DNA of 64,000 nt, taken from Chloroflexus sp. GTDB lineage: Bacteria > Chloroflexota > Anaerolineae > Anaerolineales > Villigracilaceae. Of the stretch, positions 1-64,000 are shown piece by piece; position 1 is the stretch's first letter, and each line of letters starts with the position of its first letter. The translations under genes and the position numbers were made by a program. Location: the NCBI GenBank assembly GCA_020723995.1, contig DYHT01000001.1, forward strand, positions 62,001 through 126,000. Reading direction: 5' to 3'. The notes beneath the pieces are model-generated. The model had not been told where the DNA came from. It did not search any database and saw nothing but the letters and a program-made list of their open reading frames with translations.

Positions 1-1
1 A

Positions 2-214
2 CTGCGTCGTTTCCTGCTCGGCTCCCTGCTGCCTCAGAATTATGACCTGACCATCGGCGCTCAACGCGTGGCCGACCTGCGCCAGAAATTTTCCCTCTTT
101 GGCTACCAGATGCTCCTGGATTTCAACATGGATCCAGGTGGAAAACTGGACCGTCGCCTGGGCATCGCGGCCGGCACCCTGCTGGCGATCATTGAAGGCA
201 AGCAGAGCAATTAG
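2..214 (+). CDS. C-terminal fragment of an unrecognised protein (cut by window edge)
   Basis: An open frame runs in from the window edge and stops at TAG 212-214, giving about 70 residues that begin LRRFLLGSLL and end IIEGKQSN. The composition is that of a soluble mixed helical protein with a Leu-rich start. I recognise no family. The next gene starts 16 nt downstream on the same strand, so the two probably share a transcript. The start lies outside the window. Confidence 0.5.
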   Translation: MRRFLLGSLLPQNYDLTIGAQRVADLRQKFSLFGYQMLLDFNMDPGGKLDRRLGIAAGTLLAIIEGKQSN

Positions 215-230
215 ACATAGCGACGACTTT

Positions 231-656
231 ATGCCACGCCAACCCCTCTTCGCTGGTTTAGTGGTTGATGAAAACGACAACCCGGTCGAGACCGCCTACG
301 TGGGCGAAGATCCCTGTTATGTGGTAAACGACGCCGGATTCCGCCGTCACATCCTCTCCGAGGGGGTGGACCGTCAGGTGCTGGAGAGGCTGCGCCAGCA
401 AATCAACGGCCATGAAGACCTGCTCAGCGAGCAGGCCGCCAAAATGCTCGGCACGGAAGACATCTTCTCGAAAGCCATGATCGAGACCCAACTCAAGAAC
501 ATAGACCAGCAGTTCAACAACCTGCTGCAAACGGGCATACCCGAGGAGGGGCGCGCCTACATGGGATTGATCGGTTTCCGCATTGTGATTGATCTCCACG
601 GTAACGTGGTAAGAGTTGACCAGCCGTCGGCCATAGATGATGGGGGCGGAGAGTAG
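231..656 (+). CDS. Conserved-looking hypothetical protein, 141 aa
   Basis: The frame starting at ATG 231 (MPRQPLFAGLVVDEND) gives a 141-residue soluble, acidic protein ending SAIDDGGGE. The same frame is open further upstream, but that part overlaps the preceding gene and reads like an out-of-frame shadow (Trp- and Arg-rich), so the start at 231 is preferred. It has no signal peptide or membrane segment. A central helical stretch is followed by a hydrophobic beta-like segment (LIGFRIVIDLHGNVVRV). I do not recognise the family. It lies between the preceding fragment and a metallophosphoesterase 35 nt downstream, and all three may be cotranscribed. Confidence 0.6.
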   Translation: MPRQPLFAGLVVDENDNPVETAYVGEDPCYVVNDAGFRRHILSEGVDRQVLERLRQQINGHEDLLSEQAAKMLGTEDIFSKAMIETQLKNIDQQFNNLLQTGIPEEGRAYMGLIGFRIVIDLHGNVVRVDQPSAIDDGGGE

Positions 657-691
657 TTCTATATAACGATCACCATTCCGGGAGGTGTACG

Positions 692-2062
692 ATGCTCATT
701 GTAATCAGCGACCTTCACCTGGTAGATGGCACCTGCGCGAAACCCATCTCTGCCAGCGCTTTCCGGCTCTTTGCTGCCCGGTTGAATGAAATGGCTTTCA
801 ACGCCTCCTGGCGCGCAGACCAGTCCTACCGCCCGTTGGACGGCATTGACATCTTATTGCTGGGCGATATCCTCGACCCGCAACATTCGACACTATGGTT
901 GGATACAAACCCTGGCGATGCCGGTTACGTGCGCCCGTGGACCGATTTTCATGCCCCGCAGTATGCCGAAAAACTCAACGCCATCAACCAAGCCATCCTC
1001 AAATACAATGCTGAGGCCATCGAGATCCTGCGCCACATCGCGGATGGGAAAGCCGTCCGCTTGCCGCCCGCAGATAAACGCGGCCGCGCCGCCTTCGACA
1101 CCCAAGAGCAGGCGGCGGTACCCGTGCGCATCCATTATATGTCCGGCAACCATGACTGGTACTACCACATCCCCGGTCCGGCTTTCGATCGCATCCGCCA
1201 GGAAACCATCCGGGCTATGGGTCTGGTCAATCCAAGCACACCCTTCCCACATGAAGTCAAAGAGTCAGAAACTCTTCAGCGGCTATTCGCAGCCCACAAG
1301 GTTTATGCTCAACATGGCGACCTGTACGACTCGTTTAACTACAACAAAGACAAAGGCCGGGATGCCGCCACGCTGGGGGATGTTTTTGCGGTCGAGGTGC
1401 TCAACCGCTTCCCGGTCGAGGCGCAGCAACGCCTGGGGCAGGAAATGCCCACAGGCATCATGGATAGCTTGCGCGAACTGGTCAACGTCCGCCCGGCATT
1501 AGCCACGCCTTTATGGATCAGCAGCCAGTTGCGGCAGAACAATGTCAGCCTGGCTGAACAGAAGAAAATAAAAGAGGTCTGGGATGAAATGAGCAACGAG
1601 TTTCTGGCCCTGCCTTTCGTCCGCGCAGCCGATCGGAAGTTCAAACTTGACCTCGTGGATGGGCTGGAATTGATCGTCAAACTTACCGACCGCTTCTCGT
1701 TCAAGACCATTGATGACGTGGTGGTCTGGATGCGCAAGCAATTTGGGTCGGATGAGATCACCTTTGCCAAACACGCCCTGAGAGAAGATGCTTTCCTCAA
1801 CCGCTCGGCGCAATTCATTGTTTACGGGCACACGCACCACCACGAGATCGTTCCGCTGGATTCTATCCCGACCACACCCCACCCCACCAACCAGATATAC
1901 CTGAACTCAGGCACCTGGCACCCTTACTACGACCTGGCCGTCTTCAAGCCCGAAGAACAGAAATTCGTCCCATACCAGGTGCTCACCTACCTCTCGTTCT
2001 TCAAAGAAGATGAACGCGAAGGCCGCCGCTTCGAGACCTGGTCGGGAGCGTTCTCGGATTAG
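692..2062 (+). CDS. Calcineurin-like metallophosphoesterase
   Basis: This 456-residue protein carries the metallophosphoesterase signature motifs in order: DLHL near the N-terminus (residues 7-10), GDILD around residue 55, GNHDW around residue 153, an HGD motif near residue 211, and GHTHHHE near residue 380. These supply the two-metal site of calcineurin-like hydrolases. The protein is longer than simple family members because of a helical insertion between the HGD and GHTH motifs. No signal peptide is seen, so it is probably cytoplasmic. GGGAGGTG lies a few bases before ATG 692 and fixes the start. The substrate is unknown; members of the superfamily act on phosphodiesters, nucleotides or phosphoproteins. 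Confidence 0.85.
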   Translation: MLIVISDLHLVDGTCAKPISASAFRLFAARLNEMAFNASWRADQSYRPLDGIDILLLGDILDPQHSTLWLDTNPGDAGYVRPWTDFHAPQYAEKLNAINQAILKYNAEAIEILRHIADGKAVRLPPADKRGRAAFDTQEQAAVPVRIHYMSGNHDWYYHIPGPAFDRIRQETIRAMGLVNPSTPFPHEVKESETLQRLFAAHKVYAQHGDLYDSFNYNKDKGRDAATLGDVFAVEVLNRFPVEAQQRLGQEMPTGIMDSLRELVNVRPALATPLWISSQLRQNNVSLAEQKKIKEVWDEMSNEFLALPFVRAADRKFKLDLVDGLELIVKLTDRFSFKTIDDVVVWMRKQFGSDEITFAKHALREDAFLNRSAQFIVYGHTHHHEIVPLDSIPTTPHPTNQIYLNSGTWHPYYDLAVFKPEEQKFVPYQVLTYLSFFKEDEREGRRFETWSGAFSD

Positions 2063-2067
2063 ACCTA

Positions 2068-2115
2068 TCCCCCTGCCCCCCCTTCCCTCTTTAGGGAAGG
2101 GGGATGGGGGGTTAG
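2068..2115. repeat. C-rich/G-rich palindromic repeat (LTPxPSP-type)
   Basis: A run of C-rich sequence is followed by its G-rich inverse, with arms around CCCTTCCCT and AGGGAAGGG, placed 5 nt after the phosphoesterase stop. It belongs to the same loose family as the palindromes inside nadA (13946-14044) and before nadB (14467-14505). Here it sits between two genes and could form a transcribed hairpin, but without a T-run it is not an obvious terminator. Confidence 0.7.
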
Positions 2116-2130
2116 GTCCGAAAACAACTT

Positions 2131-2421
2131 ATGCCCGAATACATTTATCTCATCCATCCCTTCCGTGACGGCTTCTTTACCAATCCCATACCAGAAGAAG
2201 AAGCCGCCGTAGAGGAGCATTTCCAACACCTCAAGAAAGCCACTGAAGACGGCATCGTTCGGCTGGCCGGACTGTGTCTCGACCAGACCTTCGGCCTGGT
2301 CGTCTTTCGCGCCGAAAACGACCAGGCTGCCCAGGCGTTTATGTTCGCTGACCCGTCTGTGAAAGCCAACGTGATGATGGCCGAACTGCACCTCTTCCGC
2401 GTCTCGTTGCCCGGTCACTGA
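2131..2421 (+). CDS. YciI-like (YCII domain) protein
   Basis: This is a 96-residue single-domain protein starting MPEYIYLIHPFRDGFF. The pattern of an N-terminal beta strand with a histidine, a helix carrying EEEAAVEEHFQHLKK, a GIVRLAG turn, and a C-terminal FADPSVKANV stretch matches the YCII fold (ferredoxin-like, dimeric). Members are small cytoplasmic proteins with a suggested but generally unproven catalytic His-Asp pair. Its stop codon overlaps by one base the ATG of the YcaQ-like gene, which indicates translational coupling. Confidence 0.75.
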   Translation: MPEYIYLIHPFRDGFFTNPIPEEEAAVEEHFQHLKKATEDGIVRLAGLCLDQTFGLVVFRAENDQAAQAFMFADPSVKANVMMAELHLFRVSLPGH

Positions 2422-3089
2422 TGACTGTTTATTCCCTCCAAGCCATTCGTGCGCTGGCGCTGCGGACCCAGGGCCTGCATACCGCCAACGGGGCTGAGTC
2501 AAAGCCCGGGCGTGACGCGATCTATGACATCGTCAACCAAATTGGCTGCGCACAGATAGACACCATCAGCGTCGTCCGGCGCAGCCATTATCTTGTCCTG
2601 TGGAGCCGCCTGGGCCAATATGATCCCGTCGACCTGGATGCCTTGTCATCGCACGAGGAGCGCCGCCTGTTCGAGGGCTGGCAGCACGCCGCTTGTTACA
2701 TCCCGCTGAGCGAATACCGCTACCAACTGCCGCACTATCGCCGTCTGCGCGAAAGCCCTGCCGAGATGACCAACGTCTGGCTGGCGCGGCCGGGCAGCGC
2801 CGAGGCATTACAAATGGCGCGCGAACACCTGCACCAGGAAGGCGCGGAACGGCCCTCGGACTTCGAGTACGACGGAGGCCCAAGGTCCGGCTGGTGGGAC
2901 TGGAAGCCCGCCAAATACGCCCTCGAGTATCTTTACTCCATCGGCGAGGTGATGATCGCCGAGCGCGTCAAATTCCAGAAAGTTTACCACCTGACCGAGC
3001 GCGTCCTGCCGGATTGGGTGGATACCCGCGAGCCGACGCCCGAAGAGCGTGACCGCCAACACCAACTGGCATTACAGAGAACACCGTGA
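2421..3089 (+). CDS. Truncated YcaQ-like winged-helix protein
   Basis: The 222 residues begin MTVYSLQAIRALALRTQGL and contain GCAQIDTISVVRRSHYLVLWSR, WQHAACYIP, and YALEYLYSIGEVMIAER, all typical of the YcaQ/AlkZ-like winged-helix family that includes interstrand-crosslink DNA glycosylases. Full-length members are usually near 400 residues. This frame ends abruptly at LALQRTP after the third conserved block, so the C-terminal half is missing. The bases after the stop show no continuation in any frame. It is probably a truncated, inactive gene, although a shortened functional protein cannot be excluded. The start overlaps the stop of the YciI gene. Confidence 0.7.
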   Translation: MTVYSLQAIRALALRTQGLHTANGAESKPGRDAIYDIVNQIGCAQIDTISVVRRSHYLVLWSRLGQYDPVDLDALSSHEERRLFEGWQHAACYIPLSEYRYQLPHYRRLRESPAEMTNVWLARPGSAEALQMAREHLHQEGAERPSDFEYDGGPRSGWWDWKPAKYALEYLYSIGEVMIAERVKFQKVYHLTERVLPDWVDTREPTPEERDRQHQLALQRTP

Positions 3090-3203
3090 GGCCATCCAAG
3101 CCTAGCTGAACACACAATAGATTCACTCTTCCTCATACTTTTACCCGCATTCCCTCAAACCATACCACACTAGAGGGAACACCACACGGTGAGTCTTTTT
3201 TGC

Positions 3204-3209
3204 TATAAT
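3204..3209 (+). promoter_or_regulatory. TATAAT -10 box, leaderless-type start of MntA-like gene
   Basis: A perfect TATAAT lies 6 nt before ATG 3216. A transcript starting about 7 nt after the box would begin at the start codon. No Shine-Dalgarno sequence precedes the ATG, which fits leaderless translation. The same arrangement occurs before 9162 (minus), 31372 (minus) and 31512 (plus). Confidence 0.5.
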
Positions 3210-3215
3210 CAAGAT

Positions 3216-3530
3216 ATGGTCGAATCCAGAATTCAAATCCCGCGCCAAAAGATCATCAAATTTTGCCAGAAGCATCACATTCACAAACTGGCGTTTTTTG
3301 GTTCGGTTTTGCGCGAGGATTTTGGCCCCACCAGCGATGTTGACGTGCTGGTGGAATTCGAGCCGGGCAAAACGCCCGGATTGGCTTTCTTCGGAATGCA
3401 GGATGAATTGAAACAGATTTTCAACCGGGAAGTAGATTTACTCACTTTCAAGGGGGTAGAGTCGAGCAAGAATTACATCCGCCGCAAGGCAATTCTAGGA
3501 TCTGCCCAGGTGATTTATGCAGCGCGATAA
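3216..3530 (+). CDS. MntA-like minimal nucleotidyltransferase (antitoxin of MntA/HepT type)
   Basis: This is a 104-residue protein with the minimal nucleotidyltransferase core: FFGSVLREDFGPTSDVDVLVEFE, giving the GSxxR...SDxD signature, followed by REVDLLT, which supplies the third carboxylate. Proteins of this kind act as antitoxins that AMPylate the partner HEPN toxin HepT. ATG 3216 is chosen over an upstream GTG at 3189 because a -10 box lies directly before it and the extra residues do not look native. Its end overlaps the start of a HepT remnant, the normal gene order for this module, but the toxin is cut short. Confidence 0.75.
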   Translation: MVESRIQIPRQKIIKFCQKHHIHKLAFFGSVLREDFGPTSDVDVLVEFEPGKTPGLAFFGMQDELKQIFNREVDLLTFKGVESSKNYIRRKAILGSAQVIYAAR

Positions 3531-3597
3531 TGCCTATTTGCTCGATATTCTAGAATCAGCAAAGCTCGAGAAAATTGTCCCCCCTGAAGAATCATAA
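3517..3597 (+). pseudogene. HepT (HEPN toxin) 5' remnant
   Basis: An ATG overlapping the end of the nucleotidyltransferase opens a 26-codon frame reading MQRDNAYLLDILESAKLEK. This resembles the first helix of HepT-type HEPN toxins, which normally run to about 110 residues and carry a catalytic RxxxxH motif. The frame then ends at TAA 3595-3597 and no HEPN continuation is present before the CoA-transferase gene at 3623. The toxin has therefore been deleted after its first helix, leaving the antitoxin-like gene alone. Confidence 0.55.
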
Positions 3598-3622
3598 GTC
3601 ATCAATACCAGGAGAAGAAACC

Positions 3623-4600
3623 ATGCAAATTCTGGAATCTGGCATAGGGGAACTCATCCAGCCCTTCGACCTGGACGAATTCCGCGCGTGGAACCGCACC
3701 AAGAAAACGCGCAAATTGGTGGACAAGCGCATGACTGAATATGAGGCCATCAGTCAATTTGTCTACGATGACTGCTACATTGGCACCGAACTGTACGGCA
3801 CGGTGCGCTGTCCGATGTCGCTGGCGCGCGAGGTTGTCCGGCAGGGGAAGAAGAACCTGCGCGTCTGCGGACAGGGCGTGCTCGAACTGGACCTGTGGCT
3901 GGCCGCCGGTATCATCAAGAAACTGGACATCACCTATATCGGCCTGGAAGTCTACGGTACAACTGCGGCCCTGCGCCGGGCAGTCGAATCTGGCCAGGTG
4001 GAGACCTGCGTGGAATGGTCGAACGCCTCGATTTCGTGGCGCATGAAGGCTACCGCGATGGGCGTGCCCTTTCTGCCGACCCGTTCGATGCTCGGCACGG
4101 ACATGCTGAAATATAGCGCTGCCAAAGTGGTCGAGGACCCCTTCACCGGCATCAAGGTGGCTCTGCTGCCTGCACTGATCCTGGATGTGGCCCTCATCCA
4201 CGTGCACCGCGCCGACAAACACGGTAACTGCCAGATCGAGGGCATCAGCGGCTTTGCGTTGGAGATGTCGCGCGCCTGCAAGCGACTGATCATCAGCGCC
4301 GAGGAGATCATCCCCACCGAGGAGATCCGCAAATACCCCGACCGCACACTCATCCCGTATTACCTGGTGGACGCGGTCGTCCACGCGCCCTACGGCTCGT
4401 ATCCCGGCGAGATGGCCTACATGTATGGCCGTGACGAACCCGGCATCAAGGAATGGGTCGAGATGAGCAAGACCGCCGAGGGGGCCGACGAATATCTCGC
4501 CAAGTACGTGCATGGAGTAAAGAATCACGCCGAATACCTGGAACTCATCGGCGACGAGCGCCTGCAAAAAGCCGTCGAACTGCGGGAGAAACGGGAATAG
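3623..4600 (+). CDS. Family I CoA-transferase, alpha subunit (GctA/IpdA-like)
   Basis: This is a 325-residue subunit of a two-component CoA-transferase. Features include GTVRCPMSLAREVVRQGKK, ITYIGLEVYG, PFLPTRSMLGTD, and ALIHVHRADKHGNCQIEG, which resemble glutaconate CoA-transferase subunit A and the actinobacterial IpdA. These enzymes move CoA between carboxylic acids, or in IpdAB act as a ring-opening hydrolase. ATG 3623 has AGGAGAAG about 8 nt upstream. The beta subunit follows 125 nt downstream on the same strand, separated by a small inverted repeat. The substrate cannot be told from the sequence. Confidence 0.85.
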   Translation: MQILESGIGELIQPFDLDEFRAWNRTKKTRKLVDKRMTEYEAISQFVYDDCYIGTELYGTVRCPMSLAREVVRQGKKNLRVCGQGVLELDLWLAAGIIKKLDITYIGLEVYGTTAALRRAVESGQVETCVEWSNASISWRMKATAMGVPFLPTRSMLGTDMLKYSAAKVVEDPFTGIKVALLPALILDVALIHVHRADKHGNCQIEGISGFALEMSRACKRLIISAEEIIPTEEIRKYPDRTLIPYYLVDAVVHAPYGSYPGEMAYMYGRDEPGIKEWVEMSKTAEGADEYLAKYVHGVKNHAEYLELIGDERLQKAVELREKRE

Positions 4601-4616
4601 GACGCAGATGCACGCG

Positions 4617-4647
4617 GACACTTGCACCTGCGGCAAGTACAGGTGTA
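4617..4647. repeat. Imperfect palindrome of the ACACTTGCACCTGC type
   Basis: ACACTTGCACCTGC is followed immediately by an imperfect inverse, GCAAGTACAGGTGT. A related palindrome occurs upstream of dnaK (40481-40513), and a similar motif lies in the insertion inside prmA (around 36040). It lies between the two CoA-transferase subunit genes and may form an mRNA hairpin there. Confidence 0.5.
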
Positions 4648-4725
4648 AAGGCGGAAAAGAATCAGCGTTTATCCGCGCTCGCTTGCACTCGCTCTTTGAG
4701 TGTCAGCGTCCCCCAGGAGGTTGTA

Positions 4726-5493
4726 ATGATTGAGCAAACTTATACCAAAACTGAATTGATGATCTGCGTAGCCGCCCGTCTCTTCGAGGACGGGACAACC
4801 TGCTTCATCGGCACCGGCATCCCCATGTTAGCCGCCATGCTGGCTTCCAAGACCACCGCCCCGAACATCGTTCCCGTTTTCGAATTCGGCGGGACGGGCG
4901 CCATCTTGGAGGAACTGCCGCGCGCCGTCGGCGAGGCGCGCACCTTCCACAAGGGCATCTCGGCCCTGGGCCTCTGCGACACAATGGAAACCGCCCAGCG
5001 CGGCTTCATAGACTACGGCTTCCTCGGCGGCGCTCAAATTGACCCCTATGGCAACCTGAACAGCGTCACCATCGGCGAGCACGACCACCCCAAGGCGCGC
5101 CTGCCCGGCTCCGGCGGCGGCAACGATGTGGGCAGTCATTGTTGGCAGACCATCGCCATCATGCAGCACGACGCCCGCCGCTTCGTCCCGCAAGTGGATT
5201 TCCTGACCACACCCGGATTCCTGACCGGTCCCGGCGCACGCCAGGCCGCCGGACTGCCGCCCGGCACCGGCCCGCTGGCCGTCGTCTCCACCCTGGCGCT
5301 AATGGATTATCACCCCGAAACCTGCCGCATGAGACTCAAATCCCTGCATCCGGGCGTGACGGTCGAGGAAGTGGTCGCCAACACCGGCTTCGAGCTGGTC
5401 ATCCCGGATAGAGTCGGCGTCAATGCCCCGCCCAGCGCGGAGGAACTGCGCCTGCTGCGTGATGAAATTGACCCGGAAAAGTTATATATATAA
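4726..5493 (+). CDS. Family I CoA-transferase, beta subunit (GctB/IpdB-like)
   Basis: This 255-residue partner of the preceding subunit starts MIEQTYTKTELMICVAARLF at ATG 4726, with AGGAGG upstream. The glycine-rich FIGTGIP and GSGGGNDVGSH loops are typical of the B subunits. Glu53, in VFEFGG, sits about where the catalytic glutamate of GctB lies, and IpdB-type proteins lack that residue, so genuine CoA transfer is plausible (inference). The last four codons, TTA TAT ATA TAA, form a perfect palindrome that also encodes the end of the convergent ABC-F gene. Confidence 0.85.
   Translation: MIEQTYTKTELMICVAARLFEDGTTCFIGTGIPMLAAMLASKTTAPNIVPVFEFGGTGAILEELPRAVGEARTFHKGISALGLCDTMETAQRGFIDYGFLGGAQIDPYGNLNSVTIGEHDHPKARLPGSGGGNDVGSHCWQTIAIMQHDARRFVPQVDFLTTPGFLTGPGARQAAGLPPGTGPLAVVSTLALMDYHPETCRMRLKSLHPGVTVEEVVANTGFELVIPDRVGVNAPPSAEELRLLRDEIDPEKLYI
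5482..5493. other. 12-bp palindrome ending two convergent genes with the same peptide
   Basis: TTATATATATAA reads identically on both strands. On the plus strand it encodes Leu-Tyr-Ile-stop of the CoA-transferase beta subunit, and on the minus strand Leu-Tyr-Ile-stop of the ABC-F protein. The genes therefore overlap tail to tail by exactly this palindrome and share their last three residues. There is no room for an intergenic terminator. Confidence 0.9.
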
Positions 5494-7542
5494 ATGCGAA
5501 CTCTCCCATTCGCTCAATAACCCATCCATCTCTTTCTGCAGCGCAGCATATTGATTCCCAAGTTTGCGCACCAGGGGGGTATCGGCCGGGGGATTTTCAA
5601 GCCTGCACCCAATTTCGGCTAACTCAGACTCCAGCGCGGCGATCTTGTTTTCCAGTTCTTGAAGACGCGCGATCCGGCGGCGTTCAACTTTAATGGACTC
5701 CGAATTCTCCTGACTTCGGCGTTTCTTCCCAGAATCCGAAGTCGGGCCCTGCGGGGGTGCTTCCCCCTGCGGGGACGCTGCGCGCAGACTTCGGACTCCT
5801 TCATCAGCCCGCAATGCCGCCAGCCGTTCGCGTTCTTCCTTCATCTGGCTGTATGTCCCCTTGAATGCTGTCAACGCTGTCTCGTCCGGGTCTATTTCCC
5901 AGATTTGGGTTGCCAAAGCATTGATCAGGTAACGGTCGTGCGTAACGAGCAGGATTGTCCCGCCATATTCGTCCAAGACATCCTGAAGGATTTCTTGTGA
6001 GGGGATGTCGAGGTGGTTGGTCGGCTCATCCAGCAGGAGCAGGTTGGTATCCTGCAAGGACAATTTCGCCAGCGCCAGCCGCCCGCGCTCGCCGCCGGAA
6101 AGGACTTCCACTTTCTTGAACACCTCGTCGCCGGAGAAGATGTAACGTCCCAGGTAGTGACGCGCCTCGGCCGGCAGCATATTTGGGGCGACCGTCTGGA
6201 TTTCCTGGATCAATGTGTTTTCGGGATTCAAGCCCTCGTGCGCCTGGGCGAAGTAACCGATTTGCAGGCTTGCACCGAGGATCACCTCGCCTGCCAGCGG
6301 CTCCAACTGGCCGAGGGCGGTTTTCAGGAAAGTCGTCTTGCCGGCGCCGTTCGGTCCGATGAGGGCCGCGCATTCACGACGGCGCAGTTCGATATTCGGC
6401 GCAGAGAAGAGAGGCTTGCCCGGATAACCAATCTGCAGATCCAGCGTGCGGATAACAAGCTCGCCGGAACGCTTTTCGGCGCGTAACTGGAGATTCAAGC
6501 GTGGCGGGCGATGGTCAGGCAGGTGCAAGGCGCGCACGCGGCGTTCCGCTTCGTCCACACCGAAAGGCGAAGTGGTCGTGGTCACTTCGCCGCTCAGTTC
6601 CAGCCAATTTTTTGATAGAACCGCCTCCACGCCCACCTGCTCGATGGCCTGGACGATGCGCGTCAACCGCCGCAGTTTGCCCTTGGCCTGCGCCACGTTC
6701 TGGCCGGAGATATTTTTCTTGATGTATTCCATGTCCTTGAGTAGCCGGGCTTTCTCGCTCTCGAAAATTTCGTGGCGGCGTTCCCAGCGCTCGACGCGCT
6801 GCGCCACGTAGGCCGAGTAGTTGCCGCGGTAGGTCTCCACGCTGGCGGCGGTCATCTCGAAAATGCCGTTGGCGACTTTATCCAGAAAATAGCGGTCGTG
6901 CGAGACCAGCACCGCCGCGCCCGCCCACTGGCTCAGGTAGCCCTCCAGCCATTCGACGGCGGCGATGTCGAGGTGGTTGGTGGGTTCGTCGAGCAGCAGC
7001 AGGTCGGGGTCGGAGAGCAGCAGACGGGCCAGGAAGGCGCGCGTGCGCTGTCCGCCGGAGAGATGTTCGAGCGGCAGGTGGAAATCTCCCGATGAAAAAC
7101 CGAGGCCGGTCAGCACCTGTTTGATGCGCGTCTGGAACGTGTAGCCGCCGCGCCGCTCGAATGCCTCCTGCAGCGGCCCGTAGCGGACCAGTGCCTGCTC
7201 CCGTTTCTGCGGGTCCGACATCTCCGCCTCGAGCCGCTCCAGTTCCCCTTGCTGGCGCTGGAGGTGTGCAAAGCAATCCAGGCACACTTCCCAGACGGTA
7301 CCGGTCATCTCGAACTCAGCCTCCTGCGGCAGGTAGCCGATGCGCAAATTCTTGGCGCGCGCGACCGTCCCGCCGGAGGGTTCTTCGAGGCCGACCAGTA
7401 TCCGCAGCAGCGTGGTCTTGCCGACCCCGTTCGGTCCGACCAGCGCCATGCGCGCGCCTTTGGGAACGGCAAAATACAGGCCAGAGAAGATGTCTACCGG
7501 ACCGAAAGATTTGGAGAGGTTGGAGGCGGTGATGATGGACAT
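5482..7542 (-). CDS. ABC-F family ATPase (ribosome-associated, Uup/YdiF-like)
   Basis: This 686-residue protein has two ABC ATPase domains and no membrane segments. The first has Walker A GPNGVGKTT, signature LSGGQ and LLLLDEPTNHLDI; the second has GPNGAGKTT, LSGGE and LLLLDEPTNHLDI. A charged linker of roughly 80 residues joins them, and a coiled-coil C-terminal extension (SESIKVERRRIARLQELE onward) follows, as in Uup and YdiF subfamilies. ABC-F proteins bind the ribosomal E site and modulate translation or antibiotic resistance. The start is taken at the Met of MSIITASNLSKSFG rather than four codons upstream, because the family begins there. A TATAAT box lies on this strand at 7601-7606. 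Confidence 0.88.
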   Translation of the reverse strand: MSIITASNLSKSFGPVDIFSGLYFAVPKGARMALVGPNGVGKTTLLRILVGLEEPSGGTVARAKNLRIGYLPQEAEFEMTGTVWEVCLDCFAHLQRQQGELERLEAEMSDPQKREQALVRYGPLQEAFERRGGYTFQTRIKQVLTGLGFSSGDFHLPLEHLSGGQRTRAFLARLLLSDPDLLLLDEPTNHLDIAAVEWLEGYLSQWAGAAVLVSHDRYFLDKVANGIFEMTAASVETYRGNYSAYVAQRVERWERRHEIFESEKARLLKDMEYIKKNISGQNVAQAKGKLRRLTRIVQAIEQVGVEAVLSKNWLELSGEVTTTTSPFGVDEAERRVRALHLPDHRPPRLNLQLRAEKRSGELVIRTLDLQIGYPGKPLFSAPNIELRRRECAALIGPNGAGKTTFLKTALGQLEPLAGEVILGASLQIGYFAQAHEGLNPENTLIQEIQTVAPNMLPAEARHYLGRYIFSGDEVFKKVEVLSGGERGRLALAKLSLQDTNLLLLDEPTNHLDIPSQEILQDVLDEYGGTILLVTHDRYLINALATQIWEIDPDETALTAFKGTYSQMKEERERLAALRADEGVRSLRAASPQGEAPPQGPTSDSGKKRRSQENSESIKVERRRIARLQELENKIAALESELAEIGCRLENPPADTPLVRKLGNQYAALQKEMDGLLSEWESSHLYI

Positions 7543-7752
7543 TCTGAAATTCACCAGAGATGAACGGAGATAAACGGGATAAATTTCTCAACGCCCCCGA
7601 ATTATACCGCTACGCGTTGCTTAAAACTTCGGAGTCGTCCGAAAGGCTTTTCAGGCAAATCATATTTCCCCTGGATACAAGCGGTTTTCCCGTTTCGTTG
7701 CCTTAGCCCTTTCGGGTACAATACCGCTATATCCTCTTGCAACGCATTCCAC

Positions 7753-8595
7753 ATGGACACCTGGCGTCTGCTCCTCACCCCTCCCGCTCGCGGCGCGTGG
7801 AACATGGCCGTGGACGAAGCCATCCTCGAATCCGTCGGGCGCGGCGCATCGCTGCCCACCTTGCGCTTGTATGCCTGGCAGCCGCCCTGTCTCTCGCTTG
7901 GTTACGCCCAACCCTTCAGCGATGTTGACCGGCCGCGCTTGCAGGAACGCGGCTGGGATATGGTCCGCCGCCCGACCGGCGGGCGCGCCATCCTGCACAG
8001 CGACGAGTTGACTTATGCAGTGGTTGCCCCGCCGGATGAACCCCGCCTGGCTGGAACTCTGCTGGAAAGTTACAACCGCCTGGCGCAGGCGCTGCTGGCT
8101 GCCATGCAATTACTCGGCCTGCCGGTTGAGATTCAGGAACATGCCGCCCTCCCCGCTGCGCAAAATACCAACCCGGTTTGCTTTGAAGTTCCGTCCACAT
8201 ACGAAATTACAGTCGGTGGGAAGAAGCTAGTCGGCTCGGCGCAGGCGCGGCGCAAAGAGGGCCTGCTCCAGCACGGATCGCTGCCCCTGAGCGGCGACCT
8301 GAGGCGCATTACTCAAGCCCTGTCCTTCCCAGACGAGGCCGCCCGGGCTCGCGCCGCCGAAAGGTTGCTGGCGCGCGCCGCGACGGTCGAAGCCGTGCTG
8401 GGCAGGCCGGTCTCCTGGGAGGCTGCGGCGCAGGCCTTTATGGCTGCCTTCTGCGATACGCTTGCTTTGAATTTAGAACCTCAAGACCTTACTTCTGCTG
8501 AAAAGGCGCGCGTCGAAGAACTGGTGAAAGACAAATATGCCCATCCGAAGTGGACGGAGAGGGTTACGGGTTTAAAAGTTGAAGGCTTGCCCTGA
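7753..8595 (+). CDS. lipM: Octanoyltransferase LipM-type (lipoate/biotin ligase fold)
   Basis: This 280-residue member of the biotin/lipoate A/B ligase fold has RRPTGGRAILHSDELTYAV (residues 72-90), NPVCFEVPS with Cys143, and GGKKLVGSAQ with Lys158. A cysteine in this position marks LipM-type octanoyltransferases, which move octanoate from acyl-carrier protein to GcvH or E2 domains by a thioester intermediate. LplA-type ligases lack it. The C-terminal codons (KVEGLP, stop) run into a dispersed repeat containing CCTGAGCGAAGTCGAAGGG, so the native tail has probably been replaced. The gene is divergent from the ABC-F gene. Confidence 0.8.
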   Translation: MDTWRLLLTPPARGAWNMAVDEAILESVGRGASLPTLRLYAWQPPCLSLGYAQPFSDVDRPRLQERGWDMVRRPTGGRAILHSDELTYAVVAPPDEPRLAGTLLESYNRLAQALLAAMQLLGLPVEIQEHAALPAAQNTNPVCFEVPSTYEITVGGKKLVGSAQARRKEGLLQHGSLPLSGDLRRITQALSFPDEAARARAAERLLARAATVEAVLGRPVSWEAAAQAFMAAFCDTLALNLEPQDLTSAEKARVEELVKDKYAHPKWTERVTGLKVEGLP

Positions 8596-8738
8596 GCGAA
8601 GTCGAAGGGTTGAAGGTCCTCCTCATAACCTTCAACCTTCCGAACCGAATAATTCCAGGGTAGGGCGGGTTTCTTACCCGCCCAAATAAGCGAATATTGA
8701 TGTCGTCGGGATTGAATCCCACCCTACGATAATGGGTT
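8584..8738. repeat. Cluster of dispersed repeats after lipM
   Basis: Three motifs lie side by side in the gap between lipM and the DUF4230 gene. CCTGAGCGAAGTCGAAGGG carries the lipM stop codon. A GTTGAAGG / CCTTCAACC tract follows, related to tracts in phoR, prmA and before the esterase gene. Last comes a unit bounded by GTAGGGCGGG and CACCCTAC with an inner TTACCCGCCC inverse. No gene is seen in this gap. Confidence 0.6.
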
Positions 8739-8742
8739 GATG

Positions 8743-9162
8743 CTACGGTGAGGACTGGACGAAAATGACATCTGCAAAGCCGAGGGCACGGAACAGGCGG
8801 GAGAGATAGGTTTCCGCATTTTGTTGGGCCAGGGCTAAAATCCCGTCTTCGAGAGCAGCCTTGCGGATCTCCTCTTCGGCGGTCTGGCGGGCGGCGGTTT
8901 CCATGGTGACGATTTTTTCGACGCTGTACTGGATCGTCTCCAGCCGCGCCAGCGAGCGCACTTCGTGGATGATCGTGACCGGGTCCGGGATGACCGTTGG
9001 CGTGGGGTTGAGCAGCCGGCTGATTTGCGTGCTCATGGCATTGTTGGCTTGCTGCAAGGGACCAATCGCGTTTGAGATGTTCCGGTTGACGGTTGTCACG
9101 GCGAACCAGGCCAGGGCAATGAGCAGAATAACCAGCAGGATTTGAGCGTATTTTTTGAACAT
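8743..9162 (-). CDS. DUF4230-like membrane-anchored protein lacking its core
   Basis: Translation from ATG 9162 gives 139 residues: a short cytoplasmic start, one membrane helix (ILLVILLIALAWFAVTTV), a helical stalk, PTPTVIPDP, then IHEVRSLARLETIQYSVEKIVT. The last of these is the beginning of a DUF4230 domain. The frame then jumps directly to TAARQTAEEEIRKAALEDGIL, which is the domain's C-terminal helix. From memory of the family, about 70-90 residues of beta-rich core are missing without a frameshift. The product may be a non-functional remnant. A TATAAT box lies 6 nt before the ATG on this strand. Confidence 0.65.
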   Translation of the reverse strand: MFKKYAQILLVILLIALAWFAVTTVNRNISNAIGPLQQANNAMSTQISRLLNPTPTVIPDPVTIIHEVRSLARLETIQYSVEKIVTMETAARQTAEEEIRKAALEDGILALAQQNAETYLSRLFRALGFADVIFVQSSP

Positions 9163-9168
9163 ATGATA

Positions 9169-9174
9169 ATTATA
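9169..9174 (-). promoter_or_regulatory. TATAAT -10 box for the DUF4230-like gene (leaderless type)
   Basis: Read on the minus strand this is TATAAT, followed by six bases (TATCAT) and then ATG 9162. No Shine-Dalgarno sequence fits in between, so initiation at or next to the start codon is likely. The divergent YdcF-like gene begins about 90 nt away. Confidence 0.5.
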
Positions 9175-9265
9175 GCCGATCAAATGACTTAAGTCTAATT
9201 CGAGGTAAGTCATGTTTCTGACCCCTCATGGTAAAATCTCCACTGTGTTGAAACAACGTGGAAAG

Positions 9266-9895
9266 ATGATTCTGAAACTGCTTATTATCCTCACTCTGAT
9301 AAGTCTGCTGGCGCTCTTGGGCGCCCGCCTGCTGACGGGTATGTATGCCCGCGCCCGCATCTACAATGCTGCCGATGTGCCTGCCAGTCGTGCGGCCATC
9401 GTCTTCGGCGCCGGGTTGCTGCGAGATGGCTCGGTTACTCCCATCCTGCGCGACCGCGTCGCGACGGCGGCGGAACTTTATTTTAGCGGCAGAATCGAAA
9501 AAATCCTAATGAGTGGGGATAATCGTTTCCTCGACTACAACGAACCCGGTGCCATGCGTCAACATGCGCTCGAGTTGGGCGTCCCGGATAAAGCCCTAGT
9601 GCTAGATTACGCCGGGCGGCGCACTTACGATACCTGCTACCGCGCCAAAGCCATCTTTGGTTTAAGCGAGGCTATTTTGGTCACGCAGAACTTTCACCTG
9701 CCGCGCGCGATCTACACATGTAATCTGCTCGGACTGCCGTCCGTCGGTGTGGCATCCGACCGCCAGCCTTATCGAAAAGCTTCTATGCTATACTGGAGTG
9801 TGCGTGAATTACTGGCAACCTCAGCCGCGCTGTGGGATGTGCACGTCACACATCCGCTGCCCGTCCTCGGCGAGGCGGAGCCGATGTTCCCATGA
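9266..9895 (+). CDS. YdcF/ElyC/SanA-like DUF218 membrane protein
   Basis: This 209-residue protein has one N-terminal membrane helix (LLIILTLISLLALLGARLL) and a DUF218 domain. The domain shows AAIVFGAGLLRDGSVTPIL, RVATAAELYFSGRIEKILMSGD, NEPGAMRQHALELGVP and ILVTQNFHLPRAIY, matching SanA/ElyC-type proteins implicated in cell-envelope integrity. The start is taken at the Met of MILKLLIIL, since the upstream in-frame residues lack a signal-like pattern. The domain would face the outside. The enzymatic role of the family is not settled. Confidence 0.78.
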   Translation: MILKLLIILTLISLLALLGARLLTGMYARARIYNAADVPASRAAIVFGAGLLRDGSVTPILRDRVATAAELYFSGRIEKILMSGDNRFLDYNEPGAMRQHALELGVPDKALVLDYAGRRTYDTCYRAKAIFGLSEAILVTQNFHLPRAIYTCNLLGLPSVGVASDRQPYRKASMLYWSVRELLATSAALWDVHVTHPLPVLGEAEPMFP

Positions 9896-9944
9896 AATTG
9901 TCAGTGATGTATAATTTGTTTGGACAACTAAACGGAGCAATCGT

Positions 9945-10144
9945 ATGTTGACAATTCGGGAACTGCAAGTTCAATATGTAACCGATGAAACGGAAAAAAA
10001 ACGGCGGTTATTTTGCCCATCGAGGAATTTCAAGAGTTACTTGAAGACCTTGAAGACTTGGTAGTCGTGGCTGAGCGTCGCGATGAGCCTACCATTTCTC
10101 ACGAAGAAGTTATTGCTCATCTGAAGCGCAATGGCCGTTTATAA
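9945..10144 (+). pseudogene. Phd/YefM-like antitoxin gene with frameshift in an A8 tract
   Basis: ATG 9945 opens MLTIRELQVQYVTDETEKK, but the frame breaks at a run of eight adenines near 9992. One extra A would restore a continuous reading that passes through AVILPIEEFQELLEDLEDL and ends NGRL at 10144. That restored product looks like a small Phd/YefM-type antitoxin. The next gene (toxin) overlaps its end in the usual way. Either the tract is a true inactivating indel or a sequencing error. A TATAAT sits at 9911-9916 and an upstream CGGAG may serve as ribosome-binding site. Confidence 0.6.
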
Positions 10145-10332
10145 AGTCGAATGGAAGCCATCTGCTTTGCGCGAGTTGTAAAAACTGCCTAGCGAGACAG
10201 CGCCTTGGATTATTAAAGCGATCAGCAGTTTGTCAATCAATCCATATCCGCAAGTGGTGAAGAAACTCATCGGTTCCGGACAAACCCATCGAATTCGTGT
10301 GGGAACTTATCGTGTGGTCTATAACATTTTTG
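10131..10332 (+). pseudogene. RelE/ParE-like toxin gene, stop-interrupted and cut by a repeat element
   Basis: Starting at ATG 10131 the frame reads MAVYKVEWKPSALREL, then TAA, then continues in frame as KLPSETAPWIIKAISSL and ends RIRVGTYRVVYNIFG. This is the order of a RelE-type mRNA interferase, with KPSALREL near the N-terminus and the C-terminal RVGxYRVVY strand. The early stop at codon 17 kills it, and the last strand is lost where a palindromic element begins (10333). The module is dead on both genes unless the antitoxin indel is an error. Confidence 0.65.
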
Positions 10333-10464
10333 GTAACTACTCAGGCTTGTCATGCTGAGCGGAGCGTTCGTTGCGGAGCGAAGCATCTCGGCCTGCTTTG
10401 AGAGAGATTCTTCGCCGCTGGAAGAGCACCAGCGGCTCAGAATGACACTCGGCTGAGTAGTTAC
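10333..10464. repeat. 132-bp MITE-like palindromic element
   Basis: The element is bounded by a perfect 12-bp inverted repeat, GTAACTACTCAG at 10333-10344 and CTGAGTAGTTAC at 10453-10464. Inside is a second inverted pair, TGTCATGCTGAGC and GCTCAGAATGACA, with GGAGCGAAGCATCTC between. It has no coding capacity. It interrupts the 3' end of the RelE-like toxin gene and ends about 20 nt before the HD-protein gene. A related core (GGATGCTTCGCTCCGCTCAG) recurs near 40570 before grpE. Confidence 0.75.
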
Positions 10465-10484
10465 TACCGATGAAAGAGAAAATT

Positions 10485-11057
10485 ATGACCCGTGACCAAG
10501 CCCTTGCTATCGTCCGAGAATATGTCAAAAACGAGAACCTCGTCTGTCACATGCTGGCCGTCGAAGCTGCCATGCAATTCTACGCCGAGAAGTTTGGTGA
10601 GGATGATGCAGAGAAATGGCGCATAGCCGGCCTGCTGCACGATTTTGATTGGGAAATCCACCCCTCGCTGGAAAGCCGCCCGCAGGCCGGTGAACCAATC
10701 CTGCGCCAGCGCGGCGTGCCGGAGGAGATAATCCGGGCGGTGCTCAGCCATGCCGACCACACCCGCCTGCCGCGCCAATCGCGCCTGGAGAAAGCACTCT
10801 ACGCCTGCGATGAAATAACCGGCCTGATCTCGGCTGTGGCTTTGGTGCGGCCGTCGCGTTCGTTAATGGATCTGGAAGCTTCATCCGTCAAAAAGAAGTG
10901 GAAGGATCGTGCTTTCGCGGCCGGCGCGGACCGCGCGGAGATCGAAAAGGCGGCCGCCGAGTTTGGTGTCGAGCTATGGGAACATGTTGCTAACGTTATC
11001 CTCACCATGCGCCGCATCGCGCCAGAATTAGGGCTGGTTGGAAATGTATGCCGGTAG
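10485..11057 (+). CDS. HD-domain phosphohydrolase-like protein
   Basis: This is a 190-residue soluble protein with HD-superfamily metal ligands: His in ENLVCHMLAVEAAM, the HD pair in AGLLHDFDWEIHP, and LSHADHTRLP further on. This is the pattern of small metal-dependent phosphohydrolases acting on nucleotides or phosphodiesters. ATG 10485 (MTRDQALAIV) is preferred; ATG 10470 adds five residues and is the alternative. The gene begins just past the palindromic element, which may supply its promoter region. The substrate is unknown. Confidence 0.8.
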   Translation: MTRDQALAIVREYVKNENLVCHMLAVEAAMQFYAEKFGEDDAEKWRIAGLLHDFDWEIHPSLESRPQAGEPILRQRGVPEEIIRAVLSHADHTRLPRQSRLEKALYACDEITGLISAVALVRPSRSLMDLEASSVKKKWKDRAFAAGADRAEIEKAAAEFGVELWEHVANVILTMRRIAPELGLVGNVCR

Positions 11058-11115
11058 AAGTGGGGGTAATCCCCACCCCGGGCGACCATAAAGGTGGCCC
11101 ATACAGGAGGTTGTT

Positions 11116-12432
11116 ATGGGTTTGCAGGGTAAAGGCTTCTTTATCTCTCTTCTCTCCGAATGCGAGGCGGGCAATCCTGCGGCAATCTTCTCTGTTGCCC
11201 AGGCTGCGGGTTTGAGCCACGTGCTGGTCAAAATTGCTGACGGGACGCAGCCGTTTGGGTTGGATGCAACAGGCCAGGACCTCAACGCGCCGGTCGTCCA
11301 GGCTTTGCGCGCTGGCGGAATCGCAGTCTGGGGCTGGCACACTATTTATGGGGATGACCCTGCGGGCGAAGCTGCACTCGCCATCGGCCGCGTGCAAGAG
11401 CTTGCCCTGGATGGTTATGTCCTCTACGCCGGAGCGGCGTATGAGCAAGCAGGTAAGGCACAAGCAGCCAGTACGTTTATGGCCGCTCTGCGCGCGGATT
11501 GGGGCGCGGTTCCGATAGCGCTGAGTTCTTTTCGTTTCCCGAATTTCCACCCCGAATTGCCCTGGGCTGTCTTTTTGGAGCAATGCGATGCCGCCATGCC
11601 GCAAGTCTATTGGGAAGCCGCCCACAATGCCGGTTCGCAATTGCGGGAAAGCCTACGGCAGTACAAGGCTTTACCCAATGCCCGCCCGTGCATTCCTACC
11701 GGCGCGGCCTATGGCCGGCCGGGCGGCTGGGCGCCAACACTGGATGATATCGCCGATTTTAATAATACAGCCAAGGACCTGAGAGTTGAAGCGGTCAACT
11801 TTTTCTCCTGGGATCCCTGCCGCAGTAATTTGTCCCCGCTTTGGGATTTGATCGCCAATTTTGACTGGCCGGCCCCGCCACAGACAAGCGCCCCCATCCC
11901 GGAGCCGGTAGCGGTTGCTGCCCAACCCGCCAGCGACGAACACCCCATGCCAGCGACGCCCCCCGCTTCCGGGACTCTGCCCGGGGTGACATCCAGCCAG
12001 CCCGCGGCCGGCGCCGAGGCGGGGATGGAGCACTTCTTCCCCCCCGCGGGCGGCGGTCAACTGGTCGCATCTGCCAGCCGGGCAGAAACTATCAAATCAC
12101 ATATTTCATCCATACCCAGCAAGCCGGATACTTTCACGACCCATTATTTGGACACCCTCCGCAGCCGCCAGGCCGCGAAAGTGTCTGCCCTATATACCGA
12201 GGATGCCGTGCATGTGCGCGGGGATAAGGTGCTGAACGGCGCGCCGATTATCCGCTCCGGTTACGCGGCCTTTTTCTACGGTTTGCCGGCCGGCGTGACC
12301 TTTGACCTGCTCGGCGTGGAAGTCATTGGTGACGTGCGCTACCTCGGCTGGAAAGCCGGCACGCTAACCGCCTACGAGTCGATCGTCCTGCGGGATAGAA
12401 AGATCATCCTGGAATATACCTATATCGAATAA
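11116..12432 (+). CDS. Barrel-like glycosidase-related domain fused to an NTF2/SnoaL-like domain
   Basis: The protein has 438 residues. Residues 1 to about 250 resemble the TIM-barrel glycoside-hydrolase-like domains of lysozyme/DUF1906 type: GKGFFISLLSECEAGNP, GLSHVLVKIADG, GIAVWGWHTIYGDDP, DGYVLYAGAAYE, AMPQVYWEAAHNAG, FFSWD. A Pro/Ala-rich linker (about 255-320) follows. Residues 330-438 (TTHYLDTLRSRQAAKVSALYTEDAVHVRGDKVLNG...) form an NTF2/SnoaL-like domain. There is no signal peptide, which is odd for a wall hydrolase and suggests an intracellular or non-classical role. AGGAGG lies upstream of ATG 11116. Confidence 0.65.
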   Translation: MGLQGKGFFISLLSECEAGNPAAIFSVAQAAGLSHVLVKIADGTQPFGLDATGQDLNAPVVQALRAGGIAVWGWHTIYGDDPAGEAALAIGRVQELALDGYVLYAGAAYEQAGKAQAASTFMAALRADWGAVPIALSSFRFPNFHPELPWAVFLEQCDAAMPQVYWEAAHNAGSQLRESLRQYKALPNARPCIPTGAAYGRPGGWAPTLDDIADFNNTAKDLRVEAVNFFSWDPCRSNLSPLWDLIANFDWPAPPQTSAPIPEPVAVAAQPASDEHPMPATPPASGTLPGVTSSQPAAGAEAGMEHFFPPAGGGQLVASASRAETIKSHISSIPSKPDTFTTHYLDTLRSRQAAKVSALYTEDAVHVRGDKVLNGAPIIRSGYAAFFYGLPAGVTFDLLGVEVIGDVRYLGWKAGTLTAYESIVLRDRKIILEYTYIE

Positions 12433-12489
12433 TGATAATAGAGAAGGGGAAATGATGTTCACCATCGAAAGGTAAACGGCGCGTTTTTT

Positions 12490-13365
12490 ATGAACATAGA
12501 AGATATCGGCAGAACATTGCCTGAAGCAATCCTGTCAGCTATCCGGCGCGGCCTCGAAGAGGACATCGGCGCGGGCGACGTGACCACGGACAGCATCGTA
12601 CCAGCCGAGGCGACTATGTCTGGGCAGATCATCGCCAAGCAGACCGGTGTCATCGCCGGGCTGGATGTGGCCGGTGCGACTTTCTCTTTGCTGGATGCGT
12701 GCATCAAATTCACCCCCCGCGTCGCTGAGGGCACTCAAGTGGAAAACCGTCAGGTCGTGGCGGAGCTATCTGGCCCGGCGCGCACCCTGCTGACCGCCGA
12801 GCGTACCGCGCTCAACTTCCTGGGGCGCATGTCGGGCATTGCCACGCTGACACGCCAGTACGTGCAGGCCGTCGCTGGGACCAAGGCGATCATCCTCGAC
12901 ACGCGCAAGACCGCGCCCGGCCTGCGGCTGATTGACAAATTGGCCGTGCGGCGCGGCGGCGGTCAAAATCACCGCACCGGTCTGTATGATATAATCCTCA
13001 TCAAAGATAATCATATTGACTTCGCCGGTTCGCTGGCCGAGGCGGTGACGCGTGCCCGGGGCGCGGCGACCCGGCTGGAGGTCGAGGTGGAGGCGCGCAC
13101 ACTGGCAGATGTGAAATCTGCACTGGAACTGAGCGTCGAACGTATCCTGCTGGATAACATGTCATCCGAGATGATGACCGAAGCAGTCAGGATGAACGCT
13201 GGGCAGGCGAAATTGGAAGCCTCCGGCAACATCTTGCTGGAGAACGTCCGTGCAATTGCTGAAACCGGGGTGGATTACATCTCGATTGGCGCGTTGACCC
13301 ATTCAGCCAAGGTCTTCGATTTTAGTCTGGATTTTATACAGGAAGTGTGCTGCGCAAAGGTATAA
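12490..13365 (+). CDS. nadC: Nicotinate-nucleotide pyrophosphorylase (carboxylating), NadC
   Basis: This 291-residue enzyme converts quinolinate and PRPP into nicotinate mononucleotide, CO2 and PPi. Diagnostic segments are EEDIGAGDVTTD, LTAERTALNFLGRMSGIAT, DTRKTAPGLRLIDKLAVRRGGGQNHR, IKDNH, EVEVEARTLADV and ISIGALTHSAKVFDFSLDF. The length is normal for the family. It is the first gene of nadC-nadA-nadB, and the nadA start follows 6 nt after its stop, so the three steps of de novo NAD synthesis from aspartate are grouped. Confidence 0.95.
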   Translation: MNIEDIGRTLPEAILSAIRRGLEEDIGAGDVTTDSIVPAEATMSGQIIAKQTGVIAGLDVAGATFSLLDACIKFTPRVAEGTQVENRQVVAELSGPARTLLTAERTALNFLGRMSGIATLTRQYVQAVAGTKAIILDTRKTAPGLRLIDKLAVRRGGGQNHRTGLYDIILIKDNHIDFAGSLAEAVTRARGAATRLEVEVEARTLADVKSALELSVERILLDNMSSEMMTEAVRMNAGQAKLEASGNILLENVRAIAETGVDYISIGALTHSAKVFDFSLDFIQEVCCAKV

Positions 13366-13371
13366 CAGAAC

Positions 13372-14463
13372 ATGGACACACACGAGATGTATTTCAAGAT
13401 GAAAGCCCGGCTCGAAAAAATCGTGCCGGACGTAGAACTGCGTTACAAGGCCGAATTGGCCGCGGAGATCATGGAACTGAAACGGGAAAAGAACGCCGTC
13501 ATTCTCGGACACAATTACATGGAACCGGCGCTGTATTATTCCATTCCCGATTTTGTAGGCGACTCGCTTGACCTCAGCCGCAAGGCCGCCCAGACCGACA
13601 AGGACATTATTGTTTTTTGCGGCGTGAAATTCATGGCCGAAACGGCCAAAATCCTGAACCCGTCCAATACCGTGCTGCTGCCTTCGGATAAAGCCGGTTG
13701 CTCGCTGGCGGCCAGCATCACCGCCGAAGACGTGCGCGCCCTCAAGCGCAAGTTCCCCGGTGTGCCGGTGGTGACCTACGTCAATACTTACGCCGACGTT
13801 AAGGCCGAGAGCAACATCTGCTGCACATCCAGCAACGCCAAAGCGGTGGTGGAATCGCTGCACACGGATACGGTCATCTTCCTGCCGGATGAATATCTTG
13901 CCAGCAACGTCGCCCGCGAGACCGGCAAGCAGATTATCTTCCCGGCCCTCACCCCTGCACCCCTCTCCCTGCAAGGGAGAGGGGCCGGGGGTGAGGACCC
14001 TCACCCCTCTCCCATCTCTGGGAGAGGGGCCGGGGGTGAGGGTGTAATGGTTGGCTGGCGCGGACGCTGCGAAGTGCACGAAAAGTTCACGGTGGCGGAT
14101 ATCGAAGCGGTGCGCGCCCAGTTTCCGGACGTGGTCATTCTTTCGCACCCGGAATGCAGCCCGGAAGTGGTGGCGGCCTCGGATTTCTCCGGCGGCACCA
14201 ACGCGATGATCAAATACGTCGAACAGACCAAAGCGCCTCATTATCTGGTGCTGACCGAGTGCGCCATGGGCGATAACATCGCCGCCGCCAACCCGGATAA
14301 GGACATGCTGCGCCTGTGCAGCGTGCGCTGCCCGCACATGAATCAAATCACGCTGGAAGATACGCTCGCCGCCCTGAAACAAAACCGCTATGTCATCGAA
14401 GTGCCGGAAGAGATACGCGTGCGCGCGGCGCGCGCCGTACAGCGCATGATTGCGATTGGGTGA
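13372..14463 (+). CDS. nadA: Quinolinate synthase NadA carrying a repeat-encoded insertion
   Basis: This 363-residue enzyme condenses iminoaspartate with dihydroxyacetone phosphate to give quinolinate, using a 4Fe-4S cluster. Recognisable blocks are ILGHNYMEPA, VFCGVKFMAETAKIL, SDKAGCSLA, GWRGRCEVHEKFTV, HPECSPEVV and CSVRCPHMN. Likely cluster ligands are Cys110, Cys233 and one of Cys316/Cys320. Residues about 192-224 (LTPAPLSLQGRGAGGE... to GGEGV) come from two palindromic repeats of 99 bp in all, exactly 33 codons, lying between the first and second ligand. The reading frame stays intact, so the enzyme may tolerate the loop. Confidence 0.93.
   Translation: MDTHEMYFKMKARLEKIVPDVELRYKAELAAEIMELKREKNAVILGHNYMEPALYYSIPDFVGDSLDLSRKAAQTDKDIIVFCGVKFMAETAKILNPSNTVLLPSDKAGCSLAASITAEDVRALKRKFPGVPVVTYVNTYADVKAESNICCTSSNAKAVVESLHTDTVIFLPDEYLASNVARETGKQIIFPALTPAPLSLQGRGAGGEDPHPSPISGRGAGGEGVMVGWRGRCEVHEKFTVADIEAVRAQFPDVVILSHPECSPEVVAASDFSGGTNAMIKYVEQTKAPHYLVLTECAMGDNIAAANPDKDMLRLCSVRCPHMNQITLEDTLAALKQNRYVIEVPEEIRVRAARAVQRMIAIG
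13946..14044. repeat. Two tandem G/C-rich palindromes inside nadA
   Basis: Two units of about 50 bp each consist of a C-rich arm (CCCTCACCCCTG..., CCCTCACCCCTCTCCC) and its G-rich inverse ending GGGGCCGGGGGTGAGG. Together they span 99 bp and preserve the nadA frame. The same family appears at 2068-2115, 14467-14505 and, as an edge, at the end of pstS (around 30479-30500). In this frame the unit reads LTPxPLSxxGRGAGGE. Confidence 0.85.
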
Positions 14464-14466
14464 CCT

Positions 14467-14505
14467 CCCTCACCCCCTACCCCTCTCCCGATGGGAGAGG
14501 GGGGA
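14467..14505. repeat. Palindromic repeat between nadA and nadB that supplies the nadB ribosome-binding site
   Basis: A C-rich arm containing CCCCTACCCCTCTCCC is followed by GGGAGAGGGGGG. The repeat fills the gap between the nadA stop (14463) and the nadB GTG (14508). Its G-rich arm is the only Shine-Dalgarno-like sequence before nadB, and pairing of the two arms could hide that site. Confidence 0.7.
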
Positions 14506-14507
14506 AA

Positions 14508-16121
14508 GTGTCTTCCTTGAAACAAACCGACGTACTCATCATCGGCAGCGGCATCGCTGGGGCGGCGGCTGCTTTGCGGCTGGCGAAAAACCCGCAGCGG
14601 CAGATTGCGCTCATCACCCGCGAACCCGACCCGTGCGAATCGAACACGCGTTATGCCCAGGGCGGAATCATTGGGCGCGGCCCGGACGATGATCCGGATA
14701 ACCTTATCGCTGATATTCTTGCCGCTGGCGCAGGGGCCAGCCTGCCTGCAGCGGCGCGTATTCTGGCCGAGGAAGGCCCGCCGCTTTTACAGGAGATTCT
14801 GATTGAAACTGCTGGCGTGAGTTTTGACCGCGCATCCGATGGGCAAATCGCCTGGGGGCAGGAGGCTGCCCACTCGCGGCGGCGCATCGCGCACGTCGGC
14901 GATGGGACGGGCCAGGCAATCATCTCCGGGCTGATAGCTACCCTTCGCCGCTGCCCGAATGTCACCCTTGAAACCAATCTCACCGCAGTGGATTTGATTA
15001 CCTATCCTCACCACTCGCGTGACCCGCTGGCGGCATACCAGCCGGTTGTCTGTCACGGCGCGTACGTTTTCGAGCGCAAGGGGCGCGCTGTCCATCGCTA
15101 TCTCTCCGCGGTCACGATACTCGCCTCCGGCGGGCTGGGGCGCATCTTCCGTTACACCACCAATCCGCCTGGGGCGCGCGGCGACGGTCTGGCGATGGCC
15201 TCGCGCGCCGGGGCGCGCATCATCAACGCCGAATATATCCAATTTCATCCCACCGCCCTGGCAGTTCCCGGCGCAGAAGGTTTTTTGATCAGTGAAGCGG
15301 TGCGCGGCGAGGGCGGTGTGCTGCTCACGCCCGAGGGACGCGCCTTCATGGCCGACTATTCCCCCGAATGGAAAGACCTGGCGGCGCGCGATGTGGTCTC
15401 GCGTGCTATCCACCATCAAATGGAAACGCACGGCTACTCCCATGTGCTCCTGGATATTGCTTCACATCAGTCGGCCGAGAGTATCCGGGCGCGCTTCCCA
15501 AACATCCATGCAGCCTGTAAGAAGGTGGGTATTGACATCACCCAGGACCTGATCCCGGTCATCCCGGCCGCGCATTATTCCTGCGGCGGGGTGGCGGTGG
15601 ATGAGAACGGACGCAGCAGCATAGGCAATCTCTACGCGGTGGGTGAGGTCAGTTGCACCGGATTGCACGGCGCCAACCGGCTGGCTTCCACCTCGCTGCT
15701 GGAAGGGCTGGTATGGGGAACGCGCGCTGGAGGCTGCGTCGAACAGACGTTGAACGCCAGTTCGCCGCTTAAGGTTCTCGGCCGCGACGACGTGCCGCCT
15801 TGGGATGAGAGCGGCTTGGTCAACGATTCCGACCCGGCGTTGATTCAAGGCGATATGCAGACGATCCAAAACATCATGTGGCATTACGTTGGATTGATGC
15901 GCAGCGCCGATCGCCTGTCACGCGCCATCCGTGAACTGCGCCACATGCAGAACGAGATCGAGACCTTCTACCGCACGACCAAACTGAGCGACGGCCTGAT
16001 CGGCCTGCGCAATGCGGTCGAAGCGGCGCTGATTGTGGCGCAGGCGGCGCGTCACAACCGCCAGAGCCGCGGCTGCCATTACCGGCAGGATGCGGTGCAG
16101 GTGGGGGACAGGTTGTTGTAG
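14508..16121 (+). CDS. nadB: L-aspartate oxidase NadB
   Basis: This 537-residue FAD enzyme oxidises aspartate to iminoaspartate for NadA. It shows the dinucleotide-binding DVLIIGSGIAGAAAALRL at the N-terminus, RYAQGGI, HVGDGTGQAI, ASGGLGRIFRYTTNPPGARGDGLAMA, EYIQFHPTAL, SEAVRGEGGVLL, AHYSCGGVAVDENGRSSI and GEVSCTGLHGANRLASTSLLEGLV. The GTG at 14508 is chosen because the flavin-binding strand begins eight codons later and a G-rich Shine-Dalgarno-like stretch lies just upstream. The C-terminal helical domain ends CHYRQDAVQVGDRLL, as usual. It is the last gene of the NAD operon. Confidence 0.93.
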   Translation: MSSLKQTDVLIIGSGIAGAAAALRLAKNPQRQIALITREPDPCESNTRYAQGGIIGRGPDDDPDNLIADILAAGAGASLPAAARILAEEGPPLLQEILIETAGVSFDRASDGQIAWGQEAAHSRRRIAHVGDGTGQAIISGLIATLRRCPNVTLETNLTAVDLITYPHHSRDPLAAYQPVVCHGAYVFERKGRAVHRYLSAVTILASGGLGRIFRYTTNPPGARGDGLAMASRAGARIINAEYIQFHPTALAVPGAEGFLISEAVRGEGGVLLTPEGRAFMADYSPEWKDLAARDVVSRAIHHQMETHGYSHVLLDIASHQSAESIRARFPNIHAACKKVGIDITQDLIPVIPAAHYSCGGVAVDENGRSSIGNLYAVGEVSCTGLHGANRLASTSLLEGLVWGTRAGGCVEQTLNASSPLKVLGRDDVPPWDESGLVNDSDPALIQGDMQTIQNIMWHYVGLMRSADRLSRAIRELRHMQNEIETFYRTTKLSDGLIGLRNAVEAALIVAQAARHNRQSRGCHYRQDAVQVGDRLL

Positions 16122-16162
16122 CAATCGGCAGATTGGGAATCGGGAATACGGTAAATCAGTAG

Positions 16163-16354
16163 CTGGGTCGGGGCAGGATCGCCCGCCGCGAAAAACGCAG
16201 TCTCTCGGACGTGGTGCGTGAGATGTTGCAAGCGCAGCTTGCGGAACAAAAAAAGCGTGAAATGATCATTGCCGCCCAGGCTTTGCTGGAAGACTACCAG
16301 ACGGATAGAGAATTAACCGCCTTCACCGCGCTGGATAGTGAGGAAGTGAAATGA
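16163..16354 (+). pseudogene. Antitoxin remnant (MazE/CopG-like), 5' end missing
   Basis: A frame closed upstream by TAG 16160 and lacking a start codon reads ARREKRSLSDVVREMLQAQL...DSEEVK and stops at 16352-16354. The helical, charged character and its overlap with a MazF-like frame (the stop overlaps ATG 16351) identify it as the antitoxin half of a MazEF-type module. The DNA-binding N-terminus is gone. The sequence from the nadB stop at 16121 to here holds no other gene. Confidence 0.5.
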
Positions 16355-16546
16355 AGCGCGGCGAGATCTGGCTCATCAATCTCGACCCGACCATCAGCGC
16401 GGAGATCAAGAAAACACGCCCCGCGCTGATCGTCAACAGCGACGCGGTGGCATTTTGCCGCTCAAGGTGATTGTTCCGCTGACGGACTGGAAAGAGCACT
16501 ATGCGATTGCGCCCTGGATGGTCAAGGTTGACCCCACTCGCCAGAA
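16351..16546 (+). pseudogene. MazF-like toxin remnant with a frameshift and lost C-terminus
   Basis: The frame starts MKRGEIWLINLDPTISAEIKK and continues TRPALIVNSDAV, a clear MazF N-terminus. It goes out of frame near 16448, where a single missing base would restore GILPLKVIVPLTDWKEHY and APWMVKVD. The C-terminal part of MazF is absent; the sequence runs into a terminator hairpin at 16548. The toxin is therefore inactivated twice. Confidence 0.7.
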
Positions 16547-16547
16547 C

Positions 16548-16574
16548 GGGGCGGAAAATCCGCCCTGTTTTTTT
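16548..16574 (+). terminator. Rho-independent terminator
   Basis: GGGGCGG AAAAT CCGCCC is followed by TGTTTTTTT. It ends plus-strand transcription from the nad operon and the dead MazEF remnant, and abuts the convergent phoU stop codon at 16573. Confidence 0.75.
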
Positions 16575-17253
16575 ATTTCGCCTGCATCTCATCATCACTG
16601 GAGTCAAGCTCTTTGATCTCACCGGTGACGATGAAAATGGTGCGTTCGCAGATGTTGGTTACGCGGTCGGCCATGCGCTCCAGGTTGTGCGCCACCCACA
16701 GCAGGTAATTGGCGCGATCAATGGTGCGTGGATCAGACATGACGAAGGTCATCAACTCGCGGTAAACTTGGTTATACAACCCGTCAACTTCATCATCTTC
16801 TTGGGGGATGGAGCGCGCTGCCTCAGCATCCTCGTTGACAAAAGCCGTCAGCGCCCGGTGGAGCATACTGGAAGCGATCTTGGCCATGCGCGGCACGTCA
16901 ATCAGCGGCTTGAGCAGCGGTTCATCGCCCATACGGATGTTGACCGTGGCAATGCCTTTGGCATAATCACCCATGCGCTCCAATTCGGCGCTCACCTCCA
17001 GGATGGAGGCCAGCAGGCGCAGGTCATGCGCCATCGGCTGCTGCGTGGCAATCAGCACCATTACCTGTTCCTCGATAGCGAAACGTTTTTCGTTGATCTT
17101 GGCATCGGTATTGTAAATGCGACGCGCCGCCTCGAGGTCACGCTTCTTCAACGCCTCAACCGCATCCATGGTCTGTTGTTCGACCATGCTGCCCATCAGA
17201 AGGAGCTCGTCCTTGAGTTGCTGAATGTCGTTTTCAAAGGTTTTTCGGAGCAT
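16573..17253 (-). CDS. phoU: Phosphate transport regulator PhoU
   Basis: This 226-residue all-helical protein has two PhoU repeats. Each holds the metal-binding E/DxxxD pattern: ELERMGDYAKGI near residues 91-102 and NLERMADRVTNI near residues 192-203. PhoU links the Pst transporter to the PhoR kinase and keeps phosphate uptake and signalling in check. It is the last gene of the first pst cluster on this strand, after pstS-pstC-pstA-pstB and arsC. A short pstB fragment lies just upstream of it. Confidence 0.92.
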   Translation of the reverse strand: MLRKTFENDIQQLKDELLLMGSMVEQQTMDAVEALKKRDLEAARRIYNTDAKINEKRFAIEEQVMVLIATQQPMAHDLRLLASILEVSAELERMGDYAKGIATVNIRMGDEPLLKPLIDVPRMAKIASSMLHRALTAFVNEDAEAARSIPQEDDEVDGLYNQVYRELMTFVMSDPRTIDRANYLLWVAHNLERMADRVTNICERTIFIVTGEIKELDSSDDEMQAK

Positions 17254-17303
17254 GAGATACCTCGTTTCTTAGGACTAGTTTCACTATTATAACCATTTTT
17301 CAC

Positions 17304-17363
17304 CACCGAGGCCAGTTCGTCCATCAAGATGACTTCTGGCTCAATAGCCAGGTCGCGGGCGAG
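17304..17363 (-). pseudogene. pstB gene fragment (Walker B region)
   Basis: Read on the minus strand this 60-bp stretch encodes LARDLAIEPEVILMDELASV, which matches the Walker B region of PstB (compare [19 protein letters not shown] in the intact pstB next door). No other part of pstB flanks it, and the Asp-Glu-Pro triad has become Asp-Glu-Leu. The arsC frame ends inside the fragment in another phase, so the last residues of ArsC derive from it. Confidence 0.6.
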
Positions 17364-17791
17364 ATATTTTGATCTTCCAGCCACTTCCGCACGCGCTGGT
17401 CAATCTGGTCGCGTATTGTGCGCACGACTTCGAGGCGCTCACTGTCGCTGCCTGTGAATTTTGCCGGGTCGTCGAACGGCCAGAATTCGCGCTGTCCCAT
17501 GTTCAGGAAGACAGTCGGGCACTTATCCTCGGCATGACCACAAACTGTGATGACATAAGCAAAGTGCATCTGGCCGAGGTATTCCTTAACGCTTTTAGAG
17601 CGCTGGCTACCCATGTCCAACCCCCGTTCTTTCATCACGGCCAGCACTTCCGGCAGGATGTAGCCCTTCGGTTCCAGGCCGGCGCTGTAAGCCCCAAAGT
17701 GCTCACCGGCGTAGGCTCGCAAAAAAGCCTCGGCAATCTGGCTGCGAGCGGAATTGCCTGTACACAGGAACAAAACTTTCGGCTTGGTCAT
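17324..17791 (-). CDS. arsC: Thioredoxin-coupled arsenate reductase ArsC (LMW-phosphatase fold)
   Basis: This 155-residue protein has the P-loop CTGNSARS with Cys10, then Cys84 and Cys91 spaced by seven as in the staphylococcal-type enzyme, and FDDPAKFTGSD carrying the general-acid aspartate region. This is the thioredoxin-dependent ArsC that reduces arsenate to arsenite through a three-cysteine relay. Its place inside a high-affinity phosphate-transport operon makes sense, because arsenate enters by Pst. The final residues (PATWLLSQKSS) read through a leftover pstB fragment and are probably not native. No arsenite exporter gene is present in the window. Confidence 0.88.
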   Translation of the reverse strand: MTKPKVLFLCTGNSARSQIAEAFLRAYAGEHFGAYSAGLEPKGYILPEVLAVMKERGLDMGSQRSKSVKEYLGQMHFAYVITVCGHAEDKCPTVFLNMGQREFWPFDDPAKFTGSDSERLEVVRTIRDQIDQRVRKWLEDQNISPATWLLSQKSS

Positions 17792-17811
17792 AACACATCT
17801 CCAGTTTGCAA

Positions 17812-18605
17812 TTATCCGAACCGCCCGGTGACATAGCCTTCGGTGCGCTTGTCTTTCGGACGGGTGAATATGATACTGGTCTGGTTGAACTCGATCATTG
17901 TGCCTGAGCGCGTTTCACCGCCGTTCAGCATCATCATGGCGGTGTAATCGGAGGCGCGCGCCGCCTGCTGCATGTTGTGCGTCACGATCACAATCGTGTA
18001 ATTCTTCTTCAGCTCATGCATCAGTTCCTCGATCTTGAGCGTGGCAAGCGGATCGAGGGAAGAAGCGGGTTCGTCCATCAAAATGACCTGCGGCTGGACA
18101 GCCAAGGCACGCGCGATGCACAGGCGCTGCTGCTGCCCACCGGAAAGGGCCAGCCCGGACTGATCCAATTTGTCCTTGACCTCCTCCCACAGCGCGGCCT
18201 GGCGCAGGGAGAACTCGACCAGTTCGTCCATATTTCCCTTGTACCCGTGGATGCGCGCCCCCCAGGCAATGTTCTCATAGATGGACTTCGGGAATGGATT
18301 CGGCTTCTGGAAGACCATCCCTATTCGGTAGCGCACCTCAACCGGGTCCACGTGAGAGGCGTATAGATTCTGCCCGTTGAACAGTACCTCCCCGCTGACG
18401 CCTGTCCCTGGGACGAGTTCGTTCATGCGGTTGAGGGCGCGCAGCAGGGTGGACTTGCCGCACCCCGACGGGCCGATGATGGCCGTGATCTTATTGCGCT
18501 CGATGTTGAGATTAACATTCGTAACGGCTTCGAAATCGCCATAGAAAACGCTCAGGTTTTTTACTTCCAGCACGTACTTTCCATTGCTTGAAACAGGTTG
18601 AGCCA

Positions 18606-18606
<1 letters not shown>
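17812..18606 (-). CDS. pstB: Phosphate ABC transporter ATP-binding protein PstB (cluster 1)
   Basis: This 264-residue ATPase energises phosphate import. It has Walker [13 protein letters not shown], the PstB-specific [18 protein letters not shown]-loop [18 protein letters not shown], signature [17 protein letters not shown], Walker [14 protein letters not shown], and H-loop [18 protein letters not shown]. The end [14 protein letters not shown] is typical. ATG 18606 is chosen because it overlaps the pstA stop (TAATG). It follows pstA directly and precedes arsC. Confidence 0.94.
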
Positions 18607-19840
<1,234 letters not shown>

Positions 19841-19844
<4 letters not shown>

Positions 19845-20776
19845 TCGTACACCTCGCGGAAGCGGCGCACGATCTGCTGGCTGAGGATGTTGAGCGTCAG
19901 GGTGATGAAGAACAGCAGCAGGCCTATGGCAAAGATGCTGTTGTAATCAATCGAGTCGTACGACAGGTCGCCGCCGCTGATGCGGACGATGTGCCCGGTC
20001 ATGGTTTCCGCGCCCTTGAAGGGATTGAGGGTGAAATTCGGGCCTGCGCCGGCTGCCACGGCGACGATCATGGTCTCGCCAATGGCGCGCGACAGGCCCA
20101 CAATGACCGCCGCGGCGATGCCCGAAATTGCCGCCGGAAGCACGATCTTGACCGCCACTTCGAGTTTGGTCGCGCCCAACCCATAGGCCGCTGCGCGCAG
20201 GGAGTGCGGCACGGCGTTCAAAGCATCCTCGGTCATGGACGTGATGAGCGGCAGGATCAAAATTCCCATCACAAGGCCGGCCGAAGCCGTATTGTAGATT
20301 TCGACCACGTCGCGGCCGAAAATCGAGCGCAGCAGGGGAGTCATAAACGTCAGGGCAAAGTAGCCGTACACAATCGTTGGGATGCCAGCCAGCACTTCCA
20401 GGATCGGTTTCAGCAGGTTGCGGACGCGGGTCGAGGCGTATTCACTCAAATAAATCGCCACACCCAACCCCAGCGGGATGGCAATCAACATGGCCATAGC
20501 GGTCGTCATCAGGGTGGCATTGACCAGCGGCAGGATACCGAATTTATTGATATGCGGCTGCCATTGGGTACTGGTCAGAAAGGCAAGCAGATTCACCTCA
20601 GGGGTTTGGAAGAAGAGCAGGGCTTCCTTCCCCAACTCGTAAACAATACCAATCGTCGTAAAGATCGATAAGAAACCAGCCAGGAAGAGCAGGCTCTGAA
20701 TGATCGTCTCGCTCAAGCGCGGCCTGCGCCGCAGGTCAGGCTTAGAGGCACGATAACCGTTGTTGAGTGTCGCCAT
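19841..20776 (-). CDS. pstC: Phosphate ABC transporter permease PstC (cluster 1)
   Basis: This 311-residue membrane protein has six predicted helices. Characteristic parts are [56 protein letters not shown], the EAA-type loop [23 protein letters not shown], and [18 protein letters not shown]. It pairs with PstA to form the phosphate channel. It overlaps pstA by ATGA and is separated from pstS by 89 nt containing a strong hairpin. Confidence 0.93.
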
Positions 20777-20803
20777 AAAGGTTCTCTTTTACAGGCAAAT
20801 TTC

Positions 20804-20835
20804 CTTCCCCCTCCTTGGATATGGAGGGGGAAGGA
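20804..20835. repeat. Hairpin between pstS and pstC (C-rich palindrome)
   Basis: CCTTCCCCCTCC, an 8-nt loop, then GGAGGGGGAAGG is a perfect 12-bp stem. It sits between pstS and pstC on the pst transcript. Such a stem could stabilise or partly terminate the upstream pstS message and so raise PstS over the membrane subunits. It also belongs to the C-rich palindrome family of this genome. Confidence 0.65.
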
Positions 20836-20865
20836 GCTAGGAGGAGTGGTGCCCCTGAGGAGAGT

Positions 20866-21915
20866 TTACTTCATCGCCTCTTGCCAGGCCTGCATGGCTG
20901 CCTGGAGTTTGGCGTCGCTGACCGGGAAGTAACCGACATCCAGGATCTCATCGCTGACATTGCTCAGGTAGAAGTAGATGAATGCGGCGACCTGGGGTTT
21001 TTCCTGCATGATCTTGGCGTCCGAGTAGATGAACAGCGGGCGAGAAAGTGGGTACTCGTTGCTCTCAGCGGTCTCAGCCGTCGGAGCGATGCCATTCACA
21101 GACAGGGCGGTCAGCTTGTCCGCATTTTCCTGGTAGTAGGCGAAGCCGAAGTAACCGATGGCATACGGCGAGCCTTTCACACCCTGCACCAGGACATTGT
21201 CGTCCTCGGAGAACTGGAGGTTCTGGGCTTCCAAGATGGCCTTCTTGCCTGCTGCGACATTGGCCTTGCCATCCACCGGATTGGCGGGCGCCATCACGGC
21301 CTCAACAAAGAAGTCGAAGGTGCCGGAGTCGGTGCCGGGGCTGAAGCGCAGTATCGGTTCGGCCGGCCACTCGGGGCGGACATCCGACCATTTCTCGGCA
21401 GTCGAGAAGATCTTGGCCAGCTCTTCTTTGGTGACATCGGTCGCAAAGGTGTTTTCTTTGCTCACCGCAACCGCCAGCGCGTCAATGCCGACCTGGAATT
21501 CAATCGGCGTGCGGGGGGTAGCCAGCGCCGCGCAACTTTCAACTTCAGACGACTTGATCGCGCGGGAGGCGTTGGCGATGTCAGTTTCGCCGGTCTTGCA
21601 GAAGCGCTCGAAGCCAGCGCCGGAGCCGATGCTGTCAATGGTGATGTTGCCAGCGAAGCCCTCTTCTGTGAAACGTTCCGCCATGCGCTCAGAGAGCGGG
21701 AAGACGGTGGAGGAACCAGCGGTGATGATATCGCCGCTCACGGCATCCGGCATATACATTGCCATCGGGTTCGCGGTAGGGGCAACCGTCGCAGTGGGGG
21801 GAACCTCGGTCGCAAGCGGGGCTTCAACGGTCGGCGTCGCAGCCGGGCCGCAGGCCGCCAGCAGAACACTCATGGCGACCAGGACAAAAACGAACGTACG
21901 AACAAACTTTGACAT
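20866..21915 (-). CDS. pstS: Phosphate-binding lipoprotein PstS (cluster 1)
   Basis: This 349-residue solute-binding protein starts MSKFVRTFVFVLVAMSVLLAACG, a lipoprotein signal with lipobox LAAC. A Thr/Pro-rich spacer is followed by DIITAGSSTVFPLSERMAERFTEEG, IDSIGSGAGFERFCKTGETDIANASRAIK and RFSPGTDSGTFDFFVEAV, which carry the phosphate-binding Ser/Thr, Asp and Arg positions of PstS. The start is fixed by AAGGAGAAG upstream. A PhoP-box-like pair of TTAAC repeats lies 77-93 nt before the ATG. Confidence 0.93.
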   Translation of the reverse strand: MSKFVRTFVFVLVAMSVLLAACGPAATPTVEAPLATEVPPTATVAPTANPMAMYMPDAVSGDIITAGSSTVFPLSERMAERFTEEGFAGNITIDSIGSGAGFERFCKTGETDIANASRAIKSSEVESCAALATPRTPIEFQVGIDALAVAVSKENTFATDVTKEELAKIFSTAEKWSDVRPEWPAEPILRFSPGTDSGTFDFFVEAVMAPANPVDGKANVAAGKKAILEAQNLQFSEDDNVLVQGVKGSPYAIGYFGFAYYQENADKLTALSVNGIAPTAETAESNEYPLSRPLFIYSDAKIMQEKPQVAAFIYFYLSNVSDEILDVGYFPVSDAKLQAAMQAWQEAMK

Positions 21916-21991
21916 TTCTTTTCTTCTCCTTTTTTGAATTTTTGTTTCATTGGTATCATACCCACCGGCTTTTAAGGACAATGGAAGGATG

Positions 21992-22008
21992 GGTTAACGT
22001 TTTGTTAA
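21992..22008 (-). promoter_or_regulatory. PhoP-box-like direct repeat upstream of pstS (cluster 1)
   Basis: On the minus strand the sequence is TTAACAAAACGTTAACC: two TTAAC(A/C) half-sites 11 bp apart, as in PhoP/PhoB boxes. A TATGAT -10 candidate lies downstream at 21955-21960. The gene for a PhoB/PhoP-type regulator is in this window (24295-25008), so phosphate-starvation control of this promoter is plausible. No such pair is seen before pstS of cluster 2. Confidence 0.45.
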
Positions 22009-22022
22009 ATTTCCACATTTCG

Positions 22023-22850
22023 TCAGGGCTTAGTGACTGTGGGGGTTGCCGGCGGCGGAGCCGATTCCAGCGGCCCGTCTTCCAGTCCCCAGGTATTCAG
22101 ATCGGTCAAAACGCGATAGGCAGTCAAATCCAGGTGAAGCGGGGTAACCGAGACATAACCCTCCGCCAGCGCGCCGATGTCGCTGCCGCGCTCCGAGACG
22201 CCGGTCGGGGCGTCGCCGCCGATCCAGTAGTAGGGACGCCCGCGCGGGTCGACGCGCTCATCCAGGCGGTTGTGATAGACGCGCAATCCCTGCCGCGTCA
22301 GCCGAAAGCCGCGCATCTGTTCGTCGCTCAGAAACGGGACGTTGACATTGAGCAGGATTTCTGGCGGCAGGCCATTGGCAATAACCTGTTCCACCACGCG
22401 ACCGGTGACGCGCGCTGCCGGGCCGAAGTCAATCTCGCTGACGTGATTTTCAGGCACCTCCAGCGAGACCGCCACGCCGGGCACGCCGGCAATGACGGCC
22501 TCCATCGCCGCAGTGACCGTGCCGGAATAAGTCACGTCGTGGCCCAGGTTGGCGCCTACGTTGATGCCTGAAACGACCAGGTTAATCGGTTCCTTGAAAT
22601 AACCGAGCGCGGCCAGCGCCACGCAGTCAGAGGGCGCGCCGTCGCTGGCAAAGGCTTGCGACCCATCAGCCAGGCGCACCTCGCGCACGCGCAGAGCGCG
22701 GTCAAGAGTCTTGACATGTCCGCCGCCCGACCAGTTGCGGTCGGGGGCCAGGATGCTTACCTTGCCCAGTTTGCGCATCTCCTGCACCAGCGCCAGCAAG
22801 CCGGGCGACAGCACGCCGTCGTCGTTAGTGACCAAAATGTGCGGGCTCAT
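22023..22850 (-). CDS. surE: 5'/3'-nucleotidase SurE
   Basis: This 275-residue phosphatase begins MSPHILVTNDDGVLSPGLLAL, giving the DD metal motif at residues 10-11. It continues APDRNWSGGGH, ASDGAPSDCVALA, VVSGINVGANLGHDVTYSGTVTAAMEA and EGYVSVTPLHLDLTAY. SurE dephosphorylates nucleoside monophosphates, which fits its position at the end of a phosphate-starvation cluster. ATG 22850 is chosen because the family starts there; it overlaps a tiny upstream frame. The short Pro/Ala/Thr tail (ESAPPPATPTVTKP) is not part of the fold. Confidence 0.92.
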   Translation of the reverse strand: MSPHILVTNDDGVLSPGLLALVQEMRKLGKVSILAPDRNWSGGGHVKTLDRALRVREVRLADGSQAFASDGAPSDCVALAALGYFKEPINLVVSGINVGANLGHDVTYSGTVTAAMEAVIAGVPGVAVSLEVPENHVSEIDFGPAARVTGRVVEQVIANGLPPEILLNVNVPFLSDEQMRGFRLTRQGLRVYHNRLDERVDPRGRPYYWIGGDAPTGVSERGSDIGALAEGYVSVTPLHLDLTAYRVLTDLNTWGLEDGPLESAPPPATPTVTKP

Positions 22851-22933
22851 TGTGCGTTCTTTGCTCCCTGCGATTGCTTTTCCAGGAACTTGCGCCGTTT
22901 CTGGGCGGTGTCCACACCGAAGACGACGAACAT
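22847..22933 (-). CDS. Possible leader peptide or small protein coupled to surE
   Basis: ATG 22933 opens a 28-codon frame, MFVVFGVDTAQKRRKFLEKQ..., whose TGA overlaps the surE ATG (ATGA). The frame is also open upstream to a GTG at 22990, which would add a hydrophobic stretch (VTVFFIVTPIA) and make a single-span 47-residue protein. That GTG lies inside a terminator stem, so the longer form is doubtful. The case rests only on the overlap and on a hydrophobic-then-basic pattern typical of small membrane proteins. Confidence 0.28.
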   Translation of the reverse strand: MFVVFGVDTAQKRRKFLEKQSQGAKNAQ

Positions 22934-22973
22934 GGCAATCGGCGTAACGATAAAAAATACAGTTACTTTGAAA

Positions 22974-23007
22974 CAAAAAAGCCCTGTCACGTCGCGAGTG
23001 ACAGGGC
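22974..23007 (-). terminator. Rho-independent terminator after the sensor kinase gene
   Basis: On the minus strand GCCCTGTCAC TCGCGAC GTGACAGGGC is followed by six T residues. It closes the transcript of the kinase and response-regulator genes and separates it from surE. Confidence 0.88.
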
Positions 23008-23023
23008 CGCATGAGCTAATTTT

Positions 23024-24268
23024 TCAACCAGCAATCGGGATGGTGAAATAAAACGTACTCCCCCGCCCTTCCAGGCTCTCGGCCCAGATTTTCCCGCCGT
23101 GCGCCTTGACGACGTGGCGGGCAATCGAAAGCCCCAGCCCGGTGCCGCCGCCGGAACGGGATTTTTCCACGCGATAGAAACGCTCGAAGATGCGCGGCAA
23201 GTCGTCTTCGGGGATGCCGACGCCCGTATCCTGCACCGCAAAGCGAACGAACGCGCCTTCGGCCTCGGCCCACAGCGTCAGCGCGCCGCCGGGACGGGTG
23301 AACTTGAGTGCGTTATGGATGAGGTTGACCAACACTTGTTCCAAACGCGGCGCATCTGCGCGGACGCGCGGCAGTGCAGGCGGACAGTCCACGCGCAGGG
23401 TCAGGGCGGCGCGCTCGGCTTGCATCCGCATCCGCTCGGCGGCGGCCTGCAGGAGACTGGCAGGGTCCACAGATTTCAGTTCAAGCGTAACCTGTCCAGA
23501 TTCAATTCGCGAGAGTTCCAGCAATTCCTGTACCATTTGAGTCAGCGCGTCCACTTCGGTTTCGATGCGGCTCAAGAAACGGCGGGCGGCGGGCGGGTCG
23601 TCCAGCGCGCCTTCGTTCAGGGTTTCGGTCAGGGCTTTGAGCGAGGCCAGCGGCGTGCGCAGTTCGTGCGAGAGATTGCTGACGAAATCACGACGCACGA
23701 TTTCGAGACGGCGCAGGCGGGTCAAATCCTGCACGAGCAGCAGACTGCCGCCGATCTGCCGGTCGGGAATGGCAATGAGCTGCAAAAACTGGCGGCGGGC
23801 AGGCAGTTCGACCGATTCGCTGATCATCTCGCCGCTCTGCTGGCAATGCCGCCAGGTTTCGATCAGTTTGTGCTGGCGGATGACTTCGGTCACCGAACGA
23901 CCTAAAGTATCTTCGGTTTCAAACAACTTTTCGGCAGCGGGGTTGGCAAACTGAATGCGTCCCTGCGAATCCACAATCAGTACGCCGTCGGTCATCTGGT
24001 CAAGCACGGCGGCCAGGCGATCATGCTGCGCGTTTAAAGTTGAAAGTTGAAGGTTGAAGGTTGTCGCAAAGGACTTTACGGCATTGGAAAGATTTTCGAG
24101 TTCTTTAACATCAGACGGCAAACCCGTTGAGGAACCCTCGCCTGCTGCACGGCGAATAGCTTGAGCATAATCATCCAATCGGCGTTGCAACCGCGTATAA
24201 CGCCACGCAAACCAGATGGCAACAAACAAAGAAACGGCGACCGTAATTGCAAGAATAATATTCATCAC
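23024..24268 (-). CDS. phoR: PhoR-type sensor histidine kinase
   Basis: This 414-residue kinase has one N-terminal membrane helix (IILAITVAVSLFVAIWFAW). A short linker follows, then a PAS domain starting near HDRLAAVLDQMTDGVLIVDSQG, the HisKA box VSNLSHELRTPLASLKALTE with the phospho-accepting His, and a HATPase domain with NLIHNALKFTRPGG, VQDTGVGIPEDDLPRIFERFYR and GGTGLGLSIARHVV. It resembles PhoR, which senses phosphate sufficiency through Pst/PhoU. A TTFNLQLSTLN stretch in the linker is encoded by a GTTGAAGG repeat tract (24032-24063) and looks foreign. Confidence 0.88.
   Translation of the reverse strand: MMNIILAITVAVSLFVAIWFAWRYTRLQRRLDDYAQAIRRAAGEGSSTGLPSDVKELENLSNAVKSFATTFNLQLSTLNAQHDRLAAVLDQMTDGVLIVDSQGRIQFANPAAEKLFETEDTLGRSVTEVIRQHKLIETWRHCQQSGEMISESVELPARRQFLQLIAIPDRQIGGSLLLVQDLTRLRRLEIVRRDFVSNLSHELRTPLASLKALTETLNEGALDDPPAARRFLSRIETEVDALTQMVQELLELSRIESGQVTLELKSVDPASLLQAAAERMRMQAERAALTLRVDCPPALPRVRADAPRLEQVLVNLIHNALKFTRPGGALTLWAEAEGAFVRFAVQDTGVGIPEDDLPRIFERFYRVEKSRSGGGTGLGLSIARHVVKAHGGKIWAESLEGRGSTFYFTIPIAG
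24032..24063. repeat. GTTGAAAG/GTTGAAGG tract inside the phoR gene
   Basis: The tract GTTTAAAGTTGAAAG TTGAAGGTTGAAGGTT is the same low-complexity family found after lipM, at both edges of the prmA insertion, before phoR (about 24279-24300) and before the esterase gene. It lies in frame in the linker between the membrane helix and the PAS domain and encodes TFNLQLSTLN. Confidence 0.65.
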
Positions 24269-24294
24269 AGCTTGTAACTTTCAACCTGCAACCT

Positions 24295-25008
24295 TCAACC
24301 CTCGAAACGGTATCCCCCGCCCCTCACCGTTACAATGCGGATGGGGTTGGCCGGATCTGATTCGATTTTCTGCCGCAGCCAGCGCACGTGGACATCCACC
24401 GTCCGGCTGTCACCTACGTAGTCCCAGCCCCAGACGCGCTCGAGGATAAATTGACGCGAGAGCATTTGCCCGCGATGTTGGGCGAAAAAGAGCAGCAGGT
24501 CGTATTCCTGCGGTTTGAGCGCGACGACCTGCCCATCCAGCGTGACCTCGCGGCGAGTCAAATTGATGACGAGGTTATCGAAGGTGAGAGCCTCCTGCGG
24601 CGCGGCAGGCTTGGCGCTCTTGAGTTTCTCTAGTTCCTCGCGGATTACTTGCGTCCGCCGCAATTGAGCCTTGACGCGCGCCAGCAATTCGCGCATCGAG
24701 AAAGGTTTGGTCAGATAATCGTCCGCGCCGACCTCCAGCCCGACAACGCGGTCAATCTCGTCGTCGCGGGCAGTCAGCATCAGGATGGGGACGGTCATCT
24801 CGCGGCGCAGGATCTTACAGACCTCGAAGCCGTCCAGTTCGGGGAGCATGATGTCGAGGATGACAAGGCTGGGCTTTAAACGGCGGGCCACCTCGAGCGC
24901 GGCACGGCCATCAGCGGCAGATTCAACTACGTAACCGGCTTTTTTGAGATTGTAGGCCAGGGTTTCCTGCAAAGAGGGTTCGTCTTCGACGACTAAAATC
25001 GTTTCCAC
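24295..25008 (-). CDS. phoB: PhoB/PhoP-type response regulator
   Basis: This 237-residue OmpR-family regulator has a receiver domain starting [19 protein letters not shown], with the phospho-accepting Asp in [17 protein letters not shown] and the switch residues in [12 protein letters not shown] and [13 protein letters not shown]. The winged-helix DNA-binding domain follows ([51 protein letters not shown]). It is encoded just before the kinase gene on the same strand and after pstB2, so it very probably controls the phosphate regulon. The linker of about 20 residues is Lys/Ala-rich. Confidence 0.92.
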
Positions 25009-25039
25009 GTCAGCACGTTTTCATTGTTGCACGTTCGTA

Positions 25040-25801
25040 TTATCCGAATCTTCCTTCGACGTAATCCTCGGTGCGTTTGTTTTTGGGGTTGGTGAATATT
25101 TCCGTGCCGGGGGCGTATTCGACCAGTTCACCCTGCAAAAAGAAGGCGGCATAATCGGACGTGCGCGCCGCCTGCTGGACGGAATGCGGCACCAGCACGA
25201 CGGTGTAATCTTTCTTCAACTCTTGCAGCGAGGCTTCCACCTTGCCGGTCGAAAGCGGGTCGAGACCGGAGGTGGGTTCGTCCAAAAGAATGACGTCCGG
25301 CTGGAGTGCCAAAACGCGCGCCAGGCACAGGCGCTGCTGCTGTCCGCCGGAGAGAGCAATGGCCGGGTCGTCGAGACGCGCCTTGACCTCATCCCATAGC
25401 GCGGACTGGCGCAGGCTGCGCTCGACGGCCTCGTCCAGCCGCGACTTGCGTTTCTCATCGGCCAGTTCCAAGCCATAAGTCAGGTTGCCGCGGATGGTCA
25501 GCGGCAGGACGACCGGGCGGGCGAAGACCATTCCGACCCGGCGGCGCAGAGCAATGACATCCGTCTGCGGGTCGAGGATGTTTTCGCCGTCCAGCAGGAT
25601 GCGGCCGGCGAGCGTCTTCATCTCGGTCAGGTCGTTCAGCCGGTTCAGGCAGCGCAGCAGCGTGGACTTGCCGCCGCCGGCCGGCCCGAACAACACCGTG
25701 ATGGCGTTGGCGACGATGGACATGCTGATGTCACGCAGTGATTCCGTGCCGTCGAAGTACTGTAATGAGAGGTGCTGAATAACTATTTTATTTTCGGCCA
25801 T
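25040..25801 (-). CDS. PstB-type phosphate ABC transporter ATPase (cluster 2)
   Basis: This 253-residue ATPase is close to PstB but diverged. Walker A is GPAGGGKSTLLR rather than GPSGCGKST. The PstB-specific LNRLNDLTEMKTLAGRI, signature [17 protein letters not shown], Walker B VILLDEPTSGLDP and PHSVQQAARTSDYAAFF (H-loop region; VTH has become VPH) follow. The Q-loop region reads GMVFARPVVLPLTI where PstB has [11 protein letters not shown], so the Q-loop glutamine is lost. It ends KNKRTEDYVEGRFG. It lies between the second permease genes and the PhoB-type regulator. Confidence 0.85.
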   Translation of the reverse strand: MAENKIVIQHLSLQYFDGTESLRDISMSIVANAITVLFGPAGGGKSTLLRCLNRLNDLTEMKTLAGRILLDGENILDPQTDVIALRRRVGMVFARPVVLPLTIRGNLTYGLELADEKRKSRLDEAVERSLRQSALWDEVKARLDDPAIALSGGQQQRLCLARVLALQPDVILLDEPTSGLDPLSTGKVEASLQELKKDYTVVLVPHSVQQAARTSDYAAFFLQGELVEYAPGTEIFTNPKNKRTEDYVEGRFG

Positions 25802-25821
25802 TAAAGTGTTCCCGTATCACG

Positions 25822-25858
25822 TGTCAAGTGTCAAGTGTCAAGTGTCAAGTGTCAAGTG
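25822..25858. repeat. Tandem heptamer TGTCAAG x5
   Basis: Five perfect copies of TGTCAAG lie between the pstB-like gene and the 23S-associated four-helix-bundle gene. Single or partial copies (GTGTCAAG, GTGACACTTGACAC) recur at 26416-26450 and 27112-27140, so the heptamer family borders several genes of this cluster. It has no spacers of the CRISPR type. Confidence 0.8.
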
Positions 25859-25928
25859 CGCGGCTTCAGGGATTTTTTGGCTCTTTGGGAGTTGCCGTGA
25901 TTCTGTACACCCCCGAACTGCGGGGGTA

Positions 25929-26014
25929 CACGGATGCCACGGATTTCACGGATTCACACGGAAAAAAGCATTAAAAATCCGTGTTTTTCCGTGTCCGTCC
26001 GTGTAATCCGTGTC
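25929..26014. repeat. CACGGATT-type dispersed inverted repeat
   Basis: The left side has CACGGATTTCACGGATTCAC followed by ACGGAAAAAA. The right side is its approximate inverse, TTTTTCCGTGTCCGTCCGTG then TAATCCGTG. The whole can fold into a long stem. Repeats of similar build are seen at 30339-30417 and 44407-44464. No gene is visible in the 226-nt gap apart from this and the heptamer array. Confidence 0.65.
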
Positions 26015-26027
26015 CAAAAGGTCTTAG

Positions 26028-26399
26028 TCACGGCGATTCCCAATGAACCGATTTTTTGAGCCCGCCGATAAGGGCTTTGGCTTTGTCTGCTTGCGAGTAT
26101 TCAACCTTGAAAACTTCGTCAGTGAGATAACCGATATCGAGAGCAACGTAAAGCAGCGATTGCACTTCCACCGCCGAACGCCGGGCAATACCCAGGAAGC
26201 GGGCAAACTCGACATGCGAATCGCAATCAAAACCTTCGGCGATGTTCGTCATAACAGAGACAGCCGCCCGTTGAATCTGGCCGCGCAGTCCAAAATCTTT
26301 GACGAATGCGCCCTCGCGAGTTATTCTGTAAATTTCTCGCACCAGTTTGCGCGCCTCCTGCCAGGCCAGGATATCCTCGAATCTTTTTATCAGCGGCAT
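26028..26399 (-). CDS. Four-helix-bundle (S23/IVP-like) protein
   Basis: This 123-residue all-helical protein starts MPLIKRFEDILAWQEARKLV and contains RGQIQRAAVSVMTNIAEGF and FARFLGIARRSAVEVQSLLYVALD. That is the pattern of the four-helix-bundle family first found in 23S rRNA intervening sequences and now widespread as free-standing genes. It has no known enzymatic role. Here it is a free-standing gene on the same strand as the second pst cluster, between HEAT-like and pstB-like genes and flanked on both sides by TGTCAAG-type repeats, suggesting later insertion. Confidence 0.8.
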   Translation of the reverse strand: MPLIKRFEDILAWQEARKLVREIYRITREGAFVKDFGLRGQIQRAAVSVMTNIAEGFDCDSHVEFARFLGIARRSAVEVQSLLYVALDIGYLTDEVFKVEYSQADKAKALIGGLKKSVHWESP

Positions 26400-26455
26400 C
26401 TCTCACTCCTTTCACGTGACACTTGACACTGGAGAACGTGACACTGAATCATCGT

Positions 26456-27085
26456 TTAGCGCTTCTCCGCTTCTCGAATGACCTTCTTCACCCGCATCAC
26501 CTGCGCGCCCTGCAAGTCTTCCGTGCGTTTTTCCAGCACGGCGATGAACTCGCTTTTGTTTCCGGCATTGACCGCCGCAACGGTTTTCTCTGAATGCTGC
26601 GGCACGTCCTTCGGTCGGCAGGTTTTCAGGTGATTCAACAGATATGGGAAGATTTCTCTGCCATAGGTTTCATTGCGTGAAGCAACAACGGCCAGGATTT
26701 TGACGCCGTTATCCACTGTGATGACCGAGCCTTTGTCCATCACTTTCGTGATCTCTTCGTAATGCTGATAAATCTCATCGGGCTTCAGCGCCGCAATCGT
26801 GGACAGGGCCAGCAGCGCGCCCCAGACCAGACGATTATGCCTGCTCTTAATCAATTTGAGGAAATCGCCGACGAACTCCGCAATCAACTCTGGATTGATA
26901 TAGCCAATCTCGTATAGGACCTTGATGCAATCAAACGAAATGTTTGTGTCCTTGTTCCAGAGATTCTCGGCAATTTCGCGGATTCCGGCGCGGTTATCAG
27001 CTTCTGCCAACTCTCTGGCGAGTTCCTGATTGGGGACTTCGTCGCGGCGATTCTGGAAGTGAGCAATTCTATTCAGAATGGACAT
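26456..27085 (-). CDS. HEAT-like helical-repeat protein
   Basis: This 209-residue soluble protein starts MSILNRIAHFQNRRDEVPNQELARELA. Repeated helix pairs such as NISFDCIKVLYEIGYINPELIAEFVGDFLKLI and RLVWGALLALSTIAALKPDEI resemble HEAT/ARM repeats, and an Arg/Lys-rich tail ends AQVMRVKKVIREAEKR. No catalytic motif is visible. It probably binds another protein or nucleic acid. The start at 27085 is chosen over an upstream in-frame start because the longer N-terminus lies in repeat-like sequence. It lies within the second phosphate cluster but I cannot tie it to phosphate. Confidence 0.65.
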   Translation of the reverse strand: MSILNRIAHFQNRRDEVPNQELARELAEADNRAGIREIAENLWNKDTNISFDCIKVLYEIGYINPELIAEFVGDFLKLIKSRHNRLVWGALLALSTIAALKPDEIYQHYEEITKVMDKGSVITVDNGVKILAVVASRNETYGREIFPYLLNHLKTCRPKDVPQHSEKTVAAVNAGNKSEFIAVLEKRTEDLQGAQVMRVKKVIREAEKR

Positions 27086-27194
27086 GGAAGAATTCCTTAT
27101 AAAGTTCTTCGGTGTCAAGTGTTCCAGTATCACGTGTCAAGAGTGAGGTTTCAAGTCACATGACACCGGGCAATGCGACACGGAAGCACTTTCT

Positions 27195-28088
27195 TTACCA
27201 CTGCCTCTTCGCCCGCGCCCGCGAGCGGATGAACGTCGCAATCAAATTCATGCTCAACACGAAGACAATCAAAACCAATGCCGTGCCGTATTGGATTTTG
27301 AAGGGCATCTCCGACACCTGCGTGGAAATCACAAACAGGTGATAGGGCAGCGCCATGGTCGCATCGAAGGGCGAGTGCGGCAGACGCGGCAGGAAGAAAG
27401 CCGCGCCGGTGAAAAGGATGGGCGCAGTCTCGCCCGCGGCGCGCTCCAGGCCGAGGATAACGCCGGTCAAAATGCCAGGTAGCGCCTGCGGTAGGACGAT
27501 GCGGCGGATGGTCTGCCAGCGTGTGCCGCCGAGAGAAATGCTGACGGTGCGGAAGGCCTGCGGCACAGCCCGCAAGGCTTCCTCAGACGCGCTGATGATG
27601 ACCGGCAAAGTCATAATCGAGAGTGTCAGCGAGGCGGCCAACAGGCTGGTGCCGAATTTCAGGAAGATGACGAACAGTCCCAGCCCGAACAGGCCGTAAA
27701 CGACCGATGGAATACCGGCCAGATTGATAATGGCAATGCGGATAAGGCGCGTTAGCCAATTCTCTTTGGCGTATTCGGCCAGGTAAATCGCGGCGGCGAT
27801 GCCGAGCGGGACGGAGAAGAAGGCCGTGCCGAGCGTGAGATAGAACGTCCCGACGATGGCGGGTAGAATGCCGCCCTGCCGCATCCCGTCGTGCGGAAAG
27901 CCGGAGAGGAACTCCCACGAGACGGCCGGCGCGCCCTGCGCGATGATGTAGATAATCACACCCAGGATGGGGATGACGGTAAAGAGGGCAACCAGCGTCA
28001 GCAGGGAAAAGCCGAGGCGCTGGGTGAAGGTGCGATTAATTTTCAACCTCCTTCTCCAATTTTTCCGCCAGCGCCAGATATTTTTCAT
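27195..28088 (-). CDS. pstA: Phosphate ABC transporter permease PstA (cluster 2)
   Basis: This PstA-type permease of about 297 residues has the usual layout: first helix TLVALFTVIPILGVIIYIIA, extracytoplasmic WEFLSGFPHDGMRQGGI, then PAIVGTFYLTLGTAFFSVPLGIAAAIYLAEYA, INLAGIPSVVYGLFGLGLF, the EAA loop ALRAVPQAFRTVSISLGGTRWQTI, and GLERAAGETAPILFTGAAF. Unlike PstA of cluster 1 it has no large insertion. ATG 28088 overlaps the hemerythrin gene by about 50 nt; a TTG at 28046 just after GGAGAAGGAGG is an alternative start that removes the overlap. Confidence 0.88.
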   Translation of the reverse strand: MKNIWRWRKNWRRRLKINRTFTQRLGFSLLTLVALFTVIPILGVIIYIIAQGAPAVSWEFLSGFPHDGMRQGGILPAIVGTFYLTLGTAFFSVPLGIAAAIYLAEYAKENWLTRLIRIAIINLAGIPSVVYGLFGLGLFVIFLKFGTSLLAASLTLSIMTLPVIISASEEALRAVPQAFRTVSISLGGTRWQTIRRIVLPQALPGILTGVILGLERAAGETAPILFTGAAFFLPRLPHSPFDATMALPYHLFVISTQVSEMPFKIQYGTALVLIVFVLSMNLIATFIRSRARAKRQW

Positions 28089-28590
28089 GCACGCCCGCGC
28101 CGGTTTCTTCGTGCTCCACACGCTCGAAATCCGCGCTCACTTTTTCCTGTTCGGCGGGCGGGATGACGCGGTCGGCCATCGGAAACAAAATATTATCCTC
28201 TTTGAAGATGTGCTGGCGCAGCAACGTTACATAGCCAAGCGCGTTGGAGACGACCTCGCCGCGTGCGGACTGGTCGCCGGCCTCCAGCCGTTGGGCCGCG
28301 GACAGCATGGCGCGCGTGAAGGCGCGTCCCTGCTCATGCTCGGCCAGCATCACGCCAATCGGCCCGCCACGATCTGGCACGCCGTGCGCCATCATCGCCA
28401 CGAACAGGACGCCCTCTTCTTTCTTGTGATGACAGCCATCCGCAAAACCTTTGATGAAATCAGCCGCATTCATGAAAAAGGCGGGGGAGATTGGCTGAGC
28501 CGATTCCAGCCGCTGCGCGGCCGTTTCAAGCACGGTCAGCACACGCTCTATGACGCGATGCTCATCCATCAAAATGTCGGCTGCCTTCAT
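28036..28590 (-). CDS. Hemerythrin-like (HHE) domain protein
   Basis: This 184-residue four-helix protein has His residues placed for a di-iron site: DEHRVIERV at the start, GCHHKKEEGVLF, MLAEHEQGRAF, and RQHIFKEDNILFPMAD. HHE proteins bind iron or oxygen and are linked to redox or nitric-oxide stress. It has AGGAGGTGTG upstream and is translated ahead of pstA2, whose start lies within its 3' end. Its presence in the middle of a phosphate-transport operon is unusual; originally it probably followed pstC2 directly (see the duplicated pstC end at 28606-28653). Confidence 0.85.
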   Translation of the reverse strand: MKAADILMDEHRVIERVLTVLETAAQRLESAQPISPAFFMNAADFIKGFADGCHHKKEEGVLFVAMMAHGVPDRGGPIGVMLAEHEQGRAFTRAMLSAAQRLEAGDQSARGEVVSNALGYVTLLRQHIFKEDNILFPMADRVIPPAEQEKVSADFERVEHEETGAGVHEKYLALAEKLEKEVEN

Positions 28591-28605
28591 AACACACCTC
28601 CTGTA

Positions 28606-28653
28606 TCAGGATAGAACCCTTTCCGCGCGCTTCTTCTGGCGGAAGAAGAGCGA
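28606..28653 (-). repeat. Diverged second copy of the pstC2 3' end
   Basis: On the minus strand this stretch encodes FRQKKRAERVLS and stop, as does the true end of pstC2 at 29363-29410 (FCQKKRAERVLS, stop). The two copies share 25 identical consecutive bases and flank the PIN-toxin/antitoxin pair. The copy is followed by the hemerythrin ribosome-binding site, suggesting it is the original gene junction. Confidence 0.8.
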
Positions 28654-28668
28654 CGATTTTAGAAACAT

Positions 28669-28905
28669 TCAGGCTTTTTCATCGTAGGCGCGGCGACCTT
28701 CGCGCACGAATTGGACAATTTCCTGTGTGGTTACGTCCAGGTCAATACTATTAACAGTAAATGGCGAATCAACTTTGACTTCGGGCTTGATGACAAAGAC
28801 GCGCCCATCCCTGCGCCGAACCTTGACTTCGCCATCGCGTAAGGCCTGTTCTAGCAAAGATGCCAATTTCTGTCTGGCATTTGAATAAGTGTATACGATG
28901 CTCAT
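28669..28905 (-). CDS. Phd/YefM-like antitoxin
   Basis: This 78-residue protein begins MSIVYTYSNARQKLASLLEQALRDGEVKVRRRDGRVFVIKPE, an N-terminal DNA-binding half of the Phd/YefM kind, followed by an acidic, probably disordered tail (VTTQEIVQFVREGRRAYDEKA) for toxin binding. Its ATG overlaps the toxin stop by four bases. It comes after the toxin gene in the transcript, the reverse of the usual antitoxin-first order. Confidence 0.78.
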   Translation of the reverse strand: MSIVYTYSNARQKLASLLEQALRDGEVKVRRRDGRVFVIKPEVKVDSPFTVNSIDLDVTTQEIVQFVREGRRAYDEKA

Positions 28906-29300
28906 GGTATCACCTCTATCGTGCGTATGCCTTTTTGCGCGGCATAACCAAGCAAATCTTTATCCAGCGTCATGAGTGGCATTTTATATCTGAGCGCGCA
29001 GCGGAGAAGGTAAGCATCGTAGGCATAAATGCCCAATTCATCAGAAATTTCCAGGGCCGATTCCAGTTCGATTTCTACAAAGCGGATTGGGATGGTCTTA
29101 TAGATATCAATGGCCCGATATGCCTGCTCCATCGTGATACGCTTGCGTTTGAGCATGGCTGAAAAAGCATTGCCTATTTCCCAATGAATAGAATGAGGTG
29201 CAATGAGCGCCGCTCCGCGCGTCTGGCGCACAATGGTAGCCTTCTCCGGCTCGTCGGCGATAACCGCGATAATGACCGATGTATCTACGATAATATCCAA
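28902..29300 (-). CDS. PIN-domain toxin (VapC-like)
   Basis: This is a 132-residue PIN nuclease. The acidic residues sit in IIVDTSVIIAVI (Asp), HWEIGNAFSAMLKRK (Glu), YAYDAYLLRCALRYKMPLMTLDKDL (Asp, Asp), the four-carboxylate pattern of VapC ribonucleases. The start is taken as TTG 29300, which puts the first beta strand at the N-terminus; another TTG at 29321 is possible. It is first of the pair, overlapping the Phd-like antitoxin. The pair sits between pstC2 and the hemerythrin gene. Confidence 0.82.
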   Translation of the reverse strand: MDIIVDTSVIIAVIADEPEKATIVRQTRGAALIAPHSIHWEIGNAFSAMLKRKRITMEQAYRAIDIYKTIPIRFVEIELESALEISDELGIYAYDAYLLRCALRYKMPLMTLDKDLLGYAAQKGIRTIEVIP

Positions 29301-29313
29301 AGCGCCACTACAG

Positions 29314-29335
29314 TTGAACAATTGTACAAGTGTAC
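29314..29335. promoter_or_regulatory. Palindromic operator candidate before the PIN toxin gene
   Basis: TTGAACAATTGTACAA is nearly a perfect palindrome, and GTACA AG TGTAC overlaps it. The position just upstream of the toxin start suits an autoregulatory operator bound by the Phd-like antitoxin. This is inferred from symmetry and position only. Confidence 0.35.
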
Positions 29336-29362
29336 TTGATTTATTCTAGCAGATTTTCTGGA

Positions 29363-30259
29363 TTACGACAATACCCTTTCCGCGCGCTTCTTCTGGCAGA
29401 AGACGAACGTGGAGGCGGCCACGTTGACCGCCAGCGAAATCAGGAACAGCACCAGCCCGATGAAAAAGAGAACGTGATAATGCGTACTGCCGCTGGCGAC
29501 TTCGCCCATTTCAGCGGCAATCGTCGCCGTCATCGTGCGAGCGGGCATGAAGAGCGAGTTCCAGCGCGTGGCCAGCACCGGCGCGTTGCCGGTCACCATC
29601 ATCACGGCCATCGTCTCACCGATGGCACGTCCCACGCCGAGCATGACCGCCGTCAGCACGCCGGAACGGGCGGCGGGCAGGGTCACGCGCCAGATGGTCT
29701 GCCAGCGGGTGGCGCCCAGCGCCAACGCGCCCTCGCGGTAACTTTGCGGGACGGCGTCCAGCGCGTCCTCGGCAATCGAGACAATCGTCGGCACGGCAAT
29801 CCCGCCCAGGAGCAGGGCGCCGGCCAGGGCGGTCAGACCGGTTGGCAGGTCCAGAAAGACGCGCAGAAACGGCGAGAGGCCGAGAATGCCGAGGAAGCCC
29901 AGCACGACCGAAGGCAGTCCGCCCAGCAGTTCCACCAGCGGCTTGAGGATCTCACGCAGCCAGCGCGGCGCGACCTCGGACATGAAGACCGCCGTCCCAA
30001 TCCCAAAAGGAACGGCGACCAGCATCGCCCCGACCGTCACAATAAGCGAGCCAGAGATGAGCGGCAGGATGCCGTAGTATTTTTCGACCGGGTACCAGCG
30101 CGCGCTGAACAGGTCGCCAAGCGGGATTTCGCCGAGTGTGGGCAGGCCTTCGCGCAGCAGAAAAAAGAAGATGAGGCCGACGAAGAGGATGGCCGAATAG
30201 CCGCAGGCGCGGACGGCCCGCGTGATGATAAATTCGCGCCAGTTGAGGGATTTATCCAT
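29363..30259 (-). CDS. pstC: Phosphate ABC transporter permease PstC (cluster 2)
   Basis: This 298-residue permease starts MDKSLNWREFIITRAVRACG and has helices around YSAILFVGLIFFFLL, PLISGSLIVTVGAMLVAVPFGIGTAVFMSEVA and LGFLGILGLSPF. The EAA-type loop is ALDAVPQSYREGALALGATRWQTI, and VGRAIGETMAVMMVTGN is the PstC signature region. It follows pstS2 after about 220 nt. Its last 12 codons are duplicated beyond the toxin-antitoxin pair downstream. Confidence 0.92.
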   Translation of the reverse strand: MDKSLNWREFIITRAVRACGYSAILFVGLIFFFLLREGLPTLGEIPLGDLFSARWYPVEKYYGILPLISGSLIVTVGAMLVAVPFGIGTAVFMSEVAPRWLREILKPLVELLGGLPSVVLGFLGILGLSPFLRVFLDLPTGLTALAGALLLGGIAVPTIVSIAEDALDAVPQSYREGALALGATRWQTIWRVTLPAARSGVLTAVMLGVGRAIGETMAVMMVTGNAPVLATRWNSLFMPARTMTATIAAEMGEVASGSTHYHVLFFIGLVLFLISLAVNVAASTFVFCQKKRAERVLS

Positions 30260-30338
30260 AGTACTCCTGCATCACCCTTCTTCCGCAGGGCTTGAGGGTG
30301 AACAGATGGTGGGGGCTTGCGCAAATTTTGCTAAAACC

Positions 30339-30417
30339 TTAACGCGAATGCCGCGAATCAGCGAATAACGCGAATTCTTTTTGGGTTTTATTCGCGGAAT
30401 TCGCCCATTCGCGTTAA
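30339..30417. repeat. TTAACGCGAATG dispersed inverted repeat
   Basis: TTAACGCGAATG at 30339 and its exact inverse CATTCGCGTTAA at 30406 enclose CGCGAATcAGCGAATaaCGCG and its partial inverse TTCGCGGAATTCG. It fills the pstS2-pstC2 gap and could fold on the transcript. No gene or T-run terminator is seen in this 219-nt gap. Confidence 0.7.
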
Positions 30418-30478
30418 AAAAGCTGTTTGTTGCGCCGTTCTTCATCGTCTTTTCGGGGTTCTGTCGCTCATGCATATA

Positions 30479-31372
30479 TCAGGGAGAGGGGACGGGAGTG
30501 AGGGAAATCGGCACAAAGCCCAGTTTGGCGACAATCGCCTGCGCCTCGGGCGAGAGAATCCATTCCAGATAGGCCGCCACCACGCCGGTCGCCTCACCGG
30601 CCGTGTACATATAGAGGTCGCGGGCGATGGGATAACTTTTATCGTTGACCGTCGCCACCGAGGGCAGCACATACGATGCGCCAGCCGCTTTCGCAATCGC
30701 AATCACTTTCAGGTCATGCGGCACGTAACCCAACCCGTCGTAGCCGATGGCATTTAGGTTCTGGCGTATCTCATTGATGATACCCTCCGAAGAAGGCAAT
30801 AGCAGCGTATTGGTGGCGAAAAGCGTCTTGTTGTTTTTATCGCCCAAGCGTAGCACGGTTTCGAGGAAATAGACGTGCGTGCCAGAGTTGGTCTCGCGGG
30901 AGAGGCGCACGATGGGACGATCTTCGCCGCCGATCTCCTGCCAGTTGTTGAATTTGCCGCTGTAAATATCTGCGATTTGCTGGAGCGTCAATTCGCTGAC
31001 CGGATTGTCGGGATGGACGATGACGGCGATCGCGTCACGGGCGATGGTTTGCTCGATGGGATTAATTCCCTTCGCCTGCGCCTCCTGCAATTCTTCTTTC
31101 TTGATTTGACGCGAGGCGTTGGCGAGGTCCACCGTGCCGTTGATAAGCGCGGCGATGCCCGTCCCGGACCCGCCGCCTGTGACCGATATACGAACGGCCG
31201 GATGCTCACTCTGATAGCGCTCGGCCCAGGCCAGCGCCAGGTTGACAATAGTATCCGAGCCTTTGTTTTCAATGTAGGCTGTGGTTTGGGGTTGAGAAGA
31301 GGAGGAGGTGGCGGACGGGCTGCAGGCAGAGAGAAGAAACAGCAAAAGAGCAAACAGGGCAAGGCGTTTCAT
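30479..31372 (-). CDS. pstS: Phosphate-binding lipoprotein PstS (cluster 2)
   Basis: This 297-residue solute-binding protein has the lipoprotein signal MKRLALFALLLFLLSACSP (lipobox LSAC), then IENKGSDTIVNLALAWAERY, SVTGGGSGTGIAALINGTVDLANASRQIK and RLSRETNSGTHVYFLETV, matching PstS of the type that binds phosphate through Ser/Thr, Asp and Arg. The tail SLTPVPSP comes from a palindromic repeat and replaces the native end. A TATAAT box lies 7 nt before the ATG, so the mRNA may be leaderless. It is divergent from the third pstB-like gene. Confidence 0.9.
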   Translation of the reverse strand: MKRLALFALLLFLLSACSPSATSSSSQPQTTAYIENKGSDTIVNLALAWAERYQSEHPAVRISVTGGGSGTGIAALINGTVDLANASRQIKKEELQEAQAKGINPIEQTIARDAIAVIVHPDNPVSELTLQQIADIYSGKFNNWQEIGGEDRPIVRLSRETNSGTHVYFLETVLRLGDKNNKTLFATNTLLLPSSEGIINEIRQNLNAIGYDGLGYVPHDLKVIAIAKAAGASYVLPSVATVNDKSYPIARDLYMYTAGEATGVVAAYLEWILSPEAQAIVAKLGFVPISLTPVPSP

Positions 31373-31379
31373 TGCTTAA

Positions 31380-31385
31380 ATTATA
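31380..31385 (-). promoter_or_regulatory. TATAAT -10 box of pstS (cluster 2), leaderless type
   Basis: On the minus strand TATAAT is followed by seven bases (TTAAGCA) and ATG 31372. No ribosome-binding site fits between. No TTAAC-type PhoP box is seen in the divergent region, unlike pstS of cluster 1. Confidence 0.5.
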
Positions 31386-31498
31386 AAGCATAATCACGGC
31401 GTTGCGACTATCGTGTCAGGAATGGAGTCCGAAGTCTCCCGACTTCGGGCAAAATCGGAAGATTTTGCACTCCGTCCAGTCGCTGCGCTGGAATCGAG

Positions 31499-31504
31499 TA
31501 AAAT
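31499..31504 (+). promoter_or_regulatory. TAAAAT -10 candidate before the third pstB-like gene
   Basis: TAAAAT is followed by seven bases and GTG 31512. Upstream lie two small hairpins (GAAGTCTCCCGACTTC and GCAAAATCGGAAGATTTTGC) between 31431 and 31472. The geometry again suggests a leaderless start. Confidence 0.4.
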
Positions 31505-31511
31505 AAACCTC

Positions 31512-32276
31512 GTGAGCGAAAACCCTGTCTTCATGGTTCGTGACCTAAACTTCTACTACGGCGCGAAATTGGCCTTGAGCAAGATCAGCATGGACATCCT
31601 GCCGCGCAAAGTAACCGCCCTCATCGGGCCGTCCGGCTGTGGAAAGTCCACTTTTTTGCGTTGCCTGAACCGGATGAACGACACAATTCCAGGCACGCGC
31701 GTGGATGGGCAAATCCTGCTCGAAAGACAGGATATATACGCCGAAGGCATGGACGTGGTCACGCTGCGCCAGCGGGTGGGCATGGTCTTCCAGAAACCCA
31801 ATCCATTCCCGCAGTCAGTGTATGACAACGTCGCATTCGCCCCGCGCGTGCTGGGCATGGTACAAAACAAGTCGCAGTTGGACAACATTGTGGAAAAAAG
31901 TCTGCGGGATGCCGTGCTGTGGGATGAAGTTAAAGACCAGTTGAAAACCAACGCCCTGAGTTTCTCGCTCGGCCAGCAGCAGCGGCTGTGCATCGCCCGC
32001 GTTTTAGCCGTCAAACCGGACGTGATTCTGTTCGATGAATCCACATCCGCCCTCGATCCCATCGCCACCGGTCGCATCGAAGATCTGATTGCCGATCTGA
32101 AAGTGAACTACACCATTGTCATCGTGACGCACAACATGCAGCAGGCCGCCCGCGTCTCGGATTCGACCGGTCTGTTCTGGCTGGGCGAGTTAGTGGAGTT
32201 CTCACCGACCGACCAAATGTTTACGCGCCCGAAGGAGGAGTTGACCGAGGCATATTTGACGGGCAGGATGGGGTAA
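31512..32276 (+). CDS. PstB-like ATPase with degenerate signature motif (third copy)
   Basis: This 254-residue PstB relative is encoded divergently from pstS2. Walker A is normal ([12 protein letters not shown]), as are [18 protein letters not shown] and the Q-loop [18 protein letters not shown]. The ABC signature, however, reads [17 protein letters not shown] instead of LSGGQQQRL, and Walker B is [13 protein letters not shown] instead of DEPTSALDP. The H-loop [13 protein letters not shown] is kept. The tail ends [17 protein letters not shown] 31512 is chosen because upstream in-frame codons lie in hairpin repeats. It may be a weakly active or regulatory subunit. Confidence 0.82.
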
Positions 32277-32331
32277 AAAAAAACAGGGGAGCAAGTGAAA
32301 AGAAGAGCAAGGATGGGCTTTTTGTGATTAT

Positions 32332-32934
32332 TTAAGACATTTCCTGCCGTCCGGTCAGGGCGCGCAGCAAGGTATTTTGGTCGGCATATTCCAGGTCTCC
32401 GCCGACGGGCAGGCCGCGCGCCAGGCGCGTCAGGTGGATGTTGAACGGCTGCAATAACTGGCGCAGATAGAGCGCGGTGGCATCTCCTTCCATGCTGGGG
32501 TTGGTCGCCAGGATCACCTCTTTCACCGCGCCGCGCCGCACGCGCTCAATCAAAAGCTTGATCTTCAAGTCATCCGGGCCAATGCCTTCGATGGGTGACA
32601 GCACACCGTGCAGGACGTGGTACTTGCCGCGATACGCGCCAATCCGCTCCAAGGCCAGCACATCCAGCGGCTCCTCGACCACACACAGCACCGAGCTATC
32701 CCGCTGCGGATTCTCACACACCTCGCAGCGCTGACGCCAGGCGGTAGTGATGTTCAAGCATTCCTGACAAAAACCGGTCTTGGTCTTTAAATCGGTCAAG
32801 GCTTCGGCCAACGCACTCGACAACTCCTGCGGGGCGCGCAGGAGGAAGAAAGCCAGCCGGGAGGCCGTCTTTGGGCCAATGCCGGGCAATCGCTCTAGAG
32901 CGAAGATCAGGTTTTGGATTGGGTCGGGCAGCAT
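32332..32934 (-). CDS. recR: Recombination mediator RecR
   Basis: This 200-residue DNA-repair protein has the N-terminal helix-hairpin-helix (LPGIGPKTASRLAFFLL), the zinc site CQECLN...CEVC (four cysteines), and a Toprim domain with VVEEPLDVLALE, HVLHGVLSPIEGIGPDDL and EVILATNPSMEGDATALYL. RecR works with RecO/RecF to load RecA at gaps. It is the last gene of dnaX-ybaB-recR, a common bacterial arrangement; the ybaB stop lies 36 nt upstream. Confidence 0.95.
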   Translation of the reverse strand: MLPDPIQNLIFALERLPGIGPKTASRLAFFLLRAPQELSSALAEALTDLKTKTGFCQECLNITTAWRQRCEVCENPQRDSSVLCVVEEPLDVLALERIGAYRGKYHVLHGVLSPIEGIGPDDLKIKLLIERVRRGAVKEVILATNPSMEGDATALYLRQLLQPFNIHLTRLARGLPVGGDLEYADQNTLLRALTGRQEMS

Positions 32935-32970
32935 ACAGAGTCAGCGAGTCAACGAGGCGGTGATTGAACG

Positions 32971-33297
32971 CTAGAACGGTAATCCGCCCGCGAGAGGGCC
33001 GAGCCGCTCAGCCTGCAACTCACGGGATTTATCCAGCGCCAGATTGACGGCAGTCAGAATCAAATCCTGCAGCATATCCGTGTCCGCATCCTTCAGTAAT
33101 TCGGGGTCAATCTCGATCGCAGTGCATCTCTGGTTGCCGGTCATTGACACCTTGATCGCGCCGCCCCCGGCCGTCGCGGTGACGCTCTCCTCGGCCAGAC
33201 GTTCCTGCGCCTCGGCCAGTTGTTGCTGCATGCGTTGGATCTGCTGCATCATGCCAGATTGACTGCCTGTTGTGGGACGATTGAAACCTTTGGCCAT
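32971..33297 (-). CDS. YbaB/EbfC family nucleoid-associated protein
   Basis: This 108-residue protein starts MAKGFNRPTTGSQSGMMQQIQRMQQQLAEAQERLAEE, a long N-terminal helix, followed by GGGAIKVSMTGNQRCTAIEIDPELL and a second helix LQDLILTAVNLALDKSRELQAERL. This is the tweezer-like dimeric YbaB fold that binds DNA. Its location between dnaX and recR supports the assignment. Confidence 0.92.
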   Translation of the reverse strand: MAKGFNRPTTGSQSGMMQQIQRMQQQLAEAQERLAEESVTATAGGGAIKVSMTGNQRCTAIEIDPELLKDADTDMLQDLILTAVNLALDKSRELQAERLGPLAGGLPF

Positions 33298-33320
33298 AGT
33301 TCACTCCTGTAAATTCCTTC

Positions 33321-33353
33321 AGAAACCCGCTTTCTTCGAGAAACCGGGTTTCT
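33321..33353. repeat. AGAAACCCG hairpin between dnaX and ybaB
   Basis: AGAAACCCGCTTTCTTCGAGAAACCGGGTTTCT contains matched outer arms (AGAAACCCG and CGGGTTTCT) plus an inner TTTCTTCGAGAAA. It starts directly after the dnaX stop codon on the minus strand. It is a dispersed-repeat-like hairpin without a T-run, so transcription into ybaB-recR probably continues. Confidence 0.7.
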
Positions 33354-33354
33354 C

Positions 33355-34950
33355 TCAATCCTGAATATCCACAATTTCGCCGCCGGCTTTCAGCGCGGCC
33401 GCCACCATGCCATCCTGCTTCACATCCGGCGGGGCGCTTTGCCTGGCGTTCGAGACTACACAGCGCACCGGAAGATTTAAGCCGAGCACCTCGGCGATTG
33501 CCCTGCGCGTGGCCTCCAATTGTTCGAGCGTGTTCATCTTGGAAAGCAGGATATCACTGGCAAAACCAAGAACCAGGAAGCCGTCCTTGATCTCGAGCAG
33601 CTTGCACGAGTTTAGCAAGGCTTCCAGAGCCGGGTTGCTTGAGCGGATGGCTGCCCGGATCTGTCGCCAGGCTTTGGCGACCCGGTCGAGGCTGACGACG
33701 CCTGTGGCCGACTTACTCTCCGCAGCAGATTCCAGCGGCGGCGCGGGTGGCACGCTCGCGGTTTCTGGAGATTTGTCCTGAACGCCGCGGGCCGGGCGGG
33801 GCGGGACCTCGGGCCGGCTGCGCGTCGCTGGCAGCTTTTCCCCGCCTGTAGCGGAGGGCCTTTCGACCGGCTGCTGGCGCTCCATGGCCTCGGCCAGCGC
33901 CAGTTCCAAAGAGAGCGACGGCTGCCAGCCGCCCCGCAGGTCAGTAGCTGCCGCGTTGAAGAGGCGGATCAGGCGCAAGATTTCCGGCGCGGGCAGTGCT
34001 CCGGCATGGCGCTCGACTTGGGGTAGCGTATCCGCCCCCAGGTCCGCTTGCGCTGCGTTGTCCAACTTGACCAGCAGCAAAGCGCGCAAGTAGTCCACGA
34101 TCTGACGCGCCAGCGGGCGCGCGTCCACGCCGGCATCCAGGGCGCGGTGGATCGTCACGAGACCGGTATCCGGCCGGTTTTCAAGGATGGCATCCACCAG
34201 GTCAAGGACGGTCTGGCTGGCGGCTGTGCCGAGGACAGTCTGCGTGAGTTCGAGGCTGATCTTCTGACCGCTGGAGGCCATTTGGTCGAGCAGGGAAATG
34301 GCGTCGCGAAAACTGCCGGTAGCCTGGCGGGCGATGAGCGTCAGCGCCTCGTGGTCGGCTTGAATGCCCTCGGCCTGGGCGATTTGATCCAGTTGCTTGA
34401 TGATATAGTCCAACGGCGCACGGCGAAACTCGTGCTGTTGGCAGCGCGAGAGCACGGTGGCGGGGATCCGGTGGGGCTCGGTGGTCACCAGGATAAAGAT
34501 GGCATGTGGCGGCGGTTCTTCAAGGGTCTTGAGCAGGGCGTTGAAGGCGGAGGTGGAAAGCATATGCACCTCGTCAATGACATATACTTTATAACGTCCC
34601 TGATTGGGCGAAAAGTTGATCTTGTCACGCAAGTCGCGTATGTCGTCCACGCCGGTGTTGGAGGCGGCGTCAATCTCGATCAGATCGAGGAAGCGGCCTT
34701 CGTTGACCGCCATGCAGTGGGCGCAAATGCTGCATGGACGGGCTGCCAAGTCTTCAGCCAGGCAGTTGACGGCCTTGGCTAGCAAGCGCGCGACGGAGGT
34801 TTTACCGGTGCCGCGCGGGCCGGAGAAGAGATAGGCATGGGCCACGCGCTCGCCCGTCACCGCGTTGCGCAGCGTCTGGACGACATGCTGCTGTCCCATG
34901 ACTTCGTCCCACTTGTGTGGGCGCCATTTACGATAGAGGGCTTGGGTCAT
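33355..34950 (-). CDS. dnaX: DNA polymerase III subunit gamma/tau DnaX
   Basis: This 531-residue clamp-loader ATPase starts MTQALYRKWRPHKWDEVMGQQHV. It has Walker A FSGPRGTGKTSVARLLAKAVNC, the zinc module CSICAHC, Walker B-like YKVYVIDEVHMLSTSAFNALLKTLEEPP, and sensor region LSRCQQHEFRRAP. A helical collar follows, then a Pro/Ala-rich linker (about 385-430) and a C-terminal domain (LDRVAKAWRQIRAAIRSSNPALEALL) that binds polymerase. The start at 34950 is chosen because the family begins MxxALYRKWRP. It heads the dnaX-ybaB-recR operon. Confidence 0.94.
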   Translation of the reverse strand: MTQALYRKWRPHKWDEVMGQQHVVQTLRNAVTGERVAHAYLFSGPRGTGKTSVARLLAKAVNCLAEDLAARPCSICAHCMAVNEGRFLDLIEIDAASNTGVDDIRDLRDKINFSPNQGRYKVYVIDEVHMLSTSAFNALLKTLEEPPPHAIFILVTTEPHRIPATVLSRCQQHEFRRAPLDYIIKQLDQIAQAEGIQADHEALTLIARQATGSFRDAISLLDQMASSGQKISLELTQTVLGTAASQTVLDLVDAILENRPDTGLVTIHRALDAGVDARPLARQIVDYLRALLLVKLDNAAQADLGADTLPQVERHAGALPAPEILRLIRLFNAAATDLRGGWQPSLSLELALAEAMERQQPVERPSATGGEKLPATRSRPEVPPRPARGVQDKSPETASVPPAPPLESAAESKSATGVVSLDRVAKAWRQIRAAIRSSNPALEALLNSCKLLEIKDGFLVLGFASDILLSKMNTLEQLEATRRAIAEVLGLNLPVRCVVSNARQSAPPDVKQDGMVAAALKAGGEIVDIQD

Positions 34951-35026
34951 AGAAGTTAGAGGGAGAGTAGAGAACAGTAGAATATGTTTGAATGAATAGC
35001 AATTATGGTCGCGCAAGCGGCGACCA

Positions 35027-35506
35027 TTACGGAATCTGGTAGCGCGCGCGCTGGTTGCCTGGCGAGTCGTACAGGCCGACCTGCTCGCCCGGCTGCCAAG
35101 CCGCCGCCGTACGTCCCCAGTAGAGGTCGGTGGGCGTGTCCACTCCGGAGGCCGTGTGCACCATCACCCTGCCGCCCTTGTACAGGGTCAGCTGTGGGAA
35201 GGTATAGGCATTGCCTTTATCACCTTTCAAATACCAGCCCGTCAAGATTACAGGATCGTTGCCTTTATTTTCAATGATGACCACCTCGCTGTCTTTAATC
35301 CCTGCCCCAATGATGCTGATGAAGTCAACCTTTGTTTCACCAGCAAAAGGCGCAGGCGCGAGCGCGGCCGGCGAGGAGGGAACGGTGGCTGGGACATTGT
35401 CTTTGCGCTGGGAGCGGTCATAAAAGAAAAGGATTGTGCCCGTCACACAGGCAGAAACGAAAGCGTTGAGCAAAAGGTAGTAAAACAATCGTCGCGGCTG
35501 GCCCAT
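35027..35506 (-). CDS. Membrane-anchored lamin-tail-domain (LTD) protein
   Basis: This 159-residue protein starts MGQPRRLFYYLLLNAFVSACVTGTILFFYD, one membrane helix, then a Pro/Ala-rich spacer and a beta-sandwich reading VDFISIIGAGIKDSEVVIIENKGNDPVILTGWYLKG... to WGRTAAAWQPGEQVGLYD. The pattern EVVIIENKG...L.GWYL, TFP...L..GG.V.VHT and W...AGE.V.LYD is that of lamin-tail domains, which in bacteria are extracellular adhesion-like modules. The start is set at the Met before the basic residues and helix. It is followed on the same strand by an intergenic gap and dnaX. Confidence 0.75.
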   Translation of the reverse strand: MGQPRRLFYYLLLNAFVSACVTGTILFFYDRSQRKDNVPATVPSSPAALAPAPFAGETKVDFISIIGAGIKDSEVVIIENKGNDPVILTGWYLKGDKGNAYTFPQLTLYKGGRVMVHTASGVDTPTDLYWGRTAAAWQPGEQVGLYDSPGNQRARYQIP

Positions 35507-35522
35507 ACTGCCTGAATGATAG

Positions 35523-35593
35523 CACAAAAACGTTCGAACGTTGGCCAGTTAACGTTTCAACGTTCCAACCTTCCAACATGCCAACATTCTAAT
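35523..35593. repeat. ACGTTCCAACCTTCCAAC-type dispersed repeat at the end of prmA
   Basis: AACGTTCGAACGTTGG, CCAGTTAACGTTTCAACGTTCC and AACCTTCCAACATGCCAACATTC are stacked here. On the minus strand they encode the final residues of PrmA (ECWHVGRLER) and its stop codon. A related tract lies between dnaK and dnaJ (38484-38546). Confidence 0.65.
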
Positions 35594-36567
35594 CTCATCG
35601 CCACCCAATCCCCCATCTGGCGTTTTTCGACCAGTTTCATCCTGTGCGCTTGGGCGACAGAAACAACTGGCCCAACCTGCTCCTCCAGGATGCCGGAGAG
35701 GATAAGCGCGCCGCCCGGCGCGACCAGGTCGGCCAACCCGTCGTCGAACAGGCGGATTATGACCGGCGCCAGGATGTTCGCCAGCACCAGCAGCGCACTC
35801 CAGACGCCAAACCTGCCTGCCAAAACCTCCGCCACCGATCCCACCCCGAGCGTGAATTGCGCCGCGGCAATACCGTTGACCTCCGCGTTCTCGCGCGAAG
35901 CCTTGACTGCCGCCTCGTCAATGTCCATACCCAGGGCAGAGGTCGCGCCGAGTTTCAACGCCGCGATGGATAGAATGCCAGAGCCGCAGCCAACGTCAAT
36001 TACAGTTGAAGGTTGAAAGGCTTGCCCTGCCTGCGCCAGTGCCGCAGGCACAGGTGAGGCTCCCGAAGGGTCGAAAGTTGAAGGTTGGTCTCCGAAGAAA
36101 CCTTCAATAAGTTTAAGACAGAGTTGTGTCGTGGGGTGCGTGCCGGTGCCAAAAGCCATGCCCGGGTCAATTTTGATGGCAATTCGGGAAGCATCAGGAG
36201 AATCCAGCCAGGCCGGGACGATGATGAGCCGCTTGCCAACCGGGATGGGTTTGTAATGCTGCTTCCAGGCTTCCATCCAGTTCTGGTCAGCAATCGGCTC
36301 GAAGACCGGCGCGGGCAGGGGCTGGATCATACCCAGGCAGTAGAGCGACTCTTCCAGCTTCTGGCGCGTCTCTTCGAGTTTGTCATCCATCGGCAGGTGG
36401 GCGCGCACCGTTACAACTTCAAGCGGCGTACCCTCATCTTCGGGGCTGATGAACCTCACCCCGTGCTCGGTCGCCACGCCGCCGGGCGCGAAGCGCGCCA
36501 GCACTTCGACGATGGCTTCGGCTTGTTCGCCAGAGACGGTCAAAGAAACTTGAAGCCAAGAGGTCAT
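35557..36567 (-). CDS. prmA: Ribosomal protein L11 methyltransferase PrmA with repeat-derived insertion
   Basis: This 336-residue SAM-dependent enzyme trimethylates ribosomal protein L11. The N-terminal substrate-binding domain ends at DQNWMEAWKQHYKPI. The catalytic domain shows IKIDPGMAFGTGTHPTTQLCLKLI, VIDVGCGSGILSIAALKLGA, GMDIDEAAVKASRENAEVNG and LVLANILAPVI. Between EGFFGD and VIDVG lie 28 extra residues beginning and ending QPST, encoded by an 84-bp repeat unit just before the SAM-binding strand. The last ten residues are also repeat-encoded. ATG 36567 overlaps the VapC stop (ATGA), so it is translationally coupled to the toxin gene. Confidence 0.9.
   Translation of the reverse strand: MTSWLQVSLTVSGEQAEAIVEVLARFAPGGVATEHGVRFISPEDEGTPLEVVTVRAHLPMDDKLEETRQKLEESLYCLGMIQPLPAPVFEPIADQNWMEAWKQHYKPIPVGKRLIIVPAWLDSPDASRIAIKIDPGMAFGTGTHPTTQLCLKLIEGFFGDQPSTFDPSGASPVPAALAQAGQAFQPSTVIDVGCGSGILSIAALKLGATSALGMDIDEAAVKASRENAEVNGIAAAQFTLGVGSVAEVLAGRFGVWSALLVLANILAPVIIRLFDDGLADLVAPGGALILSGILEEQVGPVVSVAQAHRMKLVEKRQMGDWVAMRLECWHVGRLER
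36005..36088. repeat. 84-bp in-frame insertion in prmA with 12-bp direct-repeat ends
   Basis: On the minus strand CAACCTTCAACT occurs at both edges of an 84-bp segment that has GACCCTTCGGGAGCC near one end and a GCCTGCGGCACTGGCGCAGGC palindrome-like core. It adds exactly 28 codons (QPSTFDPSGASP... to AFQPST) to prmA. The edge motif is the same GTTGAAGG family found in phoR and after lipM. Confidence 0.75.
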
Positions 36568-36968
36568 GACAGCCACTCTATCTCGACTTCTCCTTCAAGT
36601 TGATTGAATTCCTCATCACCTGTCACCACCGGGCAATTGCGCAATTTTGCCAATGCGGTCGCAAACGAGTCAGCATAGGAGATATTCCCTTTCGACTTAT
36701 AAACCGCCGCCTGACGGGTTATATTCCAATCTGCATCAATGATTTCAACGCCCATCGCCCGGAGCTCTTGTATGTAATGATCGGCAATCTCAGGAGAGTT
36801 TCCACGAGAAATCCAATACCAAACCTCCCCTAAGTTCACCGTACACATTATCAGGTGAACCTTCCCTTCACCAGCATCGAACATCAGGCTCTGGACAATC
36901 TCTGCACCCGGCTCATCGTAATAAAAGGCCATCACGGCAAAAGCATCAAGCACCTTTATAGGAAGCAT
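36564..36968 (-). CDS. PIN-domain toxin (VapC-like), second module
   Basis: This 134-residue PIN protein has acidic residues in VLDAFAVMAFYYDEPG (Asp), NLGEVWYWISRG (Glu), ISYADSFATALAKL (Asp) and VVTGDEEFNQLE (Asp). It follows an AbrB-type antitoxin gene and overlaps it by 23 nt, the usual order. Its stop overlaps the prmA start by four bases, so a housekeeping methyltransferase is locked into the same transcript. ATG 36968 begins MLPIKVLDAF, correct for a PIN first strand. Confidence 0.85.
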   Translation of the reverse strand: MLPIKVLDAFAVMAFYYDEPGAEIVQSLMFDAGEGKVHLIMCTVNLGEVWYWISRGNSPEIADHYIQELRAMGVEIIDADWNITRQAAVYKSKGNISYADSFATALAKLRNCPVVTGDEEFNQLEGEVEIEWLS

Positions 36969-37194
36969 CTTCCTTTTCCTTATCCTTTCGGCGCTCGTCC
37001 AGTAACATTTGAAGCGTGCCTGTCCCCTTCAAAGAGCCGCGTAACTTTGCAATTCGCTCATGCGTCATTGGGCGTAATATAATCTCCTCCTCATTGTCTA
37101 CAACGACGATTTTTGTCCCCTCTGTAATGCCGTACTTGCGCCGCAGAGGCGCTGGGATGACAATCTGACCTTTAGTAGTAACGTAAGTTTCCAT
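36946..37194 (-). CDS. AbrB/SpoVT-type antitoxin (VapB-like)
   Basis: This 82-residue protein begins METYVTTKGQIVIPAPLRRKYGITEGTKIVVVDNEEEIILRP, a textbook swapped-hairpin AbrB DNA-binding domain. A basic, charged tail (MLLDERRKDKEKEDASYKGA) then contacts the toxin. An AAGGAGACG sits before the ATG. The AT-rich ATATATATAT stretch at 37216-37226 upstream is a likely promoter or operator region. Confidence 0.88.
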   Translation of the reverse strand: METYVTTKGQIVIPAPLRRKYGITEGTKIVVVDNEEEIILRPMTHERIAKLRGSLKGTGTLQMLLDERRKDKEKEDASYKGA

Positions 37195-37302
37195 CTCGCA
37201 CGTCTCCTTTCTTGATATATATATTACATCAAGTCCATTGGTAAGTCAAGGGCTATTCAGTATTACTTTCGTAGATAAATAAACCCTTCTTGTCATTAAG
37301 CG

Positions 37303-37331
37303 CAAAACCCGCCTCGCACCGAGACGGGTTT
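37303..37331 (-). terminator. Terminator after dnaJ
   Basis: On the minus strand AAACCCGTCTCG GTG CGAGGCGGGTTT is followed by TTGCGC, giving a short T-run. It ends the hrcA-grpE-dnaK-dnaJ transcript. Between it and the dnaJ stop lie TTACTGATAACTG repeats. Confidence 0.6.
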
Positions 37332-37360
37332 ACTGATAACTGCTTACTGATAACTGATCA

Positions 37361-38482
37361 CTACCCTCCCAGCGCCTCATTCAGCCAATCCAAAAACCCC
37401 TTCTCCTTCGGCTTGACCATCGTCCCCAGCGTGGCGGATAATTGCTCGAACAGTTCGCGCTGCTCTTTGGTCAGTTTGGTCGGGATATCCACATTGATGA
37501 TCACGCGCTGGTCGCCGCGGCCATTTCTACGCAAATACGGCACACCTTTGCCTTTTATCGTGAAAACCTTGCCAGGCTGGGTACCGGCAGGGATGTTCAG
37601 CCTGTCTGTCCCATCTACTGTTGGCACCTCGATTTGCGCGCCGAGCACTGCTTGGGCAACATTGATATCCAGATTCAAAAGGATATCGTTCTCACGCCGC
37701 TTGAAGAACTTGTGCGACCGCACAGAGATAACCAGATACAGGTTGCCCTGCGGCCCGCCATATACCCCCGGCTCGCCTTCCCCGGCCAGGCGGATCTGAG
37801 TGCCGGTATCCACGCCAGCCGGGATCGGGACAATTTTTTTGAGCGTCTTGCGCTCCAGCCCGCCGCCACGACAGGTATGGCATGGCGAGGCGATCACCTC
37901 GCCGCGCCCGTTACATGCCGGGCAGGGAGAGGATTGCATCATTGAGCCGAAGATGGTCTGCCGCACCTGGCGCACTTCACCCCGCCCACCGCAAGTGGTG
38001 CAGCGCTGCGGGCTGCTGCCCGGCTCCGCGCCGGATGCGCGGCAAGTGCTGCATACCTCGTTGCGCGTGATTTCGACTTCCTTTTCGACGCCGAAGACGG
38101 CTTCCTCGAAAGTCAAGGCGACCTGATATTGCAAGTCGCGCCCACGCCGCGGCCGCCGTGAGCTACCGCTGCCGCCCAAGCCAAAGCCGAACCCACCAAA
38201 TAATTCCTCGAAGATGTCGCCGAAGTCCATGGTGGCGAAGTCGGGCATGCCGTTCATTTCACCCAGGCCAGCGCGGCCATAACGGTCATAACGGACGCGC
38301 TTTTCCGGGTCGGAGAGCACACCGTAGGCCTCGTTGATTTCCTTGAATTTCTCCTCGGCGTCTGGCTCCTTGCTCACATCCGGGTGATACTGGCGCGCCA
38401 ACTTGCGGAAGGCGGCTTTGATTTCATCAACAGAGGCATTCCGAGAGATGCCTAATAATTCATAATAATCGCGGTTGGTCAT
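37361..38482 (-). CDS. dnaJ: Chaperone DnaJ
   Basis: This 373-residue Hsp40 has a J domain ([50 protein letters not shown]) with the HPD motif. A Gly/Phe-rich region follows, then four zinc-finger repeats ([32 protein letters not shown]) and two C-terminal substrate-binding domains. It stimulates DnaK ATPase and delivers substrates. It is the last gene of the heat-shock operon, separated from dnaK by a repeat tract of about 60 nt. Confidence 0.95.
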
Positions 38483-38483
38483 A

Positions 38484-38546
38484 ATATCCGTTGGCAGGTT
38501 GGCAAGTTTGCACGTTGACAGGTTTTACGTGCCAACGTGCAAACGT
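38484..38546. repeat. GTTGGCAGGTTGGCAAGTTTGC tract between dnaK and dnaJ
   Basis: Short units such as GTTGGCAG, GTTGGCAAG, TTTGCACGTTG, then the inverse CGTGCCAACGTGCAAACG are packed into the gap. The two halves can pair over about 15 bases. It belongs to the same style of repeat as 35523-35593. It may act as an mRNA processing hairpin between dnaK and dnaJ. Confidence 0.6.
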
Positions 38547-40439
38547 TCAAACATCCTTTGTTTCGCCCTCCACCACATCGGGACCGGCACCCGGCCCAGG
38601 TTGACCGGAACCGGCTTCAGGTCCGGGTGGAGGCGTCTGCTGCTGATAGGCCGCCGCGCCAACTTTTTGTACGGCCTGGCTGAGCGCATCCACCGCCTTG
38701 CGGATGGCCTGTTCGTCCTCGCCGTCCTTCACCTTCTTGACCTCGTCCACTGCGGCGCGTACATTGGCTTTTATCTCGTCTGGAACCTTATCGCCCAATT
38801 CGCTCAGGGCTTTTTCAGCGCCATAGACGGAAGCATCGGCGGTATTCTTGGCATCAATCAAATCGCGGCGTTTCTTATCTTCCTCGGCGTGCGCCTGAGC
38901 CTCCTTGCGCATCTTCTCGACCTCTTCCTTCGCCAAACCAGACGAAGCCGTGATGGTGATGTGCTGAGAGCGACTCGTGGCCTTATCCGCCGCGGTGACT
39001 TTCAGGATGCCGTTGGCGTCAATATCGAAGGTCACTTCAATTTGCGGAATGCCGCGCGGGGCCGGCGGGATGCCATCCAGGATGAACTTGCCCAATGATT
39101 TGTTATCCACCGCCATCGGGCGTTCACCCTGCAGGACGTGGATCTCGACCTGCGTCTGGCTTTCGCTGGCGGTCGAGAAGATCTGGCTCTTTCGGGTCGG
39201 GATGGTCATGTTGCGTTCGATGAGCGGAGTCGCCACGCTGCCCAGGGTCTCGATCGAGAGGGTCAGCGGCGTCACGTCCAGCAGGAGAATGTCTTTGACG
39301 TCCCCGCCCAGCACGCCGGCCTGGATCGCCGCGCCGATGGCGACGACTTCATCCGGGTTGACCCCTTTGTGCAGCTCCATGTTGAACATGCGCCGCACCG
39401 CCTCTTGCACAGCGGGCATGCGCGTCATGCCGCCAACCATGACCACCTCGTTCACGTCGCCCGGATTCAGGTTCGCGTCTGAGAGAGCCTGGCGCATTGG
39501 CCCGAGCGTGCGTTCGACTAGGTCGCCTGTCAACTGCTCGAGCTTGGCGCGCGTCAGGGACATTACCAGGTGTTTAGGGCCAGAAGCGTCCGCCGTTATA
39601 TACGGCAGGTTGATCTCCGTCTGCATCATGCTGGAGAGTTCGATCTTGGCTTTTTCTGCCGCCTCCTTCAGGCGCTGGAGGGATTGCTTATCCTGGCGCA
39701 GGTCAATGCCGTTATCCTTCTTGAATTCGTCCACCAGGTGATCTATGAGGCGCTGATCGAAATCGTCGCCGCCCAGGAAGGTATCGCCGCTGGTCGAACG
39801 CACCTGAAAGACACCTTCACCCACATCCAGGATGGAGATATCAAACGTGCCGCCTCCCAAGTCATAGACGGCGATGATCTCGTTCTTTTTCTTGTCCAGG
39901 CCGTAGGCCAGCGAGGAGGCGGTCGGCTCGTTGATGATACGCATCACTTCCAGGCCGGCGATCTTGCCGGCATCCTTGGTGGCATTGCGCTGCGCATCGT
40001 TGAAGTAAGCCGGAACAGTAATAACCGCCTGGGTAACAGGCTCACCCAAGTAAGCCTCAGCATCCACCTTGATCTTCGCCAGGATCATGGCCGAAACTTC
40101 GGGCGGAGAATATTCCTTCTCGTCCAGTATCACACGCATGTCGCCGTTGGAGGCCGGCATGGCTTTGTACGGGATGCGCGGCAGGGTGCGCTGTACTTCT
40201 GGATCCTCGTATTTGCGTCCCATGAAACGTTTGATCGAAAAGATGGTATTTTCCGAATTGATAATGGCCTGGTTGCGGGCCACCCGCCCCACCAGCCGTT
40301 CGTGGTTTTTATTGACTGCCACCACGGATGGCACAAGTCGTTCGCCCTCCGCGGATGGAATAACAACCGGCTCAGTCCCCATCATCACTGCGCCAACTGA
40401 ATTTGTCGTACCTAGATCTATGCCTATGATTTTACCCAT
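38547..40439 (-). CDS. dnaK: Molecular chaperone DnaK (Hsp70)
   Basis: This 630-residue Hsp70 starts [19 protein letters not shown]. The actin-like ATPase shows [43 protein letters not shown]-type sequence (here with SSLAYG), [18 protein letters not shown] and [15 protein letters not shown]. The linker [16 protein letters not shown] and substrate domain follow, then a helical lid and a Gly/Pro-rich tail ending EGETKDV. The start at 40439 is fixed by the family N-terminus; the frame upstream lies in repeats. It is the third gene of hrcA-grpE-dnaK-dnaJ. Confidence 0.96.
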
Positions 40440-40480
40440 GAGTTCTCCTGATAATGTCACCCTGCCTGCCCTCCCGCAAG

Positions 40481-40599
40481 GACACACCTGCACTTGCAGC
40501 AGGTGCAAGTGTCGGGACGATGTGGCGGGCTAGGCCAGGGAGCGCAGCGAAGGGTCTCCTCGGGAACGAGGGATGCTTCGCTCCGCTCAGCATGACAGG
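40481..40599. repeat. Two dispersed repeats between grpE and dnaK
   Basis: First, GACACACCTGCACTTGC and AGCAGGTGCAAGTGTC form a palindrome (40481-40513) related to that at 4617-4647. Second, 40536-40599 carries AGGGAGCGCAGCGAAGGG, then GGATGCTTCGCTCCGCTCAG and CATGACAGG, an inverted relative of the core of the element at 10333-10464. Together they fill the 170-nt gap. No gene is seen there. Confidence 0.65.
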
Positions 40600-40609
40600 T
40601 TGCAACCAA

Positions 40610-41158
40610 TTATTGCGCCACTCTTACCATCACCGGCCGGATCATCCTCTCACCCAACATGTACCCATTTTGGACGACGGCGATGATTTGCCCGCTCTCG
40701 TGATTTTCACTCACTTCTTGCGAAATGGCCTCGTGCACGGTCGGATCAAACATCTGACCCTCAGCCTGGATGCGTGTTAGGCCCTCGGCATCTAATATAC
40801 CTTGAAGCTTGCGGTAGATCAACTCAATGCCATCCACCCAGGGCAGGTCTGCCGGGCGGGATTGCAAAGCTCGCTCGAGGTCATCAATGACCGGCAGGTA
40901 ACGCTTGACGATCCCCGCAACGGCATTCTGGTAGACCTCTCCGTTTTCGCGCTCGACGCGCTTCCGGTAGTTCTGGAAATCAGCCACGGCGCGCTGCCAG
41001 CCATCTTTATATTCGGCAGCTTGCGCCTGGACTTCTTCGAGTTGCTTTTGTAGCGACTCGAACTCTGCCAGCGAAACGACCAGCGCGGCTTGCGTGGCTG
41101 TTTCGGCTTCTTTTCCGTTCTCGGATTCGATGGGTTGTCGCGTTTTCTTACTGCTCAT
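40610..41158 (-). CDS. grpE: Nucleotide exchange factor GrpE
   Basis: This 182-residue protein has a long N-terminal coiled coil (LAEFESLQKQLEEVQAQAAEYKDGWQRAVADFQNYRKRVERE) and a C-terminal beta domain with MFDPTVHEAISQEVSENHESGQIIAVVQNGYMLGERMIRPVMVRVA. GrpE releases ADP from DnaK and acts as a thermosensor. Its start lies 2 nt after the hrcA stop, so translation is probably coupled. Confidence 0.94.
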   Translation of the reverse strand: MSSKKTRQPIESENGKEAETATQAALVVSLAEFESLQKQLEEVQAQAAEYKDGWQRAVADFQNYRKRVERENGEVYQNAVAGIVKRYLPVIDDLERALQSRPADLPWVDGIELIYRKLQGILDAEGLTRIQAEGQMFDPTVHEAISQEVSENHESGQIIAVVQNGYMLGERMIRPVMVRVAQ

Positions 41159-41160
41159 TG

Positions 41161-42204
41161 TTACGTTTCATCTCCAACCATAGTTTCTGAAACCAGTCCG
41201 CTCAACAGATCGGCCATAAAGCGGACGGTGGGAATGGTACGGGCGTAGGACATGCGCATTGGGCCAAAGACGCCCAACGCGCCGGTCGCCGTCCCCGGGA
41301 TGCCGTAGCGGGCCAGGACGACAGAACACTGCCTGAGTTCCTCCCATTCACCTTCGCCGCCGATCAGGACTTGCACCCCGCCCACGTGACTGTTGACCAT
41401 TGTGCGCGCTAGCAAATTATGAAGCAGGGAACGCTCCTCGAACAGTCGTATGGCGCGCCGGGCATCGTCTGACTCGATAAATTCCGGCTCGGAAAGGACG
41501 TTGCTCAGCCCGTCCAGGTAGATTTCACCGGAGAGGCGCTGCTCGCCGCGACTCATATCTTGCATGACCAGAACCAAGATATCCTTCTCCACCGCCTCAG
41601 CACCCAGGCTGAGGCTGGCCATCTCATCGGTCGTGCGGCCCTGGCAGACCTGGTTGAGCCGGTTGGCAACGTTGCCTAGTTGTTCCTGCGAGACCGGCTC
41701 GGCCAGGGTCAGGATCTGTTGGCTCACTTCCCCACCCACCAGCACCAGCACCATCAGCACCTGACGGCCCTGGGTGGAAATCAGCTCAAGGTGCTTATAG
41801 CGCGCTAGGTCGGCGTGCGGCGCGGTGATCAGCGAGGCGGCGCGGGACTGGTGCGCCAGAATGGAAGCCGCCAGGTGCATCCATTGTTCCACATCCTGCC
41901 GCGCCTGATAGAATTGGTGGGTGATGGTATGCCGCGTTGCGTCCGGCAGGTCGGTCTGGTAGACAAAGTGAGTGACGAAATAACGGTAGCCTTCCTCGGT
42001 CGGGACACGCCCGGCAGAGGTGTGCGGCTGACGCAGGTAACCGGCCTCGGTCAGCACGGCCATCTCATTGCGGATGGTCGCGGAACTCATCTCGAGCTTA
42101 TAGCGCTCGATCAGGCGGTTCGAGCCGACCGGCTGGGCAATCTCGATATAGTCGCGCACCACCAGGGTGAGGATCAGTTTCTGGCGTTCGGTCAGTTCAT
42201 CCAT
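41161..42204 (-). CDS. hrcA: Heat-inducible transcription repressor HrcA
   Basis: This 347-residue repressor starts MDELTERQKLILTLVVRDYIEIAQPVGSNRLIERYKLEMSSATIRNEMAVLTEAGYLRQPHTSAGRVPTEEGYRYFV, the winged-helix domain that binds CIRCE. A GAF-like domain and dimerisation region follow, with VLIGGEGEWEELRQCSVVLARYG and GALGVFGPMRMSYARTIPTVRF near the end. It lies just downstream of a CIRCE element, so it represses its own operon; GroE would normally modulate it. Confidence 0.95.
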   Translation of the reverse strand: MDELTERQKLILTLVVRDYIEIAQPVGSNRLIERYKLEMSSATIRNEMAVLTEAGYLRQPHTSAGRVPTEEGYRYFVTHFVYQTDLPDATRHTITHQFYQARQDVEQWMHLAASILAHQSRAASLITAPHADLARYKHLELISTQGRQVLMVLVLVGGEVSQQILTLAEPVSQEQLGNVANRLNQVCQGRTTDEMASLSLGAEAVEKDILVLVMQDMSRGEQRLSGEIYLDGLSNVLSEPEFIESDDARRAIRLFEERSLLHNLLARTMVNSHVGGVQVLIGGEGEWEELRQCSVVLARYGIPGTATGALGVFGPMRMSYARTIPTVRFMADLLSGLVSETMVGDET

Positions 42205-42219
42205 ACTCGTCTCGAAAAT

Positions 42220-42246
42220 TTAGCACTCTATGAGTGAGAGTGCTAA
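42220..42246. promoter_or_regulatory. CIRCE operator
   Basis: TTAGCACTC, a 9-nt spacer, then GAGTGCTAA is a perfect CIRCE inverted repeat. It lies 16 nt upstream of the hrcA start and just downstream of the predicted transcription start, so bound HrcA would block elongation or initiation of hrcA-grpE-dnaK-dnaJ. Confidence 0.97.
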
Positions 42247-42259
42247 ATCACAATGTACA

Positions 42260-42288
42260 ATCATATCATGGCTGAAATTAGGCGTCAA
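42260..42288 (-). promoter_or_regulatory. Sigma-70-type promoter of the hrcA operon
   Basis: On the minus strand TTGACG (42283-42288) and TATGAT (42260-42265) are separated by 17 bp. Transcription would start near 42253, immediately before CIRCE. Confidence 0.8.
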
Positions 42289-42377
42289 TAAAAGCTGTGG
42301 GCGAATCAGTTGCCTTTTATCCAATTTGGTTGTAAAATAACGCTAAATCCCACGAACTTTATCCTCAGGAGGAACAA

Positions 42378-42710
42378 ATGACTCAACAACCGATAAATCC
42401 CGACATCACCAGTGACGATAAGCTGTGGACTTTGCTGACGTACATCTTCTCACCCCTGATCCCCATCATTCTCATGTTGATGGAAGAAAAGAAGAACCGC
42501 CCATTCATCAAGTACCATAACGCGCAAGCCCTCATCCTGGGCATCATCGAGGTTGTTCTCTACATCGTAATTGGCTGGACGCTGTTCGGGCTTTGTGTGC
42601 CTGTGCTGTTGTGGTTCTACCTGGTCTACTTGGGCTTCAAGGCTTACCAGGGCGAGTACGTTGTAGTACCGGTCATCACCGACTGGGCGAAGAAACAGGG
42701 CTGGGCGTAA
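42378..42710 (+). CDS. DUF4870-like small membrane protein
   Basis: This 110-residue protein begins MTQQPINPDITSDDKLWTLLTYIFSPLIPIILMLME and has further hydrophobic segments (ALILGIIEVVLYIVIGWTLFGLCVPVLLWFYLVYLGFKAY). The DDKLWTLLTYIF...PFIKYHNAQALIL pattern resembles the DUF4870/TMEM-like family of three-helix membrane proteins, whose function is not known. AGGAGG precedes the ATG. It is divergent from the heat-shock operon and ends at a terminator. Confidence 0.72.
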   Translation: MTQQPINPDITSDDKLWTLLTYIFSPLIPIILMLMEEKKNRPFIKYHNAQALILGIIEVVLYIVIGWTLFGLCVPVLLWFYLVYLGFKAYQGEYVVVPVITDWAKKQGWA

Positions 42711-42730
42711 CCTCTACCCATCCGCTTCGA

Positions 42731-42757
42731 GAAGCCCGCCTTCAGGCAGGCTTCTTT
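42731..42757 (+). terminator. Terminator after the DUF4870-like gene
   Basis: GAAGCCCGCC TTCA GGCAGGCTTC followed by TTTGG forms a stable stem with a short T-run 21 nt after the stop codon. It also lies just beyond the stop of the convergent M50-like fragment. Confidence 0.65.
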
Positions 42758-42760
42758 GGT

Positions 42761-43147
42761 TCAATCTCCTGCAACGTTGCCCGCAAAGAAATCAACTCCC
42801 CCCGCCGAACCGGTCGAGCCTGTCGCACCGGCGGCTCCGGTTGGACCTGTAACCCCGCCTCCCCCGCCTCCTCCACCTATCCCCCCGCAGACGACGTACG
42901 TCCCGCCCCAGCCGCTTTCGCCCGGCGACGAGCGCAGGATGACTGCCAGGATAAGGCCCAAGACCAAGTTGGAGAGCGGCCCGGCCAGCGAAACGGCGCT
43001 CACCCAGCGGCTGTTGCGCAGCCGCCAGGTCTCGACGTAGACTGCCCCACCCGGCAGGCCGATCCCGCCCAGCAGCAGGAACAAGAGCGGCAGGAGCAGC
43101 GAGTAAAGCGGGTACTCCCCGCGCCGGTCAAATGCCTCTTCGCTCAT
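42761..43147 (-). CDS. Site-2 protease (M50)-like fragment with glycine-rich tail
   Basis: This 128-residue frame starts MSEEAFDRRGEYPLYSLLLPLLFLLLGGIGLPGGAVYVETWRLRN and continues SRWVSAVSLAGPLSNLVLGLILAVI. That is the second half of an M50 membrane protease core (AGPLSN region). The HExxH zinc motif that should come before is missing. After residue 80 the sequence turns into low-complexity GGIGGGGGGGGVTGP and TGAAGATGSTGSAGG, collagen-like triplets, unlike M50. It is very likely a decayed remnant. It overlaps the upstream nucleotidyltransferase by about 20 nt. Confidence 0.5.
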   Translation of the reverse strand: MSEEAFDRRGEYPLYSLLLPLLFLLLGGIGLPGGAVYVETWRLRNSRWVSAVSLAGPLSNLVLGLILAVILRSSPGESGWGGTYVVCGGIGGGGGGGGVTGPTGAAGATGSTGSAGGVDFFAGNVAGD

Positions 43148-43448
43148 ACCGCCACCCCCTCGCGTGGATAGCCTGATAAAACGGTGAAGCAGACAGGCGC
43201 GCAATTTCGCCTTTTGTTGCAGGCACGATCGAAAGCACCGCACCTGCCTCAAAGCCTATTTCCCAGGCCATATCGAGCGCGGTAGCCAGCGTGGCTTTTT
43301 CCAAATTGGGAAGCACTACAAACAAATCAATATCCGAGTCGGAAACCGCGTCGTTGCGCGCCTGCGAACCGAACAGGATAACCTGTACCGGCTGTCTCAG
43401 CGCTGATGAAAGACGGCAGAATACCCGTTCGGATGTGTCCGATGCCAA
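43128..43448 (-). CDS. MNT-type nucleotidyltransferase domain protein
   Basis: This 106-residue protein has the core LRQPVQVILFGSQARNDAVSDSDIDLFVVLPN, the GSxxR...SDxDL signature of minimal nucleotidyltransferases, with a short helical C-terminal part ending HARGWRYERRGI. The only starts are non-ATG (TTG 43448), and the frame begins inside the 3' end of galE, so the true N-terminus may have been lost. No HEPN partner follows; instead a protease fragment does. Confidence 0.6.
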   Translation of the reverse strand: MASDTSERVFCRLSSALRQPVQVILFGSQARNDAVSDSDIDLFVVLPNLEKATLATALDMAWEIGFEAGAVLSIVPATKGEIARLSASPFYQAIHARGWRYERRGI

Positions 43449-44389
43449 TCCCAGGCGGAGGCGATGATGTCGCCCAGGTCGGGGTGCTGGGGCATCCAGC
43501 CCAACTCACGGCGGATCTTCTCGGAAGAGGCCACCAGCCTGGCGGCGTCGCCATCCCGGCGCGGAGATTCGATGGCCGGGACTGGATGACCGGTCACGCG
43601 ACGCGCCGACTCGATGACTTCGTTCACCGAATAACCTGCGCCGTTGCCGAGGTTGTAGGTCAATTTATCCTGTTCCCCTAACGCCTCCAGCGCCAGCAGG
43701 TGCGCTGAGACCAAATCCGCGATGTGGATGTAATCACGGATGGCCGTGCCGTCCGGCGTGGGATAGTCCGTGCCGTAGATGGAGGCCGCTTCCGCCTGGC
43801 CGAGAGCGACGCGCAGCACGAGCGGGATGAGATGCGATTCAGGTTGGTGCGCCTCGCCGCGTCCGGGCAGGGCGCCGGCCGCGTTGAAATAGCGCAGGGC
43901 AGCGTAATGCAGGCCGTGGATCTGACGGTACCATTCCAGGGTATCCTCGATCGCCAGTTTGGTGTAGCCGTAGACGTTGGCCGGAGCGAGGGGCGAATCC
44001 TCGCTCAGCGGCTCGTCGCTGGAGGCATACACGGCCGCGGTCGAGGAAAGCACGAAGCGGCGCACACCGGCGCGGGTCGCGGTTTCGATTAGGTGCAATG
44101 AATTGACCAGGTTATTATGAAAGAACCTACCCGGCTCTTTCATGCTCTCACCGGCCTCGATGAAGGCCGCGAAGTGCATCACGGCCTGGTATTTCTCGTT
44201 TGTAAGCGCGGCGGTCAGAGCATTGCCATCTGCCAAGTCGGCATGAATGAAGCGCGCCCTGTCTGGTACGGCTTGGCGATAGCCGGTGACGAGCGAATCA
44301 TAAACAGTAACTGTATGCCCGGCTTTGAGCAGGGCCTCGGCGGTCGCTGAGCCGATGTAGCCCGCCCCGCCGGTGACGAAGATGTTCAT
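43397..44389 (-). CDS. galE: UDP-glucose 4-epimerase GalE
   Basis: This 330-residue short-chain dehydrogenase-type enzyme interconverts UDP-glucose and UDP-galactose. It begins MNIFVTGGAGYIGSATAEAL (GxxGxxG NAD site). The catalytic region includes FVLSSTAAVYASSDEPL and YGYTKLAIEDTLEWY (YxxxK), then LRYFNAAGALP, RDYIHIADLVSAHLLAL and YNLGNGAGYSVNEVI. The start at 44389 is chosen because the NAD-binding strand begins there. Its 3' end overlaps the nucleotidyltransferase frame by 52 nt. Confidence 0.92.
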   Translation of the reverse strand: MNIFVTGGAGYIGSATAEALLKAGHTVTVYDSLVTGYRQAVPDRARFIHADLADGNALTAALTNEKYQAVMHFAAFIEAGESMKEPGRFFHNNLVNSLHLIETATRAGVRRFVLSSTAAVYASSDEPLSEDSPLAPANVYGYTKLAIEDTLEWYRQIHGLHYAALRYFNAAGALPGRGEAHQPESHLIPLVLRVALGQAEAASIYGTDYPTPDGTAIRDYIHIADLVSAHLLALEALGEQDKLTYNLGNGAGYSVNEVIESARRVTGHPVPAIESPRRDGDAARLVASSEKIRRELGWMPQHPDLGDIIASAWDWHRTHPNGYSAVFHQR

Positions 44390-44406
44390 GGTTTCTCCAA
44401 AAGCAT

Positions 44407-44464
44407 CCACGAATGGCACGAAGATTCACGAAAAATTTTTGTACCCTTCGTGTTCTTCATGGAT
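44407..44464. repeat. CACGAA-type dispersed repeat before galE
   Basis: CCACGAATGGCACGAAGATTCACGAAAAATTT is followed by TTGTACCCTTCGTGTTCTTCATGG, a loose inverse. It lies between the gatA stop and the galE start and is similar in style to 25929-26014. No gene is seen in it. Confidence 0.55.
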
Positions 44465-44465
44465 T

Positions 44466-45977
44466 CTAAATTCCAGGTTTTCGGAAGTGCCAATCCGCGA
44501 CCTGCTGGTAAGCGTGCGCCACGCGAAACAGCAGGTCTTCGCGAAAGTGCCCCCCCATCAACTGCATCCCGACCGGCAAGCCCTTACCATCAAAGCCGAC
44601 CGGAAAAGCCAGCCCTGGCACGCCCGCCAGATTGGCCGGCAGGGTGAATACGTCCTCCAAGTACATTGCCAGCGGGTCGTCACCATGCGCGCCGATGGGG
44701 AAAGCTGTGGTCGGGGCGACCGGCGCGGCGATCACATCCACCTGCTCGAAGACCTGCTCGAAATCCCGTTTAATGAGCGTGCGCACCTTCTGCGCCTGGC
44801 CATAATAGGCATCATAGTAACCCGCCGAGAGCGCGTAAGTGCCCAGCATGATGCGCCGCTCCACCTCCGCGCCGAACTTGCGCCCGCGCGTGCGATAAAA
44901 GATGTCCCACATGCTCTCGGCTTGGATGCGCGGCCCGTAGCGGATACCGTCGTAGCGCGCCAGGTTGGCTGAAGCTTCCGCCGGGGCGAGGATGTAATAG
45001 ACCGGCAGGGCGTATTCGCTGTGCGGCAGGCTGACATCCCTGACTTCCGCGCCCAGCGATTCCAGCACATCAATGGCCGCCCGTACACTTGCCTCGACTT
45101 CAGCCTGGATACCGCGCACGAAATATTCCTGCGGCACGCCGATACGTAATCCTCGTAGGGGGAGATCGCGATCCGCCCCAGCATCAAACTTGATGTCAGG
45201 CAGCGCCACATCCTGCGTGGTGGCATCCAACGCATCCCGTCCGGCCATAATTAAAAACAATAACGCCACGTCCTCCACCGTCCGACCCAACGCACCGACG
45301 CAATCCAGCGACGAACCATAGGCCACCAATCCATAGCGCGAGACGCGGCCATAGGTCGGCTTGAGACCGGTCACTCCGCAGAACGCGGCCGGCTGCCGCA
45401 CGCTGCCGCCGGTATCCGTGCCTAATGCTGCCGGCACCAGCCGCGCCGCCACCGCCGCCGCACTCCCGCCCGAAGAACCGCCCGGCACGCGCGAGGTGTC
45501 CCACGGATTATGCGTCACGCCGTAGGTCGAATTCTCGGTGGATGAACCCATCGCGAATTCGTCGGTGTTGGTCTTGCCGATGACAATCGCTCCGGCATCC
45601 TGCAAGCGTTTCACTGCCGTAGCCGTAAAGGGCGGGAAGAAACCCTCGAGGATCTTCGAGCCTGCCGTGCAGGGCAGGTTCTCGACAGCCAGGACATCTT
45701 TGACGGCCAGCGGAATGCCCAGGAGGGGTTTGGTGAAGAGTAAATTAATAAATTGGGAATTAGTGGATTGGGACTTGCGAAGGGCGACAAATTCTTGATC
45801 GGCCTCATCTGCTCGAGACGCGGCTTGCTCATTGGCAAGATGCAAAAAGGCGTGCAGGGATGGCTCCAGCGCCGCAATACGCTCCAGACAGGCGCGGGTC
45901 AATTCGCGGCTGGAAATTTCGCCATTACGGAGAGCTGTTTGGGCTTCGAGGAGGGTGAGGTCGGTCAGGGGTGACAT
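44466..45977 (-). CDS. gatA: Asp-tRNA(Asn)/Glu-tRNA(Gln) amidotransferase subunit GatA
   Basis: This 503-residue amidase releases ammonia from glutamine for tRNA transamidation. The catalytic triad is visible: Lys in GIPLAVKDVL, and two serines in PGGSSGGSAAAVAARLVPAALGTDTGGSVRQPAAFCGVTGLKPTYG. The C-terminal half includes LPVGMQLMG. Before PLLGIPLAVKD there is an unusual stretch (FVALRKSQSTNSQFINLLFT) encoded by locally AT-rich DNA (45738-45795) that looks repeat-derived. gatC lies upstream; gatB is not in the window. Confidence 0.93.
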   Translation of the reverse strand: MSPLTDLTLLEAQTALRNGEISSRELTRACLERIAALEPSLHAFLHLANEQAASRADEADQEFVALRKSQSTNSQFINLLFTKPLLGIPLAVKDVLAVENLPCTAGSKILEGFFPPFTATAVKRLQDAGAIVIGKTNTDEFAMGSSTENSTYGVTHNPWDTSRVPGGSSGGSAAAVAARLVPAALGTDTGGSVRQPAAFCGVTGLKPTYGRVSRYGLVAYGSSLDCVGALGRTVEDVALLFLIMAGRDALDATTQDVALPDIKFDAGADRDLPLRGLRIGVPQEYFVRGIQAEVEASVRAAIDVLESLGAEVRDVSLPHSEYALPVYYILAPAEASANLARYDGIRYGPRIQAESMWDIFYRTRGRKFGAEVERRIMLGTYALSAGYYDAYYGQAQKVRTLIKRDFEQVFEQVDVIAAPVAPTTAFPIGAHGDDPLAMYLEDVFTLPANLAGVPGLAFPVGFDGKGLPVGMQLMGGHFREDLLFRVAHAYQQVADWHFRKPGI

Positions 45978-45994
45978 GTTCCTGATCTACGAAT

Positions 45995-46282
45995 CTACTC
46001 AAACACCGGCGGAATCTTGAATTGATTTTGCTCTACCTGGGGCGCGTTTTTTAGTAAAACATCTACTTCCAATCCCGGACGCGGCTCGTCGGGGCGCAGA
46101 TGACTTTCCACAGCCAAGAGGCTGGCCGTCGCGGGGATGTCCGAGGTGTCCAGCTCTTGCAGCTTGGCGATGTAATCGAGGATGGCCGAGAGTTGCTGGC
46201 GGTAGCGGGCTTTCTCTTCGGCGCTCAACTCCAGCCGCGCCAGGGTAGCGATGTGCTCGACTTCTTGGAGGGTGAGAGGCAT
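45995..46282 (-). CDS. gatC: Aspartyl/glutamyl-tRNA amidotransferase subunit GatC
   Basis: This 95-residue protein starts MPLTLQEVEHIATLARLELSAEEKARYRQQLSAILDYIAKLQELDTSDIPATAS, the standard GatC pattern, and ends with RPGLEVDVLLKNAPQVEQNQFKIPPVFE. GatC wraps around GatA and GatB as a stabilising subunit. The ATG 46282 is set by the family start. It lies 17 nt before gatA on the same strand. Confidence 0.93.
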   Translation of the reverse strand: MPLTLQEVEHIATLARLELSAEEKARYRQQLSAILDYIAKLQELDTSDIPATASLLAVESHLRPDEPRPGLEVDVLLKNAPQVEQNQFKIPPVFE

Positions 46283-46300
46283 AAAAAAGATTATAACATC

Positions 46301-46383
46301 GGTTGCAGGTTGAAGGTTTGAAGGTTGAAAGGCGGTGTGTTGCTCTGCCCTAAACATTCCTTCTAACGTTCAACTTTCCAACC
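46301..46383. repeat. GGTTGAAGG tract and its inverse before gatC
   Basis: GGTTGCAGGTTGAAGGTTTGAAGGTTGAAAGG is followed about 40 nt later by the inverse TAACGTTCAACTTTCCAACC. On the minus strand the second arm encodes the final residues of the esterase (WKVER) and its stop codon. Confidence 0.65.
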
Positions 46384-47253
46384 ATTCGCATACCAGCGCA
46401 GGTATTCCTCCACGTGCGCCTGCCAGTAGGCTTCATCATGGTAACCAGGATAGAGATGCCATTCGTGCGGAATGTTCTGCCGGTTGAGCAATTCTTCCAG
46501 CCAGAGGGCGGTTTCCAGCTCGCGGTCGTTTTCCCCGATATCGAGATAGATGCGCGGCAGGGATTCGGACGGGATGGCCGCCAGCCAATTGTCAATGCGC
46601 GAACTGTCGCTCCAGAAGACGACCGGCGAGTGCGCACCCAACGCGCCGAACAGGTCCGGGCGGGTCAGGCCGAGATGGATGGCCCAACCCGCGCCGCGCG
46701 AAAGCCCGCCGACGGCGCGCTGCTCGCGGTCGGGAAGGGTGCGGTAATGGGCAGCCACATAGGGGATAAGCTCATCGGTCAAGGCCTGGCCGAAGCCGTA
46801 TTCTTTCGGCTGCTTCCAGGATGGGTCATAGGGCATGACGATCATGAACGGCGGTGATTCACCGGCCGCGATCAGCCGGTCGGCAGCCGCCGGCGCGCCG
46901 AGGTGTACCCACTGGTTGTCGGCATAAGCCTGGCCGTGCAGAAGATAGAGCACAGGATAGCGCTGGTCGCTATTTTCAGAATAACAAGGCGGCAGATAGA
47001 CGAGAAATTTGAGCACATCTGCCAGATGCTGGCTGGATAAGCTATCGCCCTCGATTTGACCGGCGAGGGTAAGGCAATCGGTGGTGGGAGAAGGGGCGAG
47101 GGGCAGCGGGGGGGTAGGGGTGATAGGGGACAGGGGAGCAGGGGTAACGGGGAGAGTCGGCGGCGCAACCGGCGCGCAGGCTGAAAGTCCGGCAAAGAGC
47201 GTCGCCGCAACGACCAAGAACATCCCAAGTCGCAAAGAGTTATCACGCATCAC
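46363..47253 (-). CDS. Lipoprotein esterase (alpha/beta hydrolase, enterochelin-esterase-like)
   Basis: This 296-residue protein has a lipoprotein signal ending FAGLSACAP and a Pro-rich spacer (TPAPLSPITPTPPLPLAPSP). An esterase-D/feruloyl-type domain follows, with VYLPPCYSENSDQRYPVLYLLHGQAYADNQW, FMIVMPYD, VGGLSRGAGWAIHLGLTRPDLFGALGAHSP (nucleophile Ser in GLSRG), an acidic residue in DIGENDRE, and the His in YPGYHDEAYW. It would act outside the cell on an ester substrate I cannot name. The end is supplied by a repeat. Confidence 0.82.
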   Translation of the reverse strand: MMRDNSLRLGMFLVVAATLFAGLSACAPVAPPTLPVTPAPLSPITPTPPLPLAPSPTTDCLTLAGQIEGDSLSSQHLADVLKFLVYLPPCYSENSDQRYPVLYLLHGQAYADNQWVHLGAPAAADRLIAAGESPPFMIVMPYDPSWKQPKEYGFGQALTDELIPYVAAHYRTLPDREQRAVGGLSRGAGWAIHLGLTRPDLFGALGAHSPVVFWSDSSRIDNWLAAIPSESLPRIYLDIGENDRELETALWLEELLNRQNIPHEWHLYPGYHDEAYWQAHVEEYLRWYANGWKVER

Positions 47254-47269
47254 GCATCACTCCATCTGC

Positions 47270-47299
47270 TTGACGGTTGTGTATCATTCGCATTATACT
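47270..47299 (+). promoter_or_regulatory. Promoter of tRNA-Pro
   Basis: TTGACG at 47270-47275 and TATACT at 47294-47299, separated by 18 bp, lie 10 nt before the tRNA gene. The esterase gene diverges from here. Confidence 0.7.
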
Positions 47300-47308
47300 C
47301 ACATCCGC

Positions 47309-47381
47309 CGGGGTGTAGCGCAGTTGGCAGCGCACCGCGTTTGGGACGCGGGGGTCGGCGGTTCGAGTCCGCCCACCCCGA
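47309..47381 (+). tRNA. tRNA-Pro (anticodon UGG)
   Basis: The acceptor stem CGGGGTG/CACCCCG, the D arm GCGC...GCGC, the anticodon stem CCGCG/CGCGG with loop TTTGGGA (anticodon TGG), and the T arm GGCGG TTCGAGT CCGCC fold into a standard cloverleaf. The discriminator base is A; no CCA is encoded. A 28-nt hairpin (47388-47415) follows. Confidence 0.96.
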
Positions 47382-47387
47382 CTGAGG

Positions 47388-47415
47388 CCGCCGAGAGCAC
47401 ACAGGCTCTCGGCGG
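47388..47415 (+). terminator. Hairpin after tRNA-Pro
   Basis: CCGCCGAGAGC, a 6-nt loop, then GCTCTCGGCGG is a perfect 11-bp stem. The T-run is weak, so it is either an imperfect terminator or a tRNA 3'-processing signal. Confidence 0.5.
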
Positions 47416-47478
47416 TCATGCTATGTAGTAAAATTATGGGTGTTTCGCTAACTTCTCTTAGGCGTGGAGGTCATTTGC

Positions 47479-48306
47479 ATGAGAATCATTGACACAACCC
47501 CCTATCAAACCGAGAGTGGTGAGATCAGCCTGCTTGACCAAATCAAAGCCAGGCTGAAATACGGCGCTGGTTGTCTTGAGGAGATCAACGCCCAGAAGAC
47601 AGTCATCGCCCATCTCGAAAATGTGTTGGATAACAGATATACGCTGTTGCGTAACGTGACTCTGGCCGGCCTGGGCGTCACCATTCCCATCATCCTGGTC
47701 GGCCCGACCGGCATTTATGTGATATACATCACGCCATTGCGGGGCATGTACCGGGCAAAAGGGGACGCCTTTGGATCGCTGAAAGGCTATAAGTTTATTC
47801 CTACGGGCATCAATTTACTCACCCGGACGGCGCAGATGGGACGCGCCGTGCAGGTCTACCTGGAACGACAGGGATACCCAAACTCGACACTGGTTGAGCC
47901 GGTATTGCTCGCCACCGATCCTGGCATGCACATAGACAGCATCCGCCCCATCGTCCGTGTGGTGCTGAGCGATGCGTTGGAGCGCTTCGCCGTCTCGATT
48001 ACCCAAGCGCGTGCAATTTTCAGCGCCGAGGCGGTCCACGATATCCTCAACTGGATCACGAACCCACATCCCGCCCCACAAGAGCAATCTGAAACTCCTG
48101 CCGGACAAGAACCTCCTCAGGCCCCCCCAACCGAAGCGTTGAGCGCAAGAATGGTCGCTGCTAGCGCGACCATCCAACCCGATACAACAACCCGTTCGAG
48201 AAAGTTGTCGTTCTCCACCAAACAGTGGGCTTTCCTGATCGTCTTCTTCGTTGTCGAGATTATCATCCTGATCACATTTGTCGTCCTGGTCCTGTCGAAC
48301 TTATAA
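47479..48306 (+). CDS. NERD-like protein with C-terminal membrane anchor
   Basis: This 275-residue protein starts MRIIDTTPYQTESGEISLLDQIKARLKYG. The block ALEN-like VLDNRYTLLRNVTLAGLGVTIPIILVGPTGIYVIYITPLRGMYRAKGDAF resembles the beta-rich core of NERD (nuclease-related) domains, though I see no full catalytic set. A disordered, Gln/Pro-rich segment (about 196-235) leads to one C-terminal membrane helix (WAFLIVFFVVEIIILITFVVLVLSNL). The start follows GGAGG after the tRNA hairpin. It is 20 nt from the glycosyltransferase and probably cotranscribed. Confidence 0.6.
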   Translation: MRIIDTTPYQTESGEISLLDQIKARLKYGAGCLEEINAQKTVIAHLENVLDNRYTLLRNVTLAGLGVTIPIILVGPTGIYVIYITPLRGMYRAKGDAFGSLKGYKFIPTGINLLTRTAQMGRAVQVYLERQGYPNSTLVEPVLLATDPGMHIDSIRPIVRVVLSDALERFAVSITQARAIFSAEAVHDILNWITNPHPAPQEQSETPAGQEPPQAPPTEALSARMVAASATIQPDTTTRSRKLSFSTKQWAFLIVFFVVEIIILITFVVLVLSNL

Positions 48307-48325
48307 GCTAAAGGTGGACATCCCC

Positions 48326-49057
48326 TTGAAGTCACCCTTCCTTTCGATCGTTATCCCGGCCTATAACGAAGAAAACCGCCTGCCCAATGCCTTGGGGCAG
48401 GTGTTTGCGTTTTTGGAGGGGCGGACTTATGACGCCGAAGTGTTCGTGGTTGAAAATGGGAGCACGGATGGCACACTCCGGCTGGCGCAGGAATATGCTG
48501 AAAATCACCCGAACTTGCGTGTGCTGCATGAACCCAAGCGCGGCAAAGGGCTGGCGATCCGGCGCGGCATGATGGAAGCGCATGGCAAATACCGTTTCGT
48601 CTGTGATGTTGACCTTTCCATGCCGGTGGAGGAGATCGAACAGTTCCTCCCACCGCTGTTCAACGACTTTGACATCGCCATTGCCTCGCGCGAAGCCCCA
48701 GGCGCAGTGCGCTACAACGAACCCTATTACCGTCACCTGACCGGGCGCGTCTTCAATTTCCTCATCCGCCTGCTCGTCCTGCCCGGCATCCAGGATACCC
48801 AATGCGGTTTTAAATGCTTCCGCGCCGCGGTCGCCAAGGATGTTTTTCGATATCAAACCCTCAGCGGGTGGTCGTTCGACGTCGAAATCCTACACATCGC
48901 CCGTCGGCGCGGCTATCACATCACCGAAGTCCCCATTCACTGGTATTACAGCCCCGAAAGCAAGATCAACATCCTGCGCGATTCCTGGCGCATGTTCCTC
49001 GACCTGCTGACCATCCGCCTGAATGCGTGGCGAGGCATCTATGACGCAAACGACTAA
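48326..49057 (+). CDS. Family 2 glycosyltransferase (polyprenyl-phosphate glucosyltransferase-like)
   Basis: This enzyme of about 243 residues has SPFLSIVIPAYNEENRLPNALGQV, VFVVENGSTDGTLRLAQEYA, the DxD-like YRFVCDVDLSMPVEEI, and IQDTQCGFKCFRAAVAKDVF then GWSFDVEILHIARRRGYHITEVPIHW. That pattern is closest to dolichyl/undecaprenyl-phosphate beta-glucosyltransferases (ALG5-like, GT2). It has no clear membrane helix. TTG 48326 is the most likely start, with AAAGGTGG upstream; a GTG 12 nt earlier is possible. Its end overlaps rnhB by 17 nt. Confidence 0.85.
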   Translation: MKSPFLSIVIPAYNEENRLPNALGQVFAFLEGRTYDAEVFVVENGSTDGTLRLAQEYAENHPNLRVLHEPKRGKGLAIRRGMMEAHGKYRFVCDVDLSMPVEEIEQFLPPLFNDFDIAIASREAPGAVRYNEPYYRHLTGRVFNFLIRLLVLPGIQDTQCGFKCFRAAVAKDVFRYQTLSGWSFDVEILHIARRRGYHITEVPIHWYYSPESKINILRDSWRMFLDLLTIRLNAWRGIYDAND

Positions 49058-49685
49058 AGTCGTCAATACGCCTAGTTTTCCCAGCCTCGAATTCGAAAAA
49101 AGACTTTGGAAAAAGGGCTTGAGTTGGATTGGGGGAATTGACGAGGCCGGACGCGGCGCGCTGGCCGGACCGGTATCCGCAGCCGTGGTCGTACTTCCCC
49201 CTCAGCCGTCTCTTTCTCAGACCCTGCGCGGGGTGCACGATTCCAAACAGATGACCCCGCTTCAGCGTGAATACTGGGCGCCGCGCATCCAGGAAATTGC
49301 CCTGGCCTGGGGCGTAGGCTTCGCTTCAGCCGAAGAAATTGACACCGTGGGAATCGTCCCAGCCACGCGACTGGCTGCCATGCGCGCGCTGGAAAGCCTC
49401 TCACTTTCCCCCGGACATCTCTTGCTTGATTACTGGCGCTTGCCCGAATGCCCCCTCCCCCAGACTGCGCTGGTCAAGGGCGACCGGCGCAGTCTCAGCA
49501 TCGCGGCCGCCTCGGTTTTAGCCAAGACCAGCCGCGACGCACTGATGCGCGAACTGGATGCCCAATATCCCGGCTACACATTCGCCCGGCACAAAGGTTA
49601 TGGCACACCTCAGCACCGGCAGGCCCTGCGGCGACTGGGATTGTGCCCAATCCATCGCAAAAGCTTTGCGATAAAATCCTGTTGA
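49041..49685 (+). CDS. rnhB: Ribonuclease HII
   Basis: This 214-residue RNase HII removes ribonucleotides from DNA hybrids. The catalytic Asp-Glu pair sits in WIGGIDEAGRGALAGPVSAAVVVL, the next Asp in GVHDSKQMTPLQRE, and the last in LLDYWRLPE. KGDRRSLSIAAASVLAKTSRDALM and YTFARHKGYGTPQHRQALRRLG complete the family pattern. ATG 49041 (MTQTTKVV) is preferred to an in-frame ATG six codons upstream that lies deeper in the glycosyltransferase gene. Confidence 0.92.
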   Translation: MTQTTKVVNTPSFPSLEFEKRLWKKGLSWIGGIDEAGRGALAGPVSAAVVVLPPQPSLSQTLRGVHDSKQMTPLQREYWAPRIQEIALAWGVGFASAEEIDTVGIVPATRLAAMRALESLSLSPGHLLLDYWRLPECPLPQTALVKGDRRSLSIAAASVLAKTSRDALMRELDAQYPGYTFARHKGYGTPQHRQALRRLGLCPIHRKSFAIKSC

Positions 49686-49691
49686 CTTTTA

Positions 49692-50741
49692 TTATTCGAC
49701 TACCCGGCTGGCAGCGCGGCGCAAGCGGTCGTCAATGGCCAGGCCCAGCCCCTGCCGCCCAAAGCCGCGCGCCAGGATGACTTCCGCGCCTTGTTCGTCC
49801 AACTTGCGCATTCCGGCGAACAGATTGCGGGCAACCTGCGCCAGGTCATCCGCCGGGCCGAGTGGGAAAATGAGGGCGGGTAGTCCTGCAAAAAACTGCC
49901 TATCCTGGTCGGCAATCAACAGTCCCACCTTTTTACCTTCTTCCAAAAACTTTCGGGCCAGTTGTCCCATCTTTTCCAGCGTACTGGCAGGCGTTGGCGA
50001 AGCGCACAGGATGAGTTCGGCGCGCGGGGCGTAATGTTTATCCAGCAGGCCGGGTGAAATCTGCGGCGTCGGCGCGGAAACCGGTCCAGCCTCGCCGCGT
50101 AATGCCACCGCGCCGATGAGCGCCTCCAGCACTTCGCGCGCAACCCCGCCGGGGCGCAGGATGACCGGCGGTGTGCGGGTCACGTCCAAAACGGTCGATT
50201 CAACGCCAATGGTCGCCGGCCCGCCGTCCAAAAGCAGGTCAATTCGCCCGCCGAGGTCGCTCAGAACGTGCTGGGCGGTGGTGGGGCTGGCGCGGCCAAA
50301 GCGATTGGCCGAAGGCGCGGCAATTGGCACGCCGGCCGCCCGCAAGAGCGCCAGCGCCACCGGGTGGGCCGGGACGCGCACCGCCGTCGTTTCCAGTCCG
50401 GCGGTCACGCTCAATGACACGGCTGCGCCGCGCGGCAGGATCAACGTCAGCGCGCCGGGCCAGAAGGAGCGCGCCAGTTCGAGCGCAATAGACGGGAGGC
50501 TGCGCGTCACCTGCGGCAGGTCATCTGCTGAAGCCAAATGCACGATGAGCGGGTCGTCCGCCGGACGGCCTTTGGCTTCGAAGATGCGCGCCACGGCTGC
50601 GGCATCCAGGGCATTGGCGCCCAGGCCATAGACTGTCTCGGTGGGAAAGGCGACCAGGCCGCCGCGTTGGATTTCAGCGGCGGCCTGGGCGATGATCTCA
50701 GGTTGGGGGAATTGTGGGTGGACAAGGAGGACGCGGGTCAT
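49692..50741 (-). CDS. L-threonylcarbamoyladenylate synthase (Sua5 type)
   Basis: This 349-residue enzyme makes threonylcarbamoyl-AMP for the t6A modification of tRNA. The YrdC domain (about 1-210) has GGLVAFPTETVYGLGANALDAAAVARIFEAKGRPADDPLIVHL and AAGVPIAAPSANRFGRASPTTAQHVLSDLGGRIDLLLDGGP. A Sua5 C-terminal domain (ISPGLLDKHYAPRAELIL onward, to QGLGLAIDDRLRRAASR) follows, as in the long form. It is convergent with rnhB, with 6 nt between the stops. Confidence 0.92.
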   Translation of the reverse strand: MTRVLLVHPQFPQPEIIAQAAAEIQRGGLVAFPTETVYGLGANALDAAAVARIFEAKGRPADDPLIVHLASADDLPQVTRSLPSIALELARSFWPGALTLILPRGAAVSLSVTAGLETTAVRVPAHPVALALLRAAGVPIAAPSANRFGRASPTTAQHVLSDLGGRIDLLLDGGPATIGVESTVLDVTRTPPVILRPGGVAREVLEALIGAVALRGEAGPVSAPTPQISPGLLDKHYAPRAELILCASPTPASTLEKMGQLARKFLEEGKKVGLLIADQDRQFFAGLPALIFPLGPADDLAQVARNLFAGMRKLDEQGAEVILARGFGRQGLGLAIDDRLRRAASRVVE

Positions 50742-50771
50742 CCGATTATTTTACCTCTTTTCACCGAGACC

Positions 50772-51287
50772 TCACAGATCTCCGAGACCTGTGAGGTCTT
50801 CTTGTATCATGTACAAATACCGCAAGCGCAACCGTTTCGCTTCGCTCAACACAAAGTCCATCTCGTTCCTAATTTCAAACATGGGCGCAAAGTGCATGAA
50901 ATGTTCTTCGGCCCGTTCTCTCTCCCAACCCGCGTTCTCGACCAGGCCTTTAATAAACTGGTCTTTCCTGGCGATCAAGTTTACCATGCCGCATTGGTTA
51001 TGTCCGATGAGTGCGATGGATTTGACCCCACCCACCGCGATGGCATAGGACACTTTGAATTCGCTGTACCTTAGATTGGCCCCGCCAGCGCGAATGATAA
51101 AAGCAAAATTATCCGGTATGCGCAGGTGCTTGCGATTGTCCATGCACATGCCAATCAGCAGTTGAGCCTGCGTGCACTCGTCCAGAGGCCGGTTGAGATT
51201 GTGGTATTCCAAAAGAAGCCCGATAGGAGTATCCCTGTACTCAGGGAAAATGCTTTCTGTGGTTGACACAGCCACGAGACGATTCAT
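50772..51287 (-). CDS. Small beta-carbonic-anhydrase-like protein
   Basis: In this 171-residue protein the beta-carbonic anhydrase zinc ligands are recognisable: Cys48-x-Asp50-x-Arg52 in GMCMDNRKH, and His96-x-x-Cys99 in ALIGHNQCGM. Between them FAFIIRAGGANLR matches the conserved loop. It is shorter than typical enzymes (around 200-220 residues) and lacks the usual N-terminal helices. The family hydrates CO2, but related small proteins hydrolyse other cumulated substrates, so activity is not certain. No signal peptide is present. Confidence 0.75.
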   Translation of the reverse strand: MNRLVAVSTTESIFPEYRDTPIGLLLEYHNLNRPLDECTQAQLLIGMCMDNRKHLRIPDNFAFIIRAGGANLRYSEFKVSYAIAVGGVKSIALIGHNQCGMVNLIARKDQFIKGLVENAGWERERAEEHFMHFAPMFEIRNEMDFVLSEAKRLRLRYLYMIQEDLTGLGDL

Positions 51288-51352
51288 AAATCATTGGTCA
51301 TCTACTCCAGGGAGAGCAATGTCGCGCACTCACTGGCGAGAAAAACTAAGGC

Positions 51353-51613
51353 TCATTTGTACGCCTTGCTTCGGTGGCAGACGGCGATGATGTCCACGCG
51401 CCGCTCGTCATCATAAATAGCGTAGATCACGCGGTAATCGCCAATGCGGATCCGCCATAGGAATTTTTCGCCCTCCAGCTTACGACATCCAGAAGGGCGC
51501 GGCTCTTTTCCCAACGCTTCTATCTTTGGAAAGATACGGTTGACCCGAGCCGCGCCCAGCGCTTCCAGTTCTTTACGTGCTGAGCGGGCGAACGTGACCG
51601 CAAAATCAGCCAT
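51353..51613 (-). CDS. RelE/ParE-type toxin
   Basis: This 86-residue toxin begins MADFAVTFARSARKELEALGAARVNRIFPKIEALGKEPRPSGCRKLEG and continues FLWRIRIGDYRVIYAIYDDERRVDIIAVCHRSKAYK. The pattern matches RelE-like mRNA interferases, with the C-terminal RIGDYRVIY strand and HRSKAY basic residues. It overlaps the upstream antitoxin by 8 nt and appears intact. Confidence 0.88.
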   Translation of the reverse strand: MADFAVTFARSARKELEALGAARVNRIFPKIEALGKEPRPSGCRKLEGEKFLWRIRIGDYRVIYAIYDDERRVDIIAVCHRSKAYK

Positions 51614-51797
51614 TCAGCTTGCCCTGTTCAAGCAGGCGTTTCTTGACCGATTCCAGTGTTTCTCTGGGTTCTTCTGCTCTTGCACGCGCTGTCAAGCTAT
51701 CATAAAAATCTTCCCAGAGTTCGCCATATTTTTTGAGGTCAATCATCACGGCAATTTTCTGGCCTTTGTCATTGGTCACAAACTGAATGCCTTCCAT
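51606..51797 (-). CDS. Antitoxin partner of the RelE-like toxin
   Basis: Translation from ATG 51797 gives 63 residues, MEGIQFVTNDKGQKIAVMIDLKKYGELWEDFYDSLTARAR and a charged end. This resembles the short prevent-host-death-like antitoxins that partner RelE toxins: a beta-hairpin then helices. A longer in-frame start is possible but its residues look non-native. GTTAATGC-like sequence just upstream provides a weak ribosome-binding site. Confidence 0.78.
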   Translation of the reverse strand: MEGIQFVTNDKGQKIAVMIDLKKYGELWEDFYDSLTARARAEEPRETLESVKKRLLEQGKLNG

Positions 51798-51935
51798 AGC
51801 ATTAACTCCTATGATTACAATCTTATCACGACCCCCCAGTACCCACAATGCTCAGACTGGATCGCCTTAGTGACGCCAACAGGACGAAGGATAAATTTAT
51901 CCTTCGTCCTGCCGCTTTCACCTTTGAGGGGGGTG

Positions 51936-52808
51936 TCAGTCGCCGGCTGGCGCAACGAACGCCGGCGACTCCAGATAGCGCAGCAGATCCGAGTTCGGCG
52001 GCAGTATGATCGTCGCCCCCTCGCCCAGGATCGTCTCATAGACCTGCAACCGTCGCACCAGGGCGTAAAATTCCAAGTCCTGACCAAAGGCCTGCGCGGT
52101 TACCAACGCAGCCTGCGCGTCGCCTTCACCCCGCAGGATCTGGCTCTGGGCATACGCCGTAGCCAGAATGATCTCGCGCTCTTTGTCGGCCGTTGCCCGG
52201 ATTTCCAGCGCCTGCTCCTCACCCTCGGCCCGGTAGCGTTTAGCGATGCGCTCGCGCTCGGCCTGCATGCGGGCGAAGACGCTTGCCTGCACCTCGGTCG
52301 GCAGGTCAATCCGCATAATGCGCACGTCCAGCAGCGTGATGCCAAACGAGGCGGCCGCATCCTGTACGCCGCCGGTCACCGTCGCCATAATCGACTCGCG
52401 CTTCTCGCGAACGATGTCAATGAAGTTGTGTTTAGCGATTTCCTCCCGCAGCCGGCCGGCGATGACCTGATCCAGCCGGGCCATGGCCCCCGTCTCGCTG
52501 CGCACGGTGCGGTAGAACAGCAGCGGATCGATGATCTGCCAGCGGGAGACGTGGTCTACCAGCAGCCGCTTCTTGTCCAGGGTCAGATACTCGGCGCTCT
52601 GGGGTTGGGTGCCCAGCACGCGTTTCTCCAATAGGACCAGGTCGTGGATGAGGGGCGCCTTGAAGTACAGGCCCGGATCGCGCACCACCCGCACCGGATC
52701 GCCAAACTGGAACACCAGGCCTTGCTGCCATTCGCCGACGACATACACTGACTGAAAGGTGGCGAAGACCAATACGGCCAATAGGCCGATGACAATGAGT
52801 TTCTTCAT
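51936..52808 (-). CDS. hflC: HflC-like SPFH/prohibitin membrane protein
   Basis: This 290-residue protein has an N-terminal anchor MKKLIVIGLLAVLVFATFQSVYVV followed by the SPFH domain: VGEWQQGLVFQFGDPVRVVRDPGLYFKAPLIHDLVLLEKRVL, VSRWQIIDPLLFYRTVRSE, GITLLDVRIMRIDLPTEVQASVFARMQAERERIAKRYRAEGEEQA. The coiled-coil AEGEEQALEIRATADKE region and a C-terminal domain follow. With HflK it forms the complex that surrounds and regulates FtsH. It comes right after hflK; AAGGAG precedes the ATG. Confidence 0.92.
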   Translation of the reverse strand: MKKLIVIGLLAVLVFATFQSVYVVGEWQQGLVFQFGDPVRVVRDPGLYFKAPLIHDLVLLEKRVLGTQPQSAEYLTLDKKRLLVDHVSRWQIIDPLLFYRTVRSETGAMARLDQVIAGRLREEIAKHNFIDIVREKRESIMATVTGGVQDAAASFGITLLDVRIMRIDLPTEVQASVFARMQAERERIAKRYRAEGEEQALEIRATADKEREIILATAYAQSQILRGEGDAQAALVTAQAFGQDLEFYALVRRLQVYETILGEGATIILPPNSDLLRYLESPAFVAPAGD

Positions 52809-52838
52809 GAGTTTGCTCCTTGACTTGCTGATTGACCT

Positions 52839-53876
52839 TTACGGAGATGGCGCCGGTTCGGTGGGAACGATCACTGGCTCGGCCGGCGGGACCAGATTGG
52901 TCAACGGCAGAAACGGCAAGACCCCGCCGCTGCCTGTATCCAGCACGAAAATGTTCGCGCCGGATAGAATCCGTTCGATGCTTTCGAGGTAAAGCCGCTC
53001 ACGCATAATTTCCGGGGCCTTGAGATATTCGGCCAGCAGCGCCAGGAAGCGGGCCGCGTCGCCTTCCGCCCGGATCAGCCGCTGTTCGCGGTAGGCTTCG
53101 GCCTCCAGCACCATCTGAGCCGCCTGGCCGCGCGCGGCCGGCACCACCTGTTCGGCGTAGCCCTCGGCTTCCTTGACCAGCCGCTCCCGGTCTTCGAAAG
53201 CGCGCACGACGTCGTGAAAGGCATCGCGCACTTCGACCGGCGGGTCCACGGCCAGTAGCCGGGCCTCGGTGACCAGCATGCCGGTCCGATATTGGTCGAG
53301 CAATTCCTGCAGGCTCGTCTTGACCTGATCCTGCGCCTGCACGCGCCCCTCGGTCATGGTGAAGTCAATCGTGTTCTGCCCGACAGTCGAGCGTAGCGCG
53401 ATCTCGGCCGAGGCCATGAGCACGGCTTCCGCGTCGCGCACGTGGAAGAGATAAGCCACCGGATCCTGCACCAGGTACTGGACGAAAAGCTGCACCACCA
53501 CCATGTTCTCGTCGCCGGTGAGCATCTGCGCCTCTTCCAGCACCAGATTCTGGTTGCCGGCCTCGGTGCGGTAGCCGATCTCAGCGGTGCGCACGCGCGC
53601 CGTGTCTACCACAAAGTTGGATTGGATGGGCGCCGGGAGGCGGTAGTGCAGCCCGGATTCGCGCAGGGGGGGCGTCAACCGGCCAAACGTAAGCACGATG
53701 CCCTGCTCACCCGGCCCCACCATGTAAATACCCGAGAGCAACCACAGACCCATCACTACGATGACCAAGACCCAGATCATGCGGTGGGACAGCCAGCGGC
53801 GCAGTGTATTGGAAATCCACTCCGGATTGAGGAAGTCGCTCAAATCAGGTTCTTGGGGTACGTTTGTTCGTTTCAT
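52839..53876 (-). CDS. hflK: HflK-like SPFH/prohibitin membrane protein
   Basis: This 345-residue protein has a cytoplasmic N-terminus, then a membrane helix (MIWVLVIVVMGLWLLSGIYMV). The SPFH domain follows, with VGPGEQGIVLTFGRLTPPLRESGLHYRLPAPIQSNFVVDTARVRTAEIGYR, VQLFVQYLVQDPVAYLFHVRD and EARLLAVDPPVEVRDAFHDVVRAFEDRERLVKEAEGYAEQVVPAARGQA. It partners with HflC downstream. ATG 53876 is selected for its AAGGAG spacing. Their position just downstream of a P-type ATPase gene suggests a membrane-maintenance group. Confidence 0.92.
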   Translation of the reverse strand: MKRTNVPQEPDLSDFLNPEWISNTLRRWLSHRMIWVLVIVVMGLWLLSGIYMVGPGEQGIVLTFGRLTPPLRESGLHYRLPAPIQSNFVVDTARVRTAEIGYRTEAGNQNLVLEEAQMLTGDENMVVVQLFVQYLVQDPVAYLFHVRDAEAVLMASAEIALRSTVGQNTIDFTMTEGRVQAQDQVKTSLQELLDQYRTGMLVTEARLLAVDPPVEVRDAFHDVVRAFEDRERLVKEAEGYAEQVVPAARGQAAQMVLEAEAYREQRLIRAEGDAARFLALLAEYLKAPEIMRERLYLESIERILSGANIFVLDTGSGGVLPFLPLTNLVPPAEPVIVPTEPAPSP

Positions 53877-53906
53877 TAGCAATTCTCCTTGTCTTATGAA
53901 TCTTTT

Positions 53907-56663
<2,757 letters not shown>

Positions 56664-56750
56664 TGCAGGTCTCTCCATTAGTCAATATTGTGGGGTTGTT
56701 TGAAAAAAGTTCTTCATTGACGAGCTTTACATCGGCGGCATCCTCTCCCA

Positions 56751-56876
56751 TCATGCGCGACGGTTTCCTGTTCGCCGGGAGGAAAAGATACGGCGTAGAA
56801 GGTTCCAGCCAAGAACAAAACCGTACCCGAGCAGCAATCCAACATCCAGCAGAAGAAAGATCAATTGGAATTTCAT
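56751..56876 (-). CDS. Small single-span membrane protein, 41 aa
   Basis: ATG 56876 is preceded by a strong AGGAGG at ideal spacing. The product starts MKFQLIFLLLDVGLLLGYGF, continues VLGWNLLRRIF and ends with a basic tail SSRRTGNRRA. One hydrophobic helix with positive residues following implies an inner-membrane peptide with its C-terminus inside. It lies 87 nt before the P-type ATPase gene on the same strand and may be a small regulatory partner of the pump, though this is only inferred from position. Conservation has not been tested. Confidence 0.55.
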   Translation of the reverse strand: MKFQLIFLLLDVGLLLGYGFVLGWNLLRRIFSSRRTGNRRA

Positions 56877-57108
56877 ACGCGCCTCCTCTACCTAATAAAC
56901 ACAAAACGAGACCACCGAATGGCGGTCTCGCTGACGCTCTAAAGCGCACATACGCCGGGAGCCTGTCTTGAGCCTTTCGTAGCGCTGTCAAAGGCCTGCT
57001 CCGTAATGACGATCGTATGTCCTGCCCGGTGCAGGCAGGCGCTACTCCCCGACAACAAAAGGGTATGCTGAGTAAAAGGCGTCCTCCGCCATCCTCATTA
57101 GGGTATAA

Positions 57109-57190
57109 TGCCGAAGGTGGGAATCGAACCCACACTCCCGAAGGAACACGATTTTGAGTCGTGCGCGTCTGCCAGTTCCGCCACTCCGGC
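57109..57190 (-). tRNA. tRNA-Leu (anticodon CAA)
   Basis: On the minus strand: acceptor GCCGGAG / CTTCGGC (one G-T pair and one A-T), D arm, anticodon stem CACGA/TCGTG with loop CTCAAAA (anticodon CAA), a long variable arm TTCCTTCGGGAG typical of class II tRNAs, and T arm GTGGG TTCGATT CCCAC. Discriminator A; no CCA. The region between it and the small membrane-protein gene (56877-57108) holds no other gene I can support. Confidence 0.95.
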
Positions 57191-57252
57191 GTGCGTAACG
57201 CAAATTGCCAATTTGCAATACGAAGTATACCACTCCTGCAAATAAGGTCAAG

Positions 57253-58317
57253 ATGAAACTCGGAATTATCGGTCTGCCCCAATCTGGAAAGACGACCATC
57301 TTCAACGCCCTGACGCGCGGCCACACGCCGACGACCGCCAGCGCCGGGCGGATTGAAGTCCACACTGCCGTGGTGGATGTTCCCGACCCGCGCGTGGATA
57401 CGCTCTCGACCATGTTCAAGCTGAAGAAGACCATCTACGCCAAAGTCACGTATGCCGACATCGCCGGACTGGAAGGCGGCGGCGATAAATCCGGCATCTC
57501 CGGCACGCTGCTCAATCAACTGGCGCAGATGGACGGCTTCCTGCACGTGGTGCGCTGCTTCGCCGATGAGAACGTTCCGCACCCCTCTGGCAACGTGGAC
57601 GCGGCGCGTGACGCCGCGGCGATGGAATCCGAACTGCTCCTGAACGACCTGATTGCCGTCGAGCGCAAACTGGAACGCCTGATCGAGGAACGCAAAAAGG
57701 GTGGCACAGATAAAGTTCTCAACGAGCGCCAGACGGCCCTTTTCACCCGTCTGCATGCCGAACTCTCCGCTGAAAAGCCATTGCGCGCAGTGGAAATCTC
57801 CGTCGAGGAAGAAAAGCATCTGTCCGGCTTCGGCCTGCTGACTCGCAAGCCGCTGCTGATTTTGCTCAATCTGGGCGAAGGCCAGCCCGCGCCGGAGATC
57901 AAGTTAACCCATCCCTGCCCGGTCGTGGAATTGCAGGGCAAATTGGAAATGGAGATTGCCCAGCTCGCGCCGGAAGACGCAACCGTTTTCATGCAGGAAT
58001 ATGGCATTGCAGAGCCGTCGCTCAACCGAATGATTAAGATTTCCTACGAATTGCTCAACTTGCAATCCTTCTTCACCGTCGGCGAGGACGAGGTGCGCGC
58101 CTGGACGATCAAATGCGGCGCCAATGCTTACGTGGCGGCGGGCGAAATCCACACCGATTTGCAGAAAGGCTTTATCCGCGCCGAAGTCTGCGCCTACCAG
58201 GACTTGATTGACTTGGGCGGCCTCTCGGAAGCGCGCGGCAAAGGTAAACTCAGGCTGGAGGGCAAAGAATATATTGTGCAGGATGGAGAGATTGTGCATA
58301 TCCGGTTTAATGTGTGA
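57253..58317 (+). CDS. ychF: Redox-regulated ATPase/GTPase YchF (OLA1-like)
   Basis: This 354-residue protein is of the Obg-related family. It begins MKLGIIGLPQSGKTTIFNALTRGHTPTTAS (P-loop), has VDVPDPRVDTLSTMFKLKKTIYAKVTYADIAGLEGG (G3-like), a coiled-coil helical insert, and a C-terminal TGS domain: SLNRMIKISYELLNLQSFFTVGEDEVRAWTIKCGANAYVAAGEIHTDLQKGFIRAEV. YchF prefers ATP over GTP and binds ribosomes. The NKxD motif is replaced (LLILLNLGEGQ), as expected. ATG 57253 is fixed by the P-loop strand. The restriction-modification island begins 6 nt after its stop. Confidence 0.93.
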   Translation: MKLGIIGLPQSGKTTIFNALTRGHTPTTASAGRIEVHTAVVDVPDPRVDTLSTMFKLKKTIYAKVTYADIAGLEGGGDKSGISGTLLNQLAQMDGFLHVVRCFADENVPHPSGNVDAARDAAAMESELLLNDLIAVERKLERLIEERKKGGTDKVLNERQTALFTRLHAELSAEKPLRAVEISVEEEKHLSGFGLLTRKPLLILLNLGEGQPAPEIKLTHPCPVVELQGKLEMEIAQLAPEDATVFMQEYGIAEPSLNRMIKISYELLNLQSFFTVGEDEVRAWTIKCGANAYVAAGEIHTDLQKGFIRAEVCAYQDLIDLGGLSEARGKGKLRLEGKEYIVQDGEIVHIRFNV

Positions 58318-58323
58318 TTCAGA

Positions 58324-59973
58324 ATGGTTGAATATCTAACAAGAGCAAATTTTATTCAGGGATTAAGGCAATCGCCGAATGATTCGGTGGATGCTGTTGT
58401 TTTCGTTACCGGCGCGATAACGCCGTTTGATTTTAATGAAGTTCGACAATGCCTTGATGAAAGTGTTCGTGTGCTTAAGAGTGGCGGATTATTTTTTATC
58501 CATGGATCCCCCACATACTTACCAGAATTGGGTGTCTATTTGGACCAACGACTAACCTTCAAATATTGGATTGCTATAAAGTCACTAGAACAACAAAATA
58601 CAGGTGGTTTGCCATCTGTTCATGCCGCAGTGCTCCTATTTGTAAAAGAGATTGGCAATTTCCAAATTAATCGCCTGCGTTTTCCTCATGAATATTGTTC
58701 CCATTGTGGAAAAACGCTTCGTGACTGGGGTGGAAAGGCCCATCTAATGGATCCAGAGGGTTTTGCAGCGTCTGATGTTTGGACCAGCCTCCCACTAGAA
58801 GATAATTATGTACAACTCTCTGAACCTGCATTATGCGCCATCATAAAGATGGTTGTTAGTGACACGATTATTGTTGGCCCAACTGAGGATGTAAAAACTT
58901 CCCGAACATCCATCAGTGAACCTACATATCAGTATTACTTGCCCCAATTTGGCCCCAAAATCAGTTGCCCAAGAGAATCGCAAATCCTTGAAGATAGTCT
59001 GTGGAATGTTGTCCATCACGGTGATGCGATAGAAATACTCAAACGCTACCCTGATAATTCAGTTGATTTAGTGTTTGCGGATCCACCCTATAATCTTTCC
59101 AAAGGTTACAGCGTTTATAATGATGCTCAAAGCCGCGATGAATACTTATCATGGTGTAATTCGTGGCTAGAGGAATATATTCGCATTTTGAAACCGACTG
59201 GCGCATTGTATCTGCTTAACTTGCCGCGTTGGACAATGTATCACGCAGCCTATTTAAACAAACGCCTGTATTTTAAAAACTGGATTGTCTGGGATGCTCT
59301 TTCGGAACCGAGAGGAAAGATTATGCCCGCTCACTATGGGTTACTGTTTTATACAAAGCACCCATCAAAATTCATATTCAACCAAGAAGAAATAAGAGAG
59401 ATTGACTTGCGCCAATATTGCTTGCGCGCATCCTGTATTCGTGAGCGGAAAGCTCTAGGCGAAGACAAGAAAGATACCCTTACTGATATATGGTCAGATA
59501 TCCATCGTCTAAAGCACAGGCGAGATCGCGATTACCATCCTTGTCAACTTCCTGATGCCTTGATGGAACGTATAATTCGTTTATCAACCAACGAGGGGGG
59601 CATTGTACTTGACGCCTTGGCCGGGACAGGCACCACAGCAATTGTTGCGAAGCGACTGGGACGCCGTTATGTTGCTATAGATATAGATGATGCCTATGTT
59701 CGTATTATTCGGGAAAAATTGGAACAAATAGAAGACTTAGGTTATGTGCAACGGCAAAGTACAAAAAGGCCGCGACCACAATACAGCAAAAAAAGCTTGC
59801 AGTTGGAGTTACTTAATCTTGCTGCGAAGTTAGGGCGGCTGCCCACGCCTGAAGATGTACAAAAAATGAGTTCATACAGTGTGGATGTTTACCTCGAAAC
59901 ATTCCCAACCTGGGGTAAAGCATTAAAAGCTGCCAAATTGGAGGTGAGAAAAAATGGCAACACAGGCGCGTAA
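58324..59973 (+). CDS. DNA methyltransferase with duplicated, partly degenerate MTase fold
   Basis: In this 549-residue amino-methyltransferase the second half (residues about 230-480) is complete: VVHHGDAIEILKRYPDNSVDLVFADPPYNLSKGY (DPPY), YIRILKPTGALYLLNLPRW, and IVLDALAGTGTTAIVAKRLGRRYVAIDID (SAM site), in the beta-class order. Residues about 20-115 (SVDAVVFVTGAITPFDF, VRVLKSGGLFFIHGSPTYL, YLDQRLTFKYWIAIKSL) look like a decayed copy without DPPY. Residues around 120-140 contain CSHCGK. The C-terminus (LQLELLNLAAKLGRLPTPEDV... FPTWGKALKAAKLE) resembles homing-endonuclease-associated DNA-binding repeats. The gene is AT-rich compared with its neighbours. Confidence 0.88.
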   Translation: MVEYLTRANFIQGLRQSPNDSVDAVVFVTGAITPFDFNEVRQCLDESVRVLKSGGLFFIHGSPTYLPELGVYLDQRLTFKYWIAIKSLEQQNTGGLPSVHAAVLLFVKEIGNFQINRLRFPHEYCSHCGKTLRDWGGKAHLMDPEGFAASDVWTSLPLEDNYVQLSEPALCAIIKMVVSDTIIVGPTEDVKTSRTSISEPTYQYYLPQFGPKISCPRESQILEDSLWNVVHHGDAIEILKRYPDNSVDLVFADPPYNLSKGYSVYNDAQSRDEYLSWCNSWLEEYIRILKPTGALYLLNLPRWTMYHAAYLNKRLYFKNWIVWDALSEPRGKIMPAHYGLLFYTKHPSKFIFNQEEIREIDLRQYCLRASCIRERKALGEDKKDTLTDIWSDIHRLKHRRDRDYHPCQLPDALMERIIRLSTNEGGIVLDALAGTGTTAIVAKRLGRRYVAIDIDDAYVRIIREKLEQIEDLGYVQRQSTKRPRPQYSKKSLQLELLNLAAKLGRLPTPEDVQKMSSYSVDVYLETFPTWGKALKAAKLEVRKNGNTGA

Positions 59974-60414
59974 AACTTCTTTCGATGAGGCAAGGATACA
60001 AAGTAGAAAATCTGATAAGGCAAGAATTGGCAAAGATACAATCTCACCATGGTATACCGTTTGGAAAAGGTCGTTCCCGAATTATTGATACGGACATTGA
60101 TTTTGCAGTTCCCAATGTGGAGGACCCATGGATGATTATCATGAGTTCTTTCCAAGAAACAACGAGCAGCGGCCAAACAACCAAAGCCCGCGATATGCTT
60201 TCTGCAATACTTGCGCGTGCTTGAGCACAATAGCCGCAATAGAGAAAACCGTTCTTTTATCCACTTTGTTGATGGTGGCGGCTGGTTGGCCCGTAAGCGT
60301 GATCTAGCACGATTAGTAGATCAATGCCATTACTTCGTCAATTTGCAGAATCTCGACATGTTGGAGGCAATAGTACTAAAACATGTTCCGGCAAAATATA
60401 AGCACGCTATGTAA
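59954..60414 (+). pseudogene. Restriction endonuclease gene broken by frameshifts
   Basis: Three overlapping frames carry parts of one protein. ATG 59954 (MATQARKTSFDE) overlaps the methyltransferase end. A second frame holds GYKVENLIRQELAKIQSHHG, RSRIIDTDIDFAVPNVEDPWMIIMSSFQETTSSGQTTKARDM (59985-60224). A third gives LRVLEHNSRNRENRSFIHFVDGGGWLARKRDLARLVDQCHYFVNL to 60414. The DIDF...SSFQETTSSGQTTKA region suggests a PD-(D/E)xK-type nuclease. At least one frameshift near 60200 and one near the N-terminus inactivate it, leaving the methyltransferase solitary. Confidence 0.7.
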
Positions 60415-60457
60415 CTCGACTTTTGCAGCGTTACTTTCTATATACAAGGAGGATGCC

Positions 60458-61441
60458 ATGTCTACCAAAGCTCGTTATAGTCTGACCGTATTCACTGCGG
60501 CGATCATCTTTACCCTGCTGGCTTGCAGCCTGCCATCATCAACCCCCACGGAGAGCGACCCCACCAAAGTGGCGATGCAGGTGCAGCTCACCATGCAGGC
60601 CATCCAGAATGCCACGCTGGTGGCGCAGGCAGCCCAGGCCGGCCAGGCGACCCAAGAAGTGCAGCCGCTGCCAACCTATACACTCTTGCCCACCTACACA
60701 CCGCAGCAAGTCAATACACTCGCCGCCCCTACCGCAATCCTTGTCACGCCCACGCAGAGCCTGGATGAGCGCATGAAATCCGCCAAAATTCTGGTTTACG
60801 AAGATACCTACCTGACCAATCATGGCCCCTGGGTTAAGGATACGCTTGACATGATGGGGTTGAATTATAAGTATGATGCTGACGCATTGGGGCATTTTAT
60901 GGGCGACTTGAATTCGAGTACACCCTGGGACCTGATCATCGTGGCGGCCGAGAGTAGAGACTCTGTCCAGGGAGAATTCTGGGATGTCATCGCACCTAAA
61001 GTGATCAATGATAAGACCGCGCTGATCGTCGAGATGTGGTACCTTTCCGATACGGCTAACGGGCGCATCAGGTCGCTGACAGACCCATGCGGTATTGCCT
61101 TCCAGGCTGTTCGGAAAGATGTGGATTCCATCTATACCCTGGATCCGAAGCATCCTGTCTTTTCTACACCCAACAGCGGATTCTCATTAATCCACTATAG
61201 TCCTGTTTGGTTTGATAAAGGAGGAGACTATATCCGGCTGACATCGGGCAGCAAAGCTACCTTGCTGGCCGGCGGTTATCCCAAGGAAAAATCGAGCTAC
61301 GGCCTGATCGCGACTTGCTTCGATGGCCGCGTCATCTTCCAGACCTTCTCCAATCACGACTATAAACGCAGCGATATTCTGATGCTCTGGCAAAATTACA
61401 TTACCAATACCCTTCAGAAGCATTTTGAGGCCGTCCCTTAA
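60458..61441 (+). CDS. Hypothetical lipoprotein with a Rossmann-like extracellular domain
   Basis: This 327-residue protein has the signal MSTKARYSLTVFTAAIIFTLLACSLPS (lipobox LLAC) and a Gln/Thr/Pro-rich spacer (about 35-105). The folded domain begins KSAKILVYEDTYLTNHGPWVKDTLDMMGLNYKYD and includes WDLIIVAAESRDSVQGEFWDVIAPKV and GLIATCFDGRVIFQTFSNHDY. The alternation of strands and helices and the surface-DxD-like positions resemble ThuA/glutamine-amidotransferase-like domains, but no catalytic set is clear. AAGGAGG precedes ATG 60458. The GC content is back to that of the bulk genome, so it lies outside the restriction-modification island. Confidence 0.65.
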   Translation: MSTKARYSLTVFTAAIIFTLLACSLPSSTPTESDPTKVAMQVQLTMQAIQNATLVAQAAQAGQATQEVQPLPTYTLLPTYTPQQVNTLAAPTAILVTPTQSLDERMKSAKILVYEDTYLTNHGPWVKDTLDMMGLNYKYDADALGHFMGDLNSSTPWDLIIVAAESRDSVQGEFWDVIAPKVINDKTALIVEMWYLSDTANGRIRSLTDPCGIAFQAVRKDVDSIYTLDPKHPVFSTPNSGFSLIHYSPVWFDKGGDYIRLTSGSKATLLAGGYPKEKSSYGLIATCFDGRVIFQTFSNHDYKRSDILMLWQNYITNTLQKHFEAVP

Positions 61442-61445
61442 AACC

Positions 61446-61524
61446 AATACTGTTTAGCTAAGGCCGCAGAGGCGGCTCCCACACCGCCGGGCATGGGAGC
61501 CCGACCCACTAACTAAAAAGTATT
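61446..61524. repeat. 79-bp palindromic element
   Basis: The ends are imperfect inverse copies: AATACTGTTTAGCTAAG at 61446 and CCACTAACTAAAAAGTATT ending at 61524. Inside, GGCTCCCA and TGGGAGCC form a second stem around a CCGCCGGGC loop. It lies between the lipoprotein and the peptidase gene, has no coding capacity, and by its nested symmetry resembles a small MITE-like unit. Confidence 0.65.
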
Positions 61525-61570
61525 GCCCTTAGAACTACTCATCAGCCCAACACACAGTACACAGGAGTAC

Positions 61571-63376
61571 ATGATGCTCTTCACCCAATCTACCTGGAGT
61601 CTCATCGACCTCTTCCCCGACCTCGACGCGCCGGAACTGGAAGCCGCCTTCAAAACGCTCGAAGCGCGAGTCGCCGATTTTGAGAAAATCCGCCCGCAAC
61701 TCAAGCCGGATATTGCCACATCGAACTTCCTCGAAATCGTCAAAGATTCCGAAGAATCGGCACACCTGGCGCACAAACTGCACGCCTTCGCCGGCCTGTC
61801 CTTCACCGCCGACACCCAGAACCAGGTCATCCAGACGCTGATGGGCCGCGTCCAGCAGTTTATGGCCGAACTCGAAAACCGCACCCTGTTTTTCAGCCTG
61901 TGGTGGAAAGACCTGGATGAGGCCAACGCCAAACGCCTGATGGACGCCTCCGGCGATTACCACTATTACCTCGAAGAGATGCGTCACTTCAAGCCGCACA
62001 CCTTGACCGAACCGGAAGAAAAGATCGTCAACCTGAAGAACGTCACCGGTGTGCAGGCGCTGGTCACGCTCTACGACGCCATCACCAACCGTTATGCTTT
62101 CAAACTGGAAGTGGACGGCGAGACGAAAGAACTGACCCGCGGCGAACTGATGGTCCACGTGCGCGGCGCGGACCCGGAGCTGCGGGCGAAAGCCTACCAG
62201 GAACTGTACCGCGTCTACAGCACGGACGGCGCCATCCTCGGCCAGATGTACCAAACCCTCGTCCGCGACTGGCGCAACGAAAACCTGACCCTGCGCAAGT
62301 TCGCCAGTCCGATTGCGGTGCGCAACTTGGGCAACGACATCCCCGACGAGGCGGTTGATACGCTCCTGAAGATGTGCCAGAAGAACGCGCCCATCTTCCA
62401 GCGTTATTTCAGGTTGAAGGCGAAACACATCGGCATGAAACGCCTGCGCCGTTATGATGTGTACGCGCCGGTAGTGAAATCCGATAGAACTTACAAATTC
62501 GGCAAGGCAACCGAAATGGTGCTGGATACATTCAGCGCCTTCCATCCCGATTTCGGTAAACATGCCCGGCGAGTCTTCGCCGAGAACCATCTCGATAGCG
62601 AAGTGCGCAAGGGAAAGCAATCCGGCGCGTTCTGCTGGGGCGTCGTCCCGGAGATAACGCCATGGGTCAAGCTCAACTACCAGTCGCGCGCCGACGACGT
62701 GGCGACCATGGCGCACGAACTCGGTCACGCCATCCACGCCATGCTGGCCGCCCATCACAGCGTCTTCACCTTCCACTCCTCCCTGCCGCTGGCGGAGACC
62801 GCCTCCACCTTCGGCGAGATGATGCTGGTGGACAAACTACTGGCCGAAGAGAGCGACGAATCGGTGCGGCGTGACATGCTTTTCCGCCAGGTGGACGACT
62901 CTTATGCCACCATCCTGCGCCAGGCCTACTTTGCCCTCTTCGAGCGCCAGGCGCACGAGATGGTGGTCAACAACGCTCCAGTGGACGAACTGACCGCGGC
63001 CTACATGAAGCATCTAAGCGATCAGTTTGGCGACGCAGTGGAAGTCAGCGACGAATTCAAATGGGAGTGGATTTCCATCCCACACATCTACCACACCCCC
63101 TTCTACGTCTATGCTTACGCCTTCGGGCAGTTGCTGGTGCTATCGCTTTACAAGCAATACAAAGCAGAAGGCGAGGCCTTCAAGCCGCGCTATCTCAAGA
63201 TTTTGTCCGCAGGAGGCTCGCAGGCCCCGGCCAAGATTCTGGGTGACGCGGGTATAGACATCCGCTCTGAGAAATTCTGGCAGGGCGGGTTTGATGTAAT
63301 TAGTGCTTTGGTAGATGAACTGGAGAAATTGCCGGTGAAAGCGGGGTGGAGGCACGACGTAAAGCGTAATGCGTAA
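61571..63376 (+). CDS. M3-family oligoendopeptidase (PepF-like)
   Basis: This 601-residue zinc peptidase starts MMLFTQSTWSLIDLFPDLD. The N-terminal helical part is followed by the M3 catalytic region: WVKLNYQSRADDVATMAHELGHAIHAMLAAHHSVFTFHSSLPLAETASTFGEM. Here HELGH gives the two zinc His and Glu, and a downstream Glu in AETAST is the third ligand. Such enzymes cleave short peptides in the cytoplasm. CAGGAG lies 6 nt before ATG 61571. The final codons (VKRNA, stop) fall in an inverted repeat that makes a hairpin at 63358-63390. Confidence 0.9.
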   Translation: MMLFTQSTWSLIDLFPDLDAPELEAAFKTLEARVADFEKIRPQLKPDIATSNFLEIVKDSEESAHLAHKLHAFAGLSFTADTQNQVIQTLMGRVQQFMAELENRTLFFSLWWKDLDEANAKRLMDASGDYHYYLEEMRHFKPHTLTEPEEKIVNLKNVTGVQALVTLYDAITNRYAFKLEVDGETKELTRGELMVHVRGADPELRAKAYQELYRVYSTDGAILGQMYQTLVRDWRNENLTLRKFASPIAVRNLGNDIPDEAVDTLLKMCQKNAPIFQRYFRLKAKHIGMKRLRRYDVYAPVVKSDRTYKFGKATEMVLDTFSAFHPDFGKHARRVFAENHLDSEVRKGKQSGAFCWGVVPEITPWVKLNYQSRADDVATMAHELGHAIHAMLAAHHSVFTFHSSLPLAETASTFGEMMLVDKLLAEESDESVRRDMLFRQVDDSYATILRQAYFALFERQAHEMVVNNAPVDELTAAYMKHLSDQFGDAVEVSDEFKWEWISIPHIYHTPFYVYAYAFGQLLVLSLYKQYKAEGEAFKPRYLKILSAGGSQAPAKILGDAGIDIRSEKFWQGGFDVISALVDELEKLPVKAGWRHDVKRNA

Positions 63377-63390
63377 AATTACGCTTTACG
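63358..63390. terminator. Inverted repeat at the pepF stop, possible bidirectional terminator
   Basis: CGTAAAGCGTAAT, a 7-nt loop, then ATTACGCTTTACG form a perfect 13-bp stem. It overlaps the end of the peptidase gene and lies 10 nt from the convergent ssb stop, so it could end both transcripts, although T-runs are absent. It is also of the dispersed-repeat style of this genome. Confidence 0.5.
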
Positions 63391-63400
63391 ATTCACTCCC

Positions 63401-63784
63401 TTACGCCTCATATTCCGCCGGCTCTTCTTCCACCGCCGCGACCGGCTCTTCCTCCGGCTTGCGGTCGAGCATCTGCATCATTAAAGCTACAACTTTGGTG
63501 TAGTATTTGGTTTCGCCGCCTTTATCCTCGTAGCGGTCGGTCTTCAAGCGGCCTTCGAGGTAGATGAGACTGCCTTTATGCAAATACTGCTGGCAGACTT
63601 CCCCCAGCCGCCCCCAGGCTTCCACGTTGACCCATTCGGTGTATTCCTTGACTTCGCTGCCCGTCTTCCAACGCTGACCGACAGCCAAGCTAAAGTGCGT
63701 CACTTGCTTGCCAGTCGGCGTGAAACGGGACTCTGGGTCTTTGCCCAGACGACCAATGAGTTGAACACGGTTTAGTGCGGGCAT
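63401..63784 (-). CDS. ssb: Single-stranded DNA-binding protein
   Basis: This 127-residue OB-fold protein starts MPALNRVQLIGRLGKDPESRFTPTGKQVTHFSLAVGQRWKTGSEVKEYTEWVNVEAWGRLGEVCQQYLHKGSLIYLEGRLKTDRYEDKGGETKYYTKVVALMMQML. This is the full SSB DNA-binding domain. The C-terminal tail is acidic (EEEPVAAVEEEPAEYEA) but short and lacks the usual DDxIPF end that recruits partners. It may be a second, competence-type SSB or a natural variant. Strong AGGAGGAGAAAT upstream marks the start. Confidence 0.93.
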   Translation of the reverse strand: MPALNRVQLIGRLGKDPESRFTPTGKQVTHFSLAVGQRWKTGSEVKEYTEWVNVEAWGRLGEVCQQYLHKGSLIYLEGRLKTDRYEDKGGETKYYTKVVALMMQMLDRKPEEEPVAAVEEEPAEYEA

Positions 63785-63863
63785 CTTATTTCTCCTCCTT
63801 GAGACTAAACGGAAACGATGATATTAGTGTAGCGATAAATCAAAAAAAGTCAATAGGTATAGA

Positions 63864-63938
63864 CGAGTAGATCCAGGGGAGAGGGGATAAGGGAAAGGAA
63901 CATCTCCCCTGCACCCCTGCCCCCTTTCCCCTTTGGAG
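63864..63938. repeat. G-rich/C-rich inverted tract before panC
   Basis: CCAGGGGAGAGGGGATAAGGGAAAGG is followed by CATCTCCCCTGCACCCCTGCCCCCTTTCCCCTTTGGAGG. It is the same C-rich palindrome style as at 2068 and 14467. Its end (TTGGAGG) provides the apparent ribosome-binding site of panC. A ssb promoter must lie near here too, but I cannot single it out. Confidence 0.5.
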
Positions 63939-63944
63939 GCTGCC

Positions 63945-64000
63945 ATGCAAGTTGTTACAACTAATTCAGAATTACGGTTGGCCCGCAACTCCCTGCCGGA
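63945..64000 (+). CDS. panC: Start of pantoate-beta-alanine ligase PanC (cut by window edge)
   Basis: ATG 63945 follows GGAGG by 6 nt and opens MQVVTTNSELRLARNSLP, the characteristic first strand and helix of pantothenate synthetase, which joins pantoate and beta-alanine using ATP. Only 18 codons are inside the window, so the call rests on the N-terminal resemblance and a good ribosome-binding site. Confidence 0.6.
   Translation, partial: MQVVTTNSELRLARNSLP

What the first reader, a model, noticed from the sequence alone, without database searches (positions are those of the whole stretch)
58324..60414. AT-rich restriction-modification island with a solitary methyltransferase
The methyltransferase is intact and has an apparent internal duplication: an N-terminal half resembling a decayed MTase (no DPPY) and a complete second half, plus CSHCGK and a homing-endonuclease-associated DNA-binding tail. 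The following nuclease gene is split over three frames. Base composition differs from both flanks, implying recent transfer. The degenerate N-terminal half may serve as specificity or dimer module.
Basis: partly seen in the sequence, partly recalled or inferred. Interest (0 to 1): 0.6.

Follow-up and report, generated by a model that had tools for sequence, protein, structure and literature searches.

The report
Two-half DNA methyltransferase with dead half
A bacterial DNA-marking enzyme consists of two fused copies of the same fold, one apparently kept only to read DNA and one to methylate it; this layout is ancient and still under selection, while the DNA-cutting partner gene beside it has been destroyed in this genome.

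Summary
The finding is real and sharper than stated. ORF 58324-59973 (549 aa) is a tandem beta-class amino-methyltransferase. Its C-half has catalytic motif IV (DPPY) and SAM motif I; its N-half has the same fold but neither motif. This is not recent decay: 30 tandem proteins, mostly Chloroflexota, share the layout. Single-domain relatives, some beside DpnII-type or BamHI nucleases, carry DPPF, motif I and a CxxC...D(Y/W)GG module in one domain. In tandem proteins these are split: D(Y/W)GG only in the N-half, DPPY only in the C-half (30/30 each). Both halves are under purifying selection. Best explanation: a single-chain pseudo-dimer in which the N-half recognises DNA and the C-half methylates, fixing in one chain the division of labour seen in the EcoP15I homodimer. 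The recognition role is inferred. The downstream DpnII-type nuclease is dead: about 160 codons are deleted and the frame changes twice, so read correction would not restore it. The gene is AT-rich, but so are all 16 relatives measured, so composition does not show recent transfer. The system sits in a conserved ychF-pepF interval, where another Anaerolineales genome has an intact copy. Target sequence and activity are unknown.

The parts
58324..59973 (+). Tandem beta-class amino-methyltransferase, 549 aa
   Evidence: ORF; Pfam; 25 relatives, most matched over the full length
58324..58989 (+). N-half (residues 1-222): beta-class MTase fold without motif IV DPPY or SAM motif I
   Evidence: hhalign; AF2 model and PDB comparison; motif counts; dN/dS 0.169
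58678..58782 (+). R-x2-H-x2-CxxC...DWGGKxHLMxPxG...SDVW module of the N-half (residues 119-153), in the target-recognition position; proposed DNA-reading element
   Evidence: Invariant R119, H122, C125, C128, D134-K138, H140, L141, P144, G146, S150-V152; aligned with the single-domain family
58999..59733 (+). C-half (residues 226-470): catalytic domain with DPPYNL, PAHY, RDRDYHPCQLP and LDALAGTGTT
   Evidence: Pfam PF01555; MboIIA Z 25.8; dN/dS of residues about 227-356 is 0.042
59416..59451 (+). YCLRASCIRERK (residues 365-376): stands in the C-half where single-domain relatives have CxxC...DYGGK
   Evidence: Invariant Y365, C366, R368, C371, R375, K376; alignment
59782..59943 (+). C-terminal tail (residues 487-540), HNH_repeat / homing-endonuclease-associated repeat, putative DNA binding
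   Evidence: PF18780 E 9.4e-10; also in L040
59954..60414 (+). Nuclease pseudogene, DpnII-type: first 13 codons 59954-59992, then a stretch in another frame within 59982-60209, then a third frame 60211-60414; about 160 internal codons deleted
   Evidence: (PF04556 E 1.6e-5 on the last piece)
57253..58317 (+). ychF-like GTPase (354 aa), upstream flank of the insertion site
   Evidence: gene name from the writer's own knowledge of the YchF family
60458..61441 (+). Lipoprotein-like ORF (327 aa, no Pfam match), downstream flank; follows ychF directly in some relatives without the system
61571..63376 (+). pepF-like M3 peptidase, outer flank of the conserved interval
   Evidence: gene name from the writer's own knowledge

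Best explanation
A solitary remnant of a type II restriction-modification system whose methyltransferase is a single-chain pseudo-dimer. An ancestral single-domain beta-class MTase, probably acting as a homodimer, was duplicated in tandem. The copies then lost complementary parts: the N-half lost catalytic DPPY and SAM-binding motif I but kept the CxxC...D(Y/W)GGK element in the target-recognition position; the C-half kept catalysis and replaced that element with a different conserved YCxRxxCxxxRK stretch. Proposed mechanism: the N-half and the HNH_repeat tail read and hold the DNA, the C-half flips and methylates the base (adenine-N6 or cytosine-N4, undecided), and the two halves pack as in beta-class dimers, so that the division of labour found in EcoP15I is fixed in one chain. 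In this genome the partner DpnII-type nuclease has been deleted, so the MTase remains as an orphan. Shown here: homology and shared fold of the halves, complementary motif split, conservation, purifying selection, nuclease deletion, insertion site. Inferred: DNA recognition by the N-half, intramolecular pairing, enzymatic activity, target site.
For: Halves homologous and co-linear, probability 98-99% against at most 1.8% in shuffles. N-half alone is predicted as a beta-class MTase fold. 30 of 30 tandem proteins have D(Y/W)GG only in the N-half and DPPY only in the C-half; G.GTT in 0/30 N-halves and 28/28 complete C-halves; all three in the one domain of 27/27 single-domain relatives. Single-domain relatives sit beside DpnII-type (L041) or BamHI (L122, L123) nucleases. 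C-halves form one clade (100/98*), N-halves one clade (100/99*), N+C sisterhood not rejected (AU p 0.199). Archaeal L033 branches first among C-halves and first in the window-type N clade, and its nuclease is 66% identical to that of single-domain L041 with the same gene order, which links the two forms. Purifying selection on both halves, dN/dS 0.17 and 0.04. Precedents: in EcoP15I one Mod subunit recognises DNA and the other methylates (PMC4490356); structurally characterised beta-class MTases can form dimers (PMC6787082).
Against: The N-half could be only structural. The tandem set was classified partly by the motifs counted, so 0/30 for DPPY in N-halves is partly by construction; the informative point is that no tandem with catalytic motifs in both halves turned up. 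N-halves sit on long branches, so their exact placement is unsure. Same-genus L020 has a truncated MTase, so the whole system may be decaying in this genus.
Confidence: 0.65

Rival explanations
1. The N-half is a structural or regulatory domain: it stabilises the C-half, or blocks homodimerisation, without reading DNA. The C-half's own YCxRxxCxxxRK stretch and the HNH_repeat tail do the recognition.
For: The C-half keeps its own strongly conserved stretch at the recognition position (Y365, C366, R368, C371, R375, K376 invariant). The N-half evolves faster (dN/dS 0.169 against 0.042).
Against: Conservation in the N-half is concentrated in the CxxC...DWGGKxHLMxPxG...SDV element (17 of the 29 invariant columns lie in residues 119-152), and that element is shared with enzymes in which it occupies the recognition position.
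Confidence: 0.25
2. Fusion of two different MTases of the same broad family (an M1-M2 pair) rather than duplication of one gene, followed by loss of catalysis in one.
For: In the 70-row tree N-halves group with the BamHI-type single-domain clade and C-halves with the L041-type clade (96/83* and 96/93*).
Against: N-halves are on a branch over one change per column long and share the D(Y/W)GG columns that C-halves lost, which pulls them to rows bearing D(Y/W)GG; in the 34-row tree the grouping is different and N+C sisterhood is not rejected (AU p 0.199). The functional reading is the same either way.
Confidence: 0.25
3. Recent, ongoing decay: two adjacent MTase genes fused lately and the N-terminal one is a pseudogene on its way out.
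For: No catalytic motifs in the N-half; the neighbouring nuclease is a pseudogene; same-genus L020 has a truncated MTase.
Against: The same layout at 52-61% identity across many Chloroflexota genomes and at 39% in an archaeal record; N-halves form one clade; dN/dS 0.17 in the N-half.
Confidence: 0.03
4. The nuclease frame changes are assembly errors and the restriction system is functional.
For: The genome is an 82-contig draft, where single-base errors occur.
Against: Besides the frame changes, about 160 residues after residue 13 of the nuclease are absent; small indel errors cannot explain that.
Confidence: 0.03

Closest known systems
Single-domain beta-class MTases beside BamHI or DpnII-type nucleases (L122, L123, L041); the BamHI-associated ones are presumably orthologues of M.BamHI (cytosine-N4)
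   Same: Same catalytic core, same CxxC...D(Y/W)GG module in the recognition position, same kind of genomic partner
   Different: One domain carries catalysis and the module together; no degenerate second half. The M.BamHI link rests on the neighbouring BamHI nuclease and on the writer's own knowledge, not on a comparison with the M.BamHI sequence
EcoP15I Mod2 (type III)
   Same: Beta-class MTase pair in which one subunit recognises DNA and the other methylates (PMC4490356)
   Different: Two identical, catalytically complete chains; here the asymmetry lies in one chain and one half lacks the catalytic motifs. EcoP15I is part of a complex with a Res subunit
CcrM, MboIIA, M.BceJIV (solved beta-class DNA MTases)
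   Same: Best structural matches of both halves; CcrM is a dimer with a C-terminal DNA-binding domain (PMC6787082)
   Different: One MTase domain per chain, no degenerate second MTase domain
METTL3-METTL14 and MTA1-MTA9
   Same: Pairs of beta-class-type MTase domains; METTL14 has EPPL in place of DPPY (PMC4490356). That METTL14 and MTA9 are inactive is the writer's own knowledge
   Different: Separate polypeptides in eukaryotes, acting on RNA or DNA; no restriction partner
BanI-associated tandem MTase (L040) and viral L042
   Same: Same tandem architecture and motif split; L040 also has the HNH_repeat tail
   Different: L040's partner nuclease is a clear BanI (PF24447, E 6.5e-116) instead of DpnII-type; its N- and C-halves form a separate deep branch with L042

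Membership tests
Beta-class amino DNA methyltransferase (PF01555) | Motif IV (D/N/S)PP(Y/F), then recognition region, then motif X and SAM motif I (C-half) | tested here: met
   DPPYNL at 253, LDALAGTGTT at 428; PF01555 183 bits against cut-off 26.7; MboIIA Z 25.8, rmsd 4.9, 224 aligned
Beta-class amino DNA methyltransferase (PF01555) | The same motifs in the N-half | tested here: not met
   No DPPY-like motif and no G.GTT in the N-half of 30/30 tandem proteins, though the fold matches
Beta-class amino DNA methyltransferase (PF01555) | Methylates DNA | not testable with these tools
   Needs expression and a methylome
DpnII-type restriction-modification system | Adjacent nuclease of the DpnII family (PF04556) | tested here: met
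   Remnant at 60211-60411 gives 24.8 bits against cut-off 23; intact relatives 24-30 bits. The match is weak and these nucleases are divergent
DpnII-type restriction-modification system | Intact nuclease | tested here: not met
   About 160 residues deleted and frames broken
DpnII-type restriction-modification system | GATC specificity | not testable with these tools
   GATC count in the window is 0.68 of a Markov expectation, but AGCT, CTAG and TTAA are lower still; not informative
Single-domain CxxC-D(Y/W)GG MTase family (M.BamHI-like) | Catalytic motif and D(Y/W)GG module in one domain | tested here: not met
   27/27 single-domain relatives have both in one domain; 30/30 tandem proteins split them
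Division-of-labour MTase pair (works like EcoP15I Mod2 or METTL3-METTL14) | Two homologous MTase-fold domains, one without catalytic motifs | tested here: met
Division-of-labour MTase pair (works like EcoP15I Mod2 or METTL3-METTL14) | The domains pack as the beta-class dimer and the inactive one contacts nucleic acid | not testable with these tools
   Model coordinates not available; full-length pTM 0.73 is compatible but no proof
HNH_repeat (PF18780) | C-terminal repeat above the Pfam cut-off | tested here: met
   39.1 bits against 26

The most novel reading that the evidence does not exclude
A prokaryotic restriction-modification MTase that arose from a homodimer by tandem duplication and complementary loss, giving a single chain with a recognition-only pseudo-methyltransferase half and a catalysis-only half: a bacterial one-polypeptide counterpart of METTL3-METTL14, spread through Chloroflexota and paired with either DpnII-type or BanI nucleases.
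Probability: 0.5. Interest if true: 0.65.

Novelty: new variant of a known kind. Interest (0 to 1): 0.52.

Why it matters
In beta-class methyltransferases one subunit of a dimer can read the DNA while the other methylates, but in homodimers the two roles are hard to separate by experiment because every mutation hits both subunits. Here evolution seems to have separated the roles within one chain, and single-domain relatives survive for comparison. That makes the division-of-labour idea directly testable by point mutations in either half, and gives a natural case of how a METTL3-METTL14-like asymmetry can arise. It is also a clear example of a restriction-modification system that has lost its nuclease while the methyltransferase stays intact.

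Tried and rejected
Recent transfer from composition: rejected, because the MTase is more AT-rich than its flanks in all 16 relatives measured. Sequencing error in the nuclease: rejected because of the large deletion. Searches of phage and plasmid records gave only single-domain or partial relatives. A first synteny search used an off-by-one frame for ychF and orf352 and was discarded, then redone. Published descriptions of a tandem beta-class MTase with an inactive half were sought and not found; that library is incomplete, so absence is no proof of novelty, and REBASE could not be consulted. The structure comparison lists only what Foldseek ranked; families absent there are not excluded. A four-cysteine metal site shared by the two halves (C125, C128, C366, C371) was considered; most close viral single-domain relatives lack the CxxC pair and nothing here tests it.

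Full report
What is there. The window lies in contig C6 of a 2.1 Mb, 82-contig draft genome whose relatives are Chloroflexota (Anaerolineae and kin) by the titles of matching records. The ORF at 58324-59973 encodes 549 aa. Pfam finds an N6_N4_Mtase domain at 247-463 (183 bits, cut-off 26.7) and a HNH_repeat at 487-540. The C-half has DPPYNL (253) and LDALAGTGTT (428). GC is 0.43 for the gene and GC3 0.375, against GC3 of 0.72-0.77 for neighbouring genes.

The two halves. Profiles of residues 1-222 and 226-486, built from 22 family members, align co-linearly with probability 98.8%; a repeat run gave 98.2% (E 3e-14) against at most 1.8% for 40 column-shuffled controls and 0.6% for the reversed profile. 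AlphaFold2 of the N-half alone (mean pLDDT 73, pTM 0.71) has as best solved matches MboIIA (Z 14.6, rmsd 3.5, 155 aligned), M.BceJIV and CcrM (both Z 14.3); the entries listed are beta-class or METTL3/MTA1-type MTases. The full-length model's C-half matches MboIIA at Z 25.8, rmsd 4.9, 224 aligned. The region of the DWGGK element has pLDDT under 50 in both models.

The layout is old. A scan of 84,980 species genomes found 25 loci, mostly titled Chloroflexi or Anaerolineae, plus a Chloroherpetonaceae and a Methanoperedens record, most of them matched over the full length at 52-61% identity, 39% for Methanoperedens. In an even sample of 400 genomes of the phylum 8 had a strong match, so the system is patchy. 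Invariant residues are numerous in both halves. Against the same-genus relative L020, dN/dS is 0.169 in the N-half and 0.042 in the aligned part of the C-half, about residues 227-356.

Where it came from. One Chloroflexota relative, L041, is a single-domain 323-aa MTase next to an intact DpnII-type nuclease, and plasmid relatives L122 and L123 are single-domain MTases next to BamHI nucleases. These have DPPF, motif I and CxxC...DYGG in one domain. Across 57 proteins with the module, 27 are single-domain with all motifs, and 30 are tandem with D(Y/W)GG only in the N-half and DPPY only in the C-half. The tandem class was defined partly by these motifs, so the fair statement is that no tandem with catalytic motifs in both halves was found. 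In the C-half the module is replaced by an invariant YCxRxxC...RK stretch rather than simply deleted.

Trees. In the 34-row tree C-halves form one clade (100/98) next to L041-type single domains, and N-halves one clade (100/99) on a long branch; joining N and C is not rejected (AU p 0.199). In the 70-row tree the N-halves group with the BamHI-type single domains instead, so duplication of one gene and fusion of two related genes are not fully separated. The archaeal tandem L033 branches first among C-halves and first in the window-type N clade; its nuclease is 66% identical to L041's, with the nuclease upstream of the MTase in both. This links the single-domain and tandem forms. A second tandem lineage, L040 and viral L042, shares the motif split; L040's partner is a BanI nuclease, E 6.5e-116.

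The nuclease. Intact relatives are about 310-330 aa and overlap the MTase end. The window keeps the first 13 residues, lacks about 160, and resumes in two further frames to the end. This is a deletion, not only a frame error. Among the 25 loci no nuclease is found near the MTase in L009, L012, L016, L025 and L028 either (in L020, L029 and L030 the contig ends at or soon after the MTase), so orphan tandem MTases recur.

Site. In relatives without the system ychF is followed by orf352 and pepF (L222, L230), or by pepF directly (for example L223, L227, L231). The window has ychF, MTase, nuclease remnant, orf352, pepF. L013, another Anaerolineales genome, has ychF, MTase, intact nuclease, pepF. 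L020 of the same genus has a truncated MTase and a rearranged orf352 fragment at this place. The low GC of the gene is a family trait: it is below the flanks in 16 of 16 relatives.

Mechanism. EcoP15I shows that in a beta-class dimer one subunit can supply recognition and the other catalysis (PMC4490356), and structurally characterised beta-class MTases can form dimers (PMC6787082). The N-half kept the element in the recognition position and lost catalysis; the C-half kept catalysis. The simplest reading is a fused pseudo-dimer with fixed roles. That the N-half touches DNA, that the halves pack as a dimer, that the enzyme is active, and what it recognises, are inferred and untested. The weak DpnII-family match of the nuclease makes GATC a guess only.

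Verdict. The thing is a new variant of a known kind.

Noticed in passing
L040:17-865 and 829-2697: A tandem MTase of the same type sits next to a BanI nuclease (PF24447, E 6.5e-116). BanI's known partner is a cytosine-C5 MTase (writer's knowledge), so the partner seems to have been exchanged.
   Followed up: partly
L020:4551-6101: Same-genus relative with the MTase cut at about residue 357 and a C-terminal orf352 fragment placed upstream of it: the region has been rearranged.
   Followed up: partly
60458-61441: Lipoprotein-like ORF with no Pfam match, found between ychF and pepF in some relatives (L222, L230); function unknown.
   Followed up: no
L135-L154, L156 (viral contigs): Many single-domain relatives at 56-70% identity to L041, on contigs classed as viral; most lack the CxxC cysteines, and the two read in full (L135, L150) keep DYGGK.
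   Followed up: partly
L033:3869-6575: Candidatus Methanoperedens record with a tandem MTase and an L041-type nuclease upstream: an apparent intermediate between the two forms.
   Followed up: partly
59954-59973: The nuclease remnant's start codon overlaps the MTase end by 20 bases, as in many relatives: a formerly overlapping gene pair.
   Followed up: no
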